From Pseudomonas quebecensis (GTDB lineage: Bacteria; Pseudomonadota; Gammaproteobacteria; Pseudomonadales; Pseudomonadaceae), in assembly GCF_026410085.1 (NCBI RefSeq), contig NZ_CP112866.1:4649001-4713000 (forward strand): a DNA stretch of 64,000 bases. The letters run 5' to 3'. Below are positions 1 through 64,000 of the stretch, in pieces. Position 1 is the first letter of the stretch. Every line of letters begins with the position of its first letter. Under the pieces are notes generated by a model, which saw nothing but the letters and a program-made list of their open reading frames with translations, had not been told where the DNA came from and made no database searches. The translations under genes and the position numbers were made by a program.

Positions 1-591
1 GTAGGTCACCAGCACCATGGTCAATTCACCGTCCGACTCGGCACAGGACGCCAGGCCAAAATCACCGCCCTGATGCACCATGCTGTTGCGTTTGAACAGC
101 TCGAAAGACGCCGGTTGCTGCTTCAAGGCCTCCAGTGCATCAGCGGCCAGCTTCGGCAGCGCGGCCAGCAGCGGCCCGGACAGCGATGTCGACGCCAGCA
201 ACGTGGCGATGAGATTCAGTGCCGCCAGTTGCACCGTCAGGCCCCTGCCGGAACTCGAGACGCGCTCGAAGCGGCTGCGCACCGGCAGCCAGCCCAGGCT
301 GATCATCACCTTGATAAATTCGTCATACCAGGCTTCGCTGCCGCGCTGGATATTCAACACATCGCTGACGTAACTGCTGGCCAGCAGGTAGCTTTTGCGA
401 ATGTACTCGCGGTTAAGCCCCGACAGGCCCTCGGCAAACGAAATCACGCCGTTGTTGACCACCGCCGCATTGCTGTCTTCGTCGGTGTCCAACACCTGCG
501 TGACAGGCGCTCCCGGTGCGCCGGGCAGTTTGTAGGCGGCAATCAACTTGCGCCGCTTTGCCGTATTGATCCTTCTGTGATGTCGCTCCAT
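1..591 (-). CDS. Hypothetical protein, C-terminus cut by window edge
   Basis: An open frame starts at an ATG at 591 and stays open for 197 codons to the window edge, so the gene is partial. The start is supported by a TGGAG Shine-Dalgarno about 7 bases upstream. The visible part begins with a basic stretch (MERHHRRINTAKRRKL) and continues as a mixed-charge soluble protein with a hydrophobic, Leu/Ala-rich segment around residues 120-150. I see no signal peptide and no motif that I can assign. Regular codon use and a separate upstream region (592-750) argue it is a real gene. Function unknown. Confidence 0.7.
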   Translation of the reverse strand, partial: MERHHRRINTAKRRKLIAAYKLPGAPGAPVTQVLDTDEDSNAAVVNNGVISFAEGLSGLNREYIRKSYLLASSYVSDVLNIQRGSEAWYDEFIKVMISLGWLPVRSRFERVSSSGRGLTVQLAALNLIATLLASTSLSGPLLAALPKLAADALEALKQQPASFELFKRNSMVHQGGDFGLASCAESDGELTMVLVTY

Positions 592-698
592 TTCAGTTCT
601 CCACAAGCACCCCACATGGGGCTTGCTTTCACCCTAGTCCAGGGCTCGGCGGCGCTGCCATACGACAAACAACGCTTGCGCACAGCCAGCGTAAAACA

Positions 699-720
699 CT
701 GCCCCGCAATTACGGGGCAG
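699..720. terminator. Perfect GC-rich hairpin, possible terminator or mRNA end
   Basis: CTGCCCCG-caatta-CGGGGCAG is a perfect 8-bp stem with a 6-base loop. It lies between the cob operon end and the unknown gene starting at 591. There is only a weak T-tract (AGTGTTTT on the minus strand), so termination is possible but unproven. Confidence 0.4.
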
Positions 721-749
721 CTCACTGGACGTTCCGGTTTTCGTTGTGC

Positions 750-783
750 AAAAAAGAAAAAAGCGCCGAAAACACCAGGCGAT
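750..783 (-). terminator. Probable rho-independent terminator of the cobGHIJ operon
   Basis: On the minus strand, about 33 bases after the cobJ stop, a short CGCC/GGCG stem is followed by CTTTTTTCTTTTTT. The U-tract is strong, the stem is short. Placement at the operon end supports it. Confidence 0.5.
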
Positions 784-815
784 CACCCAGGGTTTATCGG
801 AGTTTTCATGCAGCC

Positions 816-2453
816 TCAGGCGCCGGGCTTTTCGCCATACCAGCGCGGTGTGTACACCCAGGTACCGCCATCGGCCCGCGCGAATGTGCAGGTGGTGGAC
901 GAGCCGATCAGCACCATGGTGCGCATGTCCACCTGGTCCGGGGTGAGTTGACCCAGAGTGGTGACGCGCAGCGTCTGGCCGGGCCGCCCGATATCGCGAC
1001 CCAGCACTACCGGCGTCTGCGGCGTACGGTGCAGCGCAACGATTTCCAGGGCGCGGCCCAATTGCCACGGGCGCGACCGCGAGATCGGGTTGTAGAACGC
1101 CAGCGCCAGGTCGGCCTGGGAGGCGAGGTCCAGGCGCTTTTCAATGATCGACCACGGCTTGAGGTTGTCCGACAGCGACATCACGCAGAAGTCATGGCCC
1201 AGCGGCGCGCCGGCCTGGGCGGCGGTGGCCAGGGACGCAGAGACGCCCGGCAGAATTTCCAGCTCGACCTGATGCCAGGCCGGGTCGCTGGAGTCATGCA
1301 ACGCCTCGATCACCGCAGCCGCCATGGCGAACACACCCGGGTCGCCGGACGACACCACCACCACCGAACGGCCACTGGCGGCCAATTCGAACGCATGGCG
1401 TGCGCGCTGCATTTCTTCACGGTTATCGGTGCAGTGCTGCACTTGGTCGTCACGGAACGGCCCGGCCATGCGCACGTAGGTTTCATAACCCAACACGTCG
1501 GTGCAGCGCGCCAATTCAGCCTTGACCGCCGGCACCATCAGCTCGGCCGCACCGGGGCCCAGGCCGATCACGGCGAGACGGCCACGCGGGCGCCCTACCT
1601 CGGACAGGTCCAGAGGATGCTCGGCAACCTGAATCACGAGGTCGGCGTCCTGCCGGATGCTGGCGAAACGCAGCGGCACAGCCAGTGCCGATGCCGCTTC
1701 ATGCAACGTCGCCTCGGCCATGTGCGTTTCGCTGGCGAGCAGGCACGCCAGCGATTGCACGGCAATGCCCGCGTCATGCAACGCAGCACGCACACGCTCG
1801 GCCAACTGCGCGCCGGGCTTGCAGGTCACGCTCACGTTTTTCGGATAGATCAGCAATTCGTTGGCAACGGCGGCGCGCGCGGCACTGCCCACATGGATCG
1901 CCAACCGCGCTTGCGGGTCCTGCGCCAGATTCGCTTGATCCAACCACGGCGCCGCGCCTTCGATACGCACGCTTTGGCCCGCCAGCAAGTCGGACACGAA
2001 GCGCTTGCCCAACTCCAGGTCCGCCAGTTCGTAACCTGCGGGTGGGTTGAGCAGGCAGGTGCCGAAGCGCAGCTCACCGCTGGTGGTAATCGCCGCGGCC
2101 ACGTTCAACGCCGCCGCGATCTCGCGCGCCATGCCGTTGACGCCGCCCAGGCCGCCCAGCAGCGGTACCACTGCGCTGCCATCCTCCGCCACCGCCAGCA
2201 CGGCGGGCTCTTCGCCTTTTTCCAGCAGTAACGGCGCCAGGGTGCGGATCACGATGCCGGCCGCGCACAAGGCAATCAGCGGCGTGCCTTGCCGGTAAAG
2301 CTCGCGCAGTGTGGCGCCGAATTCGTTGTAGGCCTGGTCCGCACCTGCAACGCGCCCCGACAGGCCGTGGATCAGCGCCCCAGGGTAAACCTGCTGGATC
2401 CTGCGCGCCGTGGCCAGGCTGCCCTGGCCCAGGATGACAATCGCTGGAGTCAT
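816..2453 (-). CDS. cobJ: CbiG/CobE-like domain fused to precorrin-3B C17-methyltransferase
   Basis: A 545-residue fusion. Residues 1-130 look like the CbiG N-terminal domain (CAAGIVIR and PLLGGLGGVN motifs), residues about 195-280 look like the small CbiG C-terminal/CobE domain, and residues about 290-545 are an SAM-dependent corrin methyltransferase (VIGLGPGAAELM, SSGDPGVFAMA, ILPGVSASLA). CobJ methylates C17 and drives ring contraction of precorrin-3B in cytosolic aerobic cobalamin synthesis. The ATG at 2453 is chosen because it overlaps the cobI stop as TGATG, which implies translational coupling; an upstream in-frame start is possible. Last gene of cobG-cobH-cobI-cobJ. CbiG opens a lactone in the anaerobic pathway, so its presence on an aerobic-pathway enzyme is notable. 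Confidence 0.93.
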   Translation of the reverse strand: MTPAIVILGQGSLATARRIQQVYPGALIHGLSGRVAGADQAYNEFGATLRELYRQGTPLIALCAAGIVIRTLAPLLLEKGEEPAVLAVAEDGSAVVPLLGGLGGVNGMAREIAAALNVAAAITTSGELRFGTCLLNPPAGYELADLELGKRFVSDLLAGQSVRIEGAAPWLDQANLAQDPQARLAIHVGSAARAAVANELLIYPKNVSVTCKPGAQLAERVRAALHDAGIAVQSLACLLASETHMAEATLHEAASALAVPLRFASIRQDADLVIQVAEHPLDLSEVGRPRGRLAVIGLGPGAAELMVPAVKAELARCTDVLGYETYVRMAGPFRDDQVQHCTDNREEMQRARHAFELAASGRSVVVVSSGDPGVFAMAAAVIEALHDSSDPAWHQVELEILPGVSASLATAAQAGAPLGHDFCVMSLSDNLKPWSIIEKRLDLASQADLALAFYNPISRSRPWQLGRALEIVALHRTPQTPVVLGRDIGRPGQTLRVTTLGQLTPDQVDMRTMVLIGSSTTCTFARADGGTWVYTPRWYGEKPGA

Positions 2454-3184
2454 CACCCTTGCCACCGTTCACCGGGCACGATGATCAGCGAGAAGTACGG
2501 CGACGACATCGGCTCCACCTGATCCAGCGGCACGATCTTCTGGTTGGCCATGGTGGCGCGCTCCACGTACAGCGCACGCCCGGCCAGGCCGAGTTCTTCG
2601 AGTACCTGGCGCACCTTGGGGAAGTTGCGGCCCAGCTTCATGATCACCGCCGCGTCGGCATCGGCCAGGCGACGCTTGAGGTCGTCATGGGGCAACACGC
2701 CCGAGAGCACCGACAGGCTCTGGTTGCGATACACCAGCGGCGCGCCAAGTACCGAAGCGCCGCCGAGCATCGAGCACACGCCCGGAATGACCTGCGCTTC
2801 GTAGCGCTCGGCCAGACGGTCGTGCAGGTACATATAGGAGCCGTAGAAGAACGGGTCGCCTTCGCAGATCACCGCGACATCGCGGCCGGCGTCCAGGTGC
2901 GCGGCCACCTCGACACTGGCGGTGTCGTAGAAATCGCTGATCACCTGCTCGTAGGACAGCGGCGCCGGCAGCGCTTCGGTGGTCACCGGGTACACCAGCG
3001 GCATCAGGGTCTGCTGCGCCACCAGGTGGTCTTCGATGATGCCGAAGGCGTTGCCCTTTTTGCCCTTGGCCACGAAGTACGCCACCACCGGCGACTCCCG
3101 CAGCAGGCGCAAAGCCTTGACGGTGATCAGCTCCGGGTCGCCGGGGCCGACGCCCAGGCCGAGCAAACGTCCGCGTGCCGGCAT
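2453..3184 (-). CDS. cobI: Precorrin-2 C20-methyltransferase
   Basis: A 243-residue protein of the corrin/porphyrin methyltransferase fold. It shows the N-terminal [13 protein letters not shown] loop, [15 protein letters not shown] and [16 protein letters not shown], all typical of CobI/CbiL. It transfers a methyl group from SAM to C20 of precorrin-2. The ATG at 3184 shares one base with the cobH stop (TAATG), so the pair is probably translated together. The end overlaps the cobJ start by one base. Length matches the family. Confidence 0.95.
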
Positions 3185-3810
3185 TATTCGACCTCCGTGG
3201 CGAGTGCATTGACCGCGGCGGCGGCCATGGCGCTGCCGCCCAGGCGGCCTTGCATGATCACAAACGGCACGCCACGGCTGTCGGCCGCGAGCATCGCCTT
3301 GGATTCGGCGGCGCCGACGAAACCCACCGGGAAGCCCAGGATCAACGCGGGTTTCGGTGCGCCGGCATCGAGCATTTCCAGCAGGTAGAACAGCGCCGTC
3401 GGTGCGTTGCCGATCACTACCACACTGCCCGCCAGATGCGGGCGCCACAGCTCCAGGGCGGCAGCGGAGCGGGTGTTGCCCAACTCTCGCGCCAGCTCGG
3501 GAACGCTGTCGTCGCGCAGGGTGCAGATCACGGGGTTGTTGGCCGGCAGGCGCGTGCGGGTCACGCCTTCGGAGACCATCCGCGCATCGCACAGGATCGG
3601 CGCGCCGGCGGCCAGCGCATCGCGTCCGGCCTTGCCGGCGCCGTCGGAGAACTGCAGGCCGTCAATGGCATCGACCATGCCGCACGCATGGATCACCCGC
3701 ACCGCGAGTTTTTCCAGGTCCGCCGGGATCCGCTCCAACCGGGCTTCCGCGCGAATAATGGCGAAGGAGTTGCGATAGATCTCCTGACCGTCGCGGATGT
3801 AATCAATCAT
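3184..3810 (-). CDS. cobH: Precorrin-8X methylmutase
   Basis: A 208-residue protein that converts precorrin-8X to hydrogenobyrinate by moving the C11 methyl to C12. The motif [10 protein letters not shown] near residues 38-47 carries His41, which aligns with the catalytic His43 known from Pseudomonas denitrificans CobH. Other conserved parts are [23 protein letters not shown] and [13 protein letters not shown]. The start [12 protein letters not shown] is the family start; a longer frame upstream overlaps cobG and is not used. It overlaps cobG by 8 bases. Confidence 0.96.
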
Positions 3811-5092
3811 CGGTGTTGCTCCGTGGACGAGCGCGCAGCACGGCGCCCGCCGCTTCAATGGAAAGGTTGCGCGCGTGCAGCCGGCCGAAACCTGGGTGGG
3901 CTGCATCGCGAAAATAGAGGTCGTAGTGGCCGGGGCTCACGGCCAACAAGGTCGCCGGTGCGATATGCGCGGCGGCGCAGGAACGTGGGCAGCCGGACAG
4001 GTGCGCCTCCACGCCGGGTGCCTGCGCGGCCAGTTGCATGGCATCGGCCTTGGTGTCGGCCAGGGCTTTGCCGCAGCCGCTGGAACCGGTGCAGGCCACC
4101 ATGCGGGCCAGCGGTTGATCGGCGCAGCCGAGGAAACCCAATTGCGCCAGGCGTTCGGTCACGGCATGAGGCTTTTCGACATTGGGCAACAGCACGCCTT
4201 GCCAGGGGGTGAACCGCAAGGTGCCGTCACCATAGTCACCGGCCAGTTGTGCGGCGCCCTTGAGCATCGTCGAATCCAGGCGGCCCAAGGGGGCGACGGC
4301 GGCGACATAAAACTGATTTTTTTGAGGCTGTGGATAAGTGCCAAGGTGCAACAAGGCGCCGCTGGCTGGGCGTTTGAAGTTGTCGATCGGCAGCAGTGGC
4401 AGGCGCAGACGGCTCAGCAGGTGGTCCACCCGCACATGGCGCATGCGGGTTTGCTCTGGGGTCGCGAGGTCAAGGAACGCGTCGAGGACGGCCACTACCA
4501 ACGCGTGCGCTTGGTCCAATCGCACGGCGGCCAGGGGTGCGTCCAGGCCCGGACAACCTGCCAGGCCAAACGCGAGCAACGTCTCGCCCTCGCGCACGAA
4601 TGCCGATAACCACAGGTCGTGGTGATGTTCGAGCATCGCCAGGGCCTCGCCGCCATCCAGTTGCACGGCGAACTTGGCCGACAGCGCATGAAAGCGCGGA
4701 TTATTCTCCAGCGTGGCGAGGATCTGCCCCGCCAGTGGGCGGGTGTCGAACAGCATCTGCGGGTCGATACCGGCGCTGGGGCTGAGCATCAGGTTGCGCA
4801 CGTCGTCACCGGCGGCGTTGCTCGGGCCCAGGCCCGCAGCCAGCAACATCGCGATCAGGGCATCCTGCTCGGCGCCGATCCCGCGAATCTGCAGGTTGGC
4901 GCGGTTGGTCGCCTCGATCACCCCGCCGGCATAGGCCTGGGCCGCGTCAGCCACGGCGTGGGCCTGGGCCGCGCTGATCGAACCGCCGGCCAGCTTGATC
5001 CGGCAAATGCCGCCATCCAGCGCCTGGACAATACGCAGCAACCCCGGACAAGCCGAGGGGCGCAAGGTGTTCAGGGCGGGCGTTGGGTTCAC
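3803..5092 (-). CDS. cobG: Precorrin-3B synthase (siroheme/Fe-S monooxygenase)
   Basis: A 429-residue member of the nitrite/sulfite reductase fold. CobG oxidises precorrin-3A to precorrin-3B with oxygen, the step that defines the aerobic pathway. Cysteines at 334, 340, 368 and 372 form the C-X5-C ... C-X3-C set expected to bind a 4Fe-4S cluster. The N-terminal half contains the ATNRANLQIRG motif of ferredoxin-like half domains. First gene of the minus-strand cob operon, divergent from cobL across 95 bases. I saw no cobalamin riboswitch in that gap. Confidence 0.94.
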   Translation of the reverse strand: MNPTPALNTLRPSACPGLLRIVQALDGGICRIKLAGGSISAAQAHAVADAAQAYAGGVIEATNRANLQIRGIGAEQDALIAMLLAAGLGPSNAAGDDVRNLMLSPSAGIDPQMLFDTRPLAGQILATLENNPRFHALSAKFAVQLDGGEALAMLEHHHDLWLSAFVREGETLLAFGLAGCPGLDAPLAAVRLDQAHALVVAVLDAFLDLATPEQTRMRHVRVDHLLSRLRLPLLPIDNFKRPASGALLHLGTYPQPQKNQFYVAAVAPLGRLDSTMLKGAAQLAGDYGDGTLRFTPWQGVLLPNVEKPHAVTERLAQLGFLGCADQPLARMVACTGSSGCGKALADTKADAMQLAAQAPGVEAHLSGCPRSCAAAHIAPATLLAVSPGHYDLYFRDAAHPGFGRLHARNLSIEAAGAVLRARPRSNTDD

Positions 5093-5187
5093 GGGGCTAC
5101 CGGTTCACGGGTAAAGGCGCGGTATTATGCCTGCTTTGTCCGGCGGCATGAAAAGCCTGCCCGTCGGATGTCGTTCAAGGAATCAAT

Positions 5188-6393
5188 ATGTCGCCCTGGC
5201 TGACGGTAGTAGGCATCGGTGAAGACGGCTTCAAGGGGCTGGGCAGGAATGCCCGGCATGCCTTGTTGCGCGCCACGCGGATCATAGGGGGTCAGCGCCA
5301 GTTGGACCTGTTGCCGGTGTGCATTCGCGGTGAGCGCCAGTTGTGGCCGAGCCCGTTCTCCCTGGAGCCGGTACTGGCGCGGCGCGGTACGCCTGTGTGT
5401 GTGCTGGCCAGTGGCGATCCGATGTTCTATGGCGTAGGCGCGAGCCTGGCGCGACAGATCGCGGCTGAAGAGTTGCTGATTGTGCCCGCGCCGTCGTCGG
5501 TGTCCCTTGCCGCCGCGCGTTTGGGCTGGCCGTTACAGGACGTGGTGACATTATCGGTAGTGGCGCGGCCCGTCGCGGCCATCAACGCGCATCTGGCCAG
5601 TGGGGTGCGCCTGTTAGTGCTGAGTAATGACGGTGGCAGCCCCGCATTGATCGCTGCGGTGTTGACCGAGGCCGGGTTCGGGCCCAGCCGATTGAGCGTG
5701 TTTGAACACTTGGGCGGGACGAATGAGCAACGTATCGACGGCCTGGCCGCGGATTGGCAGCACCAGTCGGCTGCGGATCTGAACCTGGTCGCCATCGAGT
5801 GCCTGGCGTCTCCCGACACGCCGTGCCTGTCGCGTCTGGCAGGCCTGCCGGATAGCGCCTTCAAGCACGACGGCCAACTGACCAAGCGCGATGTGCGCGC
5901 CATGACCCTCGCGCGCCTGGCCCCCATGCCGGGCGAGCTGCTGTGGGATGTGGGCGCGGGCAGCGGTTCCATCGGTATCGAATGGATGCGCACTCATCCC
6001 AGTTGCCGTGCCCTGGCGATTGAAGCCGACGCAGGCCGCCAGGACTTGATCGAACACAATCGCGACGCCCTCGGCGTGCCCGGCCTGCACCTGGTACGCG
6101 GCACCGCCCCGGACGCCTTGCATGGCCTGCCGACGCCCGACGCCATCTTCATCGGCGGCGGCGTCACCCGCGACGGCGTACTCGACAGCTGCTGGCAACA
6201 GCTGCGCCCCGGTGGTCGCTTGGTTGCCAATGCCGTGACCCTGCAAAGCGAAATGACCCTGATGAACTGGCGCGCGGAGCACGGCGGCGAACTGACGCGC
6301 ATCCACGTGGCCCAGGCGCAGCCGTTGGGCGAGTTCGATACGTGGCGCCAGGCGCTGCCGATCACCTTGCTTGAAGTGACCAAGCCGCTATGA
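5188..6393 (+). CDS. cobL: Precorrin-6Y C5,C15-methyltransferase (decarboxylating)
   Basis: A 401-residue CbiE-CbiT fusion. Residues 1-200 are the CbiE-type methyltransferase ([21 protein letters not shown]) and residues about 220-400 the CbiT-type Rossmann methyltransferase ([23 protein letters not shown]). The enzyme methylates C5 and C15 of precorrin-6B and removes the C12 acetate carboxyl. AAGGA lies 8 bases before the ATG at 5188. It overlaps cobK by four bases (ATGA), forming a two-gene plus-strand operon divergent from cobG. Confidence 0.96.
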
Positions 6394-7124
6394 AACGGAT
6401 TCTGCTGCTGGGCGGCGTGACCGAAGCGTTGGCCATCGCGCGAACCTTGGGGCCGGAGCATATCTACAGCCTGGCGGGCGTGGGACGTGTGTCGACCGAC
6501 CTCACCTGCCAAGTGCGCGTTGGCGGCTACGGTGGAGCCGAAGGCTTGGCCCGGTTCGTTCGCGCTGAACGGATCAGCCTGATCCTCGACGCGACCCATC
6601 CGTATGCGGCGCAGATCAGCCGCAATGCCGCCGAGGCTGCACGGTTGAGTCACATCCCCTGCTGGGCGCTGCGGCGTCCGGCGTGGAAGCCGCAGGCCGG
6701 GGATGATTGGCGCGAAGTGAGTGATTGGGCCGAGTTGATCGAAGCATTGAAACCGTTCAAGCGGCCGCTGTTCACCTTGGGTCGCGAACCGTTGCAGCAC
6801 CTCGACGAAATCCCCGCCGGGCAATTCTGGACACTGCGCGCGCTGGATATGTACCCCGGCAATGAGCGCTGTGAAGTGATCGGCGCACGCGGACCGTTTC
6901 TGCTCGAAGATGAACGCGCGTTGTTTGAACGGCGTGGGATTGATGTGCTGATCAGCAAGAACAGTGGCAGCACGGCCACCGAGCCGAAGCTGGAAGTGGC
7001 GCGGGAACGTGGGGTGCCGGTGTTGGTGTTGAAGCGGCCGGTGTTGGCGGCGGTGGAACGGGAATTCACAACGGTGTCAGCGCTGCTACAGGCAATACAC
7101 ACTCGTGGAGCACCACAAACCTAA
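6390..7124 (+). CDS. cobK: Precorrin-6A reductase
   Basis: A 244-residue NADPH-dependent reductase that converts precorrin-6A to 6B. It starts [16 protein letters not shown] and contains [25 protein letters not shown] and [16 protein letters not shown], all characteristic of CobK/CbiJ. The start overlaps the cobL stop. A REPIN begins immediately after the stop. Confidence 0.95.
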
Positions 7125-7211
7125 TGTGGGAGGGGGCTTGCCCCCGATGGCGGTGGTTCAGCCAGCAAATCAGCGACTGACACTGTGCTATCGGGGCAAG
7201 CCCCCCACCTT
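7125..7211. repeat. REPIN (inverted REP pair, GTGGGAGGGGGCTTGC family)
   Basis: Two REP sequences in inverted orientation: TGTGGGAGGGGGCTTGCC at the left and ATCGGGGCAAGCCCCCCACC at the right, about 30 bases apart. It lies between cobK and the small gene at 7225 (convergent), a typical position. Confidence 0.85.
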
Positions 7212-7224
7212 GTTTGCGGTGGTG

Positions 7225-7476
7225 CTAGCGGCTTGTGGCTGTCGCTTGCCCGACACCACTGTGCACACGATCTGCCAGTAACTGCGCCAGCTCGATCAAC
7301 TGCGCAACGCCCAGTAATTCCTCGCGTTTCATGCCCTCCAGATCAAAAGCCAGATCGCAACTCAGCGCATTGGCCGAGGCGAGTGTTTCGCTGAGGTTGA
7401 CCAGCAGGTCTTCGGTGCTGATGCCATCGGCCACGGTGAACAGCCGGACGGGGGGATTGGGGGTGGGTTTGATCAT
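7225..7476 (-). CDS. Small DUF6124-type protein
   Basis: An 83-residue acidic, helical protein: MIKPTPNPPVRLF followed by TVADGISTEDLLVNLSETL and ASANALSCDLAFDLEG. This pattern (short Pro-rich start, FxVxxGxSxEDxL, then a helical tail) matches a small Pseudomonas-specific family called DUF6124 (earlier DUF3077); function unknown. The ATG at 7476 follows TAAGGAGCTTCACA, a strong ribosome site. The frame stays open upstream for about 64 codons, but that part is a structured leader (see 7480-7600) and I do not include it. Confidence 0.8.
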   Translation of the reverse strand: MIKPTPNPPVRLFTVADGISTEDLLVNLSETLASANALSCDLAFDLEGMKREELLGVAQLIELAQLLADRVHSGVGQATATSR

Positions 7477-7479
7477 TGT

Positions 7480-7600
7480 GAAGCTCCTTAATCTAAGTGG
7501 AGCTGCCATTGATCGCCGCGACGCGATGGGGGTGGCAGCTGTGCGCAGGTTCGCGGACCGGAGATTAAGGAAGCCGGCATACCCGAAGGTATCCCGCGCA
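7480..7600 (-). promoter_or_regulatory. Structured 5' leader that can sequester the ribosome site
   Basis: On the minus strand the leader of the DUF6124 gene has nested perfect stems. TCCTTAATC (7571-7563) pairs with GATTAAGGA (7493-7485), which contains the Shine-Dalgarno AAGGAG. Inside it AGCTGCCA (7540-7533) pairs with TGGCAGCT (7508-7501), and inside that ATCGC (7527-7523) with GCGAT (7516-7512). Upstream, ATACC-TTCG-GGTAT (7592-7579) is a hairpin with a C(UUCG)G tetraloop. The pairing predicts control of translation by unfolding. Confidence 0.65.
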
Positions 7601-7803
7601 CAGCCACCATAGCGCCACACAGTAGACGATAAAAAAGCGTCAACTGAAAGGAGGCAATGCTTAATCAATCCGGGCCGCGACGCCCGTCCGCTGCGTTTGC
7701 AGCGGTGTACGGAGACTAGAGACCGAGTGTCCTAGGGACAACCTCAAATCCTTGTCGGAAATTTCTGCTTGTACGAATAACCAGCCAAACGGCCAGCGAC
7801 CAA
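7600..7803. other. Gap with no recognisable gene
   Basis: About 200 bases between the structured leader and the palindromic repeat array. It holds a TTGACG hexamer on the minus strand near 7640 that may be part of a promoter for the gene at 7225. No coding signal that I trust. Confidence 0.4.
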
Positions 7804-8567
7804 GATCGTTCCCACGCTCCCGCGTGGGAATGCAGCCCGTGACGCTCCGCGTCACCTGTGCGCAGTAGTCGAAACTTGCAGCGCTTGGCGGGACGCGGAG
7901 CGTCCCAGGCGGCATTCCCACGCAGAGCGTGGGAACGAGGTTCATCGGCTTCTGAGCGTCGATCGTTCCCACGCTCCCGCGTGGGAATGCAGCCCGTGAC
8001 GCTCCGCGTCACCTGTGCCCCGTAGCCGAAACTTGCAGCGCTTGGCGGGACGCGGAGCGTCCCAGGAGGCATTCCCACGCGGAGCGTGGGAACGAGGTTC
8101 ATCGGCTTCTGAGCGTCGATCGTTCCCACGCTCCCGCGTGGGAATGCAGCCCGTGACGCTCCGCGTCACCTGTGCGCAGTAGTCGAAACTTGCAGCGCTT
8201 GGCGGGACGCGGAGCGTCCCAGGCGGCATTCCCACGCAGAGCGTGGGAACGAGGTTCATCGGCTTCTGAGCGTCGATCGTTCCCACGCACCCGCGTGGGA
8301 ATGCAGCCCGTGACGCTCTGCGTCACCTGTGCCCAGTAGCCGAAACTTGCAGCGCTTGGCGGGACGCGGAGCGTCCCAGGAGTCATTCCCACGCAGAGCG
8401 TGGGAACGAGGTTCATCGGCTTCTGAGCGTCGATCGTTCCCACGCTCCGCGTGGGAATGCAGCCCGTGACGCTCCGCGTCACCTGTGCGCAGTAGTCGAA
8501 ACTCGCAGCGCTTGGCGGGACGCGGAGCGTCCCAGGAGGCACTCCCACGCAGAGCGTGGGAACGATC
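7804..8567. repeat. Tandem array of five 157-bp palindromic elements
   Basis: Units begin with GATCGTTCCCACGC at 7804, 7961, 8118, 8275 and 8432, so the period is 157; the last ends with GGGAACGATC at about 8567. Each unit has terminal inverted hairpins (TTCCCACGC / GCGTGGGAA) and internal palindromes (GTGACGCTCCGCGTCAC and GGGACGCGGAGCGTCCC), joined by a GAGGTTCATCGGCTTC spacer. Units differ by a few bases. Reading frames through it are artefacts of the repeat. The same element occurs at five other places in the window. Confidence 0.92.
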
Positions 8568-8593
8568 ACAACTTTGAAAAAAAGGAGTAGCTC

Positions 8594-8881
8594 ATGAATG
8601 AATTCACTGACTTCGACGTCGCAGAGCACCTAAAAACCCCCGAGGATATGGCCGAATATCTTGAAGCGTGCTTCGAAGAAGATACGGGTGACGGCCTGCT
8701 GATCCGTTCAGCACTCAACAACATCGCCCGCGCCCAAGGCATGACCCAAGTAGCCCGCGACGCCGGCCTCGGCAGAGAAAGTCTGTACAAAGCCCTCTCC
8801 AGCACTGGCAATCCCGAGTTCGCGACTATCATGAAAGTCATGAAAGCGCTGGGCCTCAAGCTTCACGCCACGGCGATCTGA
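8594..8881 (+). CDS. Putative addiction-module antidote protein, orphan
   Basis: A 95-residue protein with an N-terminal acidic segment (DFDVAEHLKTPEDMAEYL) and a C-terminal XRE-type helix-turn-helix (MTQVARDAGLGRESLYKALSSTGNPEFATIMKVM... region, residues about 50-88). This is the architecture of HigA-like antidotes that neutralise RelE/HigB-type toxins and repress their own operon. AAAGGAG precedes the ATG. In this family the toxin gene normally lies directly upstream on the same strand; here that place is taken by the repeat array and no toxin frame is found on either side. Confidence 0.85.
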   Translation: MNEFTDFDVAEHLKTPEDMAEYLEACFEEDTGDGLLIRSALNNIARAQGMTQVARDAGLGRESLYKALSSTGNPEFATIMKVMKALGLKLHATAI

Positions 8882-8978
8882 TGGCACTGCGACACCAAAC
8901 CACACCACGGTTTTTTACTTATCCCCGCCGATCAGGCTAAATACCCGCCTGATCGTTTAACCCTACGGATTGTCCGCC

Positions 8979-9374
8979 ATGGCCCGTCAACGCTTTGCAA
9001 TTGCCTGGATCGCCTGCCTTGCAGTGCTGTTCAATGCGTTTGCCATGCCGCTGGCCGGAGCGATGCAACAGTCCAAGGACCCCGTACAGCAAATGCTGTG
9101 GGGCAGTTTCTGTTCGTCCAATGGCGCCAGCCTGAAGACCATCGCCCTGGGCAAGCTGGAGATTCCGTCGCCGCAGCAGGACGATCACTCCACCATGCAG
9201 CATTGCTGGTGTTGCTCGGGCTCACCTTCGTTGGTGGCGTTGCCGGGGCACGCGCCGCAGTTGTACCTCACGCAATTCACTGCATCACAGCACCTGCCAC
9301 CACCCCAGTTGCAAAACCCAACCCCGCGCCAGCAATGGCCGAGCCTCAACCCCCGCGCCTCTCCAACGGTCTGA
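8979..9374 (+). CDS. DUF2946-type periplasmic protein
   Basis: A 131-residue protein with a signal-like start (RFAIAWIACLAVLFNAFAMPLAGA) and a central HCWCCSG motif, the conserved cysteine group of DUF2946 proteins, which are commonly found beside copper genes. A TTG at 8970 is an alternative start three codons earlier. It is followed 47 bases later by a PCu(A)C chaperone, so a role in periplasmic copper is an inference from context. Biochemical function unknown. Confidence 0.75.
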   Translation: MARQRFAIAWIACLAVLFNAFAMPLAGAMQQSKDPVQQMLWGSFCSSNGASLKTIALGKLEIPSPQQDDHSTMQHCWCCSGSPSLVALPGHAPQLYLTQFTASQHLPPPQLQNPTPRQQWPSLNPRASPTV

Positions 9375-9421
9375 TCTTCTTCGCAAGTGAACTGCGTTTA
9401 GAACCGTTCTGGAGAACTGCC

Positions 9422-9904
9422 ATGCTTAAATCTTCCCTGCTTCTGGCCGCGTTGCTGCTGCCGGTGTTCAGTGCTGCCAATGCCGAAGACTACAAGGCCG
9501 GCGACTTGTTGGTCAGCGATCCCTGGTCCCAGGAGTTGCCGCCCAACGCGCCCACCGTCGCCGCGTATTTCGTGGTGCATAACACCGCCGAATCGCCGGA
9601 CCGCCTGCTCAGCGCCGAGACGCCAGTGGCGGAAAAGGCCGAGCTGCATGAGCACGTCATGCAAGGCGCCCTGATGAAAATGCAACAGGTGCGCACCGTG
9701 GCCGTACCGGCTAAAGGCGACCTGACTTTCGCCCCGATGGCCTACCACGTGATGTTGCTTGGCCTCAAGGATCGCAGCCTGTTGGCCGATGGCAAACAGT
9801 TCCCGCTGACCCTGACCTTCGAAAAGGCAGGCAAGGTCGAGGTGCAAGTGTCAGTGCAGAAAATGCCGCCCATGGCCAGTCACGAGCACCAGCACCCGCA
9901 ATAG
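9422..9904 (+). CDS. Periplasmic copper chaperone, PCu(A)C family
   Basis: A 160-residue protein with a signal peptide (MLKSSLLLAALLLPVFSAANA) and the PCu(A)C fold. The copper ligands are visible: HEHVMQGALMKMQ in the middle and MAYHVMLLGL near residue 105, giving the family H-M...H-x-M set. A His-rich tail (SHEHQHPQ) adds possible metal ligands. Family members bind Cu(I) in the periplasm and pass it to cytochrome oxidase. The ATG at 9422 has GGAG at the right distance; the longer open frame upstream overlaps the DUF2946 gene and is not used. Confidence 0.92.
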   Translation: MLKSSLLLAALLLPVFSAANAEDYKAGDLLVSDPWSQELPPNAPTVAAYFVVHNTAESPDRLLSAETPVAEKAELHEHVMQGALMKMQQVRTVAVPAKGDLTFAPMAYHVMLLGLKDRSLLADGKQFPLTLTFEKAGKVEVQVSVQKMPPMASHEHQHPQ

Positions 9905-9915
9905 GCTGAAGCTCG

Positions 9916-10317
9916 ATGGGCGCCCCCCGCGCCAGGCTATCTCCACACCGCCGCATGATGCGCGGCAGTTGGATCAGCCTGTTCGCCATGCTGATGATCT
10001 TTATCGGTCCGCTGATTTCCCAAGCGATGCCGATGGATCATCACGCCGGTATGTCCATGGAAATGCCCATGGAGATGCCCGCTGACCACGGCGACTCCCA
10101 TCACCCCAAAGCCCCCGACGAGCATCACGCGCTGTGGGCCAAATGCGGCTATTGCGACCTGCTGTTCAGTTGCCCGGCGCTGCCCGGCAGCGTGTCATTC
10201 GTGGCCCTCGGTACCCCGCCGCCGGCCAACGCCCTCACCCCCGCCACACGCCTGGGCCATGCCCGGCAGAGCATCTTCCCCGGCGCCCGCAGCCGTGCGC
10301 CACCCATCGCAACGTAA
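9916..10317 (+). CDS. Second DUF2946-type protein with Met/His-rich segment
   Basis: A 133-residue protein. After a hydrophobic segment (residues about 18-36) comes MPMDHHAGMSMEMPMEMP followed by DHGDSHHPKAPDEHH, a dense Met/His region that suits Cu(I)/Cu(II) binding. The CGYCDLLFSCPALPG motif matches DUF2946. An inner ATG (MMRGSWISL) would give a cleaner signal peptide and may be the true start. It lies 11 bases after the chaperone gene and before the copper receptor, which supports one copper operon. Confidence 0.75.
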   Translation: MGAPRARLSPHRRMMRGSWISLFAMLMIFIGPLISQAMPMDHHAGMSMEMPMEMPADHGDSHHPKAPDEHHALWAKCGYCDLLFSCPALPGSVSFVALGTPPPANALTPATRLGHARQSIFPGARSRAPPIAT

Positions 10318-10410
10318 GCACTTAACCGCGTTACTTCACCCCGGCCGACTTTAGACAGACAGCCGCAGGCTGCTGGCCGTGTTGTTTACGATTGATTGAT
10401 GGAATTTGTC

Positions 10411-12471
10411 ATGTCCAGGTTTTCTGCTGACTCCCGTTTGGGAAGTACCCCCCTGCTCGCCGCCTTATGCGGTGCACTGCTGGCGCCCCATGTCCATGCC
10501 GACGAGCATGAACTGAGCCCTACCGTAATCACCGCGATCGCCCCCAGCTCGCCGCTGACCGTGGTCACCAACCCAAAAGATCCACGCCAACCGGTGCCCG
10601 CCAGTGACGGCGGTGACTACCTCAAGACCATTCCCGGCTTCGCCCTGGTGCGCAATGGCGGCACCAATGGCGACCCGGTGCTGCGCGGCATGTTCGGCTC
10701 ACGCCTGAATATCCTCACCAACGGAAGCATGATGCTCGGTGCCTGCCCCGGCCGTATGGATGCGCCCACCTCCTACATCTCGCCGGAAACCTACGACACT
10801 CTCACCGTGATCAAAGGCCCGCAAACCGTACTCTGGGGCCCGGGCGCTTCGGCCGGCACGATCCTGTTCGACCGTGAGCCGGAGCATTTCGGCGAACTGG
10901 GCACGCGGCTCAACGCCAGTGTGCTGGCCGGTTCCAACGGGCGCTTCGACAAGGTCGTCGATGCCGCCGCCGGCGGGCCGTTGGGCTACGTGCGAGTGAT
11001 CGGCAACCAGGCTCACGCCGATGACTACAAGGACGGCAATAACGACACGGTCGCCTCGCGCTATGACAAGTGGAACGGTGACGTTGCGGTGGGTTTCACC
11101 CCCGACGCCGACACTTTGCTGGAACTCACCGCCGGCCGTGGCGACGGGCAAGCGCGCTACGCCGGGCGCGGCATGGACGGTTCGCAGTTCCTGCGCGAAA
11201 GCCTGGGCCTGCGCTTCGAGAAATCGAACATCGGCGAGGTGCTGGACAAGGTCGAAGCCCAGGTCTACTACAACTACGCCGACCACGTGATGGACAACTA
11301 CAGCCTGCGCACGCCGTCGGGCACCGGGATGATGGCCGGGCCTATGGCCTCCAACGTCGACCGGCGCACCCTCGGCGCCCGCATCAAGGCCACCTGGCGC
11401 TGGGCCGATGTGCAGTTGATCGGCGGCCTGGACGCGCAGACCAACGAACACCGCCAGCGCAGCAGCATGGGCATCGACACTTACAAGGATCTGCCACGCG
11501 AAAAGGACGCCGACTTTCACAACTACGGGGTGTTCGGCGAACTCACCTGGTACGCCGCCGACCGCGATCGCCTGGTCAGCGGCGCGCGCCTGGACCGCGC
11601 CTCGGCCAGGGATTTTCGCCAGACCACGGGGTCGGGCATGAGCAAACGGCCCAACCCCACCGCCGATGACACCCGTGCCGACACATTGCCCTCGGGCTTT
11701 ATGCGCTACGAGCACGACCTGGAGGACAGCCCCACTACTGTCTACGCCGGGCTCGGCCACTCGCAGCGGTTCCCGGATTACTGGGAGCTGTTTTCGCCCA
11801 ACACCGGCGCGGTCGGTTCGGTGAATGCATTCGAGGGCGTAAAGCCGGAGAAAACCACCCAGCTCGACGTCGGCGCGCAGTACAAAGCTGACAACCTGGA
11901 AGCCTGGGCATCGGGCTACGTCGGCCAGGTGCGCGACTTCATCCTGTTCGATTACAAGCCCGGCATGATGGGCACCACCTCCCAGGCGCGCAATGTGGAC
12001 GCGCGCATCATGGGCGGTGAACTGGGCGCGGCTTACAAATTGACCCAGCACTGGAAAGCCGATGCGACCCTGGCCTACGCCTGGGGCAAAAACAGCAGCG
12101 ACGGCAAGGCCCTGCCGCAAATGCCGCCGTTGGATACACGCCTGGGCCTCACCTACAGCGAAGACGACTGGAGCGCCGGCGCCCTGTGGCGGGTGGTGGC
12201 GGCGCAAAACCGCATCGACCCGAACAAGGGCAACGTGGTCGGCAAGGACTACGACAGGAGCGGCGGTTTCGGCGTGTTCTCTTTGAACGCGGCTTATCGC
12301 ATCAACAAGAACTTCAAGGTCAGCACTGGCGTCGACAACCTGTTCGGCAAAGCCTACGCCGAGCACCTGAACCTGGCCGGCAACGCCGGGTTCGGCTACC
12401 CGGCGAGCGATCCGCAGGCCATCAAGGAGCCGGGGCGCACGCTTTGGACCAAGGTGGACATGAGCTTCTAA
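10411..12471 (+). CDS. oprC: TonB-dependent copper receptor (OprC/NosA type)
   Basis: A 686-residue outer-membrane receptor. A signal peptide ends near HVHADEHELSPTVIT. The plug domain (residues about 50-160) has VLRGMFGSRLNILTNG, GACPGRMDAPTSYISPE and VIKGPQTVLWGPG; the rest is a 22-strand barrel ending in an aromatic residue (VDMSF). The GACPGRMD stretch is characteristic of the OprC/NosA group, which imports copper. ATG at 10411 is chosen; an ATG at 10399 is in frame. Downstream of the copper chaperone genes and followed by a REPIN. Confidence 0.9.
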   Translation: MSRFSADSRLGSTPLLAALCGALLAPHVHADEHELSPTVITAIAPSSPLTVVTNPKDPRQPVPASDGGDYLKTIPGFALVRNGGTNGDPVLRGMFGSRLNILTNGSMMLGACPGRMDAPTSYISPETYDTLTVIKGPQTVLWGPGASAGTILFDREPEHFGELGTRLNASVLAGSNGRFDKVVDAAAGGPLGYVRVIGNQAHADDYKDGNNDTVASRYDKWNGDVAVGFTPDADTLLELTAGRGDGQARYAGRGMDGSQFLRESLGLRFEKSNIGEVLDKVEAQVYYNYADHVMDNYSLRTPSGTGMMAGPMASNVDRRTLGARIKATWRWADVQLIGGLDAQTNEHRQRSSMGIDTYKDLPREKDADFHNYGVFGELTWYAADRDRLVSGARLDRASARDFRQTTGSGMSKRPNPTADDTRADTLPSGFMRYEHDLEDSPTTVYAGLGHSQRFPDYWELFSPNTGAVGSVNAFEGVKPEKTTQLDVGAQYKADNLEAWASGYVGQVRDFILFDYKPGMMGTTSQARNVDARIMGGELGAAYKLTQHWKADATLAYAWGKNSSDGKALPQMPPLDTRLGLTYSEDDWSAGALWRVVAAQNRIDPNKGNVVGKDYDRSGGFGVFSLNAAYRINKNFKVSTGVDNLFGKAYAEHLNLAGNAGFGYPASDPQAIKEPGRTLWTKVDMSF

Positions 12472-12474
12472 AAG

Positions 12475-12542
12475 CATCGGGGGCAAGCCCCCTCCCACAT
12501 TTTGGAATGCATTCCAATGTGGGAGGGGGCTTGCCCCCGATG
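12475..12542. repeat. REPIN
   Basis: A nearly perfect inverted pair, CATCGGGGGCAAGCCCCC ... GGGGGCTTGCCCCCGATG, arms 25 bases with a short AT-rich centre containing TTGGAATGCATTCCAA. It lies between the copper receptor and the PepSY gene and could form a strong hairpin in a common transcript. Confidence 0.9.
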
Positions 12543-12588
12543 GCGGTGTATCTGACACAAAAAAATCAAAGCCTTTGCGGAGCCCCCA

Positions 12589-13965
12589 ATGACCACTCAA
12601 AAAGTTTCCTTCTACAACCTGGCCTGGCGCTGGCACTTCTACGCGGGCCTCTTCGTCGCCCCCTTCATGGTGCTGCTGGCCCTGACCGGCATCATCTACC
12701 TGTTCAAACCCCAGCTCGACCCGCTGATGTACGGCGACCTGCTCAAGGTGCAAAGCGCCGAGCACGCGCTGAGTGCCGACGAGCAACTGCAACGCGCTCA
12801 AGCCGCCTTTCCCCAGGGCAAGATCAGCAAATACCTACCGCCGGCCACCGCCACCAGCAGCGCACAGTTTGTGATGCACAACGATGGCCGCGAAGTGACG
12901 GTGTTTGTCGACCCCTATCGCGGCACCGTGCTCGGCGAGCAGGACGCCCAATACAATCTGCAAGCCATCGCCCGCGCGCTGCATGGTGAATTGATGATCG
13001 GCACCACCGGCGATCGCTTGGTAGAACTCGCCGCCGGTTGGGGCGTGATGCTGGTGGTGTCCGGCCTGTACCTGTGGTGGCCGCGCGGCAAGTCTTCAGC
13101 CGGCGTGCTGTGGCCACGTCTCGGCAGTCGCGGGCGGCTGTTCTGGCGCGACCTGCATGCGTTGGTCGGCTTTTGGGGCGCGGCATTCCTGCTGGTGATG
13201 CTGCTCAGCGGCATGACGTGGACCGGCTTCTGGGGCAAGCAATACGCCGACCTGTGGAACCGCTTCCCGGCAGCGATGTGGAACAGCGTGCCGCAGTCCG
13301 ATCAGCAAGCACGGGTACTCAACACCGCGACGCAACAGACCGTGCCCTGGGCCATGGAAAACACGCCGATGCCAATGTCCGGCGACCACGCCGAACACAT
13401 GAACCACGGCGCCATGCACGCCGCCCCCGCAGCGCCGGCCATCAGCCTGCAACAAGTGGTCGACCTGGCCACCGCGCGCCAAGTCGAGCCCGGCTACAGC
13501 ATCACCTTCCCCACCACCGCCGAGGGCGTATTCACCATTGCGGTGTTCGCCGACGACCCGCGCAACGACGCGACCCTGCATGTGGACCAATACACCGGCA
13601 AGGTCCTGGCCGACGTACGCTGGGCGCATTACAACCTGGTCGCACGGGCCACCGAGACCGGAGTGATGCTGCACGAAGGCAAGATGTTCGGCTGGGTCAA
13701 CCAACTGATCGTGCTGCTGATCTGCCTGATGATTCTGCTCAGCGCCGTCAGTGGCGTGGTGATCTGGTGGAAGCGCCGGCCCCAGGGCGGGCTCGGGGTG
13801 CCGCCGCTGCGTCATGACCTGCCGAGGTGGAAAACCGCGATGGGCATCATGCTGGCGCTGGCGATTATCTTCCCCTTGGTCGGCGCCTCGTTGATTGCGG
13901 TGTGGCTGCTGGATCGCCTGGTGCTGTCGCGGTGGTTCGGGCAACGGGGATCGGCGCGCGCATGA
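12589..13965 (+). CDS. PepSY-associated transmembrane protein, copper context
   Basis: A 458-residue inner-membrane protein with PepSY-TM architecture: TM segments near residues 15-40, 150-165, 185-210, 365-390 and 420-445, and periplasmic PepSY-like domains between them. A Met/His-rich insertion (PMPMSGDHAEHMNHGAMHA, residues about 260-280) suits copper binding. WRWHFYAGLF and RDLHALVGFWG are typical helical His motifs. Such proteins often sit next to TonB-dependent metal receptors and may act as reductases for the imported metal; the copper role here is inferred from the neighbours. Start preceded by GCGGAG. Confidence 0.82.
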   Translation: MTTQKVSFYNLAWRWHFYAGLFVAPFMVLLALTGIIYLFKPQLDPLMYGDLLKVQSAEHALSADEQLQRAQAAFPQGKISKYLPPATATSSAQFVMHNDGREVTVFVDPYRGTVLGEQDAQYNLQAIARALHGELMIGTTGDRLVELAAGWGVMLVVSGLYLWWPRGKSSAGVLWPRLGSRGRLFWRDLHALVGFWGAAFLLVMLLSGMTWTGFWGKQYADLWNRFPAAMWNSVPQSDQQARVLNTATQQTVPWAMENTPMPMSGDHAEHMNHGAMHAAPAAPAISLQQVVDLATARQVEPGYSITFPTTAEGVFTIAVFADDPRNDATLHVDQYTGKVLADVRWAHYNLVARATETGVMLHEGKMFGWVNQLIVLLICLMILLSAVSGVVIWWKRRPQGGLGVPPLRHDLPRWKTAMGIMLALAIIFPLVGASLIAVWLLDRLVLSRWFGQRGSARA

Positions 13966-13981
13966 CGTAGGAAGGGCCGAC

Positions 13982-13996
13982 GCACCAGTGCAGTGC
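13982..13996. promoter_or_regulatory. Candidate NtrC binding site upstream of urtA
   Basis: GCACC-AGTGC-AGTGC matches the NtrC pattern GCACY-N5-GGTGC with one mismatch. It lies about 110 bases upstream of the sigma-54 promoter at 14093, a usual enhancer distance. Confidence 0.45.
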
Positions 13997-14091
13997 CGGC
14001 CCCGCACCACGGCCGGGTTCAGGCGCCGATTCGGTGCAGGGCCTGGCCGCGGACGCGGTGCAGAGCGCCGTATTCACGCCTTGGCCCAAGC

Positions 14092-14108
14092 GGGCACAGC
14101 CCTTGCAA
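14092..14108 (+). promoter_or_regulatory. Sigma-54 (RpoN) promoter of the urt operon
   Basis: GGGCACAGCCCTTGCAA fits TGGCACG-N4-TTGCW: the invariant GG (14093-14094) and GC (14105-14106) are 12 bases apart. It lies 51 bases before the urtA start. RpoN control fits a nitrogen-regulated urea transporter. Confidence 0.7.
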
Positions 14109-14159
14109 TCACCGGAGTATCTGTCCAACAACAACACTTGGGTACTCGGAGATCGCACC

Positions 14160-15425
14160 ATGAAGCGTCGCAGCTTGATCAAGGCTTTCACACTGTCGGC
14201 ATCCATTGCCGCCATGGGCATGACCTGGACCGTCCAGGCCGCCGAGACCATCAAGGTCGGCATCCTGCACTCGCTGTCCGGCACCATGGCCATCTCTGAA
14301 ACGTCCCTCAAGGACATGGCGCTGATGACCATCGACGAGATCAACGCCAAGGGCGGCGTGAACGGCAAGATGCTTGAGCCAGTGGTCGTGGACCCGGCGT
14401 CGAACTGGCCGCTGTTCGCCGAAAAAGGCCGGCAGTTGCTGACCCAGGATAAAGTCGCCGTGGTGTTCGGCTGCTGGACCTCGGTGTCGCGCAAATCCGT
14501 GTTGCCGGTGTTCGAAGAACTTAACGGCCTGCTGTTCTACCCGGTGCAATACGAAGGCGAAGAGATGTCGCCGAACGTGTTCTACACCGGTGCCGCGCCG
14601 AACCAGCAAGCCATTCCGGCGGTGGAATACCTGATGAGCGAAGAAGGCGGCGGCGCCAAGCGCTTCTTCCTGCTCGGCACCGACTACGTGTACCCGCGCA
14701 CCACCAACAAGATCCTGCGTTCGTTCCTGCATTCCAAAGGCGTGGCGGACAAGGACATCGAAGAGGTCTACACCCCGTTCGGCCACGCCGATTACCAGAC
14801 CATCGTCGCCAACATCAAAAAATTCTCCGCCGGCGGCAAGACCGCAGTGATTTCTACCGTGAACGGCGACTCCAACGTGCCGTTCTACAAAGAGCTGGCC
14901 AACCAGGGCCTGAAAGCCACCGAGGTACCCGTGGTGGCGTTCTCCGTGGGCGAAGAAGAACTGCGCGGTATCGACACCAAACCGCTGGTGGGCAACCTCG
15001 CCGCCTGGAACTACTTCCAGTCGGTGGAGAACCCGGTGAACCAGAAATTCGTCGCCGACTGGAAAGCCTACGCCAAGAAACACAACCTGCCGGGCGCCGA
15101 CAAAGCCGTGACCAACGACCCGATGGAAGCCACCTACGTGGGCATCCATATGTGGGCGCAGGCGGCGGAGAAAGCCAAGTCCACCGACGTCGACAAAGTG
15201 CGTGAAGCCCTGGCCGGCCAGACCTTCGCCGCGCCGTCGGGCTTTACCCTGACCATGGACAAGACCAACCACCACCTGCACAAGCCGGTGATGATCGGCG
15301 AGATCCAGGCCGACGGGCAGTTCTCGGTGGTGTGGCAGACCCAGGAGCCGATCCGCGCGCAGCCGTGGAGCCCGTACATTCCTGGCAATGACAAGAAGCC
15401 GGACTATGCGGTGAAGAGCAACTAA
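14160..15425 (+). CDS. urtA: Urea ABC transporter, substrate-binding protein
   Basis: A 421-residue periplasmic binding protein of the amide/branched-chain (HAAT) type. The N-terminus KRRSLIKAFTLSASIAAMG with VQA-AET looks like a twin-arginine-type signal. Family landmarks are IKVGILHSLSGTMAISE, VVFGCWTSVSRKSVLPVFEE and YPVQYEGEE, characteristic of UrtA. It captures urea for UrtBC. Preceded by a sigma-54 promoter. A compact REP hairpin separates it from urtB, which may raise UrtA relative to the permeases. Confidence 0.95.
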   Translation: MKRRSLIKAFTLSASIAAMGMTWTVQAAETIKVGILHSLSGTMAISETSLKDMALMTIDEINAKGGVNGKMLEPVVVDPASNWPLFAEKGRQLLTQDKVAVVFGCWTSVSRKSVLPVFEELNGLLFYPVQYEGEEMSPNVFYTGAAPNQQAIPAVEYLMSEEGGGAKRFFLLGTDYVYPRTTNKILRSFLHSKGVADKDIEEVYTPFGHADYQTIVANIKKFSAGGKTAVISTVNGDSNVPFYKELANQGLKATEVPVVAFSVGEEELRGIDTKPLVGNLAAWNYFQSVENPVNQKFVADWKAYAKKHNLPGADKAVTNDPMEATYVGIHMWAQAAEKAKSTDVDKVREALAGQTFAAPSGFTLTMDKTNHHLHKPVMIGEIQADGQFSVVWQTQEPIRAQPWSPYIPGNDKKPDYAVKSN

Positions 15426-15443
15426 GCCCCACCACAGGCCAAA

Positions 15444-15472
15444 TGTGGGAGGGGGCTTGCCCCCCTCCCACA
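15444..15472. repeat. Compact REP hairpin between urtA and urtB
   Basis: TGTGGGAGGGGG-CTTG-CCCCCCTCCCACA is an almost perfect stem with a 4-base loop, built from the REP core. It lies inside the urt operon, 18 bases after the urtA stop and 28 before urtB. No U-tract follows, so it is more likely an RNA-stability structure than a terminator. Confidence 0.8.
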
Positions 15473-15500
15473 CTGTCCCCGCAAGATCAGGACATTTTGT

Positions 15501-17003
15501 ATGCCCACTGCCCTGCACCGTTTCATAGTCACAGTCCTGCTGTTGCTGCCTTTGGCGGCAAACGCTGGCGACGCCGAAGACTTCCTGGCCGCCAACCCGA
15601 CGCAGCAAGCCAAGCTGTTGCAGGACTGGGCTGCCCAGCCCGACCCGGCGCGCATCGAGTTGGTGGACGCTCTGCAACAAGGCCAACTCACCCTCAATGG
15701 CGAAACCAAAACCGTGCGCCTGAACAACCGCCTGCGTGGCTTGATCGACAACGTGCAAGCCAGCCAGCAACTGCTCGCCGCCGACCCCAAGGTGCGCCTG
15801 GCTGCGGCACGCACCCTGCAAAAAAGCGCGCAACCTGCGCAACTCAAATTCCTCGACCAGCAGGTCGCCGCCGAGACCAACGAGGATGTGCACACCGCCC
15901 TCAGCCTGGCCCTGGCCAACCTGAAATTGGTCGACCCCGATCCGGTAGTGCGCCTGGCCGCCGTGCGCCTGCTCGGCAGCACCGGCGACCCGCTGGCGCG
16001 CACGCGCCTCGAAGCGCTGCTGGCGCCGGGCGTCGAAACCGATGCCGGCGTGCACACCGCCGCCGAAACCAGCCTGGCCCAGGTCAAACGCAAACTGATG
16101 CTGGGCGAGATCCTCGGCCAGGCCTTCAGCGGCATGTCCCTGGGCTCGATCCTGCTGCTGGCGGCCCTGGGGCTGGCGATCACCTTCGGCCTGCTCGGCG
16201 TGATCAACATGGCCCACGGCGAGATGCTGATGCTTGGCGCCTACTCCACCTATGGGGTGCAACTGCTGATGCAGCGCTACGTGCCCGCAGCCATCGAGTT
16301 CTACCCGCTGATCGCGCTGCCGGTGGCGTTTTTTGTCACCGCCGCCATCGGCATGGCGCTGGAGCGCACGGTGATCCGTCACCTGTACGGCCGCCCATTG
16401 GAAACCCTGCTGGCTACCTGGGGCATCAGCCTGATGCTGATCCAACTGGTGCGCCTGGTGTTCGGCGCGCAGAACGTTGAAGTGTCCAACCCGCAATGGC
16501 TGTCGGGCGGCATCCAGGTACTGCCCAACCTGGTGCTGCCGTACAACCGCATCGTGATCATTGCCTTCGCGCTGTTTGTGGTCGTGCTCACCTGGTTGCT
16601 GCTGAACAGGACGCGCCTGGGCCTCAACGTGCGCGCGGTCACCCAGAACCGCAACATGGCCGCCTGCTGCGGCGTGCCCACCGGGCGCGTGGACATGCTC
16701 GCATTCGGCCTCGGCTCCGGCATCGCCGGCCTGGGCGGCGTGGCGCTGAGCCAGATCGGCAACGTCGGCCCGGACCTGGGCCAGAGCTACATCATCGACT
16801 CGTTCCTGGTGGTGGTGCTCGGCGGTGTCGGCCAGTTGGCCGGCAGCGTCACGGCGGCCTTCGGTTTGGGCATCGCCAACAAGATTCTTGAGCCGCAGAT
16901 CGGTGCCGTGCTCGGCAAGATCCTGATCCTCGCGCTGATCATTCTGTTTATCCAGAAACGCCCGCAGGGACTCTTCGCACTGAAAGGACGGGTGATCGAC
17001 TGA
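15501..17003 (+). CDS. urtB: Urea ABC transporter, permease UrtB
   Basis: A 500-residue protein. Residues 1-22 are a signal peptide (FIVTVLLLLPLAANAGDAEDF); residues 25-200 are an unusual extracytoplasmic domain with HEAT-like helical repeats (PDPARIELVDAL, DPKVRLAAARTL, DPVVRLAAVRLL); the last 290 residues form the LivH-type permease with several TM helices (GLLGVINMAHGEMLMLGAY is the family motif). This long form is normal for UrtB. It ends in TGATG, overlapping the urtC start by one base. Confidence 0.95.
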   Translation: MPTALHRFIVTVLLLLPLAANAGDAEDFLAANPTQQAKLLQDWAAQPDPARIELVDALQQGQLTLNGETKTVRLNNRLRGLIDNVQASQQLLAADPKVRLAAARTLQKSAQPAQLKFLDQQVAAETNEDVHTALSLALANLKLVDPDPVVRLAAVRLLGSTGDPLARTRLEALLAPGVETDAGVHTAAETSLAQVKRKLMLGEILGQAFSGMSLGSILLLAALGLAITFGLLGVINMAHGEMLMLGAYSTYGVQLLMQRYVPAAIEFYPLIALPVAFFVTAAIGMALERTVIRHLYGRPLETLLATWGISLMLIQLVRLVFGAQNVEVSNPQWLSGGIQVLPNLVLPYNRIVIIAFALFVVVLTWLLLNRTRLGLNVRAVTQNRNMAACCGVPTGRVDMLAFGLGSGIAGLGGVALSQIGNVGPDLGQSYIIDSFLVVVLGGVGQLAGSVTAAFGLGIANKILEPQIGAVLGKILILALIILFIQKRPQGLFALKGRVID

Positions 17004-18070
17004 TGAACCAGCCATTGATGCTCACGGCCACGCAAAAGGCCGGCCCCAAGGTGACGATTGCCGTCGGCGCGCTCATCCTGATCCTGCTGCTGGCCTTACC
17101 GTTGTGCTCCCTGCTCGCGCCGGAAAACCCGCTGCACGTTTCGGCCTACACCCTGACATTGGTGGGCAAGATCCTCTGCTATGCGATTGTCGCCCTGGCC
17201 CTGGACTTGGTATGGGGCTACGCCGGAATGCTGTCCCTCGGCCACGGGTTGTTTTTTGCCCTGGGCGGTTATGCGATGGGCATGTACCTGATGCGCCAGG
17301 CGGCCGGCAGCGAACTGCCGGCGTTCATGACCTTTTTGTCGTGGACCGAATTGCCCTGGTATTGGGCCGGCACCGATCACTTCCTCTGGGCACTGTGCCT
17401 GGTGGTGCTGGCGCCGGGGTTGCTGGCGCTGGTGTTCGGCTTCTTTGCCTTCCGCTCGCGAATCAAGGGCGTGTATTTCTCGATCATGACCCAGGCCCTG
17501 ACCTTTGCCGGGATGCTGTTGTTCTTTCGCAACGAGACCGGGTTTGGCGGCAATAACGGCTTTACCAACTTTCGCAGCATCCTGGGCTTTGGCATCACTG
17601 AACCGGGTACCCGCGCCGTGCTGTTCAGCGCCACGGTGTTGCTGTTGGTGGCGAGCCTGTACATCGGTTGGCGCCTGGCGCAAAGCAAGTTCGGCCGTGT
17701 GCTGACCGCGCTGCGCGATGCCGAGAATCGCCTGATGTTCTGCGGCTACGACCCGCGTGGTTTCAAGCTGTTTGTATGGGTGCTGAGCGCGGTGTTGTGC
17801 GGCTTGGCCGGCGCCTTGTATGTGCCGCAGGTGGGCATCATCAACCCCAGCGAAATGTCGCCGACCAACTCCATCGAAGCCGCCGTGTGGGTGGCCCTGG
17901 GCGGGCGCGGCACGCTGATCGGCCCGCTGCTCGGCGCTGGCGTGGTCAACGGCATGAAGAGCTGGTTCACCGTGGCCTTCCCGGAGTACTGGCTGTTCTT
18001 CCTCGGGGCGCTGTTCATCATCGTTACCCTGTACCTGCCCAAGGGCGTGATCGGGCTGCTGAAGAAATGA
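17003..18070 (+). CDS. urtC: Urea ABC transporter, permease UrtC
   Basis: A 355-residue LivM-type inner-membrane permease with about ten hydrophobic segments. Motifs include LVWGYAGMLSLGHGLFFALGGYAMGMYLM and ALRDAENRLMFCGYDPRGFKL, the latter the coupling-helix region that contacts the ATPases. The start overlaps urtB and the end is 8 bases before the chosen urtD start, so the genes are translationally linked. Confidence 0.95.
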   Translation: MNQPLMLTATQKAGPKVTIAVGALILILLLALPLCSLLAPENPLHVSAYTLTLVGKILCYAIVALALDLVWGYAGMLSLGHGLFFALGGYAMGMYLMRQAAGSELPAFMTFLSWTELPWYWAGTDHFLWALCLVVLAPGLLALVFGFFAFRSRIKGVYFSIMTQALTFAGMLLFFRNETGFGGNNGFTNFRSILGFGITEPGTRAVLFSATVLLLVASLYIGWRLAQSKFGRVLTALRDAENRLMFCGYDPRGFKLFVWVLSAVLCGLAGALYVPQVGIINPSEMSPTNSIEAAVWVALGGRGTLIGPLLGAGVVNGMKSWFTVAFPEYWLFFLGALFIIVTLYLPKGVIGLLKK

Positions 18071-18078
18071 GGAACGTC

Positions 18079-18900
18079 ATGCTTGAACCTATTTTCGATG
18101 CGGGCAGTGGCCGCGATGCGATCGGCATCGGCCAGGCCGCCGGCAAGGGCCTGAACACCCGCCATGGCACCATCCTGACCCTGGAAGACATCAGCGTCAG
18201 CTTCGACGGTTTCAAGGCGCTCAACGACCTCAACCTGTACATCGGCGTCGGCGAGTTGCGCTGCATCATCGGCCCCAACGGCGCGGGCAAGACCACGCTG
18301 ATGGACGTGATCACCGGCAAGACCCGGCCCAGCCACGGCAGCGCCTGGTTCGGCGAAACCCTGGACCTGACCAGCCTGAGCGAAGTACAGATCGCCCAGG
18401 CCGGCATCGGCCGCAAATTCCAGAAACCCACGGTGTTCGAAGCCCTCAGCGTGTTCGAAAACCTGGAGCTGGCGCAGAAGACCGACAAGTCGGTATGGGC
18501 CAGCCTGCGAGCGCGCCTGAGCGGCGAGCAGAAAGACCGTATCGATGAAGTGCTCGAGACCATCCGCCTCAGCGCGTCAGTGCAGCGCCCGGCCGGGCTG
18601 CTGTCCCACGGCCAGAAGCAGTTTCTGGAGATCGGCATGCTGCTGATGCAGGACCCGCAATTGTTATTGCTCGACGAACCGGTGGCGGGCATGACCGACG
18701 CCGAAACCGAATTCACCGCCGAATTGTTCAAGGGCCTGGCGGGCAAGCATTCGCTGATGGTGGTGGAACACGACATGGGCTTTGTCGGCTCGATTGCCGA
18801 CCACGTGACCGTGTTGCACCAGGGCAGTGTGCTGGCCGAAGGGTCGCTGGAGCAGGTGCAGGCCGATGAGCGGGTTATTGAAGTGTATTTGGGACGGTGA
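18079..18900 (+). CDS. urtD: Urea ABC transporter, ATP-binding protein UrtD
   Basis: A 273-residue LivG-like ATPase. Walker A is GPNGAGKT near residues 65-72, the signature is LSHGQKQFLE (variant of LSGGQ, normal for UrtD), Walker B is LLLLDEPVAGM and the switch His is in VVEHDMGFV. An N-terminal extension of about 30 residues precedes the ABC domain. ATG at 18079 is chosen because GAGGAA lies 6 bases before it; an in-frame ATG at 18067 overlaps urtC. A 298-bp duplicated block begins right after the stop. Confidence 0.93.
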   Translation: MLEPIFDAGSGRDAIGIGQAAGKGLNTRHGTILTLEDISVSFDGFKALNDLNLYIGVGELRCIIGPNGAGKTTLMDVITGKTRPSHGSAWFGETLDLTSLSEVQIAQAGIGRKFQKPTVFEALSVFENLELAQKTDKSVWASLRARLSGEQKDRIDEVLETIRLSASVQRPAGLLSHGQKQFLEIGMLLMQDPQLLLLDEPVAGMTDAETEFTAELFKGLAGKHSLMVVEHDMGFVGSIADHVTVLHQGSVLAEGSLEQVQADERVIEVYLGR

Positions 18901-18917
18901 TACATCGGCCAGCTTCG

Positions 18918-18999
18918 AGCCTAAAGCTTCAAGCGGCAAGTTAAAGCAAAGCAGGCATGCCCCGCTCTTACTTGCAGCTTGAAGCTTGCCGCTTGACGC
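18918..18999. repeat. AAGCTTCAAGCGGCAAG-type inverted repeat (copy 1)
   Basis: GCTTCAAGCGGCAAG at the left is mirrored by CTTGAAGCTTGCCGCTTGA at the right. A second copy lies 298 bases further. It is a different repeat from the REP and the GATCGTTCCCACGC element. Confidence 0.6.
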
Positions 19000-19017
19000 C
19001 AACTAACGGAGTTCGTT

Positions 19018-19152
19018 GATCGTTCCCACGCTCCGCGTGGGAATGCCGCCAGGGACGCTCCGCGTCCCGCTGCCAACGCACGGCTCAAGCCCTGCGCAAT
19101 GGTGACGCAGAGCGTCACGGGATGCATTCCCACGCGGAGCATGGGAACGATC
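19018..19152. repeat. GATCGTTCCCACGC palindromic element (copy 1 in duplication)
   Basis: About 135 bases with complementary ends GATCGTTCCCACGCTCCGCG and GCGGAGCATGGGAACGATC. Internal palindromes include GGGACGCTCCGCGTCCC and GTGACGCAGAGCGTCAC. The right end touches the ATGGGGAG region just ahead of the truncated urtE start. Confidence 0.85.
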
Positions 19153-19168
19153 ATGGGGAGAATTGAAC

Positions 19169-19222
19169 ATGCTGCAAGTCGACAAGCTGCAACAGTACTA
19201 CATCGGCCAGCTTCGAGCCTAA
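19169..19222 (+). pseudogene. Truncated urtE start, 17-codon remnant
   Basis: The first duplicated copy carries the urtE ribosome site (GGGGAGAATTGAAC) and ATG. The frame reads MLQVDKLQQYYIGQLRA and stops at TAA 19220-19222, because after the tyrosine codons the sequence runs into the second copy of the block. The first nine codons closely match real urtE. It may still be translated as a 17-residue peptide. Confidence 0.8.
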
Positions 19223-19496
19223 AGCTTCAAGCGGCAAGTTAAAGCAAAGCAGGCATCCCCCGCTCTTACTTGAAGCTTGAAGCTTGCCGCTTGACGCCAA
19301 CTAACGGAGTTCGTTGATCGTTCCCACGCTCCGCGTGGGAATGCCGCCAGGGACGCTCCGCGTCCCGCTGCCAACGCACGGCTCAAGCCCTGCGCAATGG
19401 TGACGCAGAGCGTCACGGGATGCATTCCCACGCGGAGCATGGGAACGATCATGGGGAGAATTGAACATGCTGCAAGTCGACAAGTTGCACCAGTAC
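19199..19496. repeat. Second copy of the 298-bp tandem duplication
   Basis: Matches 18901-19198; differences seen by eye are G/C and C/A changes in the AGCTTC repeat and two changes in the urtE codons (CTGCAACAG against TTGCACCAG). The copy ends inside urtE at codons 9-10. Confidence 0.95.
19316..19450. repeat. GATCGTTCCCACGC palindromic element (copy 2 in duplication)
   Basis: Same element as at 19018-19152, placed immediately before the real urtE ribosome site. Confidence 0.85.
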
Positions 19497-20165
19497 TACG
19501 GCGGTAGCCACATCCTGCGCGGGCTTTCGTTTGACGTGAAGATCGGCGAAGTGACCTGCCTGCTCGGCCGTAACGGCGTGGGCAAGACCACCCTGCTCAA
19601 GTGCCTGATGGGCCTGCTGCCGGCCAAAGAAGGCGCGGTGAATTGGGAAGGCAAGCCGATCACCGGCTTCAAGCCGCACCAGCGCGTGCATGCCGGAATC
19701 GCCTACGTGCCCCAGGGCCGGGAGATTTTCGGGCGGCTGACGGTGGAGGAAAACCTGCTGATGGGTTTGTCGCGCTTCCCCGGCGCCGAAGCCAAGGAAG
19801 TACCGGCGTTTATCTATGAACTGTTCCCGGTGTTGCTGCAGATGAAGCATCGGCGCGGCGGCGACTTGTCCGGCGGCCAGCAGCAACAGTTGGCCATCGG
19901 CCGCGCCCTGGCCAGCCGACCGCGCCTGCTGATCCTGGATGAGCCCACCGAAGGCATCCAGCCCTCGGTGATCAAGGAGATCGGCGCGGTCATCAAGAAG
20001 CTTGCCGCGCGTGGTGATATGGCGATTCTGCTGGTAGAGCAGTTCTACGACTTTGCCGCCGAGCTGGCGGACCAGTACCTGGTGATGTCCCGGGGTGAAA
20101 TCGTGCAGCAAGGCCGTGGAGAAAATATGGAAAGCGACGGTGTGCGCGGTCTCGTAACGATCTAA
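19467..20165 (+). CDS. urtE: Urea ABC transporter, ATP-binding protein UrtE
   Basis: A 232-residue LivF-like ATPase. Walker A GRNGVGKTT (residues about 35-43), signature LSGGQQQQLAIGRAL, Walker B LLILDEPTEGIQPS and switch His/Gln region LLVEQFYDFA. GGGGAG lies 10 bases before the ATG. It pairs with UrtD to energise urea import. It is separated from urtD by the duplicated repeat block, 566 bases rather than the usual short gap. Confidence 0.95.
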   Translation: MLQVDKLHQYYGGSHILRGLSFDVKIGEVTCLLGRNGVGKTTLLKCLMGLLPAKEGAVNWEGKPITGFKPHQRVHAGIAYVPQGREIFGRLTVEENLLMGLSRFPGAEAKEVPAFIYELFPVLLQMKHRRGGDLSGGQQQQLAIGRALASRPRLLILDEPTEGIQPSVIKEIGAVIKKLAARGDMAILLVEQFYDFAAELADQYLVMSRGEIVQQGRGENMESDGVRGLVTI

Positions 20166-20196
20166 TCTGTAGCGTCCTAACGATAAGCACATAAAG

Positions 20197-21036
20197 ATGA
20201 ACCTGCCCGTTTCCCCTGCCCTGTTCACCCCCAGCTGGCACGCCGCGCTGGAGCTCGGCTATGCGCGCGTGGGCGACACCACGCGCCCGGTGATGCGCCG
20301 CCACCTCGGCCCGCTGCGCGTGCAAAAGCACCTGTATGCCGAAGGCCCCGAGGTGTGCCAGCACATCATCGTGCACCCGCCCGGCGGGATTGCCGGCGGG
20401 GATCGCCTGGATATAACGGCCCATGTCGCCGCAGGTGCCTGGGCGCAATTGACCAGCCCCGGCGCGGCCAAGTGGTACCGCGCCGGCGGCCCGGCGTATC
20501 AGCAACTCGCGCTGACCGTCGAAGCCGGCGCCACCCTCGAGTGGCTGCCCCAGGAAACCATCGTGTTCAGCGCCGCCCAGGCCGAACTCACCACGCGCAT
20601 CGACCTGCACGGCGATGCCCGCCTGTTCTATTGGGACGTGGTTGCGCTGGGCCGCCCGGCCAGTGGTGAACGTTTCGACCTTGGGCACTTTCAATCGCAC
20701 CTGGATATCCGCCGCGACGGGCAATTGCTCTGGCACGAACGCCAGCGCATCGTCGGCGGCGATGGGTTGCTGGAATCGCCGATCGGGCTGGATGGGCAAC
20801 CGGTGTTCGCCACGTTGCTTGTTACCGGCGAAATAACCGCTGAGCTGCTTGAACAATGCCGCTCTCTGCCCAACGCAGTGCGCGGCGACCTGACCCAATT
20901 GCCCGGCTTGCTGGTGGCCCGTTGCCTGGCCAGCGAGGCGTTGCTGGCGCGGGGATGGTTGATTGATGTGTGGCGACTGTTGCGCCCGGCCATATTGGGC
21001 CGAGAAGCGGTATCACCGAGAATCTGGAGCACATGA
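20197..21036 (+). CDS. ureD: Urease accessory protein UreD
   Basis: A 279-residue scaffold protein that binds apo-urease and, with UreF and UreG, helps deliver nickel and carbamylate the active-site lysine. Family motifs: [47 protein letters not shown] and [16 protein letters not shown]. It follows urtE by 31 bases. A REP hairpin separates it from ureA. Confidence 0.95.
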
Positions 21037-21046
21037 AGATCAAAAA

Positions 21047-21074
21047 TGTGGGAGAGGGCAAGCCCCCTCTCACA
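21047..21074. repeat. Compact REP hairpin between ureD and ureA
   Basis: TGTGGGAGAGGG-CAAG-CCCCCTCTCACA, a single REP palindrome in the 85-base gap. No U-tract follows. Confidence 0.75.
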
Positions 21075-21121
21075 CTTAATCTCCATTGTATTTACGAATG
21101 TATTTCACGACGGACTGAACC

Positions 21122-21424
21122 ATGGACCTGACCCCACGGGAAAAAGACAAACTGCTGATCTTCACCGCCGGCCTGGTGGCCGAACGGCGCCTGGCGCGCG
21201 GTGTGAAGCTCAATTACCCGGAAACCATTGCCTACATCTCCGCCGCCTTGATGGAGGGCGCACGCGACGGGCGCACGGTGGCCGACCTGATGCACTACGG
21301 CACCACCCTGCTCAGCCGTGAACAGGTGATGGAAGGCATCCCGGAGATGATCCCGGATATCCAGGTGGAAGCCACCTTCCCGGACGGCACCAAGTTGGTC
21401 ACCGTTCACCAACCGATAGCCTGA
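21122..21424 (+). CDS. ureA: Urease gamma subunit
   Basis: A 100-residue structural subunit. [39 protein letters not shown] and [25 protein letters not shown] are the family sequence throughout. With UreB and UreC it forms the urease that hydrolyses urea to ammonia and carbamate in the cytosol. Two acetyltransferase genes separate it from ureB. Confidence 0.97.
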
Positions 21425-21433
21425 GGCCCAGCC

Positions 21434-22788
<1,355 letters not shown>

Positions 22789-22790
<2 letters not shown>

Positions 22791-22900
22791 TCGCTCCCAC
22801 GCTCCGCGTGGGATGCCGCCATGGACGCTCCGCGTCCGCTCTTACCATCGTGACGCAGAGCGTCACAGGATGCATTCCCACGCAAAGCGTGGGAACGATC
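22789..22900. repeat. GATCGTTCCCACGC-type palindromic element between ureB and ureC
   Basis: About 112 bases with ends GATCGCTCCCACGC and GCGTGGGAACGATC and inner palindromes GACGCTCCGCGTC and GTGACGCAGAGCGTCAC. It fills nearly the whole ureB-ureC gap; the right end touches GAGGA, the ureC ribosome site. Confidence 0.88.
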
Positions 22901-22912
22901 GAGGACACACAC

Positions 22913-24613
<1,701 letters not shown>

Positions 24614-24707
24614 CCGTTCATCGGCATTCACCTGCAGGGCCAGTGAATGAAGCACGCGTATGGCGCTACGATGCGCCACGCGCTTTCACCGTTCTGGAAA
24701 CCTGGCC

Positions 24708-25835
24708 ATGCGTTTATCCGAATTCATCGTGTTACACGCCGAGCAGATCGTTGATGAATGGGAGCTTTTCGCCCAGACCCTGACCCCCGCCGCCGACACC
24801 CTCAACCGCACACAATTGCGCGACCACGCCCATTCGATCCTGCTGGCCGCCGCCCGTGACATGAACACCCGCCAAAGCGCCAGCGAACAAGCCGCCAAGG
24901 CCAAGGGCGCAGGCCCGGAGAACACCCCCAGCCTGGACCAGGCCGCCGCCAGCCATGGCGAACTGCGCCACACCGTGGGCTTTGACCTGGTGCAGATGAC
25001 TTCCGAGTTCCGGCATTTGCGCGCGTGCGTGATCCGCCTGTGGGTCGACAGCGTGCACACCCCGCAACGAGCAGACCTGCAGGACATGATCCGCTTCAAT
25101 GAAGCCATCGACGAAGCCCTGGCCGAATCCACCGCCGCTTACGCCGAACAGGTGGCGCGCTCGCGGGACATCTTTCTGGCGATTCTTGGCCACGACCTGC
25201 GCGCGCCGCTGCAGGCAGTGAACATGTCGACCGAGATGCTGCTGCGCAAGGCACAGTTGGACAGCCAGGGGGTGAGCCTGTTGGGCAATATCCGCAACGG
25301 CGCGCGTCACATGGGCGCGATGGTCAGCGACTTGCTGGAGTTCGTGCGCAGCCGTCTGGGCAGCAGCCTGCCCATCGAGCCCAAACCCATGAACCTGGCG
25401 GACGCGGCGCGCGAGGCCATTGCCGAGGCGTGCGCAGGTCGCCCGGAATGCAACCCGGCCCTGATCATCCATGGGGACACCCACGGCCAATGGGACCGTG
25501 GACGCATCGACCAGCTCCTGCAGAACCTGATCGGCAACGCCTTGCAGCATGGCGCCAACAGCCAGGCGGTAACCCTGACCCTCAAGGGCCTGGCCGACGG
25601 CGTGGAGCTGCGCATGCACAACTATGGCGCGCCGATTCCGGAAGCGGCCTTGGGCACGGTATTCGACCCACTGGTGCGCAGCGTCCACGAGGAACCGGGA
25701 AGCACCTCCACCAGCCTCGGGTTGGGGTTGTTTATCGTCAAGGAAGTGGTGCTGGCCCATCGGGGCAGCATCGAAGTAACGTCCAGCGAGGCGGACGGCA
25801 CCACCTTCACGGTGGTGCTGCCGCGCTCGCTGTAA
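24708..25835 (+). CDS. Sensor histidine kinase with RsbRD-like N-terminal domain
   Basis: A 375-residue soluble kinase. The first 155 residues are helical and resemble the RsbRD_N-type domain (HSILLAAARDM, HGELRHTVGFDLVQMTSEFRHLRA), with no membrane segment. The HisKA dimerisation region has the phospho-acceptor His in ILGHDLRAPLQ (about residue 163). The HATPase has NLIGNALQHG (N box) and TSLGLGLFIVKEVV (G box). No response regulator gene is adjacent. MRLSEFIVLH is taken as the start. Confidence 0.85.
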   Translation: MRLSEFIVLHAEQIVDEWELFAQTLTPAADTLNRTQLRDHAHSILLAAARDMNTRQSASEQAAKAKGAGPENTPSLDQAAASHGELRHTVGFDLVQMTSEFRHLRACVIRLWVDSVHTPQRADLQDMIRFNEAIDEALAESTAAYAEQVARSRDIFLAILGHDLRAPLQAVNMSTEMLLRKAQLDSQGVSLLGNIRNGARHMGAMVSDLLEFVRSRLGSSLPIEPKPMNLADAAREAIAEACAGRPECNPALIIHGDTHGQWDRGRIDQLLQNLIGNALQHGANSQAVTLTLKGLADGVELRMHNYGAPIPEAALGTVFDPLVRSVHEEPGSTSTSLGLGLFIVKEVVLAHRGSIEVTSSEADGTTFTVVLPRSL

Positions 25836-25856
25836 CGGCCTCGCGTCGGGGCGGGC

Positions 25857-26795
25857 TTAGAAGTTTTCGCGCGGGTTGAAGTTGGCTTTCCTGGCCAGTT
25901 CCTGCCACAGCGCGATGGTTTCGTCGTCGGCCTGCTTGGGCATCACGGCCTTGAGCTGCACATACAGGAACCCGCGTTGCCCGGCCTTGTTCAGCAAGCC
26001 GTGGCCCTTGGCGCGCATGCGCTGACCGTTCTGGCTGCCCGCCGGCACCTTGAGGTTGATCTTGCCGGTCAAGGTCGGCACCGCGACTTCGGTGCCCAAC
26101 GCCAGCTCCCACGGCGCCAGCGGCAGGTTGATGATCAGGTTTTCGCCATCCACTTCGAATTTGGGGTGCGGCGCAAACTTGACGATCAGGTACAGGTCGC
26201 CATTGGGCCCACCGCCGATGCCCGGCGCGCCCTGCCCCTTGAGGCGGATACGCTCGCCGTCGGTTACACCGGCGGGGATCTTCACGTTCAGGCTCTTGGT
26301 GGTGTTGCTGACATGCCGGCCCGAGGCGTCGTATTGCGGCACCTGGAAGCTGATCTGCTTGGACTCGGTGGACAGCGTCTCCTCAAGGAACACCGAGAGT
26401 TGCATCTCCACATCCTGGCCCTTGCGCCCGGCGGAACGGCGCTGGCCGCCACCAAAGGCGTCGCCGCGCGCGCCGAAGATCGAACTGAAAAAGTCCGAAA
26501 AGTCGCCCGCGTCCTGGCCACCGCCAAAGCCGCCGCGGCTCTGCCAGCCCGGCGGCCCCTGGAACGGCTGACCATGCTGGCCGTACTTGCGCAGCTCGTC
26601 GTACTCGGCGCGCTTGTCCGCGCTTTTGAGCGCTTCATAGGCTTCGGACGCGTCCTTGAACTTGGCTTCGGCGTCTTTTTCCTTGCTCACATCGGGGTGG
26701 TACTTGCGAGCCAGCTTGCGATAGGCGGTCTTGATTTCCTTGTCATCGGCCGTCGGCTCGACACCCAGAATCTTGTAGTAGTCTTTGAAATCCAT
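25857..26795 (-). CDS. cbpA: Curved-DNA-binding protein CbpA-type DnaJ co-chaperone
   Basis: A 312-residue type II J-protein. The J domain is residues 5-69 with the HPD triad at 33-35 (KYHPDVS). A Gly/Phe-rich linker ([20 protein letters not shown]) leads to two substrate-binding domains (residues about 120-300) without a zinc finger. It stimulates DnaK. ATG at 26795 is the J-domain start; the long in-frame extension is rejected. A likely RpoH promoter lies about 125-155 bases upstream. Confidence 0.93.
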
Positions 26796-26921
26796 CGGCG
26801 GTTCACCATCCTTTAATCGAGATCGCACAGCCTGGGGCACAAGGTGCGCTGCTCTGCACTTGTTGAGTCTTGTGGCCTGGGGGTGCGTCAAAGTGTTATC
26901 GGCGCTAGCCGTATGCACCAG

Positions 26922-26949
26922 ATGTGGGGGCAAATCGGTGACTTTCAAG
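26922..26949 (-). promoter_or_regulatory. Candidate sigma-32 (RpoH) promoter for cbpA
   Basis: On the minus strand CTTGAAA (26949-26943) is followed after 13 bases by CCCCACAT (26929-26922), close to the heat-shock pattern CTTGAAA-N13-15-CCCCATNT. It points toward cbpA with a leader of about 120 bases. Confidence 0.55.
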
Positions 26950-27034
26950 CATGATTTAACGGATGGTCGGCCTACGCATCCGTCCGCGACTGGCATACAC
27001 TGCGCGGCCGTTTTCCGACCGGAACCCGATAGAC

Positions 27035-28303
27035 ATGAAAAACCCATCCCCGGCCCGTGCCTGCGGCATCGACTTTGGCACGTCCAACTCCACCGTCGGC
27101 TGGATCCGCCCGGGCGCGCAGACACTTATTGCGCTGGAGGACGACAAAATCACGCTGCCGTCGGTGGTGTTCTTCAACTTCGAGGAGCGCCGCCCGGTGT
27201 ACGGTCGCCTGGCGCTGCACGAGTACCTGGAAAACTACGAAGGCCGCTTGATGCGCTCGCTCAAGAGCCTGCTGGGCTCCAAGCTGATCAAGCACGACAC
27301 CAGCGTGTTGGGCACGGCAATGCCTTTCACCGATCTGCTGGCGCTGTTTATCGGCCAACTCAAGAGCCGCGCCGAAGCCAACGCCGGCCGCGAGTTCGAA
27401 GAAGTGGTGCTGGGCCGTCCGGTGTTCTTTGTCGATGACGACCCGATGGCCGACCAGGAAGCGGAAAATACCCTGGTCGACGTAGCGCGCAAGATCGGCT
27501 TCAAGGACATCTCGTTCCAGTACGAACCGATTGCCGCGGCCTTCGACTACGAGTCCACCATCGAAAAGGAAGAGCTGGTGCTGATCGTCGACATCGGCGG
27601 CGGTACTTCGGACTTCTCGCTGGTGCGCCTGTCGCCGGACCGTCGGCACAACGACAACCGCCACGATGACATTCTCGCCACCGGCGGCGTACACATCGGC
27701 GGTACCGACTTCGACAAGCAACTGTCGCTGGCCGGCATGATGCCGCTGTTCGGCTACGGCAGCCGCATGAAGAGCGGCGCCTACATGCCCACCAGCCACC
27801 ACATGAACCTGGCGACCTGGCACACCATCAACTCGGTGTACTCGCAGAAATCCCAGCTGGCCCTGGGCAGCATGCGCTACGACATCGAAGACACCGGTGG
27901 CATCGACCGCCTGTTCAAGCTGATCGAACAGCGCGCCGGGCACTGGTTGGCGATGGAAGTGGAAGAAACCAAGATCCAGCTGACCCACGACGACAATCGC
28001 CATGTGCCGCTCGACCGCATCGAGCGCGGCTTGAGCGTGGACCTGAGCCGCACCTTGTTCGAGTCAGCCATCGACGGCCTGCTCGAACGCGTACGTGGCA
28101 GCGTGACTCAACTGCTCAACGATGCCTCGGTCAGCGTGGCGCAGGTAGACACCGTGTTCTTCACCGGCGGCTCCAGCGGCATCCCGGCGCTGCGCCACAG
28201 CATCTCGGCGATGCTGCCGAATGCGCGGCATGTGGAAGGGAATATCTTCGGCAGTATCGGCAGCGGGTTGGCGATTGAGGCGAGTAAGCGCTACGGTTGC
28301 TGA
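27035..28303 (+). CDS. Hsp70-like ATPase, YegD type
   Basis: A 422-residue protein that is essentially an Hsp70 nucleotide-binding domain. It shows phosphate-1 [12 protein letters not shown], phosphate-2 [15 protein letters not shown] and the adenosine motif [13 protein letters not shown]. The C-terminal substrate-binding domain of DnaK is missing, as in E. coli YegD. It is divergent from the CbpA J-protein gene across 239 bases, so the two may work together; this is inference. Substrate unknown. Confidence 0.88.
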
Positions 28304-28330
28304 GTTTCACCTGAAATACCGTGGTGAGTT

Positions 28331-28404
28331 CATCGGGGGCAAGCCCCCTCCCACATTTTGATTTGTGAACGCATTCAAAGGTGGGAGGGGGCTTGCCCTC
28401 GATG
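28331..28404. repeat. REPIN
   Basis: CATCGGGGGCAAGCCCCC ... GGGGGCTTGCCCTCGATG, inverted pair between two convergent genes (Hsp70-like and permease). Confidence 0.88.
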
Positions 28405-28428
28405 GCGTCAGCCCAGACAACACAAAGC

Positions 28429-29442
28429 CTAAACCATCCCTCCCAGCTTCAACTCACTCTTCAAATACGCATAGTAAATCGGCCCCGCCACCACCCCCGG
28501 CAAACCGAATGCCGCTTCAAACACCAGCATCGCCAGCAGTAATTCCCACGACTTGGCACTGATCTGCCCACCCACGATGCGGGCGTTGAGGAAGTACTCG
28601 ACCTTGTGAATCACGATCAGATAGCCCAGCGCCGCCACGGCCACCCAGATCGACAGCGACAGCGCGACGATGGTGATCAAGGTGTTGGACATCAGGTTGC
28701 CGATCACCGGCAGCAGGCCGAGCAGGAAGGTCAGCACGATGAGGGTTTTGGTCAGCGGCAGGTGGATGCCACACAACGGCAGCACCACGGCCAGGAACAC
28801 GGCGGTGAAGGCGGTGTTGAGCGCGGCGATCTTGATTTGTGCGAAGACGATGTTGCGAAACGCCTGGACCAGCAGGTGCAGGCGGTCGAACAGCGCCGCG
28901 GCCAGGGGCTTGCGCTTGGTCAGGTCAGGGATGCGCTGCAGCGCGATGATCGCGCCGAGCACCATGCCGATCAGCAGCGTCACGAACATATGCGCCGCGT
29001 CTTTGCCCACCAGTTGCAGTTCGCTCAGGTGCTTGCTCAGCCAGTCGCCGATGGCCACACGGAACTCGGCGGCGCTGGCGGGCAGGTAGGCGTCGAGAAA
29101 CGGCGGCAATTGGCCGCGCGCGCGGTCGACCACGCCCATGAACTTGTCGAGGGAGGCGCCAGGATTTTCCGCCTCGTGGAGCAGGAAGCTGATAGCACCG
29201 GCAAAGATCAGGGCCAGGACGCTGACGATTACAGTGCCCAGCAAGGCTACCGCCAGCCAGCGCGCGCGTCGGCCTTCGATCAGCCGTTGCAGTTGAGGGG
29301 TGAGCATGTTGACCAGCTCGTAAACCAACAGGCCGGCCAGCAGGCTGGGTAGCAATTTGAGCGGCAATACCAGCAGCAATCCGCCAAAAATAATGATGTA
29401 GCTGGCCAGCAACAACATATGACGCTGAGAAAACGTTGGCAT
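28429..29442 (-). CDS. AI-2E family transporter (PerM type)
   Basis: A 337-residue inner-membrane protein with about seven to eight hydrophobic segments (LLLASYIIIFGGLLLVLPL, WLAVALLGTVIVSVLALIF, MFVTLLIGMVLGAII, LIVLTFLLGLLPVIGNLMSN, LLLAMLVFEAAFGLPGVVAGPIYYAYLK). The last two are the family signature. Some members export autoinducer-2 or act as ion antiporters; the substrate here cannot be inferred. Confidence 0.85.
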   Translation of the reverse strand: MPTFSQRHMLLLASYIIIFGGLLLVLPLKLLPSLLAGLLVYELVNMLTPQLQRLIEGRRARWLAVALLGTVIVSVLALIFAGAISFLLHEAENPGASLDKFMGVVDRARGQLPPFLDAYLPASAAEFRVAIGDWLSKHLSELQLVGKDAAHMFVTLLIGMVLGAIIALQRIPDLTKRKPLAAALFDRLHLLVQAFRNIVFAQIKIAALNTAFTAVFLAVVLPLCGIHLPLTKTLIVLTFLLGLLPVIGNLMSNTLITIVALSLSIWVAVAALGYLIVIHKVEYFLNARIVGGQISAKSWELLLAMLVFEAAFGLPGVVAGPIYYAYLKSELKLGGMV

Positions 29443-29569
29443 ACAGCCTCAAAACGAACGGCGTTAAAGGATGGGCAGTCTGCCAGCCTTGAGGGAATCA
29501 AGCGAGTGGGTAGGTTGTGAATGTGCTGGGAGGAGGCTCGCCACCTCCCACACCTGATCGCCTGCGCGG

Positions 29570-29869
29570 TCAGCCTTTGAGGCAGCTGCTCATGAAGGTC
29601 TTGCGCGCGTCCCCGGTCAGCGCCTTGGTTTTCGCCGACGCGTTGCAATCCTTCATTTTTTGCTGCTGCGGCGTCAGCGTCTTCGCATCATTGGCGGCCG
29701 GAGCCGACAGGCAGGTTTTCATGAACGCCTTGCGCTCGTCGCCCTTGAGCGTCTTGGTGGTGGCTTCGGCGTTACAGGTGGTCATCTTGGTTTGCTGGGC
29801 GGTGGCGGCAAAGCCCTGGGAGCACAACAGCAGGCCCATCATCAACAACGGTATACGCAGCATCTTCAT
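29570..29869 (-). CDS. PsiF repeat family protein
   Basis: A 99-residue exported protein: signal peptide MKMLRIPLLMMGLLLCSQGFA, then two PsiF repeats of about 33 residues, KMTTCNAEATTKTLKGDERKAFMKTCL and KMKDCNASAKTKALTGDARKTFMSSCL in outline. Each repeat has two cysteines. E. coli psiF is induced by phosphate starvation; function unknown. No Pho box was identified upstream. Confidence 0.92.
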   Translation of the reverse strand: MKMLRIPLLMMGLLLCSQGFAATAQQTKMTTCNAEATTKTLKGDERKAFMKTCLSAPAANDAKTLTPQQQKMKDCNASAKTKALTGDARKTFMSSCLKG

Positions 29870-29990
29870 GGAGTTTTCTCCCTGTTACCGGGCCGGGGGG
29901 CGCGGTCTTTCGAGAGTGTAGTCAAACCCTGTTACACCTTCCTGCGCAGAGAGAGGATAATCCCCGCTCATTCATCCATGCGGCGCTGTC

Positions 29991-30869
29991 ATGCAATACC
30001 CTTATCCCCTGCTGGCCATCTTCATTTGGGCCGGCAATACCGTGGTCAACAAATTGGCCGTGGGTTCGATCTTCCCTGCCGAAATCGGCTTCTACCGCTG
30101 GCTGCTCGCGGCCCTGCTGTTTACCCCGTTCATGCTCAAGCCGGTGCTCGCTCATTGGGCGACCATCCGGCCCAACCTAGGCAAGGTCTGCATCCTCGGC
30201 GTGCTGGGCATGGCGGTGTACCAGAGCCTGGCGTACTACGCAGCCTCCCTGACCAGTGCCACCAACATGGGCATCATTCTGTCGCTGATGCCGTTGATGG
30301 CGTTGACCGCCGCCATTATCAGCCTCGGCCAGCGCCTGACCTTTGGCGCGCTCACGGGGGCGATACTGTCGTTTGCCGGGGTGGCGGTGGTGGTGTCGGC
30401 CGGCAGCCTCGGCGCGCTGCTGCAACACGGGGTCAACCTGGGTGACGCGATGATGCTGGTGGCCACCCTGGCCTACGCGGTCTACAGCACCCTGCTGAAA
30501 AAATGGCAACTGCGCCTGCCGCCGCTGGTGCTGCTGTACCTGCAGATCCTGGTGGCAGTGGTGGTGCTGTTCCCGCTGTACTTGTTGTCGGCGAAGGCCG
30601 GCCTGGGCTGGGCAAATATTCCGCTGGTGCTGTACGCGTGCCTGCTGGCGTCCATGCTTGCGCCACTGGCCTGGATGCATTCGGTGAAAACTCTCGGACC
30701 GAGTCGCACCACGCTGTTTTTCAACCTGCTGCCGTTGATCACCGCGCTGATCGCGGCGGTGGTGCTCAAGGAGGAACTGGCGCTGTATCACCTGGTGGGC
30801 GGGTTGCTGACCCTGGGCGGGGTGATTCTGTCGGAGCGCTGGACCACACCGGTGCGTCGACCCGCTTAA
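29991..30869 (+). CDS. EamA/DMT family transporter
   Basis: A 292-residue inner-membrane protein of ten hydrophobic segments in two EamA halves (residues 3-135 and 145-285). It starts YPLLAIFIWAGNTVVNKLAVG and ends ALYHLVGGLLTLGGVILSERW, both typical of drug/metabolite exporters. Substrate unknown. Its last four bases overlap the end of the convergent lipase gene. Confidence 0.88.
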   Translation: MQYPYPLLAIFIWAGNTVVNKLAVGSIFPAEIGFYRWLLAALLFTPFMLKPVLAHWATIRPNLGKVCILGVLGMAVYQSLAYYAASLTSATNMGIILSLMPLMALTAAIISLGQRLTFGALTGAILSFAGVAVVVSAGSLGALLQHGVNLGDAMMLVATLAYAVYSTLLKKWQLRLPPLVLLYLQILVAVVVLFPLYLLSAKAGLGWANIPLVLYACLLASMLAPLAWMHSVKTLGPSRTTLFFNLLPLITALIAAVVLKEELALYHLVGGLLTLGGVILSERWTTPVRRPA

Positions 30870-31756
30870 ACCCCGGCGTCCTTCAAGCGTCGTGCGTGTT
30901 CGACAAACAGGCGGATCGGCTCGGCGCCCTTGCCCACCAGGCCCAGAGACTGATTGACGATGTCGAAGTGATCCAGCGCAAAGTCGTCGCCGATCACCAC
31001 ACCCAGGTGTGAACTGTAGCGCCCGACCATGCCGTCGCATTGGCCCTTCTCGCGTAGGAAGCTGCGGGCGAACAGCCGGCAACTGCGGTGGGTACCATCC
31101 AGCAGGTTGCGCCCACGGTCAGTCTTGCCCGGCTGCAAGGTGCCGGACCACGAGTAGTAGCGCACGCCATTGACCTCCTCGGCGCCCTGCCCGCCCCAGC
31201 TGTCGGGTAAACCCTGAGGATAGTGGCGATTGAACAGCGCCACGCCGGCGCTGGTCAGGGACTGGTGCGAGGCCCGCAGGTCCGCCTTGAAGCGCGGGCC
31301 GCGATAGCCGGTTTCCAGCAGGCCCATCATCCAGGCAACCAGGTGAAACACTGCGCTGACCAACCGCCCTTTGACGCTGTCGGTGGGGTAATGCGTGTGG
31401 AAATGGTCCGCCAGCTCCGAGCCGTGATTGGGCCCGGCCACCGACGTGACCGACGCCACCCATTCCGGCCGTGTGGCCGCCGCGTAGCGTGCGGTGAGCG
31501 CACCCTGGCTGTGGCCGATCAGGTTGACCTTGTCGGCCCCGGTTTCGCGACGGATTCGCTCGATCTGCAGCAGCAACTGCTCGCCGCGCACCTCGCTGGA
31601 ATCCAGCGGCGCCACCTGCACCGGGAATACCACCGCCCCGCCCGCCTGCAGAGCCGGGACGATGCCGTACCAGTAAGGGAAGAACCCAATACGCACGAAC
31701 GCCAGCATGCCGGGCACCAGCACCAGTGGATAACGTGTAGCCAACGACTTCGGCAT
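30866..31756 (-). CDS. Triacylglycerol lipase-like alpha/beta hydrolase
   Basis: A 296-residue lipase of the Pseudomonas family I type. The nucleophile elbow is GHSQG with Ser83; the oxyanion region is LVLVPGMLAF; Asp in QCDGMVGRYSSHLG and His in LDHFDIVNQ complete the likely triad. YPLVLVPG at the N-terminus with no clear signal peptide suggests a cytoplasmic enzyme or a start missed upstream. Confidence 0.88.
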   Translation of the reverse strand: MPKSLATRYPLVLVPGMLAFVRIGFFPYWYGIVPALQAGGAVVFPVQVAPLDSSEVRGEQLLLQIERIRRETGADKVNLIGHSQGALTARYAAATRPEWVASVTSVAGPNHGSELADHFHTHYPTDSVKGRLVSAVFHLVAWMMGLLETGYRGPRFKADLRASHQSLTSAGVALFNRHYPQGLPDSWGGQGAEEVNGVRYYSWSGTLQPGKTDRGRNLLDGTHRSCRLFARSFLREKGQCDGMVGRYSSHLGVVIGDDFALDHFDIVNQSLGLVGKGAEPIRLFVEHARRLKDAGV

Positions 31757-31931
31757 GAAGCGAACATCCTCGAAAACCGCGTGATGCCTTGCAGACTAGC
31801 CCAGCCGCAAGTCTGCCTCATGACGTCGCGGGCAAATCCGATAAAACTTTTTGCCCGGCCCGGTACTCACAACTTGGAGCGATCACACCGACAGAGCGTG
31901 ACGTAACCCGGATTAGCCCCAGGAGATTGAG

Positions 31932-32462
31932 ATGACTGAAGCAAACTTGACCGACGTTGCGACCCTGCGCAGCCGCGCCCGCCAGAACGTCGAAAACGGT
32001 GCCGTAACCCAGGGCTATGACGCCGACCGCGAAGAAATCATTCGCCTGCTCAACGCCTCACTGGCCACTGAACTGGTGTGCGTGCTGCGCTACAAGCGCC
32101 ACTACTTCATGGCCAGCGGCGTCAAAGCCGCCGTCGCCGCGCAGGAATTCCTCGAGCACGCCACCCAGGAAGCCGAGCACGCCGACAAACTTGCCGAGCG
32201 CATCGTGCAATTGGGCGGCGAGCCGGAGTTCAACCCCGACCTGCTGTCGAAGAACTCCCATGCTCAATATGTAGCCGGCAACACGCTTAAAGAAATGGTC
32301 TACGAAGACCTGGTGGCCGAGCGGATCGCGGTGGACAGCTACCGCGAGATCATCCAGTACATCGGCGACAAAGACCCGACCACCCGCCGCATCTTCGAAG
32401 AAATCCTGGCCCAGGAAGAAGAACACGCGGACGATATGGCGGACATTCTCGAAAGCCTGTAA
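31932..32462 (+). CDS. Bacterioferritin-like diiron protein
   Basis: A 176-residue four-helix ferritin-like protein. Metal-binding Glu/His motifs are visible: ATELVCVLRYKRHYF, FLEHATQEAEHADKLAERI and ILAQEEEHADDMADIL. AGGAG precedes the ATG. It resembles the Pseudomonas proteins annotated as probable bacterioferritin in the same gene neighbourhood and may store or oxidise iron. A strong terminator follows. Confidence 0.87.
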   Translation: MTEANLTDVATLRSRARQNVENGAVTQGYDADREEIIRLLNASLATELVCVLRYKRHYFMASGVKAAVAAQEFLEHATQEAEHADKLAERIVQLGGEPEFNPDLLSKNSHAQYVAGNTLKEMVYEDLVAERIAVDSYREIIQYIGDKDPTTRRIFEEILAQEEEHADDMADILESL

Positions 32463-32472
32463 TTCGAAGTAT

Positions 32473-32514
32473 AAAAAAGAGGGGGAGCCGGTTAACCGGC
32501 TCCCCCTCTTTTTT
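32473..32514. terminator. Strong bidirectional rho-independent terminator
   Basis: AAAAAAGAGGGGGAGCCGG and CCGGCTCCCCCTCTTTTTT form a perfect stem of about 20 bp with flanking A and T tracts, so it can end transcripts from the ferritin gene and from the convergent 32529 gene. Confidence 0.95.
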
Positions 32515-32528
32515 ACTTGCTATGACCA

Positions 32529-32885
32529 TTACTCAGTCAGAAACCATGACAAGGCCATTCCGGCGAAGGAAGACATAGTGAGCAGGAAGGGCAGGACCAT
32601 CCATAGTTTGAGCCTTTTCGGCATACGCCTTACGTCCTCGGTAAGCACCAAGTGGCGCCATTGAAAAAGCTTTGGGATGAGGATAACGATCGCGATAACG
32701 AAGAGACGTTTCAGTTTCCCTCCAAACAGACCGAACCCAAATCTGTATTTGACCGTCACTATAAATGTGCTGAGTTTTAAATAGTCCTCGGCTTCTTCAA
32801 GTTTTGTATAGATGGCATAAATACATATGGGGTAACTCAACATCATAATAATGGCCGATATCATCCCAAGGGGCTCAAGCGTCAT
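32529..32885 (-). CDS. Candidate membrane immunity protein
   Basis: A 118-residue membrane protein with about three hydrophobic segments (LGMISAIIMMLSYPICIYAIY, LFVIAIVILIPKLF, LWMVLPFLLTMSSFAGMALSWF). It is noticeably more AT-rich than its neighbours. Its ATG overlaps the stop of the upstream LysM/glycine-zipper gene by four bases (ATGA, 32882-32885), the arrangement of effector and immunity genes. I do not recognise the family; the immunity role is inferred from position and topology. Confidence 0.7.
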   Translation of the reverse strand: MTLEPLGMISAIIMMLSYPICIYAIYTKLEEAEDYLKLSTFIVTVKYRFGFGLFGGKLKRLFVIAIVILIPKLFQWRHLVLTEDVRRMPKRLKLWMVLPFLLTMSSFAGMALSWFLTE

Positions 32886-33863
32886 TCGCTACCCCCTGAA
32901 GTCTCATAAAGACTCGTACCAACCTGTTCTCCATACTTGTTTCCTAGCGAGCCTCCGGCTGCACCTACAATAATCCCGCCAACAACTGCACAGCCTAGCG
33001 CTCCTGCTCCGGCGGTAGGGGTGCCAAAGACTACTCTGCACAGGCGACCATTCCGACAGCAGCACCAACCTCTGCGCCGAACGCTGCCCCACCAACCCCG
33101 AACGCCAGTTTTCCTCCCTCTACAAACTTCGCCCGCGTACATTCCTGTTCGCGTCCGGTGGAACATGCCTCCGTTATTTCCAACGCGGTCACTCCGACAT
33201 CCAGCGCGATCCCAATATACGTTCCTTTTTTCAACATCTCTGAAGCCTTGGCTACGCGCTTGACCGTCTCCTCATACCCACGAATTTCTCCGTGATGCCA
33301 ATAGCTCTTACTGGAAATACCCAGCATTTTTTAATAGAGCCCTCATTTTTCAACCCCGTACCAAAACGCGCCATACCAGAGAGCTGAAGATCCAGCCTCG
33401 CAAATAGCGTCCTGCGATTAGCCAGAAACTCACTCCTCGCCCCCATAGTCCCGTTCTTCAAGTACTGCTTATGCAACTCGTCGATGTCCTTAAGGGTCTT
33501 TTCGATTTGCGCCAAGTGCTTGCTCCATGCACCGGTGCCGCTTCCGATGGTGAGCGAGGCGTGGGACATGATTGCCTGTAGCTGATCGTAGTTTTTGATC
33601 AAAAACTGATCAGCAGCAGAATGCGCCAGCAACGCCTGTTTTATGTTCTGCGCTGAGCGCATCAGTTGCGCTTCTTCAGCATTGCAAGACGCCGTGCGCG
33701 CATCAGGAATAATCACCAACTGCCCTGGCAGTACCACGACACTGCGGATGTGGTGGTTGACGGTGTCGAACTTTGTTTGCGCATGGGGGTTAAGAGAAAG
33801 GCTGAGCTTGAGCAGTGGATAAGGCTGCGGTCGCTCATTGATAAATGCGTAGGCTCCCTGCAA
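32882..33863 (-). pseudogene. LysM-like / glycine-zipper effector gene with two frameshifts
   Basis: Three overlapping frames join into one protein. Part 1 from a TTG at 33863 (GGAGG 8 bases before) has a LysM-like segment (VNHHIRSVVVLPGQLVIIPDA) and a helical region. Part 2 (ISSKSYWHHGEIRGYEETVKR) follows if one A is restored in the A6 run at 33327-33332. Part 3 (TPTAGAGALGCAVVGGIIVG) follows if one AG is removed from the AGAG at 33034-33037. The repaired length is 981 bases, 326 residues. The C-terminal half is rich in small residues and glycine zippers (FGVGGAAFGAEVGAAVGM; GAAGGSLGNKYGEQVG), as in pore-forming toxins. Probably a dead toxin or T6SS effector. Confidence 0.72.
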
Positions 33864-34008
33864 GGATTACACCTCCAAGTGACTGTGGCGGCCAACTATA
33901 GGAAGGCAACCCAGGAGACGTAAGGGGAATCAGGGGCGGTTTTAGCGCTTCAGAAATGAGCTACACAAGTCCAGGATCATACTGACGGCGCCGTGATAAA
34001 AGAGGCGG
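33864..34008. other. Gap without gene upstream of the effector remnant
   Basis: Contains the ribosome site of the effector gene (ACTTGGAGGTG on the minus strand near 33876) and no frame I trust. The rest of the 400-base intergenic space is the MITE-like element at 34009-34237. Confidence 0.5.
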
Positions 34009-34237
34009 CCCAAGGGTCAAATGCCAGTCAGTTAAGGAGGAACACTGTAACTGTGGTGAGCGGGCTTGCCCCGCGTTGGGCTGCGCAGCAGCCCCAATAG
34101 GAGCGTCGCAGTATGCCAGGCTGCTCCGGGACTATGTTTTGGGGCTGCTTCGCAGCCCAACGCGGGGCAAGCCCGCTCGCCACAGGTTACTGGTTGCCCG
34201 TTCCGTCTCTTAACTGATTGGCATTGACCCAAGGGTC
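34009..34237. mobile_element. MITE-like element with 10-bp direct repeats, REPIN inside
   Basis: The direct repeat CCCAAGGGTC occurs at 34009-34018 and 34228-34237. Just inside are inverted ends: left AAATGCCAGTCAGTTAAG (34019-34036) and right CTTAACTGATTGGCATTGA (34209-34227). This looks like an insertion with a 10-bp target duplication, as made by some IS4-type transposases. No transposase is present; the inside is filled by a REPIN. Confidence 0.65.
34051..34185. repeat. REPIN of the GTGAGCGGGCTTGCCC type
   Basis: CTGTGGTGAGCGGGCTTGCC and GGCAAGCCCGCTCGCCACAG are inverted ends with an inner pair GCGTTGGGCTGCG / CGCAGCCCAACGC. The core differs from the other REPs in the window and is nested in the MITE-like element. 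Confidence 0.85.
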
Positions 34238-34260
34238 GCTCTTTCTGACATTTTCGACGA

Positions 34261-36330
34261 TCACCCCTTCACCGTCTTCGGCGCTTTACCTTCCTTCATC
34301 TGCTGCAGCAACGGCGCACACTCGTTCGGCTCACCACCACTGGGCGCCACCAGCGCCAGCAGGCCGGCCGCCGGGCCGGCGATCACGCCCAGTGCCACCA
34401 TGCCCGCGCCGCGCAGGGCCAGAGGAATGGCTTTGACACCCGCATTCGGCTTGATGAACGGCCCATTGACGTACAGCGGCGAGCGCAGGGAGAACATCCG
34501 AAAGCCTTTGGATTCGGGGGTGATGGTCAGGTCCAACTGTTCACTCGCCATATTGGCCGTACCGTCGACATAGATGATCGCGTTCTCGGTATCGAACACA
34601 AACAGCCGCGTAGTGGCCAGGCCACTCTTGACGCCGAAGTTCGCGGCGGCGCAGTTGATCTTCACTTCTTTGTCGCCGAACAGGCGACCCACCACGTAGT
34701 TGCCCACGTTGAGGCCGGCGATCTCCATCAGGCCACGGCTGATGGCGCCATCGTTGATCAACATCTTCAGGTCACCGTTGGAGGTGCCCAGCAGCGCGGC
34801 GACGGAGTTGCCGCGCCCGGAAATATCCGCATCGCCGTTGAGTTCGCCGAAGCTGGTTTTCATCGGTTCAAAGCTTGGGAACAGCTGCTTGAGTTTGAAA
34901 TTGCGCGCGGTCAGCCGGGCACGCCCTTCCATCGGCGTGGTGCGACCGTTCAAGCGAATCTGCGCGTCGAGCTTGCCGCCGGCCACCCCGAAGCGCAGCG
35001 GTTCCAGGCTCAGTTCGCCGTCGTTGAGCACCAGGTGGGTGTAGAGGTCGGTAAAGGGCAGGTCGGCGCTGTGCACGATACGCTTACCGGTGAATTCCAC
35101 ATCGGCGTCCATGTCGCGCCAACGCTCGGTGCGAAACTCCTGCACCGGCAGCACCTTGGTGGCGGGCTGCTTGCTCTCGCCGCCACGGGCTTTCTGCTTG
35201 GCGTTGGAATCGGCGCCAATCAGGGGCGCGAGGTCGGTCATCAGCAACTGGTTGGACACCAGCGTTCCGCTGAGCCTGGGGCGTGGCTGGCTGGCGACAT
35301 AGGCCAGGTCGCCATGGATATCACTGTCGCCGATCTTGCCATTGAAGTTTTCGTAGCGGAACGACGCGCCGCTGGCCTCATGCAGCTTGGCGATCAAATG
35401 ACCGTCGGTGGCGTACGCCGGCGAATCCGGCAAGGTAACGCCGGTCAGCGGATACAGCTTGCTCAGGCTGGCGCCGGCGAGCTTCAGGCGCAGGTCGAGA
35501 GCCCCCAGGTTCAGCGGATCGGTCAGCGTGCCGGCCAGGGCGATGCGGGTGTCGGCGATCTTGACCTGCGCTTGCAACGGGAACGGCTTGGCCGCGTCCC
35601 GCAAGGCCAACAGGCCGCCGATCTTGCCGTCGCCGTCGAGTTTCTGGCCGTGGTATTGGCCTTTGACCTTGAGGGCGAACACGTAGTCCTGGGGCGCGGA
35701 GCCTTTCTCCAGCGCCTTTTTGGCATCGGCATCGCCGACGATTTCGCCGAAGGGAATGGGCTTGCCCAGCAGGTCGATGATCACATCGAGCTGGGTTTTG
35801 AGGGTTTGATCGTCAAGCGTCACGTGGCCCTTGTCGAAACCGATGGCACCGATGTCCACCTCCCAATTGGAAGGCTCGGCGTCGGGATCTTTAGGGTCGA
35901 ACGTGAACGTCCAGTTAGCGCGGCCGTCGGCCAGGCGCTGCAACTCGGCGCTCGGTTCGGTGAGGTCGATACGCGGGATAACCACACGCTGCGCCAGCAA
36001 AGCCAGGGGCGATATGCGCAATTCCACTTTTTTGAGCGTGACCATCTGCGGTTGCTTCGACCAGTCCGGGTTGCCCAGGGTCAGGTCTTCGGCAATCACG
36101 TGGGGCCAGGGCACCCAGGCTCGCCAGCCGCGTTCATCGGGCTCGCGCTGCCACTTCACGGCGAGGTTGCCATTGATCGCAAACGCGCGATGCAGCTCTT
36201 CGGAGACTTTGGCGTTGAGGGGCGGCTTGATGCGGTTCCAGTCAAAGAACACCAGGATCAGGACCACTGCAGCGATTAATACAACGAAGCTGGCGCAGCT
36301 CCAAACCACAATTTTACGAGTGCGCGTCAT
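34261..36330 (-). CDS. AsmA family protein
   Basis: A 689-residue protein with one N-terminal TM helix (residues about 9-30, VVWSCASFVVLIAAVVLILVFF) and a long periplasmic part built of beta-rich repeats. The AsmA domains (residues about 35-600) contain LNLGALDLRLKLAG, EGRARLTARNFKL and ELNGDADISGRGN, and a C-terminal region VNGPFIKPNAGVKAIPLALRG. AsmA-like proteins are implicated in lipid transport between membranes. MTRTRKIVVW is the natural start. Confidence 0.9.
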   Translation of the reverse strand: MTRTRKIVVWSCASFVVLIAAVVLILVFFDWNRIKPPLNAKVSEELHRAFAINGNLAVKWQREPDERGWRAWVPWPHVIAEDLTLGNPDWSKQPQMVTLKKVELRISPLALLAQRVVIPRIDLTEPSAELQRLADGRANWTFTFDPKDPDAEPSNWEVDIGAIGFDKGHVTLDDQTLKTQLDVIIDLLGKPIPFGEIVGDADAKKALEKGSAPQDYVFALKVKGQYHGQKLDGDGKIGGLLALRDAAKPFPLQAQVKIADTRIALAGTLTDPLNLGALDLRLKLAGASLSKLYPLTGVTLPDSPAYATDGHLIAKLHEASGASFRYENFNGKIGDSDIHGDLAYVASQPRPRLSGTLVSNQLLMTDLAPLIGADSNAKQKARGGESKQPATKVLPVQEFRTERWRDMDADVEFTGKRIVHSADLPFTDLYTHLVLNDGELSLEPLRFGVAGGKLDAQIRLNGRTTPMEGRARLTARNFKLKQLFPSFEPMKTSFGELNGDADISGRGNSVAALLGTSNGDLKMLINDGAISRGLMEIAGLNVGNYVVGRLFGDKEVKINCAAANFGVKSGLATTRLFVFDTENAIIYVDGTANMASEQLDLTITPESKGFRMFSLRSPLYVNGPFIKPNAGVKAIPLALRGAGMVALGVIAGPAAGLLALVAPSGGEPNECAPLLQQMKEGKAPKTVKG

Positions 36331-36700
36331 TGCACAGGACTCCTGAATACGACCGGCTGAAGGGCAGCCTTTAGGACAGCTTACAAGACTACGACTGGCA
36401 AACCGCGTGCGGGTTTAACCCAAACCCGTTTCAGCGGGAAAAAAAGCCGCTCAATCGGCATTTTCCTGACCGACTCGACAGATTTCACAGCTTGTCGCGC
36501 ACCAATGTTACCCGCATGCGTGTCGAAAATACCCACTGCGGTGCAAAACCGCGTGCTTGAGAGCCGCGTTCTAGAGCCCTCGGCGAGAACAATCAATTCT
36601 GTTGATTATTACCATTGTGTTTATGAACTTTTATATCGACTTATCGAGAGTAGCATTAGCCCTGTACCCACTTTATCGCCCTCCCAAGGAGCAACTGATC
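36331..36700. other. Regulatory gap before the repeat protein gene
   Basis: About 370 bases. It becomes AT-rich near 36590-36660, which probably holds the promoter of the gene at 36701. The perfect inverted repeat AATCAA-ttctg-TTGATT (36591-36607) may be an operator. No gene is supported. Confidence 0.5.
36591..36607. promoter_or_regulatory. Perfect inverted repeat, operator-like
   Basis: AATCAA-TTCTG-TTGATT lies 94 bases before the start of the repeat protein gene. It resembles a dimeric regulator site (TTGAT/ATCAA arms in outward order). The regulator is unknown. Confidence 0.35.
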
Positions 36701-37105
36701 ATGAAACGCCAACTACTCGCTACCGTCCTGTTATCTGTCCTGGCTTCGAGCGCTTTTGCTCTGCCAGCCGCCGAACAAGCGACCCCACAAAACAAAGCCC
36801 AAGCCGTGCAGTCCAGCCAGACCCTGGCACGCAGCGGTTCGCAGGAAGAAGAGAACCGCGACTACGCCAAAGGCGCCGTGGCTGAAAACGGCTTCAACCG
36901 TCTGCAAGAGAAAGGTCTGGTTGAAGGTGGCGCTGATCGCTTGATGGAGCGTAATGCAGTGGCTGAAGGTGGTTCCGACCGTGCCAACAAACGTGGCTAC
37001 GCCGACGGCGTTGCTGAAGGTGGTGCTGACCGTCTGATGGAACGCAACGCAGTGGCCGAGGGTGGTGCCGACCGCCTGGAAGCAATGCATCAAGCTCAGA
37101 GCTGA
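36701..37105 (+). CDS. Exported protein with VAEGGADRLMERNA repeats
   Basis: A 134-residue protein: signal peptide MKRQLLATVLLSVLASSAFA, then a charged, Gln/Ala-rich region and five imperfect repeats of 13-17 residues: VAENGFNRLQEKG, VEGGADRLMERNA, VAEGGSDRANKRGYADG, VAEGGADRLMERNA and VAEGGADRLEAMHQAQS. AAGGAG precedes the ATG at 36701, so the upstream in-frame extension is not used. Similar Pseudomonas proteins are, as I recall, labelled phage infection protein, without proof I can give. A terminator follows. Confidence 0.78.
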   Translation: MKRQLLATVLLSVLASSAFALPAAEQATPQNKAQAVQSSQTLARSGSQEEENRDYAKGAVAENGFNRLQEKGLVEGGADRLMERNAVAEGGSDRANKRGYADGVAEGGADRLMERNAVAEGGADRLEAMHQAQS

Positions 37106-37120
37106 GCCTGTGATGGCCCG

Positions 37121-37150
37121 AAAAAAAGCCCGATCCACCGATCGGGCTTT
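37121..37150 (+). terminator. Rho-independent terminator after the repeat protein gene
   Basis: AAAAGCCCGAT-ccaccg-ATCGGGCTTTT with a T-tract after it; the stem is 7-8 bp plus A/T pairs, about 15 bases after the stop. Confidence 0.9.
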
Positions 37151-37266
37151 TGACTTTCTGCAAGACCTGTCACGTCCTTAACCGCCCCACCCGCGTCAAG
37201 TTCGACGCCGCTCGAGCGGTTTTGCTAGAGTGCGTCGCTGTACTTGTCCACAAAGCTCGCCCGCCC

Positions 37267-37899
37267 ATGCTGCCCCGTGCCGAACAAAAGCAACAGACCC
37301 GCCTCGCCCTGATGGACGCAGCCCGCCATCTGATGGAGTGCGGCCGTGGGTTCGGCAGCTTGAGCCTGCGCGAAGTGGCCAAGACGGCCGGCATTGTCCC
37401 CACCGGTTTCTATCGGCACTTTGCCGATATGGATCAATTGGGCCTGGTGCTGGTGAGCGAAGTCGGCCAGACCTTCCGCGCCACCATTCGCTTGGTGCGC
37501 CACAACGAATTCGTCATGGGCGGCATCATCGACGCGTCCGTGCGGATCTTTCTCGATGTGGTATCGGCCAATCGCTCGCAATTCCTGTTCCTGGCCCGCG
37601 AGCAATATGGTGGCTGCCTGGCCGTGCGCCAAGCCATCGCCGCCTTGCGCGAAGACATCACCCGCGACCTGGCCGCCGACCTGACACTGATGCCCAAGCT
37701 GCAGCATCTGGATGCCGATGGGCTGCACGTGATGGCCGACCTGATCGTCAAGAGCGTGTTCGCCACCCTGCCCGATATCATCGATCCACCGCCTCACGCC
37801 CTGCCGGCCCACCTCACACCCCAGGCGAAAATCACCCAGCAGTTACGCTTTATCTTTATCGGCCTCAAACATTGGCAAGGCCTGGGCAGCACCGAATAA
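37267..37899 (+). CDS. TetR family fatty-acid regulator (FabR/DesT-like)
   Basis: A 210-residue repressor. The HTH (residues about 10-60) reads EQKQQTRLALMDAARHLM ... FGSLSLREVAKTAGIVPTGFYRHFADMDQLGLVLV, very close to FabR of E. coli and DesT of P. aeruginosa, which sense acyl-CoA and control unsaturated fatty-acid genes. The region also carries DesT in P. aeruginosa as I recall. The desaturase genes are not next to it here, so its target must be elsewhere. Confidence 0.82.
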   Translation: MLPRAEQKQQTRLALMDAARHLMECGRGFGSLSLREVAKTAGIVPTGFYRHFADMDQLGLVLVSEVGQTFRATIRLVRHNEFVMGGIIDASVRIFLDVVSANRSQFLFLAREQYGGCLAVRQAIAALREDITRDLAADLTLMPKLQHLDADGLHVMADLIVKSVFATLPDIIDPPPHALPAHLTPQAKITQQLRFIFIGLKHWQGLGSTE

Positions 37900-37904
37900 G
37901 CCGA

Positions 37905-38411
37905 TCAACCGGCGTTGTGGAAACGCTTGGCGGTGGTGTAATGCTTGTTCCAGTAGCGGTTACTCAACGAGTCGATACGGACGTTCTTGCCAGTACGCGG
38001 CGAGTGAATGAATTTGCCCTCGCCGATATAAAGCCCTACATGGCTTACCCGCCCACGCCCATTCCCCTTGAAAAACACCGCATCGCCGGGCTTGAGCGCG
38101 TTGCGCTGGATGGTCGCGGCCGTCGAGCGGTGCATTGCCGCGGTGGTGCGGGGAATCTGGATATTGGCCTGGGTCTTGAACAGGTAGACCAGCAGGCTGC
38201 TGCAGTCGAACCCCTGGTCAATCGATGTGCCCCCCCATTTATAGGGGGTGCCGAGCAATTGGTGGGCGCGGTCGACCACATTCTCGATGGAGGCCGACGG
38301 CACGTTGTGAAGTGAAGAACCAAAGGTTGAACGCGGTTGGTAATTGGCTGACGCCGTTGAAACGACAAACGCCAGGCCGATAACAACGGCAGTTAAAAAT
38401 GACTTGATCAT
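37905..38411 (-). CDS. NlpC/P60 family peptidoglycan hydrolase
   Basis: A 168-residue exported protein: signal peptide MIKSFLTAVVIGLAFVVSTASA, then one NlpC/P60 domain (residues about 45-160). The catalytic Cys is in GFDCSSLLVYLF and the His in RVSHVGLYIGEGKFIHSP. It should cleave peptide cross-links in the cell wall (gamma-D-Glu-diaminopimelate bonds in the family). Convergent with the TetR gene with 5 bases between stops. Confidence 0.9.
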   Translation of the reverse strand: MIKSFLTAVVIGLAFVVSTASANYQPRSTFGSSLHNVPSASIENVVDRAHQLLGTPYKWGGTSIDQGFDCSSLLVYLFKTQANIQIPRTTAAMHRSTAATIQRNALKPGDAVFFKGNGRGRVSHVGLYIGEGKFIHSPRTGKNVRIDSLSNRYWNKHYTTAKRFHNAG

Positions 38412-38688
38412 GATAAACGTCGCAGGGGATTAAACACGCCGCAAAGCCTAATTACTGTGCGCGTACCTCGATGAGCGTGAATTCCTGAGTCCTTGTAGGA
38501 AAATTCCCAAACCGCTCTCAAGGAGTGCAATACATTTCCCGGCGCACACTTTTGGGGCGATTCGGTTTTGCCCGACCGCCCTATTACGTGGCACACGCAC
38601 GCCTACCTACAGGTAATTCCTACGCTTACTCAGGGTTGGCAAGGCCCTTGCTCTAGCTGGTTTATCGCCCCTCGCTGGAAGCTTTCTG

Positions 38689-39189
38689 ATGCTGGTGATC
38701 CACCGCCGAATCGCCCCCCAAGCCCTCTGGGCCGCCGAGTTGCAGCTCAACTTCGAAGCGCGCAGCAAAAGCCGTCTGCGCTGTTTCAGTGCCGATGGCG
38801 AAGACGTCGGCCTGTTTCTGGAGCGCGGCCTGCCGCCGCTGCACGACGGCGAATGCCTGCAGGCCGAAGACGGACGTGTCGTACGCGTCACTGCGCGCCC
38901 TGAACAGTTGCTGCACGTCACCTGCCGCAGCGCTTATGAACTGACGCGCGCCGCCTATCACCTGGGCAACCGCCATGTGGCGCTGCAGGTCGGGGATGGC
39001 TGGCTGCGCCTGCTTGACGACTACGTGCTCAAGGCCATGCTCGAACAACTGGGTGCCCACATCGACACCCTCGAGGCGCCGTTCCATCCGGAACACGGCG
39101 CTTACGGCGGCGGTCATCATCACTCGCGCCATGGCGATGAAGATTTCAACTACCCACCCAAGCTGCATCAGTTCGGCGTGCGTCCATGA
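38689..39189 (+). CDS. ureE: Urease nickel metallochaperone UreE
   Basis: A 166-residue protein. The N-terminal peptide-binding domain has LFLERGLPPLHDGECLQAEDGRVVRV and the metal domain has AYHLGNRHVALQVGDGWLRLLDDYVLKAMLEQLG, with the conserved GNRH. The tail HGAYGGGHHHSRHGDEDF is the His-rich nickel-binding end. It delivers nickel to the UreDFG complex. It overlaps ureF by four bases. Confidence 0.96.
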   Translation: MLVIHRRIAPQALWAAELQLNFEARSKSRLRCFSADGEDVGLFLERGLPPLHDGECLQAEDGRVVRVTARPEQLLHVTCRSAYELTRAAYHLGNRHVALQVGDGWLRLLDDYVLKAMLEQLGAHIDTLEAPFHPEHGAYGGGHHHSRHGDEDFNYPPKLHQFGVRP

Positions 39190-39860
39190 ACCCAGCCTGG
39201 GCGCTGTTGCGTCTGGCCAGTCCGCAATTGCCGATTGGCGGCTACAGCTATTCCCAGGGCCTGGAGATGGCCGTGGAGAACGGCCGGGTCCACGATGCGA
39301 CGAGCGCCAGACGCTGGATCGGCGATCAGTTGCTGCTCAACCTGGCACGCTTCGAGGCACCGCTGCTGCTTGCGCATTGCCGGGCCGCGGCTGCCCGGGA
39401 TTGGCCACGGTTGTCGCAGTTATGCGAAGAACACCGCGCCAGCCGTGAAGCCCGAGAGCTGTATCAAGAAAGCCGGCAGATGGGCTATTCCCTGCAACAA
39501 CTGCTCAACGGTTTGCCCGAGCTGGACGACGCCGCGCGCCGCTTTCTCGAGCACCTCAGCGAACCGCACCTGGCCCTCGGCTGGGCGCTGGCCGCGCGCG
39601 CCTGGGGCATCAGCGCCGACGACGCCCTCGCCGCGTGGCTGTGGAGCTGGCTGGAAAACCAACTGGCCGTGCTGATGAAAACCCTGCCTCTGGGCCAGCA
39701 AGCGGCCCAGCGCCTGACCAGCGAACTGTTGCCGCTGCTGCAGAGCGCCCAGCAGGAGGCCAGCCGCCTCGATCCCGACCATTACGGCAGCGCCGCGTTT
39801 GGCCTGTCCCTGGCGTGCATGGCCCATGAGCGCCAGTACAGCCGGCTGTTTCGTTCATAG
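39186..39860 (+). CDS. ureF: Urease accessory protein UreF
   Basis: A 224-residue all-helical protein: LLRLASPQLPIGGYSYSQGLEMAVENG and SRQMGYSLQQLL are family motifs. UreF works with UreD and UreG to activate urease and controls the GTPase cycle of UreG. The ATG overlaps the ureE stop. Confidence 0.95.
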   Translation: MNPAWALLRLASPQLPIGGYSYSQGLEMAVENGRVHDATSARRWIGDQLLLNLARFEAPLLLAHCRAAAARDWPRLSQLCEEHRASREARELYQESRQMGYSLQQLLNGLPELDDAARRFLEHLSEPHLALGWALAARAWGISADDALAAWLWSWLENQLAVLMKTLPLGQQAAQRLTSELLPLLQSAQQEASRLDPDHYGSAAFGLSLACMAHERQYSRLFRS

Positions 39861-39896
39861 GTTCTTTTTTTGGCGCCCCTTACTTCGGAGAAACAC

Positions 39897-40511
39897 ATGA
39901 ACACACAACCCTTGCGCGTCGGCATCGGCGGCCCGGTGGGCTCCGGCAAGACCGCCCTGACCCTGGCCCTGTGCCTGGCGCTGCGCGATCGCTACAACCT
40001 GGCGGTGGTCACCAACGATATCTATACCCGCGAAGACGCCGACTTCCTGGTGCGCAACCAGGCCCTGGCGCCCGAGCGCATCATCGGCGTGGAAACCGGC
40101 GGCTGCCCGCACACCGCGATCCGGGAAGACGCCTCGATCAACCTGGAAGCGGTGGATCAACTCAACCGCCGCTTCCCCGGCCTGGACCTGATCCTGGTGG
40201 AATCCGGCGGCGACAACCTCTCGGCGACGTTCAGCCCGGAGCTGTCGGACCTGACCATCTACGTGATCGATGTGTCCGCCGGCGACAAACTGCCGCGCAA
40301 AGGTGGCCCGGGTATCTGCAAATCCGACCTGCTGGTGATCAACAAGATCGACCTGGCGCCTCTGGTCGGTGCTTCGCTGGAGCTGATGAACAGCGACACC
40401 CAGCGCATGCGCAACGGTAAACCCTTTGTGTTCAGCAACCAGAAAACCGGCGTTGGCCTGGATGACATCGTGGCCTTTATCGAACGCCAGGGTCTGCTGA
40501 CCGCCGCCTGA
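39897..40511 (+). CDS. ureG: Urease accessory GTPase UreG
   Basis: A 204-residue SIMIBI GTPase. The P-loop GGPVGSGKT is at residues 11-19; [17 protein letters not shown] and VINKIDLAP (base specificity) follow; [17 protein letters not shown] carries the conserved Cys-Pro-His nickel-binding motif. It powers nickel insertion. ATG at 39897 has CGGAG upstream; the in-frame start at 39870 is less likely. Confidence 0.97.
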
Positions 40512-40534
40512 TCCCTCTTCTAAGGAAGCTAGTT

Positions 40535-41107
40535 ATGAGCCTCAACAAACTCTTTGCCACCGCAGCCCTGCTCATCGCTCCGGCGTTGGCCTTTGCCCAC
40601 CCCGGCCACGGCGACAACGGCCTGGTGGCCGGCATCAGTCACCCTTTGGGCGGTCTCGATCATTTGCTGGCCATGCTGGCGGTGGGCTTGTGGGCCGCCC
40701 AGCAAAAAGGCGCCGCGCGCTGGGCGCTGCCGTGCACGTTTGTCGGCACGATGCTGATTGGCGGCCTGCTGGGTTTCGAGGGCCTGGCGCTGCCGGCGCT
40801 GGAAAACGGAATTGCCGCCTCGGTTCTGGCGCTGGGCCTGGCCGTGGCGCTGGCGGTACGGCCGCCGCTGTTCGTGGCGATTGGCGCCACGGCGTTGTTT
40901 GCGCTGTTCCACGGTGTGGCCCATGGCCTGGAACTGCCGGATATGTCCAGCCCTTGGGCGTACGCTGCTGGTTTTGTCGGTGCGACGGCGGCACTGCACG
41001 CGGCCGGTTATGCACTGGTGCGCTTCCTGCCGACGGCGGCTGCGCCAATGGTGCGAGTAGCCGGGGCGGCTTCGGCGGCGACTGGAGTCTGGTTGCTGGC
41101 GGGCTGA
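40535..41107 (+). CDS. ureJ: HupE/UreJ nickel permease
   Basis: A 190-residue membrane protein with a cleavable signal (ATAALLIAPALAFA) followed by the family metal motif HPGHGDN...HPLGGLDHLLAMLAVGLWAAQ. About six TM segments follow. HupE/UreJ proteins bring nickel into the cell for hydrogenase or urease. Its place directly after ureG makes nickel supply for urease the natural role. Confidence 0.92.
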   Translation: MSLNKLFATAALLIAPALAFAHPGHGDNGLVAGISHPLGGLDHLLAMLAVGLWAAQQKGAARWALPCTFVGTMLIGGLLGFEGLALPALENGIAASVLALGLAVALAVRPPLFVAIGATALFALFHGVAHGLELPDMSSPWAYAAGFVGATAALHAAGYALVRFLPTAAAPMVRVAGAASAATGVWLLAG

Positions 41108-41129
41108 TTTGCAGCACGGCTGAAGGCCT

Positions 41130-41199
41130 CATCGGGGCAGGCCCCCTCCCACATTTGGCTGCATCGCTATCAAAAGGTGGGAGGGGCTTGCCCCCGATA
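41130..41199. repeat. REPIN
   Basis: CATCGGGGCAGGCCCCCTCC ... GAGGGGCTTGCCCCCGAT, between ureJ and the AGE gene. Confidence 0.85.
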
Positions 41200-41274
41200 G
41201 CTCTGCCACAGACACCACAGAACCCAAGCCTGCTACCATGCGCGCCTACACCCCTGCCGTGACGACGCCAGCCA

Positions 41275-42393
41275 ATGCCCAGCGCTTCCCAACCCTCTTT
41301 GAACACCGTGCTCACCCACTTCCATGACCTGATCGTGCCACTGTGGCAAGGCCCGGGCTGGAATGCCGAGCTGGCGTTGCCCTACGAGGCGCTGGACGCC
41401 GACCACCACCCCTTGCCGCCGCAGCGTTACCGCTCCATGGCTTGCGCACGACAGTTGTATCTGTTCGCCAGCCTGATCGGCCAGGCCGATGCCGAATATG
41501 CCGAAGCGCGGGCGGCGGCGTTGTTCCGTTCCCTGCAGCGGCACTTTCACGACGCCGAGCACGGCGGCTGGTTCTACAGCATCGACCCCGCCGGCCAGCC
41601 GCTGGACACGCGCAAAGACCTCTACACCCACGCCTTCATCATCTTCGCCTGCGCCCATTACTGGGCCAAGGTGCGCGAACCGTTGGTGGAATCGGTGCTC
41701 AATGTCGCTCTGGAAGTGGTTGCACAACGTTTCGCCAGCGATGACGGCCTGTACGACGCCGTCCTGCAACGCGACTGGTCATCGCTCGATTCCGGCCCAT
41801 TGCAGAACCCGTTGATGCATCTGGCCGAAGGCTTTCTCGCCACCCTCGCGGTGCGCGAAGACGCCGCCGTGCAAGCCGCCCTGCTCAACCTGGCAACGGC
41901 CATGCAGCAACGTTTCATCGACCGCCGGCACGGCGTGATGATGGAAAAGCCGCTGGGCGCTGTGGATAACTGGTTTGAGCCGGGCCACCAGTTCGAATGG
42001 TTCTTTTTGCTGGAGTCATCGGACGTGCTGCGGGGCACGCCGCTGCATGCCTCACTGACGCGGGCGTTTGCCTATGCCGAACTCACGGGTGTGGATAAGT
42101 TAACCGGCGCGGTCAGCGGCATGCTCGCCCTGGACGGCAGCGTGCGCGACGGCACCCAGCGTATCTGGGCCCAGGCCGAATACCTGCGCGCGCTGACCTT
42201 GCGCCCCAACAGCCAGGCCGTGTTGCAACGCCAATTGCTGGCGCTGCAGCAGCACTTCCTGCACGACAAAGGCTGGCACGAATGCCTGGATGCCAACGGC
42301 GCCGTGAGCCGACGGGACATGCCGTCGACCACGCCGTATCACTTGGCCACCTGTTACCAGGGCCTTACGCAATCCACTTACGATCTGCGGTAA
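41275..42393 (+). CDS. AGE family epimerase/isomerase
   Basis: A 372-residue (alpha/alpha)6-barrel protein of the N-acylglucosamine 2-epimerase family. Typical motifs: RKDLYTHAFIIFACAHYW, EDGLYDAVL-like repeats, PNPLMHLAEGFLATL-like (here LQNPLMHLAEGFLATL), and EPGHQFEWFFLLE, which carry the catalytic histidines. Family members interconvert mannose with glucose or fructose, or act on N-acetylglucosamine; the substrate is not fixed by sequence. Confidence 0.88.
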   Translation: MPSASQPSLNTVLTHFHDLIVPLWQGPGWNAELALPYEALDADHHPLPPQRYRSMACARQLYLFASLIGQADAEYAEARAAALFRSLQRHFHDAEHGGWFYSIDPAGQPLDTRKDLYTHAFIIFACAHYWAKVREPLVESVLNVALEVVAQRFASDDGLYDAVLQRDWSSLDSGPLQNPLMHLAEGFLATLAVREDAAVQAALLNLATAMQQRFIDRRHGVMMEKPLGAVDNWFEPGHQFEWFFLLESSDVLRGTPLHASLTRAFAYAELTGVDKLTGAVSGMLALDGSVRDGTQRIWAQAEYLRALTLRPNSQAVLQRQLLALQQHFLHDKGWHECLDANGAVSRRDMPSTTPYHLATCYQGLTQSTYDLR

Positions 42394-43270
42394 AGCTGAT
42401 CGTTAACCAGCGCGCCGCATCCGGCGTGCCCAGCCCTGTGGATATCTCCTCACGCAATGCGTCGAGAGTCGCAACGTTGTTCACCGGGTAATCCACCGGC
42501 AATACCACATGGATTTCGATGAACCGCGCGCGCCCGTGCTTTTGCACATACGACACGTAGTCCTCGAAACCATGGCGGGCTTTCAACGCGTCCATCACCT
42601 CGCGCACTGTGTCGTCCAGATGATCCGGCGCAATCCCCAACACGTCGCGCAACGCCGGACGCAGGATCTTGAACGCCGGCGCCAGCATGCTCAATGCCAG
42701 CAGGATCAGGATCAGCGGGTCGACATACACCGCCCACTCGGCATAGCCCTGGGACTTGAGCAACAGTGCGGCCAGGAAGCTGATCAGCAGCCCCACCGAC
42801 AGCATCGCGTCCACCAGCCAACTGATGTTATCGAACTGGATCAACGACGATTTCAGTGCGCGGTTGCGATAACGCACATAGAAGAAATAGCCGAACTCGA
42901 CGACGGTAAACACCGCCGCGTAGATAATCACCAGGCCCAATTCGACCTCGCGCCCGCCATTGATAATGCCGAACACGCCGTTGAGGAATGCATAGATGGC
43001 GATCAGCAGCAGGAAACTGCCTTCGATCAGCAGCACCATCGGCTCCAGGTGCCAGTAGCCAAATTGGAAACGCTCGTTGCTTTTCTTGGCGATCAGCTTG
43101 GCGGTGATCAGCATCAGCACCTTGATGGCGGTGGCGATCAGCGAGAAGAAGCCGTCGAACAGAATGGATTGGGCGCCGGATACCACGCCCGTGACAATCC
43201 CGGCGATCGCGACCGCTAACATCAGAATCGTCGATTGTTTGAGCAGTGACTGCTCACCTCGGTTACTCAC
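42365..43270 (-). CDS. CDF family cation transporter
   Basis: A 301-residue cation-diffusion-facilitator. TM segments include ILMLAVAIAGIVTGVVSGAQSILFDGFFSLIATAIKVLM, which holds the S(A)xxxD metal motif, and further helices to about residue 205; a cytosolic ferredoxin-like domain follows (ARFIEIHVVLP). GTG at 43270 is chosen because GGGAGG is next to it. It may export zinc, iron or cobalt. Its 3' end overlaps the 3' end of the AGE gene by 29 bases on the opposite strand. Confidence 0.85.
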   Translation of the reverse strand: MSNRGEQSLLKQSTILMLAVAIAGIVTGVVSGAQSILFDGFFSLIATAIKVLMLITAKLIAKKSNERFQFGYWHLEPMVLLIEGSFLLLIAIYAFLNGVFGIINGGREVELGLVIIYAAVFTVVEFGYFFYVRYRNRALKSSLIQFDNISWLVDAMLSVGLLISFLAALLLKSQGYAEWAVYVDPLILILLALSMLAPAFKILRPALRDVLGIAPDHLDDTVREVMDALKARHGFEDYVSYVQKHGRARFIEIHVVLPVDYPVNNVATLDALREEISTGLGTPDAARWLTISFTADRKWIA

Positions 43271-43362
43271 ATTGCCTCCCGTCAAAACCCTAAATCCGCA
43301 CGATGCGGAGGGGCTTTCAGGCGGCGAGTATACCTTATGCCGTGTTTTGGCCGATTTGACGC

Positions 43363-43453
43363 CATCGGGGGCAAGCCCCCTCCCACAGTTGACCGGTGCA
43401 CATATCAGGTTTGTGAACACGGTCGAGTGTGGCAGGGAGCTTGCCCCCGATGG
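43363..43453. repeat. REPIN
   Basis: CATCGGGGGCAAGCCCCC ... GGGAGCTTGCCCCCGATG, inverted REP pair between the CDF gene and the SDR gene. Confidence 0.85.
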
Positions 43454-43473
43454 CAGCGACTCGGTCTAAAGCC

Positions 43474-44268
<795 letters not shown>

Positions 44269-44394
44269 TCAGCCAGCAGGATGCCCGTCCCTTGTCGTCG
44301 CGGCAACCGCTACGCATCACAACCGCCGCACACCTGATCAAATTATGACCAACTCGCGCATAGCCCCATAAACCGTGGTCTGCAGCCAGATGCA

Positions 44395-44900
44395 CGCAGG
44401 TTATCCACAACTGCGCCCACAGTCTTTGGGGGCAAGTGGTAAACCTTCAAAGCCGCTGTATATAAGGCCTGCAGCCGGTTTTAGAAAGTATTTTGCTTGA
44501 CCTTCACTGGCACCTATGTAGCTCAGGGCGACGGCGAAAATCTTGAACGATGGCTCCAGGCCAGTCATTTCGGCCTCTGCGGAGGTCTTTCCAGAGTTTA
44601 GTCACAGACTTATCCACAGGCCTGGAGGACATAATTCAGTCATATACCTGTGTCTTTAAACAGGTTGACAAACCCCTCGATCCCTCACGAAAAAGACACT
44701 GATCAAAAAACGATCATGCAGCTGAAAGCCACGGTTTTAAAGGCTTTCAGCGAGCTACTCCCACGTTACCCACAGCCGGTTCCACAGTGGATGGGGACAA
44801 GTCAAAAGTGTGACAAAACAGCGATTTGCGGCGGCTATATGTCGCGCTTTGGAGCTGGGCTGGATTTGTTTTCCACAATTTGGGATAAGCCTTGTGGATC
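44395..44900. other. Gap with several DnaA-box-like sequences
   Basis: Perfect DnaA boxes TTATCCACA occur at 44401-44409 and 44610-44618. One-mismatch forms are TTACCCACA near 44764 and TTTTCCACA near 44869; TGTGGATCG lies near 44893. Two more inverted repeats are GCTGAAAGCC...GGCTTTCAGC (44721-44751) and TGATC...GATCA (44700-44716). No gene is supported across about 690 bases (44239-44932). Confidence 0.5.
44721..44751. repeat. Perfect 10-bp inverted repeat
   Basis: GCTGAAAGCC-acggttttaaa-GGCTTTCAGC. It could form a hairpin in an untranslated RNA or serve as a protein site. Confidence 0.5.
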
Positions 44901-44932
44901 GACAAATCTTCGACATGGCGCTGGCGCGCACT

Positions 44933-45589
44933 GATCGTTCCCACGCTCTGCGTGGGAATGCCGCTTGGGACGCTCCGCGTCCCGCCAAGCGCCGCAGGTT
45001 TTGGCTATTGCGCACAGGCGCCGCAGGTTTCGGCCACCGTGCACGGGCGACGCGGAGCGTCGCGGGCTGCATTCCCACGCGGGAGCGTGGGAACGATCTT
45101 GATGCCTGATTGAATGACGCCCACTGATCGTCCCCACGCTCTGCGTGGGAATGCCGCCTGGGACGCTCCGCGTCCCGCCAAGCGCCGCAGGTTTTGGCCA
45201 CTGTGCACGGGCGACGCGGAGCATCACCGGCTGCATTCCCACGCGGGAGCGTGGGAACGATCTTGATGCCTGATTGAATGACGCCCACTGATCGTCCCCA
45301 CGCTCTGCGTGGGAATGCCGCCTGGGACGCTCCGCGTCCCCCCAGGCGCCGCAGGTTTTGGCCACTGTGCACGGGCGACGCGGAGCGTCACGGGCTGCAT
45401 TCCCACGCGGGAGCGTGGGAACGATCTTGATGCCTGGTTGAATGGCGCGCGCTGATCGTCCCCACGCTCTGCGTGGGAATGCCGCCTGGGACGCTCCGCG
45501 TCCCGCCAGGCGCCGCAGGTTCTGGCCACTGTGCACGGGTGACGCGGAGCGTCGCGGGCTGCATTCCCACGCGGGAGCGTGGGAACGAT
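44933..45589. repeat. Tandem array of four GATCGTTCCCACGC elements
   Basis: Units start at about 44933, 45126, 45290 and 45453; periods are 193, 164 and 163 bases and the last unit ends near 45589. The first unit has an internal duplication of the GCCGCAGGTTTT segment, which explains its length. Each unit has the same terminal hairpins as the array at 7804 but a different spacer (CTTGATGCCTGATTGAATG). Confidence 0.9.
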
Positions 45590-45646
45590 GCCCCCGGTTT
45601 GTACCGGGGCTTGCCCCCTCCCCAGGGTACTGCGTCGTGATTCAGA

Positions 45647-46363
45647 TCAGTGGCCGCCGAGGTAGGCGTTGCGCACTTCCTCATTGACCAGCAGTTCCTT
45701 GCCGGTGCCAGTCAGGCGAATCTCACCGTTGACCATCACATACGCGCGGTCCGACAAACGCAGTGCGTGGTTGGCGTTCTGTTCCACCAGAAAAATCGTC
45801 ATCCCGGTAGCCGCCAACTCGCGCAGGGTGGAAAAGATCTGCTTCACCACAATCGGCGCCAGGCCCAGGCTCGGCTCATCCAACAGCAACAGCTTGGGCC
45901 GGCTCATCAGTGCGCGGGCGATGGCGAGCATTTGCTGTTCGCCGCCGGACATGGTCATGGCGCGCTGGTTACGCCGCTCCTTAAGGCGCGGGAACAGCTC
46001 GAACATGCGCTGCATATCTTCACCGGCGAACTTGTCACCGATCGGAATGGTGCCCATCAGCAGGTTTTCCTCGACGGTCATGTCGGGGAATACCCGCCGC
46101 CCTTCCGGCGACTGCGCGATGCCGTTGGAGGCAATGTAGTGGGACGACTTGTGGGTAATGTCGACGCCGTTGTAGAGAATCTGCCCCGACTCGGCCCGTG
46201 GCTGGCCGAAGATCGACATCAGCAATGTGGACTTACCCGCACCGTTGGAGCCGATCAGGCTGACGGTTTCGCCTTCGTTAATGTGCAGCGAGACTTTTTT
46301 CAGGGCCTGGATCGGGCCGTAGAACACGTCCAATTCCTTCATTTCGAGGATAGGTGCACTCAT
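45647..46363 (-). CDS. livF: Branched-chain amino-acid ABC transporter ATPase LivF
   Basis: A 238-residue ABC ATPase. Walker A GSNGAGKST, signature MSGGEQQMLAIARAL, Walker B LLLLDEPSLGLAP, and VEQNANHALRLSDRAYVM. It overlaps livG by four bases and is the last gene of the minus-strand liv operon. Confidence 0.94.
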   Translation of the reverse strand: MSAPILEMKELDVFYGPIQALKKVSLHINEGETVSLIGSNGAGKSTLLMSIFGQPRAESGQILYNGVDITHKSSHYIASNGIAQSPEGRRVFPDMTVEENLLMGTIPIGDKFAGEDMQRMFELFPRLKERRNQRAMTMSGGEQQMLAIARALMSRPKLLLLDEPSLGLAPIVVKQIFSTLRELAATGMTIFLVEQNANHALRLSDRAYVMVNGEIRLTGTGKELLVNEEVRNAYLGGH

Positions 46364-47235
46364 ACCAGTTCCTCTTCGTCGGCGCCCAGGTAGGCGGCGA
46401 TCACTTTGGGGTCGTTGCGGATCGCGTCCGGCCCGCCCTCGGCGATCACGTTGCCGTGGTCCAGCACCACGATATGATCGGAAATACTCATCACCATGCC
46501 CATGTCATGTTCAATCAACACCACCGTAAGGTCGTGTTCGTCGCGCAACAGGCGAATCATCGCGCTGAGGGCTTCGGTTTCCTGGGGGTTGAGGCCCGCC
46601 GCCGGCTCGTCCAGGCAGATGATCTGCGGCCGGGTGCACATGGCGCGGGCAATTTCCAGGCGCCGCTGCTGGCCGTAGGAAAGCTCACCGGCCAGCCGGT
46701 TGGCGCAGTCCACCAGGTCCACCACTTCCAGCCAGTAGAACGCATGGTCAAGGGCGTCACTCTCGGCCTTGCGGTAACCCTTGGTGTTGAGGATGCCCGC
46801 CAGCATGTTGCGGTTGACCCACATGTGCTGCGCCACCAGCAGGTTTTCCACCACGGACATTTCCTTGAACAGGCGGATATTCTGGAACGTACGCGCCAGC
46901 CCCGCGCGGTTCACCAAGTGGGTGCCGCCGAACATTTTGTAGTACACGCGGCTGAGGAAGCTTTTCGGCGACACGAAATCGGTGGCCTGGAAGCGCTCGC
47001 CCAGCAGCTGGATCACGTTGGTCTGCTTGCCACGCACATTGAGCTGGATCTTGCCGCCACTGGCTTTGTAGAAACCGGTAAGGCAGTTGAACACCGTGGT
47101 CTTGCCGGCGCCGTTGGGGCCGATCAGGGCGAAGATCGAGTTGCGTTCGACCTTGAGGCTCACATCGCTCAGGGCCTTGATGCCACCGAAGTGCATCATC
47201 AGGTGTTCCACGGAAAGCACGACTTCCTTATTCAT
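46360..47235 (-). CDS. livG: Branched-chain amino-acid ABC transporter ATPase LivG
   Basis: A 291-residue ABC ATPase. Walker A GPNGAGKTTVFN, signature LSYGQQRRLEIARAM, Walker B CLDEPAAGLNPQE, then LIEHDMGMVMSISDHIVVLDHG. The insert FVSPKSFLSRVYYKMFGG is typical for LivG. It overlaps livM and livF by four bases each. Confidence 0.95.
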   Translation of the reverse strand: MNKEVVLSVEHLMMHFGGIKALSDVSLKVERNSIFALIGPNGAGKTTVFNCLTGFYKASGGKIQLNVRGKQTNVIQLLGERFQATDFVSPKSFLSRVYYKMFGGTHLVNRAGLARTFQNIRLFKEMSVVENLLVAQHMWVNRNMLAGILNTKGYRKAESDALDHAFYWLEVVDLVDCANRLAGELSYGQQRRLEIARAMCTRPQIICLDEPAAGLNPQETEALSAMIRLLRDEHDLTVVLIEHDMGMVMSISDHIVVLDHGNVIAEGGPDAIRNDPKVIAAYLGADEEELV

Positions 47236-48509
47236 GGCGCCACTCCCTTGCGTGGTGTCACACCGGTGCGGCTGATGCGGATCAAACCGCGCGGTCGCCA
47301 GATCATCATCACCACCATCAACACCCCGAACAGCAGCACGCGGTATTCCGAGAAGCTGCGCAGCAGTTCCGGTGCGACGGTCAATACGAACGCGGCAATC
47401 ACCACGCCCACCGTCGAGCCCATGCCGCCCAACACCACGATGGCCAGGATCAATGCCGATTCGAAGAAGGTGAACGACGACGGGTTGACGAAACCTTGGT
47501 AACTGGCGAAGAACACACCGGCCAGGCCGGCCGTGGAAGCGCCGATGGTGAACGCCGAGAGCTTGACCAGTACATGGTTCAGGCCCATGGAGCGGCAGGC
47601 GATCTCATCCTCGCGCAGAGCTTCCCAGGCACGACCGACCGGCATGCGCGTGAGGCGATGCTTGATGTACAGCACGGCCAGCACCACCAGGAACAGCACG
47701 ATGTAGATGAACATGAACTTGATATTGGCGTTGTACTCGATGCCGAAGAACTCGTGGAACGGAATCCCACCCTCCTTGGCCTTGCGCCCGAACTCAAGGC
47801 CCAGGAAGGTCGGCGAAGGCACCGGCATACCGTTCGGGCCGCCGGTGAACGACAACCAGTTGTTGAGGACCAGGCGAATGATTTCACCAAAGCCCAGAGT
47901 CACGATGGCCAGGTAGTCACCGTGCATTCGCAGCACCGGGAAGCCGAGTATGCAGCCCGCCAGCGCCGCTGCGATGGCTGCCAGTGGCAGCACGCTCCAG
48001 AAGCCCAGGCCCAGGTATTGATAACCCAGCGCCAAGCCGTAGGCACCGATGGCGTAGAACGCCACGTAACCCAGGTCGAGCAGCCCGGCCAGGCCGACCA
48101 CGATGTTCAGGCCCAGGCCCAGCAACACGTAGATCAGGCCGAGGATCACCACGGTCAGCAGGTATTTGTTGGCGAAGATGGGAAACACGATGGCGATCAC
48201 AATCAGCGCCGGGATGATCCAGCGCAGCCGCGACTTGTAGTCAGGCGCCAGCACATGCACACCCGAGCCGCTGCTTTCAAAACCCTGCAGGATCTTCACG
48301 CCCTTGGGGGTTTGCAGGAACAGGCTCATGGCGAAGCGGCCGACCATCACGATGGCGACCAACAGGCCCACACGCGCCGGTTCCAGGTTGAAGCTATAGC
48401 CGTCGAGGACCACGCCGACGATCGGGCCGAACACGATCAGCGAAATCAGCCCGGCAAGGACCGTATCGACGACACTTTTCTTGATATCGATGGGTTTGGC
48501 AGCAGACAT
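47232..48509 (-). CDS. livM: Branched-chain amino-acid ABC permease LivM
   Basis: A 425-residue inner-membrane permease with about ten TM segments. The N-terminal 90 residues are an extra region with two helices, and the core begins at WIIPALIVIAIVFPIF. Motifs: GLAGLLDLGYVAFYAIGAYG and WEALREDEIACRSMGLN (ATPase coupling helix). Three bases separate the livH stop from its start. Confidence 0.94.
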   Translation of the reverse strand: MSAAKPIDIKKSVVDTVLAGLISLIVFGPIVGVVLDGYSFNLEPARVGLLVAIVMVGRFAMSLFLQTPKGVKILQGFESSGSGVHVLAPDYKSRLRWIIPALIVIAIVFPIFANKYLLTVVILGLIYVLLGLGLNIVVGLAGLLDLGYVAFYAIGAYGLALGYQYLGLGFWSVLPLAAIAAALAGCILGFPVLRMHGDYLAIVTLGFGEIIRLVLNNWLSFTGGPNGMPVPSPTFLGLEFGRKAKEGGIPFHEFFGIEYNANIKFMFIYIVLFLVVLAVLYIKHRLTRMPVGRAWEALREDEIACRSMGLNHVLVKLSAFTIGASTAGLAGVFFASYQGFVNPSSFTFFESALILAIVVLGGMGSTVGVVIAAFVLTVAPELLRSFSEYRVLLFGVLMVVMMIWRPRGLIRISRTGVTPRKGVAP

Positions 48510-48512
48510 GTT

Positions 48513-49427
48513 TTACACCTTAGCCACGAGCGGACGACCCAGCAGGCCCTGAGGACGGAAAATCAGGATCACCACCAGCAGGGAGAAACTGAATACGTCT
48601 TTGTAGTCAGAGTTGATCAACCCCGAGAACAGCGATTCGGAAATCCCGAGGATGATCCCGCCGAGCATCGCCCCAGGCAGGGAACCGATGCCGCCGAGAA
48701 CCGCGGCGGTGAAGGCCTTGATGCCAATGATGAAACCGGCATAGAAATCGAACGTGCCGTAGTTGAGGGTGATCAATACGCCGGCCAGCGCGGCCATGGC
48801 GGCACCGATCACAAACACGTAGGAAATCACGCGGTCGGTGTTGATCCCCAGGATCGAGGCCATCTTGCGGTCTTGCTGGGTAGCGCGGCACATGCGGCCG
48901 AGCTTGGTGTACTTGATGATGTAGGTGAGCAACGCCATGCCGGCAAACGCCGCCACGAGGATGAAGACCTTGGTGTACGTCAGTTGGACGAACCCGCTGC
49001 CGATGTCGACGCGCCAGGCGCCGGCCAGCAGGGTGGGGATGCCTTGTTGTTTCGCGCCCTGGGCGATCTGCGCGTAGTTCTGCAGGATCAGGGAGATGCC
49101 GATGGCGCTGATCAGCGGGGCCAATCGGGTGGAGTTGCGCAGCGGTTTGTAGGCGACACGCTCGATGACCCAGCCGTACACGCCGGTGACGACTACGGTG
49201 AAGATCAAAGTGCCGAGAATGAGCAGCGGGAAGGATTCGATGCCGAAGTAAGCCAGCAGTGCCAGACTGATCGCCGCGAGGTAAGCGGAAATCATATAAA
49301 CCTCGCCGTGGGCGAAGTTGATCATGCCAATGATGCCGTAGACCATTGTGTAGCCGATGGCGATCAGGCCATAGACCGACCCGAGGGTCAGCCCATTGAC
49401 CAGTTGCTGCAGGAAAATACCATCCAT
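48513..49427 (-). CDS. livH: Branched-chain amino-acid ABC permease LivH
   Basis: A 304-residue permease. It starts MDGIFLQQLVNGLTLGSVYGLIAIGYTMVYGIIGMINFAHGEVYM, the family signature, and has RATQQDRKMASILGINTDRV as coupling region. First permease gene of the liv operon; a compact REP hairpin lies between it and livK. Confidence 0.95.
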   Translation of the reverse strand: MDGIFLQQLVNGLTLGSVYGLIAIGYTMVYGIIGMINFAHGEVYMISAYLAAISLALLAYFGIESFPLLILGTLIFTVVVTGVYGWVIERVAYKPLRNSTRLAPLISAIGISLILQNYAQIAQGAKQQGIPTLLAGAWRVDIGSGFVQLTYTKVFILVAAFAGMALLTYIIKYTKLGRMCRATQQDRKMASILGINTDRVISYVFVIGAAMAALAGVLITLNYGTFDFYAGFIIGIKAFTAAVLGGIGSLPGAMLGGIILGISESLFSGLINSDYKDVFSFSLLVVILIFRPQGLLGRPLVAKV

Positions 49428-49518
49428 AACGCAATCTCACGCGGTGAGCACCTGCACACCCTGAGGTGCGCGGCGCTTCTGGAGGAAAAGTCAGATCTCA
49501 AACACAACACTGTCCCAC

Positions 49519-49545
49519 TGTGGGAGGGGCTTGCCCCCTCCCACA
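49519..49545. repeat. Compact REP hairpin between livK and livH
   Basis: TGTGGGAGGGG-CTTG-CCCCCTCCCACA, nearly identical to the hairpin between urtA and urtB. It starts immediately after the livK stop (49550 is the last base of livK on this strand). Confidence 0.8.
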
Positions 49546-49549
49546 TGGA

Positions 49550-50686
49550 TTACTTCTGCTTTTCCAGCTGGTGGTATTTGCCGTCTTTATCCCACTGGTA
49601 AACCACGTAGTCGGAGATTTTCAGGTCGCCCTTGGCGTCCCAGGTCTTCTCGCCCATCACGGTCTTGACCGGATTGGCTTTGAGCCATTTGGCGGCGTCT
49701 TCGCCTTTGTTGGATTTGGCGCCATTGAAGCCGGCGGCCAGGGCCTGGATCGAGGCATAGGCGTACAAGGTGTAGCCTTCGGGCTCGGTGCCGTTTTTGC
49801 GGAACTCTTCCACGACGGTCTTGCTGTCCGGCAGCAGGCGCGGGTCGGCGCCGAAGGTCATGTAGACGCCATCCACGTACTGCGCACCACCGGCGGTAGC
49901 CACCAATTCGTCAGTCACGATGCCGTCATCGGACATGAACTTGACGTCCTTGAGGCCCGCTTCACGAATCTGGCGAACCAGGGGACCGGCTTCCGGGTGC
50001 AGGCCACCGAAGTACACGACGTCGGCGCCCAGGGAGCGGATCTTGGTGACCAGGGCGCTGAAGTCTTTCTCGCCGCGGGTCAGGCCTTCTTCCAGCACCG
50101 GCTTGACGCCACGCTTGGTCAACTGCGCAGCGGTGGCGTCGGCCAGGCCCTTGCCGTAGGTGTCCTTATCGTTGATGACCGCGATTTTCTTGCCCTTGAG
50201 CACATCGACGATGTAGTCGCCGGCGACGATGCCCTGCTGGTCGTCACGCCCGCACATGCGGAACATGGCGCCCAGGCCGCGCTCGGTGACCTGCGGGTTG
50301 GTAGAGCCTGGGGTGATCGCGATGATGCCCGCTTCGTCATACACCTCGGACGCCGGGATGGTGTTCGACGAGCAGAAGTGCCCGACCACGCCGATGACTT
50401 TGTCCTGGTCCGCCAGGCGGTTGGCGACGGCCACGGCCTGCTTGGGTTCGCAGGCGTCGTCACCGGCCACCAGCTTGATCTGTTCGCCGTTGATGCCGCC
50501 AGCCTTGTTGATCACATCGGCTGCCGCCTGGGCACCCTTCATGTATTGCTCACCGAAAGCGGCGTTGGCGCCGGTCATCGGCCCCGCTACGCCAATCTTC
50601 ACATCAGCTTGAACAAACGCAGAAACACCCAGCGCCGCTGCCACGGCGAGAGCAAGAAAGCCTTTCTTGTAAAACGTCTGGGACAT
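49550..50686 (-). CDS. livK: Branched-chain amino-acid binding protein LivK/BraC
   Basis: A 378-residue periplasmic binding protein. Signal peptide FLALAVAAALGVSAFVQA, then DVKIGVAGPMTGANAAFGEQ. The Cys pair in GDDACEPKQA and GHFCSSNTIPASEVY is the disulfide typical for LivK/BraC. It binds leucine, isoleucine, valine and related amino acids. GGAG precedes the ATG at 50686. An upstream region contains four direct repeats. Confidence 0.93.
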   Translation of the reverse strand: MSQTFYKKGFLALAVAAALGVSAFVQADVKIGVAGPMTGANAAFGEQYMKGAQAAADVINKAGGINGEQIKLVAGDDACEPKQAVAVANRLADQDKVIGVVGHFCSSNTIPASEVYDEAGIIAITPGSTNPQVTERGLGAMFRMCGRDDQQGIVAGDYIVDVLKGKKIAVINDKDTYGKGLADATAAQLTKRGVKPVLEEGLTRGEKDFSALVTKIRSLGADVVYFGGLHPEAGPLVRQIREAGLKDVKFMSDDGIVTDELVATAGGAQYVDGVYMTFGADPRLLPDSKTVVEEFRKNGTEPEGYTLYAYASIQALAAGFNGAKSNKGEDAAKWLKANPVKTVMGEKTWDAKGDLKISDYVVYQWDKDGKYHQLEKQK

Positions 50687-50840
50687 GAGTGGTGCTCCGA
50701 TATTTTTGATTTTAGGCACGACAACTTGCATTCAAACTTTTCACCGAAAGCTCAGAGCAAGCCGCGTGCCATTACGTTTTTATTCTTCAAAAAGACACGG
50801 TGTCATTGTTATTGCAGGCGTTTCGTCTCCGCATGCCAGC

Positions 50841-50917
50841 ACGTGCAACCCTCTGGCACGCCCAGGTGCAACCTAAAGCTGTAAAAGGTACAACCATTAC
50901 CGGTCGCACCTGCAACC
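50841..50917. promoter_or_regulatory. Four direct repeats at 22-23 bp upstream of livK
   Basis: ACGTGCAACC (50841), AGGTGCAACC (50864), AGGTACAACC (50886) and ACCTGCAACC (50908). Spacings are 23, 22 and 22, about two helical turns, so a protein could bind all four from the same face. They are 155-232 bases upstream of the livK start, in a 374-base gap (50687-51060) with no gene. Regulator unknown. Confidence 0.6.
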
Positions 50918-51060
50918 AGAGCGATAAACACCACTTCCTACAGCGGTAACCGTAGGCGTAACGGAACTGCACATTTACAGTGCGCGTTTGCTACGACTTG
51001 CACCAATACAGATGAGTAGCCTGCTAAGAAAATGCGCGGCTTTGGGGGGTATTTCGCTGA

Positions 51061-52344
51061 TCAGATAACGATCCTCAGGCATTGCCCCGCGTGATACAGC
51101 GAAAACCCGGCTTCATACAGGCAGCTGCGCAGGCCCACCGCCGCCAGTGGTTGCATCGGCGCAAACGGGATCGGCAGCGCCTGGGGATTCTGGTGACATA
51201 GATAGTCGGCAAACGCCTTACCCACCACACTGCCGGTGGTCACGCCGCGCCCGTTGTAGCCGGTAACCGCCACCAGCCCCGGGGCCGGCTCGAACAAGCG
51301 CATCAAGTGGTCGGGAGTAAAGGCGATGCAGCCGGTCCAGGTATATTCCCACTGCACCGATTTGAGGTACGGAAAGTAGTGCTGCTGCACCCGGTCGGCC
51401 CACGCCTTGAGGAACCACGTCGGTTTCTGGTTGCCATTGCCCAGGCTGCCGAGCAGCAGCCGGCCATCGGCATCGCGGCGGATGCTGCTCAAGACTTGGC
51501 GGGTGTCCCAGGAGCCCTGTCCACCGGGCAGGATTTGCTCGGCGGCGGCGTCTGCCAACGGGGCCGACGCGACTTGGTAGTAATAACCGGGGAAGAAGTT
51601 TCGTCGCAGCGCGGTCCATTCGCCTTCGGTGTAGGCGTTGGAGGCGATAACCACTTGGGCGGCACGCACCGCACCGTCGGCGGTCTGGACCGACCAGTCC
51701 GAGCCTTGGCGCTCCAGCCGCGTAACAGGGGAATGATCGAACAGTTGCCCACCCAGCCCTGCCGCCGCATTTGCCAGGCCGGTGGTGTAGGCCATGGGGT
51801 TGAGCGTGCCCGCGCGCCGGTCCAGCAAGGCGGCAGCGATCTTTTTGGTTCCGGTGGCGTGCTCGCAGGCTTGGCCGGTGAGTAATTCGACAGGCGCGCC
51901 ACGGCGCTTCCATTGTTCCTCACGGCTGCGCAAATCCGCCTCGCCACGGGCGTTGTGCGCCATGTGCAACGTGCCTTCGCGACGCAATTGGCAATCGATG
52001 GCGTATTTGTCGATCAGGCTGAACACCAGCGCCGGCGCCGCGCCGAGCATGCGGTTGAGCTGGCTGCCCACCGCTTCGCCGAAACCGGCTTCAATCTCGT
52101 CCGGCGGGATCCACAAGCCGGCATTCACCAACCCGACATTGCGCCCGGAACCGCCATGCCCGCTGCGATGGGCTTCGAGCACGGCGACGCTTTTACCCTG
52201 TTCCAGCAAATGGATCGCCGCCGATAGGCCGGTGATCCCGGCGCCGATCACGCACACATCCACCTTGACCTCACCGTTGAGCGCGGCACGATCCGGCCGG
52301 CTGGGGGTAAGGTGTTCCCACAAACATGCTTCGCGTAGTGCCAT
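51061..52344 (-). CDS. amaA: L-pipecolate oxidase
   Basis: A 427-residue FAD-dependent amine oxidase. The dinucleotide fold VDVCVIGAGITGLSAAIHLLEQG is at residues about 28-50; GGSGRNVGLVNAG and YNGRGVTTGSVVGK contact FAD. With amaB upstream it matches the P. putida AmaA, which oxidises L-pipecolate to piperideine-6-carboxylate in lysine breakdown. The ATG at 52344 follows CGGAG; a GTG at 52368 is an alternative. The first gene amaB is separated from it by a palindromic element. Confidence 0.85.
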   Translation of the reverse strand: MALREACLWEHLTPSRPDRAALNGEVKVDVCVIGAGITGLSAAIHLLEQGKSVAVLEAHRSGHGGSGRNVGLVNAGLWIPPDEIEAGFGEAVGSQLNRMLGAAPALVFSLIDKYAIDCQLRREGTLHMAHNARGEADLRSREEQWKRRGAPVELLTGQACEHATGTKKIAAALLDRRAGTLNPMAYTTGLANAAAGLGGQLFDHSPVTRLERQGSDWSVQTADGAVRAAQVVIASNAYTEGEWTALRRNFFPGYYYQVASAPLADAAAEQILPGGQGSWDTRQVLSSIRRDADGRLLLGSLGNGNQKPTWFLKAWADRVQQHYFPYLKSVQWEYTWTGCIAFTPDHLMRLFEPAPGLVAVTGYNGRGVTTGSVVGKAFADYLCHQNPQALPIPFAPMQPLAAVGLRSCLYEAGFSLYHAGQCLRIVI

Positions 52345-52372
52345 TGCCAGACTCCGGGATGAACTCACAACC

Positions 52373-52484
52373 GATCGTTCCCACGCGGAGCGTGGGAATG
52401 TAGCCCTGGACGCTCCGCGTCCGCCTTCAGGTCGTGACGCGGAGCGTCACAGGATGCATTCCCACGCGGAGCGTGGGAACGATC
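52373..52484. repeat. GATCGTTCCCACGC element between amaB and amaA
   Basis: About 112 bases, ends GATCGTTCCCACGCGGAGCG and GGAGCGTGGGAACGATC, inner palindromes GACGCTCCGCGTC and GTGACGCGGAGCGTCAC. Same size as the ureB-ureC copy. It lies one base from the amaB stop. Confidence 0.88.
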
Positions 52485-52485
52485 A

Positions 52486-53976
52486 TCAGTCGAAGGTGAT
52501 GCCTTGCGCTAACGGCAGCTCCAGCGAGTAGTTCACGGTGTTGGTCTGGCGGCGCATGTACCCGCGCCACGCATCGGAACCGGATTCACGCCCGCCGCCG
52601 GTCTCTTTCTCGCCACCGAACGCGCCGCCGATTTCCGCGCCGCTCGGGCCGATGTTGACGTTGGCGATGCCACAGTCGCTGCCCACCGCCGACATGAACT
52701 GCTCAGCCTCGCGCACATCGGTGGTGAAGATGCACGAGGACAGGCCTTGGGGCACGGCGTTGTTCAGGCGCAGGGCTTCGGCGAAGTCGGTGTAGCCGAC
52801 CACATACAGGATCGGCGCGAAGGTTTCGGTGCACACCACGTCGCTCTGCTCGGGCATTTCCACGATGGCCGGGGATACGTAGTAGGCGTCGGGGAAGGTG
52901 TCTTCCAGCTGGCGCTTGCCGCCGAACACCTTGCCGCCTTCGCTCAAGGCTTGCTCTAGGGCGTCCTGCATGTTGTCGAAGCCGTGCTTGTCGATCAGCG
53001 GGCCGACCAGGTTGCCTTCCAGCGGGTGGCCGATGCGTACTTTCGAATACGCGGCCTTGAGACGGGTGACGATTTCGTCCTTGACCGACTCGTGGGCGAT
53101 CAGCCGACGCAGGGTGGTGCATCGCTGACCAGCGGTGCCGACCGCGCTGAACAAGATGGCGCGCACGGCCATGTCCAGGTCGGCGCTCGGGCCGAGGATC
53201 ATGGCGTTGTTGCCGCCCAATTCGAGGATGCTGCGGGCGAAACGCGCCGCGACTTTGGGCGCCACTTCGCGGCCCATGCGGGTGCTGCCGGTGGCGCTGA
53301 TCAGAGCCACGCGCGGATCGTCCACCAACGCGGCGCCGGCATCGCGACCGCCGATGATCACCTGGCTCAGGTACTCGGGGGCATCGCTGAAGGTTTTCGC
53401 GACGCGCTCGAACAGCGCCTGGCAGGCCAACGCGGTGAGCGGGGTCTTTTCCGACGGTTTCCAGATCACGGCATTGCCGCACACCAGCGCCAGGGCGGTG
53501 TTCCAGGCCCACACCGCGACCGGAAAGTTGAACGCGCTGATCACGCCGACCACGCCCAGCGGGTGCCAGGTTTCACGCATATGATGGCCAGGGCGCTCAG
53601 AGGCGATGGTCAAGCCGTACAGCTGACGGGACAGGCCGACGGCGAAGTCGCAGATGTCGATCATTTCCTGCACTTCACCCAAGCCCTCCTGGGTGATCTT
53701 GCCGGCTTCCCAGGACACCAGCTCGCCCAGGTCGGCCTTGTACTGGCGCAGGACATCGCCGAACTGGCGCACCAACTCACCGCGACGCGGCGCCGGCACC
53801 TTGCGCCAGGCCTCGAATGCATGCTCGGCGCGACTGACCTGTTGCTCCACCTCGGCGGCGCCTTCCCAGTGCACGCTGCCGATACGGCTGCCATCGATCG
53901 GCGAGTGCACGGGGTGTTTACCCGACTGGTACAACGCCGGGTTCACCCCGAGACGATCAAGCAATGCGGCAACCAT
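52486..53976 (-). CDS. amaB: L-piperidine-6-carboxylate (aminoadipate semialdehyde) dehydrogenase
   Basis: A 496-residue aldehyde dehydrogenase of the ALDH7 group. Catalytic Glu in LELGGNNAMI, nucleophile Cys in GTAGQRCTTLRRL, cofactor region ISATGSTRMGRE, and the ALDH7 end NIGPSGAEIGGAFGGEKETGGGRESGSDAW. It oxidises the amaA product to 2-aminoadipate. First gene of the ama operon, divergent from a LysR gene. Confidence 0.9.
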   Translation of the reverse strand: MVAALLDRLGVNPALYQSGKHPVHSPIDGSRIGSVHWEGAAEVEQQVSRAEHAFEAWRKVPAPRRGELVRQFGDVLRQYKADLGELVSWEAGKITQEGLGEVQEMIDICDFAVGLSRQLYGLTIASERPGHHMRETWHPLGVVGVISAFNFPVAVWAWNTALALVCGNAVIWKPSEKTPLTALACQALFERVAKTFSDAPEYLSQVIIGGRDAGAALVDDPRVALISATGSTRMGREVAPKVAARFARSILELGGNNAMILGPSADLDMAVRAILFSAVGTAGQRCTTLRRLIAHESVKDEIVTRLKAAYSKVRIGHPLEGNLVGPLIDKHGFDNMQDALEQALSEGGKVFGGKRQLEDTFPDAYYVSPAIVEMPEQSDVVCTETFAPILYVVGYTDFAEALRLNNAVPQGLSSCIFTTDVREAEQFMSAVGSDCGIANVNIGPSGAEIGGAFGGEKETGGGRESGSDAWRGYMRRQTNTVNYSLELPLAQGITFD

Positions 53977-54089
53977 GGGTCACTCCTTCAATCTGTGTAG
54001 AAAAAAAGCGCCGCGGCCCGCACGACGATCCAAGGCTTATTTGTAGCTGGCCCAAGACTTGCCAACAAACGACGATTAGGCGAGATATC

Positions 54090-54113
54090 ATTCCGTTTAT
54101 TCATGCCAGGAAT
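54090..54113. promoter_or_regulatory. Possible LysR operator in the amaB divergent gap
   Basis: ATTCC ... GGAAT is an inverted pair with a 14-base centre between amaB and the LysR gene. Placement between divergent genes is right for a LysR site; the match is weak. Confidence 0.3.
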
Positions 54114-54128
54114 AAAAAGAGGCACGCC

Positions 54129-55019
54129 GTGCTGAATAAAAGACATTTGCCCTCGATCACCGCCCTGCAGTGTTTCGAAGCGGCCACCCGTCACCTGAGT
54201 TTTACCCGCGCCGCGGAGGAGCTGAACCTCACCCAGAGCGCGGTGAGCAAACAGGTGGCGCAATTGGAAGAGTTGCTGCAGCACCTGCTGTTCCGCCGCG
54301 TGCGGCGCCGCCTGCAGATGACGCCGGCGGGCGATTTGTACCTGGTGGAGGTGCGCAAGATCCTTACGCAGGTAGAGATGTCCACCCACTACCTGCGCTC
54401 CTACGGCGGTGAGACCGAAGTACTGCGCGTGTCCACGCCCTACACCTTCGGCGCGCGCTGGTTGGTGCCGCGCCTGAAGGGCTGGCGCCTGCGTCACCCG
54501 CAGATCCATCTGGACCTGTGCAACGAGCAGGAGCCGGACGAGCTGCTGCAAGGCAAGGCCGACATGGCGTTCTACTTCGGCCAGGGTGCGCGGCCGGGCA
54601 CCGAGAGCCTGAAACTGTTCAGCGAAGAGCTGGTGCCGGTGTGCGCCCCGGAGAGCCTGCCGGCGCAGCCCTTCACCGATCCCACGCAGTTGAGCAACCT
54701 GGTGCTGCTGCAAAACGCTTCGCGCCCCCAGGGCTGGCACGACTGGTTTGCCGACCAGGGTTATCACACCGAGCACAGCTACCATGGCCCGCGTTTCGAC
54801 ACTTTCTATATGTGCATCCGCGCGGCGCAGGTGGGGTGCGGCGTGGCGTTATTGCCACGCTTTCTGGTGGAAGAAGAATTGGCCGACGGCAAGCTCGTGA
54901 TCCCTTGGCAGCATGCGATGCCCAGCCAGGACGCGTATTACCTGGCCTACCCGGAGCACGCAGCCGAAGTGCCCAAGGTACGCGAATTTGTGAAGTGGAT
55001 GATGGAGCAAGTGATTTAG
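54129..55019 (+). CDS. LysR-family regulator next to amaB
   Basis: A 296-residue regulator. HTH at residues about 8-60: LPSITALQCFEAATRHLSFTRAAEELNLTQSAVSKQVAQLEELL. The effector domain (90-290) contains VSTPYTFGARWLVPRLKGW and CGVALLPRFLVEEEL, as in the GcvA-type subgroup. The start is a GTG at 54129 with AGAGG upstream; a longer open frame exists but runs into the promoter region. It probably controls amaB-amaA. Confidence 0.87.
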   Translation: MLNKRHLPSITALQCFEAATRHLSFTRAAEELNLTQSAVSKQVAQLEELLQHLLFRRVRRRLQMTPAGDLYLVEVRKILTQVEMSTHYLRSYGGETEVLRVSTPYTFGARWLVPRLKGWRLRHPQIHLDLCNEQEPDELLQGKADMAFYFGQGARPGTESLKLFSEELVPVCAPESLPAQPFTDPTQLSNLVLLQNASRPQGWHDWFADQGYHTEHSYHGPRFDTFYMCIRAAQVGCGVALLPRFLVEEELADGKLVIPWQHAMPSQDAYYLAYPEHAAEVPKVREFVKWMMEQVI

Positions 55020-55044
55020 TGCCTGGAGTGGAATGCATTTCAAA

Positions 55045-55069
55045 TGTGGGAGGGGGCTTGCCCCCGATG
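55045..55069. repeat. Single REP sequence
   Basis: TGTGGGAGGGGGCTTGCCCC with CGATG, one REP without a visible partner, between the LysR gene and pncB. Confidence 0.75.
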
Positions 55070-55191
55070 AGGCCAGTGGCCTCCCCGAAAAAATGTCTGG
55101 CAAAACCCCTCAGGTCTATGCGCCACTAGCCCCCTTTTAAATTCGTGAGTAAAGGTCGGCCCCCGCGCCGATCCATCTGGAGATTCCCGTT

Positions 55192-56406
55192 ATGAGCGAG
55201 AGCGTGTTTGCCGATCGCATCGTGCAGAACCTGCTCGACACCGACTTCTACAAACTGACCATGATGCAGGCGGTGCTGCACAACTATCCCAACGTGGAAG
55301 TTGAATGGGAATTTCGTTGCCGTAACAGCGAAGACCTGCGGCCCTACCTGGCGGAGATCCGCTACCAGATCGAGCGCCTCGCCGAGCTGAGCCTGAGCCC
55401 GGACCAACTGGGGTTCCTGGAACGCATCAGCTTTATGAAGCCGGACTTTTTGCGCTTCCTCGGGCTGTTTCGCTTCAACCTGCGCTATGTGCAGACCGGT
55501 ATCGAAAACGGCGAGCTGTTCATCCGCCTGCGCGGGCCCTGGTTGCATGTGATCCTGTTCGAAGTGCCGTTGCTGGCCATTGTCAGCGAAGTGCGCAACC
55601 GCTACCGCTACCAGACCGTAATCCTCGAACAGGCCCGCGAGCAGTTGTACCGCAAGTTCGATTGGCTGACGGCCAACGCCGGCAGCGATGAGCTGTCGGA
55701 GCTGCAAGTGGCCGACTTCGGCACGCGTCGGCGTTTCTCATACCGGGTGCAGGAAGAAGTGGTCAGTGTGCTCAAGCATGACTTCCCCGGGCGGTTCGTC
55801 GGCACCAGCAACGTGCACCTGGCCCGCGAGTTCGACATGAAACCCCTGGGCACCATGGCCCATGAATGGATCATGGCCCATCAGCAACTCGGCCCGCGCC
55901 TGATCGACAGCCAGATCGCCGCGCTCGATTGCTGGGTGCGCGAATACCGTGGCCTGTTGGGCATCGCCCTGACCGATTGCATCACCACCGATGCGTTCCT
56001 CGGCGACTTCGACCTGTACTTCGCCAAGCTCTTCGACGGCCTGCGCCACGACTCCGGCGACCCGGTGCAATGGGCGGAAAAAGCCATCGCGCATTATCAC
56101 AAGCTGGGCATCGAGCCGATGAGCAAGACGCTGGTGTTCTCCGATAGCTTGTCGCTGCCCAAGGCCCTGGAGATCTTCCGCGCGCTGCGAGGCCGCATTA
56201 ATGTGAGCTTCGGCATCGGCACCAACCTGACCTGTGACATTCCAGGGGTGGAGCCCATGAGCATTGTGCTTAAAATGACCGCCTGCAATGGCCAGCCCGT
56301 GGCGAAGATCTCCGATGAACCGGGCAAGACCCAATGCACCGACCCGAATTTTGTCGCCTATCTGCGTCACGTTTTCAAAGTACCTGCCCTATCCAACAAG
56401 GAGTGA
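55192..56406 (+). CDS. pncB: Nicotinate phosphoribosyltransferase
   Basis: A 404-residue enzyme of NAD salvage that joins nicotinate and PRPP. Family motifs: [66 protein letters not shown] (phosphorylated His in the E. coli type) and [39 protein letters not shown]. nadE follows after 3 bases. Confidence 0.97.
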
Positions 56407-56409
56407 AGC

Positions 56410-57237
56410 ATGCAAGCCGTACAGCGTGAGATCGCGCAGCAGCTCAAGGTCCAAGCGCCATTCAACGACCAGGCCGCGCTTGAGGCCGAAGTAGCGCGGC
56501 GCGTGGCGTTTATTCAGGACTGCCTGCGCAATTCCGGGCTCAAGGCCCTGGTGTTGGGCATCAGCGGCGGCGTCGACTCCCTGACCGCCGGCCTGCTGGC
56601 CCAACGGGCGATGCAGGAGCTGCGCGCCAGCACCGGTGACCAGGCGTATCGCTTCATCGCCGTGCGCCTGCCTTACGAAACCCAGTTCGATGAAATCGAT
56701 GCCCAGGCGTCGGTAGACTTTATCGAGCCGGACGAGCGTCACACCGTCAACATTGGCCCGGCGGTCAAAGCCCTGGCCAGTGAAGTGGCGGCGTTTGAAG
56801 GCAAGGCGGCGGTGTCCCGTGATTTCGTGCTGGGCAACACCAAGGCGCGCATGCGCATGGTGGCGCAATACACCATCGCCGGCACGGCCGGCGGCCTGGT
56901 GATCGGTACCGACCATGCGGCGGAAGCGGTGATGGGCTTTTTTACCAAATTCGGGGATGGGGCGTGCGACCTGGCGCCGTTGAGCGGGTTGGTGAAAAAC
57001 CAGGTGCGTGCGATTGCGCGGCATTTTGGCGCGCCGGAATCCTTGGTTGAGAAGGTGCCGACCGCCGACCTGGAAGACTTGTCGCCAGGCAAGCCGGATG
57101 AGGCGTCACATGGTGTGACTTACGCTGAGATCGATGCATTCCTGCACGGCGAGCCGGTGCGGGAAGAGGCGTTCAGGATTATGTGCGAGACGTATCGCAA
57201 GACCGAGCACAAGCGGGTCATGCCGTTTGCGCCGTGA
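56410..57237 (+). CDS. nadE: NH3-dependent NAD synthetase
   Basis: A 275-residue amidotransferase-like synthetase. The PP-loop GISGGVDS (residues about 50-57) activates nicotinate adenine dinucleotide; [42 protein letters not shown] and [15 protein letters not shown] are the family sequence. No N-terminal glutaminase domain, so it uses ammonia. It forms an operon with pncB. Confidence 0.97.
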
Positions 57238-57256
57238 GGTGAACCAGGCAGAAAGT

Positions 57257-57328
57257 CATCGGGGGCAAGCCCCCTCCCACAGTTGACTGTATTCACAATC
57301 CAAGGTGGGAGGGGGCTTGCCCCCGATG
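57257..57328. repeat. REPIN
   Basis: CATCGGGGGCAAGCCCCC ... GGGGGCTTGCCCCCGATG, inverted pair between nadE and azurin, which are convergent. Confidence 0.9.
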
Positions 57329-57342
57329 AACGATTACGCGCC

Positions 57343-57789
57343 TTACTTGACGACCACAGTGCCTTTCATCATCGAGATGTGGCCTGGGAACGAGCAGAAG
57401 AACGCGTAATCGGTACCCGCTGCCAGTTTCGACACGTCGAAGGTCACGGAATCTTTCTCGCCGGCACCGATAATCTTGGTGTGGGCGATGATGCGGCTGT
57501 CGCCTTCTTTCAGGTAGTTTTTGTCGATACCGGCGGCCATGCCATCGGTAGCGACCGGCTGCATGTCAGCGGCGCTGGTGAGCACCCAGTTATGACCCAT
57601 GACGTTCTTCGGCAGGCTGCCGGAATGAGTCAGCTCGACGGTGAATGTCTTGCAGCTCTTGTCGATCGTGATTTCCTTGGTGTTGAAGGACATCTGGTCA
57701 GTGGAGTCGACGGTGACCTTGCACTCTGCAGCCAGCAACTGGCCGCTGGCCAATGTCAGCAGGGAAACAGCAACGATTTTGGCAAACAT
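57343..57789 (-). CDS. azu: Azurin (type 1 copper protein)
   Basis: A 148-residue precursor: signal peptide [20 protein letters not shown] and a mature part of 128 residues, the exact azurin length. Ligands by mature numbering: His46 (MGHNW), Cys112 (FFCSFPGH), His117 and Met121; Gly45 is present too. It carries electrons in the periplasm. GGAG precedes the ATG at 57789. An ANR/FNR-type box lies 69 bases upstream. Confidence 0.97.
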
Positions 57790-57857
57790 GTGAATCTCCA
57801 AGGCAGGGTTAAAAACGCATGATGCGGCAAGGGTGCCTGAGACAGGCACGATTTCCT

Positions 57858-57871
57858 ATGATCTGAATCAA
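57858..57871. promoter_or_regulatory. ANR/FNR-type box upstream of azurin
   Basis: On the minus strand TTGATTCAGATCAT matches TTGAT-N4-ATCAA in nine of ten positions. ANR control of azurin is known in P. aeruginosa. Confidence 0.65.
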
Positions 57872-58122
57872 CAGATTGTATACAACTTTAGGCTATCAGA
57901 CCTATCGACACAATCAACCGGCCAAAGTGCCGCAGGCTGCCTATGATCGGCTCCATCACCTATCTGGAGCCCGCGCCATGTACCTCAACCAATTGTTCAA
58001 CGGCCTGCTGGCCGCTTACGCCTGCGGTAAGTGAAGGCCAAGCGCGCTGCTAAGCTGCTACCATGGCGACCCGAGGCAGCCGCGCGCCGCCCACCCTCAC
58101 CTTCGACCCTAGAGGATTGCCC

Positions 58123-58305
58123 ATGGCCAAACCTAATTACTCCTTCGCCAAACGTCAGAGAGACTTGGCCAAGGAACAGAAGAAAGAGGAAAAGCTGCAA
58201 CGCAAGAAAGCCGCTGCCGATGAAGAGGCCGGCGCCCTCAACCCGGAAGTTGACGGTGAAGTAACGAGCGACGACACCGAAACACCAAAAGATCCTGCCG
58301 AATAA
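58123..58305 (+). CDS. Small lysine/glutamate-rich protein
   Basis: A 60-residue very charged protein: MAKPNYSFAKRQRDLAKEQ, KKEEKLQRKKAA and a long acidic tail. AGAGGA before the ATG supports it. Similar short proteins occur widely in gammaproteobacteria with no known function. The N-terminal half should form one basic helix, perhaps for nucleic acid or ribosome binding (inference). Confidence 0.75.
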   Translation: MAKPNYSFAKRQRDLAKEQKKEEKLQRKKAAADEEAGALNPEVDGEVTSDDTETPKDPAE

Positions 58306-58350
58306 TTCCTTTGTGGTGAACAGGCCCGCCCCGTTCACCACAATCCACCA

Positions 58351-59244
58351 TTACTCCAGCGGCATTACCGTCACCCGCACTTCCGGGTCATGGCTGCCTC
58401 CCCCCAGAATCACCCCACGCAACGGCGACACATCGGAAAAATCCCGGCCCCAGGCCAGGGTGATGTGCTCCAGTGCCGGCTGCACATTATTCGTCGGATC
58501 GAAATCTACCCAGCCTGACACCGGGCAATACACCGAGACCCACGCATGGGACGCATCGGCGCCGATCAGCCGTGGCTGGCCGGGTGGCGGCTGCGTGAGC
58601 AGATAACCGCTGATGTAACGCGCCGCCAGACCGCGCGAGCGCAGACACGCAAGCATCAAGTGGGCGAAGTCCTGGCATACGCCGCGACGGCGTTCCAGCA
58701 CCTCCACCAGCGGTGTAGCGACCTGGGTGGCTTCGGCATCGAAGGTGAATTCGCTGAAGATCTTCTCCATCAACGCCTGCACGCCCAGCAGCAATGGCCG
58801 CCCCGGCGCGAAACAGCTTTGCGAGAAGTCGACGAAGGTTTGCTTCAAATGCACATAGGGCGACTCGAAGCGATAGCGGCAGGCTTCGATCGCCTCGGGC
58901 GACATCGGCCGGCTGCTGTAGGTCAGGCTGTCGCGGGTCTGGTCCCACGCCGGCGACCGAGCGAAATCCGGCGCCGGCCGCGCCAGCACTTCCACGGTCA
59001 GGCCGGCATTGACCAGCAGTTCATCGTGGGGCCGCTCGAAGGCCAGGCGGGTGATGGGGTTGCCGAACACATCCAGCTCGTCGCGGCGTGAGGACGGCTG
59101 CGGGCTGATATCCAACTGTTGCGCGCTGCAGCGCTGCCACTCACACGCACGCGGCCACAGATGCGCCAACTGCTGGGCCAGGGACACCGGGCTGTCGTAG
59201 TGGTAATGGGTATCGTGGAAAATCTGGTAGCGCGCACTCATCAC
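58351..59244 (-). CDS. Transglutaminase-like cysteine protease family protein
   Basis: A 297-residue protein. An N-terminal beta domain (YQIFHDTHYHYDSPVSLAQQLAHLWPR) precedes the transglutaminase core (residues about 165-250) with Cys in RRGVCQDFAHLML, His in DASHAWVSVYCP and Asp in WVDFDPTNN. It lies at the end of a three-gene operon, overlapping the ATP-grasp gene by four bases. Related proteins appear in predicted peptide-modification systems; reaction unknown. Confidence 0.9.
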   Translation of the reverse strand: MMSARYQIFHDTHYHYDSPVSLAQQLAHLWPRACEWQRCSAQQLDISPQPSSRRDELDVFGNPITRLAFERPHDELLVNAGLTVEVLARPAPDFARSPAWDQTRDSLTYSSRPMSPEAIEACRYRFESPYVHLKQTFVDFSQSCFAPGRPLLLGVQALMEKIFSEFTFDAEATQVATPLVEVLERRRGVCQDFAHLMLACLRSRGLAARYISGYLLTQPPPGQPRLIGADASHAWVSVYCPVSGWVDFDPTNNVQPALEHITLAWGRDFSDVSPLRGVILGGGSHDPEVRVTVMPLE

Positions 59245-61727
59245 AGCGACACCGTTTGCTGGCTTACATCATCCACATGAGCGAAGTGGCGCAGCGCCAG
59301 GCGATCCGACACTTGCCCACTCTCCTCGGCCACCGCTTGCAGCAGGTCGGCCAGGCCATCCAACGCGGCGCGTACGCCGGACTCGCCGAACAGCGGGTTC
59401 TCCAGGCAACTCAGGTCGAAGCGCGTAAGGCGCTCCACCAACGGTCCCAGACCGGTTTCCCGCGGCACACCGAAGTCATCGTTGAGCCGTCGCAACGTGC
59501 GACTCACCAGTTTGAGCTGGAACAACACCGCATGAGGGTTCTGCTCGTCCAGCAACAACAGGTCGAGCACCGGGATCAGTTGCGGCACCGCCAGGTAGCG
59601 CGAGCGGTAGGTGATGCTGCTGTTGCCCAATTCCAGCAACCATTCCAGCCCCGCCTGATCGAACACCGCCACGCCGCGCAGGAACGCCGCAAGGCTGCTG
59701 CTGAGAAACTGCAGACGCTCGATGCGCCGCCCCATCATCAAGAAGCGCCAGCCCTCATCGCGGGTCATGTCGTCCAGGGCGAACCCGGACAGCGCCGCGA
59801 GGGACATCACCAGGCGGTTGAGAAAGTCCAGCAGCTCGCCGAAGTCCGCCGTCTCGCGCGCAAGCTCCAAGGCTTCGCGTTGCAGCTCCACCAGGGCCTG
59901 CCAGTTTTCCCGGGACAACTTGCCCCGCACCTGAGACGCCGCCCACTGCAAGCGTTGCAGGTTGGCGCGCAGGCTCGACGGCCAATCGTCACCGAGCAAC
60001 GCGGCCAGCAGGCGCTCGGGCAGCTCGCCCTCCTCCGGCAACAAGCGCAAGTTTTCGCCCAGCGCCACCGCCGCCTGCAACGCTAGCGGGTCGTCGCCGT
60101 CGACGTAGCGCGCCAACACGACCCGCAGCCAGCGCGCGCTGTCATCGCAGCGTTCGCAATAACGGCCAAACCAGAACAGGTTTTCCACTACCCGCGAGGG
60201 CAGATAGGGGTCGCGGCGCACCAGGTCATGGGCGCCGATGGGGCGTTGCGCGCGCCACTGTTCGCCGCCAGGTGTGCGCTCACCGAGGACCCAGGTGTCT
60301 TTGCTCGCGCCGCCGCGTTGCATCGACACCACCTCGGCATCGGCTTCGGCGGCCACACGCGTCAGCCCGCCGGGCAACACACGATAGCCGTCGTCGCTGG
60401 CCACGGCGTACACGCGCATGCCGATGGCACGGTGTTGCAGGTGATCCTCTTCGGTGTGCCACACCGGCGCCTGGGACAGTTGCGCCAGCTCCTGGGCCAC
60501 GTACGCGTAAGGGCGCGCGCGCATGCGTTGGGTCAGGGCCTGGCGCTGCGCATCGTCCAGATCGCGGCCAAACACGGGGGTAAAACTCTGCGACGCAAAT
60601 GCCGGTTTGATCAGCAGTTCCGGCAGTTTGTGCAACGCTTCGGCAAGCACCGGCGCCTCGCCGCACCACCAGGTGGCGATGGACGGCAGGATCAGTTCTT
60701 CGCCAAACAAAAACTGGTTGATCTTCGGCAGAAAGCCCAGCAAACCCGGAGACTCCAGCACACCGCTGCCCAGGGCATTGGCCACCAGCACATGGCCCTG
60801 GCGCACCGCGTCGAGCAGGCCCGGCACGCCCAGGGCCGAGTCGGTGCGCAGCTCCAACGGGTCGCAGAAGTCGTCGTCGAGGCGGCGCATGATCGCGTGC
60901 ACCCGGCGCAGGCCGCTGAGGGTCTTGAGAAATACACGGCTGTCGCGCACGGTGAGATCGCCGCCTTCCACCAGCGGGTAACCGAGCTGGCGCGCGAGGT
61001 AGAGATGTTCGAAATAGCTCTCGTTGAAACGCCCAGGGGTAAGCAGCACAATCAGCGGTGTCTGATCATCGCCGGGGGCCTGACGCGCCAGGGTTTCCTG
61101 CAATGTGCGGAAGAAACCGGTGAGATGCTGCACCTGCAGATCGCGATACAAGTCCGGGAAGGCGCGAGACACGATGGTGCGGTTTTCCAAGGCGTAGCCT
61201 GCGCCCGACGGCGCCTGGGTGCGGTCGGCGGTGACCCACCAGCGGCCATCCGGGGTGCGCGCCAGGTCTACCGCATACAGGTGCAAAAACGCGCCGTCGG
61301 GCGGCTGGATGCCCTGGCACGGCCATAGGAAGTTGTTATGCCCGAACACCAGTTCCGCCGGCAGCAGGCCTTCCTTGATCAAGCGCTGCGGGCCATACAG
61401 ATCGGCCAGCACCGCGTTGAGCAAGCGCGCGCGCTGGGCGATACCGGCCGCCAGGTGCTGCCACTCGTCAAAGGCCAGCACATGGGGCAGCAGGTCCAAT
61501 TCCCATGGGCGGTCGGCGCCTTTAGGGTCGGCGTAGACGTTGTAGGTCACGCCGTTTTCCTGGATCTGCCGGGTCAACAGCGCCTGACGCTGGGCCAACT
61601 GCGCCGGGGTGCTGCGTTGCAGGTGATCGAGCAGGCGTCGCCAATGGGCACGCACTACGCCGCTGTCGTCCAGCAATTCGTGATAAGTGCCCGCGGTCAG
61701 CGGGTAACGGTCGAGCAAGTCGGACAT
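59241..61727 (-). CDS. Circularly permuted ATP-grasp / alpha-E fusion protein
   Basis: An 828-residue protein. Residues about 70-460 match the circularly permuted ATP-grasp domain (VTYNVYADPKGADRPWELDLLPHVL, LVANALGSGVLESPG, RHxxxxAPSGAGYALENR region); residues about 500-800 are the helical alpha-E domain (RDPYLPSRVVENLFWFGRYCERCDDSARWLR). ATP-grasp proteins make amide bonds with ATP, so a peptide-ligase or amidoligase role is predicted. It is between the transglutaminase gene and the DUF2126 gene. Confidence 0.9.
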   Translation of the reverse strand: MSDLLDRYPLTAGTYHELLDDSGVVRAHWRRLLDHLQRSTPAQLAQRQALLTRQIQENGVTYNVYADPKGADRPWELDLLPHVLAFDEWQHLAAGIAQRARLLNAVLADLYGPQRLIKEGLLPAELVFGHNNFLWPCQGIQPPDGAFLHLYAVDLARTPDGRWWVTADRTQAPSGAGYALENRTIVSRAFPDLYRDLQVQHLTGFFRTLQETLARQAPGDDQTPLIVLLTPGRFNESYFEHLYLARQLGYPLVEGGDLTVRDSRVFLKTLSGLRRVHAIMRRLDDDFCDPLELRTDSALGVPGLLDAVRQGHVLVANALGSGVLESPGLLGFLPKINQFLFGEELILPSIATWWCGEAPVLAEALHKLPELLIKPAFASQSFTPVFGRDLDDAQRQALTQRMRARPYAYVAQELAQLSQAPVWHTEEDHLQHRAIGMRVYAVASDDGYRVLPGGLTRVAAEADAEVVSMQRGGASKDTWVLGERTPGGEQWRAQRPIGAHDLVRRDPYLPSRVVENLFWFGRYCERCDDSARWLRVVLARYVDGDDPLALQAAVALGENLRLLPEEGELPERLLAALLGDDWPSSLRANLQRLQWAASQVRGKLSRENWQALVELQREALELARETADFGELLDFLNRLVMSLAALSGFALDDMTRDEGWRFLMMGRRIERLQFLSSSLAAFLRGVAVFDQAGLEWLLELGNSSITYRSRYLAVPQLIPVLDLLLLDEQNPHAVLFQLKLVSRTLRRLNDDFGVPRETGLGPLVERLTRFDLSCLENPLFGESGVRAALDGLADLLQAVAEESGQVSDRLALRHFAHVDDVSQQTVSL

Positions 61728-61782
61728 GGAACGCTCGGCAGAGGCAAAGGGGCTCAGATTAACTCAGATTCATTGCAATCAA

Positions 61783-61810
61783 CGGTGGGCGGGAGTTGGC
61801 CCTCCCACCT
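61783..61810. repeat. Degenerate REP sequence
   Basis: GGTGGGCGGGAGTTGGCCCTCCCACC is a weakened REP hairpin in the gap between the DUF2126 and ATP-grasp genes. Confidence 0.5.
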
Positions 61811-61821
61811 TTCAATCGCAG

Positions 61822-64000
61822 TCAGTCATTCTTATTGGCAAAGCGTCGTAGATCCAGGGTCATCGGTAATTCATCGTTGATCACGATGGTCGGTACGGGG
61901 AGCTTTCCGGGTGTATGGCCGAGCCGGAAAAACCGCGCCATGCGCCGGCTCTCCGCCTCGTTGGCATTCACCGGCAAGCTGTCGTAATTGCGCCCGCCCG
62001 GATGCGCAACATGGTACTGGCAGCCGCCCAGCGAGCGCTGCATCCAGGTGTCGAGCAGGTCGAACACCAGCGGCGCATGCACCGGGATGGTCGGTTGCAG
62101 GCAGTTGGCCGGTTGCCAGGCGCGATAACGCACACCCGCGACGAACTCACCGACACGACCAGTGGGTTGCAGCGGCACCGGGATGCCGTTGCAGGTCAGC
62201 AGATAACGTTGTGGCGGCAGACCGGTGAGCTTCACCTGCAGGCGCTCCAGGGACGAATCCACATACCGCACCGTGCCGCCCGCCGCGCCCTCTTCGCCCA
62301 GTACATGCCAGGGTTCCAGGGCCTGACGCAATTCCAACTCGATACCGCTGACGGCATAGTCGCCGACCTTGGGAAAACGAAACTCCAGGTGCGCGGCGAA
62401 CCATTCGGCGCGCAACGGATACCCGGCGGCGTTGAGTTCGACGATCACGTCGGCAAAATCCTGCTCGATAAAGTGCGGCAACAGGAAGCGGTCATGCAGC
62501 TCGGTGCCCCAGCGCGCCAGTTTGGCCGGTGCGTAGGGCTCACGCCAGAACCGCGCGACCAAGGCGCGCAACAGCAGTTGTTGGGTCAGACTCATGCGCG
62601 CGTGGGGCGGCATTTCAAAGGCACGCAGCTCCAACAGCCCCAGGCGGCCGGTGGCGCCATCGGGGGAATAGAGTTTGTCGATGCAGAATTCGGCGCGGTG
62701 GGTATTGCCCGTCACATCGATCAGCAGATTGCGCAGCAGGCGGTCGACCCGCCACGGCGGGCATTCCTCACCGGGTTCCGGCATTTGCGCAAAGGCGATT
62801 TCCAACTCATACAGCGCATCGTTGCGCGCTTCATCCACACGGGGCGCCTGGGACGTGGGGCCGATAAACAGCCCGGAAAACAGGTAGGACAGCGACGGGT
62901 GGTTATGCCAGTAACTGATCAGGCTGCGCAGCAGGTCCGGGCGGCGCAGAAACGGCGAATCCTTGGGCGTGGCGCCGCCAAGCACGAAGTGGTTACCGCC
63001 GCCGGTGCCGGTGTGGCGCCCGTCGATCATGAATTTCTCCGTGGTCAGTCGGGTTTGCCGTGCCTCTTCGTAGAGAAACTCGGTGCGTTCCACCAATTCG
63101 TCCCAGGTGGCGGACGGTTGCACGTTGACCTCGATCACGCCCGGGTCCGGCGTGACCCGCAAGTTGCTCAGCCGCGTATCGGCCGGTGGCTCATAGCCTT
63201 CCAGCAGCAGCGGGCAATGCAGCTCTTGCGCGGTTGCTTCAATGGCGGCGACCAGTTCCAGATAGTCTTCCACGCGCTCCAGCGGCGGCATGAACACGTA
63301 CAGCCGCCCTTCGCGAGCCTCGGCGCACAGCGCGGTGCGGGTCAGCCAGTCGGCGGACTCGTCCACCTGCGGCACACGTTCGTCGCTGGGGGCCGGCTCG
63401 GCATGGTTGTGCAACTGCGCATTGCCCGGCAGCTGCGGCAGGTCCTGGTTCGGGTCGGTGGGGTGCACAAACGGGTACTCCGCCGCCGTCACCCAGGGTT
63501 GCGACGCCAATGGCAGGCGGTAGCCCAGCGGTGAGTCCCCCGGCACCAGCCGGCAATGCGTGTCGCGCAGGTACCAGCGCCCGCTCTGCCAGCGGTCGTT
63601 GGCCGCCGTGCGCGCCAGCGGCAGCACATGGCCGATGACTTTATCCAGGCCCTGGCTGAACACTTTGCGCAGGCGCTCGCGTTCCAGTTCGTCGCTGAGC
63701 CGCGGGTCTTGGGCCGTGACGTTCTGCGGCAGTGCACCTTCGCGCCACAGGTAATAAAAATGCTCCTCGAAGGCCGGGAACACGAAACGCGCCGGCAACT
63801 TGAGGCGCTCAGCGACGCTGGCCAGGAAGCGCCCAGCCAACTCGTCATTGGCGCCGTAGTCCTGCTGCTCGTCGGCGATCAGCGCGCGGTTGTGCCAGAT
63901 CGGCACACCGTCGCGACGCCAGTAGCAATTGAGCGACCAACGCGGCAGTTGTTCGCCGGGGTACCACTTGCCCTGGCCGAAATGCACCAGGCCCTGGGGC
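61822..64000 (-). CDS. DUF2126/transglutaminase-superfamily protein, N-terminus cut off
   Basis: At least 726 codons, open to the window edge. The visible part is the DUF2126 region: MIDGRHTGTGGGNHFVLGGATP, SPFLRRPDLLRSLISYWHNHPSLSYLFSGLFIGPTSQAPRVDEARND and CIDKLYSPDGATGRLGLLELRAFEMPPHARMSL are its typical motifs. In whole proteins of about 1,100 residues a transglutaminase domain lies at the N-terminus, which would be beyond the window. First gene of the operon with the ATP-grasp/alpha-E and transglutaminase genes. Confidence 0.9.
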   Translation of the reverse strand, partial: PQGLVHFGQGKWYPGEQLPRWSLNCYWRRDGVPIWHNRALIADEQQDYGANDELAGRFLASVAERLKLPARFVFPAFEEHFYYLWREGALPQNVTAQDPRLSDELERERLRKVFSQGLDKVIGHVLPLARTAANDRWQSGRWYLRDTHCRLVPGDSPLGYRLPLASQPWVTAAEYPFVHPTDPNQDLPQLPGNAQLHNHAEPAPSDERVPQVDESADWLTRTALCAEAREGRLYVFMPPLERVEDYLELVAAIEATAQELHCPLLLEGYEPPADTRLSNLRVTPDPGVIEVNVQPSATWDELVERTEFLYEEARQTRLTTEKFMIDGRHTGTGGGNHFVLGGATPKDSPFLRRPDLLRSLISYWHNHPSLSYLFSGLFIGPTSQAPRVDEARNDALYELEIAFAQMPEPGEECPPWRVDRLLRNLLIDVTGNTHRAEFCIDKLYSPDGATGRLGLLELRAFEMPPHARMSLTQQLLLRALVARFWREPYAPAKLARWGTELHDRFLLPHFIEQDFADVIVELNAAGYPLRAEWFAAHLEFRFPKVGDYAVSGIELELRQALEPWHVLGEEGAAGGTVRYVDSSLERLQVKLTGLPPQRYLLTCNGIPVPLQPTGRVGEFVAGVRYRAWQPANCLQPTIPVHAPLVFDLLDTWMQRSLGGCQYHVAHPGGRNYDSLPVNANEAESRRMARFFRLGHTPGKLPVPTIVINDELPMTLDLRRFANKND

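Follow-up and report, generated by a model that had tools for sequence, protein, structure and literature searches.

A C4-type antisense RNA module in the leader of a Pseudomonas quebecensis DUF6124 gene, and its relatives with near-private pairing codes across the genus

C4 RNA is a textbook case of phage immunity: in phage P1 it keeps an anti-repressor silent. The CI immunity RNA of the satellite phage P4 is a short antisense RNA that is processed from its own leader, where target sites flank it on either side, and it acts by an early stop of transcription. For P1, C4 is described as being excised by RNase P, acting in trans and blocking translation (PMC5320573, PMC8198154, PMC12197685). The prediction of C4 motifs in Pseudomonadales goes back to Weinberg et al. 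2010 (PMC2864571, as told in PMC5320573). The Group 1 C4-like sRNAs of Acinetobacter baumannii (PMC5320573) are similar to the RNAs described here in being numerous within a genome (21 in the group), in having a variable a' loop and in their proposed phage origin; the passages on Group 1 in that paper name no neighbouring target gene and suggest that the RNAs act on incoming phages or on bacterial transcripts, whereas for most C4s of Pseudomonas a matching target is part of the leader itself.

The IsrK-orf45-anrP arrangement of the Salmonella prophage Gifsy-1 is comparable too, with a terminated leader RNA in front of a translationally controlled ORF and an anti-repressor. IsrK is described as activating translation of the downstream anti-repressor in trans (PMC4825925), which would fit titration of a C4, but the terms 'C4 RNA' and 'phage P1' are absent from the main text of that paper. 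Literature searches for C4 together with Pseudomonas, and separately for DUF6124 or DUF3077, which covered mostly main texts outside subscription journals, returned no report of a link between C4 and DUF6124, nor of the genes that C4-like RNAs control in Pseudomonadales. The statement of the preliminary description that no such switch is known for this family thus agrees with the searches as far as the gene family is concerned, but the RNA class itself has long been known; what is new here is the target gene DUF6124 and the scale of the C4 array. DUF3077 is mentioned on another subject, in furfural-evolved P. putida, where a one-base insertion in the DUF3077 pseudogene PP_RS01475 is said to restore the reading frame (PMC9630843).

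The DNA analysed, called the window throughout, is a stretch of 64,000 nt of Pseudomonas quebecensis (GCF_026410085.1, NZ_CP112866.1, positions 4,649,001-4,713,000 of the forward strand). The leader and the DUF6124 gene are read on the minus strand, and coordinates are window positions (Table 1). The gene has a DUF6124 (PF19619) score well above the cut-off, and the leader matches the C4 family over the complete model. In the P1 record, C4 scores 68.8 bits and c4-a1b1 51.0 bits, and the order is a1, b1, C4 (77 nt), a2, b2 and start of icd. The window has the same order, from the promoter via a1, b1, C4, a2 and b2 to the start codon, as well as the same distance between promoter and a1 and a b2 site that lies over the ribosome site. 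The start of C4 (TAT followed by GGTGG) is as in P1 and, by analogy, the mature RNA probably reaches from about 7532 to 7608 (77 nt). Unlike the C4 of P1 and P7, which belongs to the immI operon and controls icd and ant in a phage, the window C4 is followed by DUF6124 and is situated beside cobalamin genes, with cobK adjacent; this cobK neighbour is kept in a 90% identical homologue (genome G017). A further difference is the number of copies: the P. quebecensis genome has 19, with 18 distinct a+b pairs. A novel riboswitch or thermometer was rejected as an explanation, as the leader is a known phage P1/P7 immI-type antisense module.

Table 1. Features of the leader and of the DUF6124 gene in the window, with the evidence for each (cut-offs of Rfam families are gathering cut-offs)
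Feature	Position	Strand	Evidence
Putative -35 box TTGTCC of the leader promoter	7736..7741	-	Majority consensus over 111 units; position as in P1
Putative -10 box TAGTCT	7713..7718	-	Same consensus
c4-a1b1-like target element	7667..7719	-	RF03163, 43.0 bits, E 3.2e-9, below cut-off (46.7)
a1 target site GTCGCGG	7675..7681	-	6 bp TCGCGG (7675-7680) complementary to a'
b1 target site GATTAAG	7660..7666	-	7 nt complementary to b'
isrK-like stretch, including U6 run 7631-7636	7631..7706	-	RF01394, 33.3 bits, below cut-off (50)
C4 antisense RNA	7528..7614	-	RF01695, 82 bits (cut-off 45), E 3e-16, model 1-87 complete
C4 hairpin P2 with UUCG loop	7578..7593	-	Sequence
C4 loop b'	7562..7573	-	Between CCGG arms 7574-7577 and 7558-7561; 10 nt complementary to b2
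C4 loop a', CCGCGAA	7550..7556	-	6 nt match to a1 and a2
Target hairpin T1, a2 (TCGCGG, 7516-7521) mostly in loop	7512..7527	-	Folds in isolated target
Target hairpin T2 AGCUCC/GGAGCU, b2 (7485-7494) largely in loop	7482..7504	-	Folding
DUF6124 gene, 83 aa, ATG 7474-7476	7225..7476	-	PF19619, 84.3 bits (cut-off 27)

The putative promoter was derived from a consensus upstream of a1 (TTGNNC-N17-TANNNT, majority over 111 units, with T at -60 in 77%): the -35 box starts 60 nt before a1 in this consensus, in the window and in the annotated promoter P1c4 of phage P1. A generic promoter scan of the window leader stretch returned no site. A second copy of the target is present upstream of C4 by complementarity (a1 and b1); the window matches to c4-a1b1 and isrK are both below their gathering cut-offs, which counts against a C4 module. 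The isrK family overlaps a1/b1, and its match is above the cut-off in another locus (L095). Unlike IsrK, the window leader has no recognisable terminator: a terminator scan of the leader, the isrK-like stretch included, found no terminator-like site.

The preliminary description had reported three nested stems, the outer one pairing the Shine-Dalgarno (SD) region 7485-7493 with 7563-7571, preceded by a C(UUCG)G hairpin. Each of these complementarities is real: the hairpin is P2 of Table 1, the outer stem has 10 bp (7562-7571 with 7485-7494) and is thus 1 bp longer than described, the middle stem has 7 bp (7533-7539 with 7502-7508) and the inner stem has 5 bp (7523-7527 with 7512-7516). The region 7460-7620 folds with -69.1 kcal/mol, compared to a shuffle mean of -52.5 kcal/mol (z -4.33), and beats 200 of 200 dinucleotide shuffles. 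When combined, however, the nested stems do not correspond to the fold predicted at rest: enforcing them on 7462-7614 yields -54.7 kcal/mol, 6.9 kcal/mol worse than the minimum free energy (MFE) structure (-61.6 kcal/mol), in which the upstream part is closed on itself and the SD is in a local hairpin (AGCUCC/GGAGCU). From these models, the pairing is better read as that of an antisense RNA with its target than as one static nested structure: the outer stem is the antisense contact b'-b2, the inner stem is the hairpin that displays a2 and the middle stem pairs the 3' arm of C4 with the spacer. Duplex energies of the window loops are -10.6 kcal/mol for both a'-a2 and a'-a1, -15.3 kcal/mol for b'-b2 and -6.5 kcal/mol for b'-b1.

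The predicted accessibility of the SD within the whole leader is flat, with 0.32, 0.31, 0.30 and 0.30 at 20, 30, 37 and 42 °C. Of the modes of operation suggested earlier for an RNA switch at this place (temperature, protein or small RNA), the small RNA is supported by a leader that holds both a C4 and its target sites, but temperature is not supported by the modelling; an RNA thermometer, for which the SD should open over the physiological range, was rejected on the same models. It is very unlikely that the switch operates in cis only, with the upstream copy hiding the SD of the same molecule until heat, a protein or a ligand opens it. The complementarity is real and close by, and a high local concentration could put pairing in cis first, before processing; this explanation is nevertheless at odds with the energetic cost of the nested fold and with the unchanged modelled accessibility between 20 and 42 °C, and it leaves the second matching a1/b1 copy and the full match to the C4 family unexplained.

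We propose that one promoter (7713-7741) transcribes a1/b1, C4, a2/b2 and the DUF6124 gene and that, by analogy with P1, RNase P would excise C4 from this transcript. Free C4 would expose the loops a' (7 nt) and b' (about 12 nt), and these would contact a2 and b2, each displayed in a small hairpin of the mRNA. Since b2 overlaps the SD, C4 would then block ribosome entry in trans. The upstream a1/b1 would be a second C4 site and may serve as decoy or as early-stop signal. In the window, the loops are complementary over 6 and 10 bp, respectively, to a2 and b2, which surround the ribosome site of the gene that follows, and when the target is folded in isolation the SD (AAGGAG, 7484-7489) is within the T2 stem and overlapped by b2. 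Among 107 distinct targets with exact a2, a set that excludes the window with its a2 match of 6 of 7, a2 is within a predicted hairpin loop in 70 (shuffles 10.8%) and b2 in 67 (shuffles 21.2%); both sites are in hairpin loops in 52 targets, and a stricter hairpin-loop test for a2 is passed by 23. The P1 target has no T1 hairpin under the same folding, which is a point against this model. Two loop-loop contacts are the likely first step of C4 binding.

All 19 C4 matches of the P. quebecensis genome are above the cut-off, as are 7 of 17 c4-a1b1 matches and 16 of 17 DUF6124 matches. A C4 directly precedes 16 of the 17 DUF6124 matches on the same strand; the one without is L045 (1907152-1907334). 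The genome has one DUF3077 gene (1122913-1123137), with none of the 19 C4 matches near it. Three of the C4s are not followed by a DUF6124 match. One of them, L010, belongs to a P4-like island that also carries KilA-N and DUF927 genes; L018 precedes a different small protein, which has no Pfam match; and L024 has lost its a2/b2 targets and the start of the gene. The C4 of L010 (L046:5011-5307) is followed by an ORF of 52 aa, and similar small ORFs are found behind many C4s in IMG/VR contigs. In L009 (583050-583416), a frameshift interrupts the DUF6124 gene within a C-rich tract close to the start; slippage might be frequent in the PNPP-coding C runs of this family.

For the comparison of pairing codes, L025 and L026 are identical, leaving 18 non-identical C4s, in which the a' loop takes 13 forms and the a+b combination 18. 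The a' loop finds its best or tied match in its own a1 in 18 of 18 units and in its own a2 in 17 of 17 (L024, which has no target, was dropped). Judged by complementarity, b' discriminates much less than a': the own b2 ranks first, alone or tied, for 11 of 17 units, the own b1 for 9 of 18. In L015, b' pairs poorly with its own b2. With a and b added up over the downstream targets, 16 of 17 C4s fit no other target as well as their own, with L015 as the exception. None of 20000 re-pairing permutations reached the observed mean for a-a1, a-a2, b-b1 or b-b2, with the kinship of the units uncorrected.

Among the window leader and four homologous leaders, a', a1 and a2 are invariant and there is consequently no covariation at the a sites, which does not favour control by C4; the b sites do vary. 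In L285, b' and b2 have changed together: its own duplex has -17.2 kcal/mol, the window b' on the L285 target -3.8 kcal/mol. The b' of L282, in contrast, fits the window target (-14.5 kcal/mol) as well as its own (-13.6 kcal/mol), a further point against the C4 module. L284 has apparently lost b2, SD and start codon.

The best 80 of 241 DUF6124 relatives in named genomes were kept and are all from Pseudomonas, which is therefore the genus referred to here. Of these loci, 62 have a same-strand C4 upstream of the gene (20, 14, 15 and 13 in batches of 20). For the remaining 18, a separate C4 profile gave no match at E 0.01; one of them, L107, has only 121 bases of upstream DNA. These 18 loci, and the one DUF6124 match without C4 in P. 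quebecensis, count against the C4 module. The match without C4 in P. quebecensis (L286:7123-8237) is divergent from an HTH/S24 repressor gene and has a PrrF RNA match alongside; in the phage record EU982300, a DUF6124 gene with C4 is divergent from prtR. Across 40 genomes of the genus, C4 is found in 36 (667 matches, 0-42 per genome, with 82 candidates scored per genome), DUF6124 in 32 (468 matches) and DUF3077 in 30. The numbers of C4 and DUF6124 matches correlate over the 40 genomes (Spearman 0.85), with a surplus of C4 in some, such as G009 (38 versus 2).

Pairing in the genus was analysed with 100 C4 units from outside the P. quebecensis genome, taken from among the matches listed, which have 23 different a' loops. 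Exact matches (7 of 7) to the own a2 are present in 93 units, to the own a1 in 95 and to both in 91, and at least six contiguous pairs are formed with the own a2 in 98 and with the own a1 in 99. Between units of different a', an exact a'-a2 match occurs in 15 of 9186 pairs and six contiguous pairs in 454 of 9186, and the codes are therefore near-private rather than absolute. The own a2 is best or tied in 94 of the 100 units and the own a1 in 95, the own b2 in 37 and the own b1 in 23; this untidiness of b', in the genus as in P. quebecensis, argues against the C4 reading. None of 5000 permutations reached the observed means, those of b2 and b1 included, again with kinship uncorrected. In the 13 genomes with at least four of these units, every a+b combination differs within its genome, and the 85 sites of 80 IMG/VR loci, picked out by C4 pattern, include 80 with an exact a2 and 75 with an exact a1. 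Compensatory change among leaders had been named at the outset as the test of the pairing; run as a comparison of own with foreign pairing, it supports the pairing, by the sums of a and b within P. quebecensis and by the exact a2 matches across the genus. In two loci (L291 near 11089 and 11441, L299 near 9827 and 10180), two C4s are about 350 nt apart and the first has no matching a2.

Because of the RF01695 match, the P1-like order of the parts with its 60-nt spacing, the matched codes, the association with DUF6124 and the joint change of b' and b2 in L285, we consider it very probable that the leader is a C4-type antisense RNA module that controls translation of the DUF6124 gene.

The window gene and three homologues are all intact, with dN/dS of 0.20-0.33 between the window gene and the others and of 0.20-0.39 over all six pairs, indicating purifying selection. 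It is highly improbable that the locus is a decayed phage remnant with no present function: broken units do exist, namely L024 and L284 with their losses and the frameshifted L009, but selection on the intact genes, as well as matched loops that are kept across the genus, speak against decay. DUF6124 may be a small protein that is required under particular conditions only. A close homologue is PFLU_0601 in P. fluorescens SBW25. Its predicted structure is a two-helix hairpin, to which no convincing structural relative was found, and DUF6124 and DUF3077 form one superfamily (hhalign 99.4%).

Type I toxins are short and hydrophobic. A pair of this kind, with a DUF6124 protein that inhibits growth, similar to the action of P1 Icd on division, and with C4 as the antidote RNA, would be compatible with a C4 module. 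In line with this idea, each genome encodes many small paralogues, most of which have their own antisense RNA, and the P1 counterpart icd is annotated as division inhibitor, but the predicted two-helix hairpin is unlike a type I toxin and we regard such a pair as unlikely.

Behind 86 of the 100 genus C4s there is an ORF of at least 38 codons; at E ≤0.01, 40 of the 86 downstream proteins match DUF6124, 15 DUF3077 (overlap with the former being possible), two Bro-N and one QslA. PADLOC gave no match for any of these 86 proteins. The two BRO-N anti-repressor genes are directly behind C4 (L147:737-1261 and L149:26-550), which is the classical phage arrangement. Chromosomal C4s could mainly be an archive for defence, acting in trans on incoming phages or satellites with C4-controlled anti-repressors, with DUF6124 as a passenger. 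C4s of the same genus do head BRO-N genes and small genes of P4-like islands, and the a' loop TCGCCAA is common to chromosomal L018, BRO-N units and island-type units; still, such an archive is very unlikely, given that the adjacent own target is the best for 16 of 17 own C4s, that DUF6124 genes are under purifying selection and that PADLOC found no match.

Of 9 QslA homologues in the 40 genomes, 5 (L273, L277, L279, L280 and L281) have a C4 408-436 nt upstream of them, with a short leader ORF and a second ORF between them, a layout like icd-ant of P1; by this analogy, QslA would be part of a C4-controlled operon. A wider and distinctly tentative idea is that Pseudomonas may have domesticated a phage immunity RNA into a genus-wide set of near-private antisense switches, dozens per genome at most, each guarding one small helical DUF6124 or DUF3077 protein. 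These proteins could be anti-regulators that bind transcription factors and disarm them, like Ant in P1 or QslA acting on LasR; this part of the idea comes from the company of the genes, with BRO-N and QslA behind C4 and a DUF6124 gene without C4 divergent from an S24-type repressor. The a1/b1 decoy could set the threshold for release. Most C4s of Pseudomonas have a neighbouring gene and a readable pairing code, and the function of hundreds of unexplained genes (468 matches to DUF6124 across the 40 genomes) thereby becomes testable. In a single genome, the near-private set, with 16 of 17 C4s best for their own target, is a natural study of how antisense specificity diverges after duplication, and RNA switches for use as parts could be drawn from it.

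The window also has a tandem repeat with a period of 157 bp (7804-8574) immediately upstream of the leader, which gives sub-threshold microRNA matches in Rfam. It is followed on the plus strand by an ORF of 95 aa (8594-8881) with a match to a probable addiction-module antidote family (PF21716, 106 bits).
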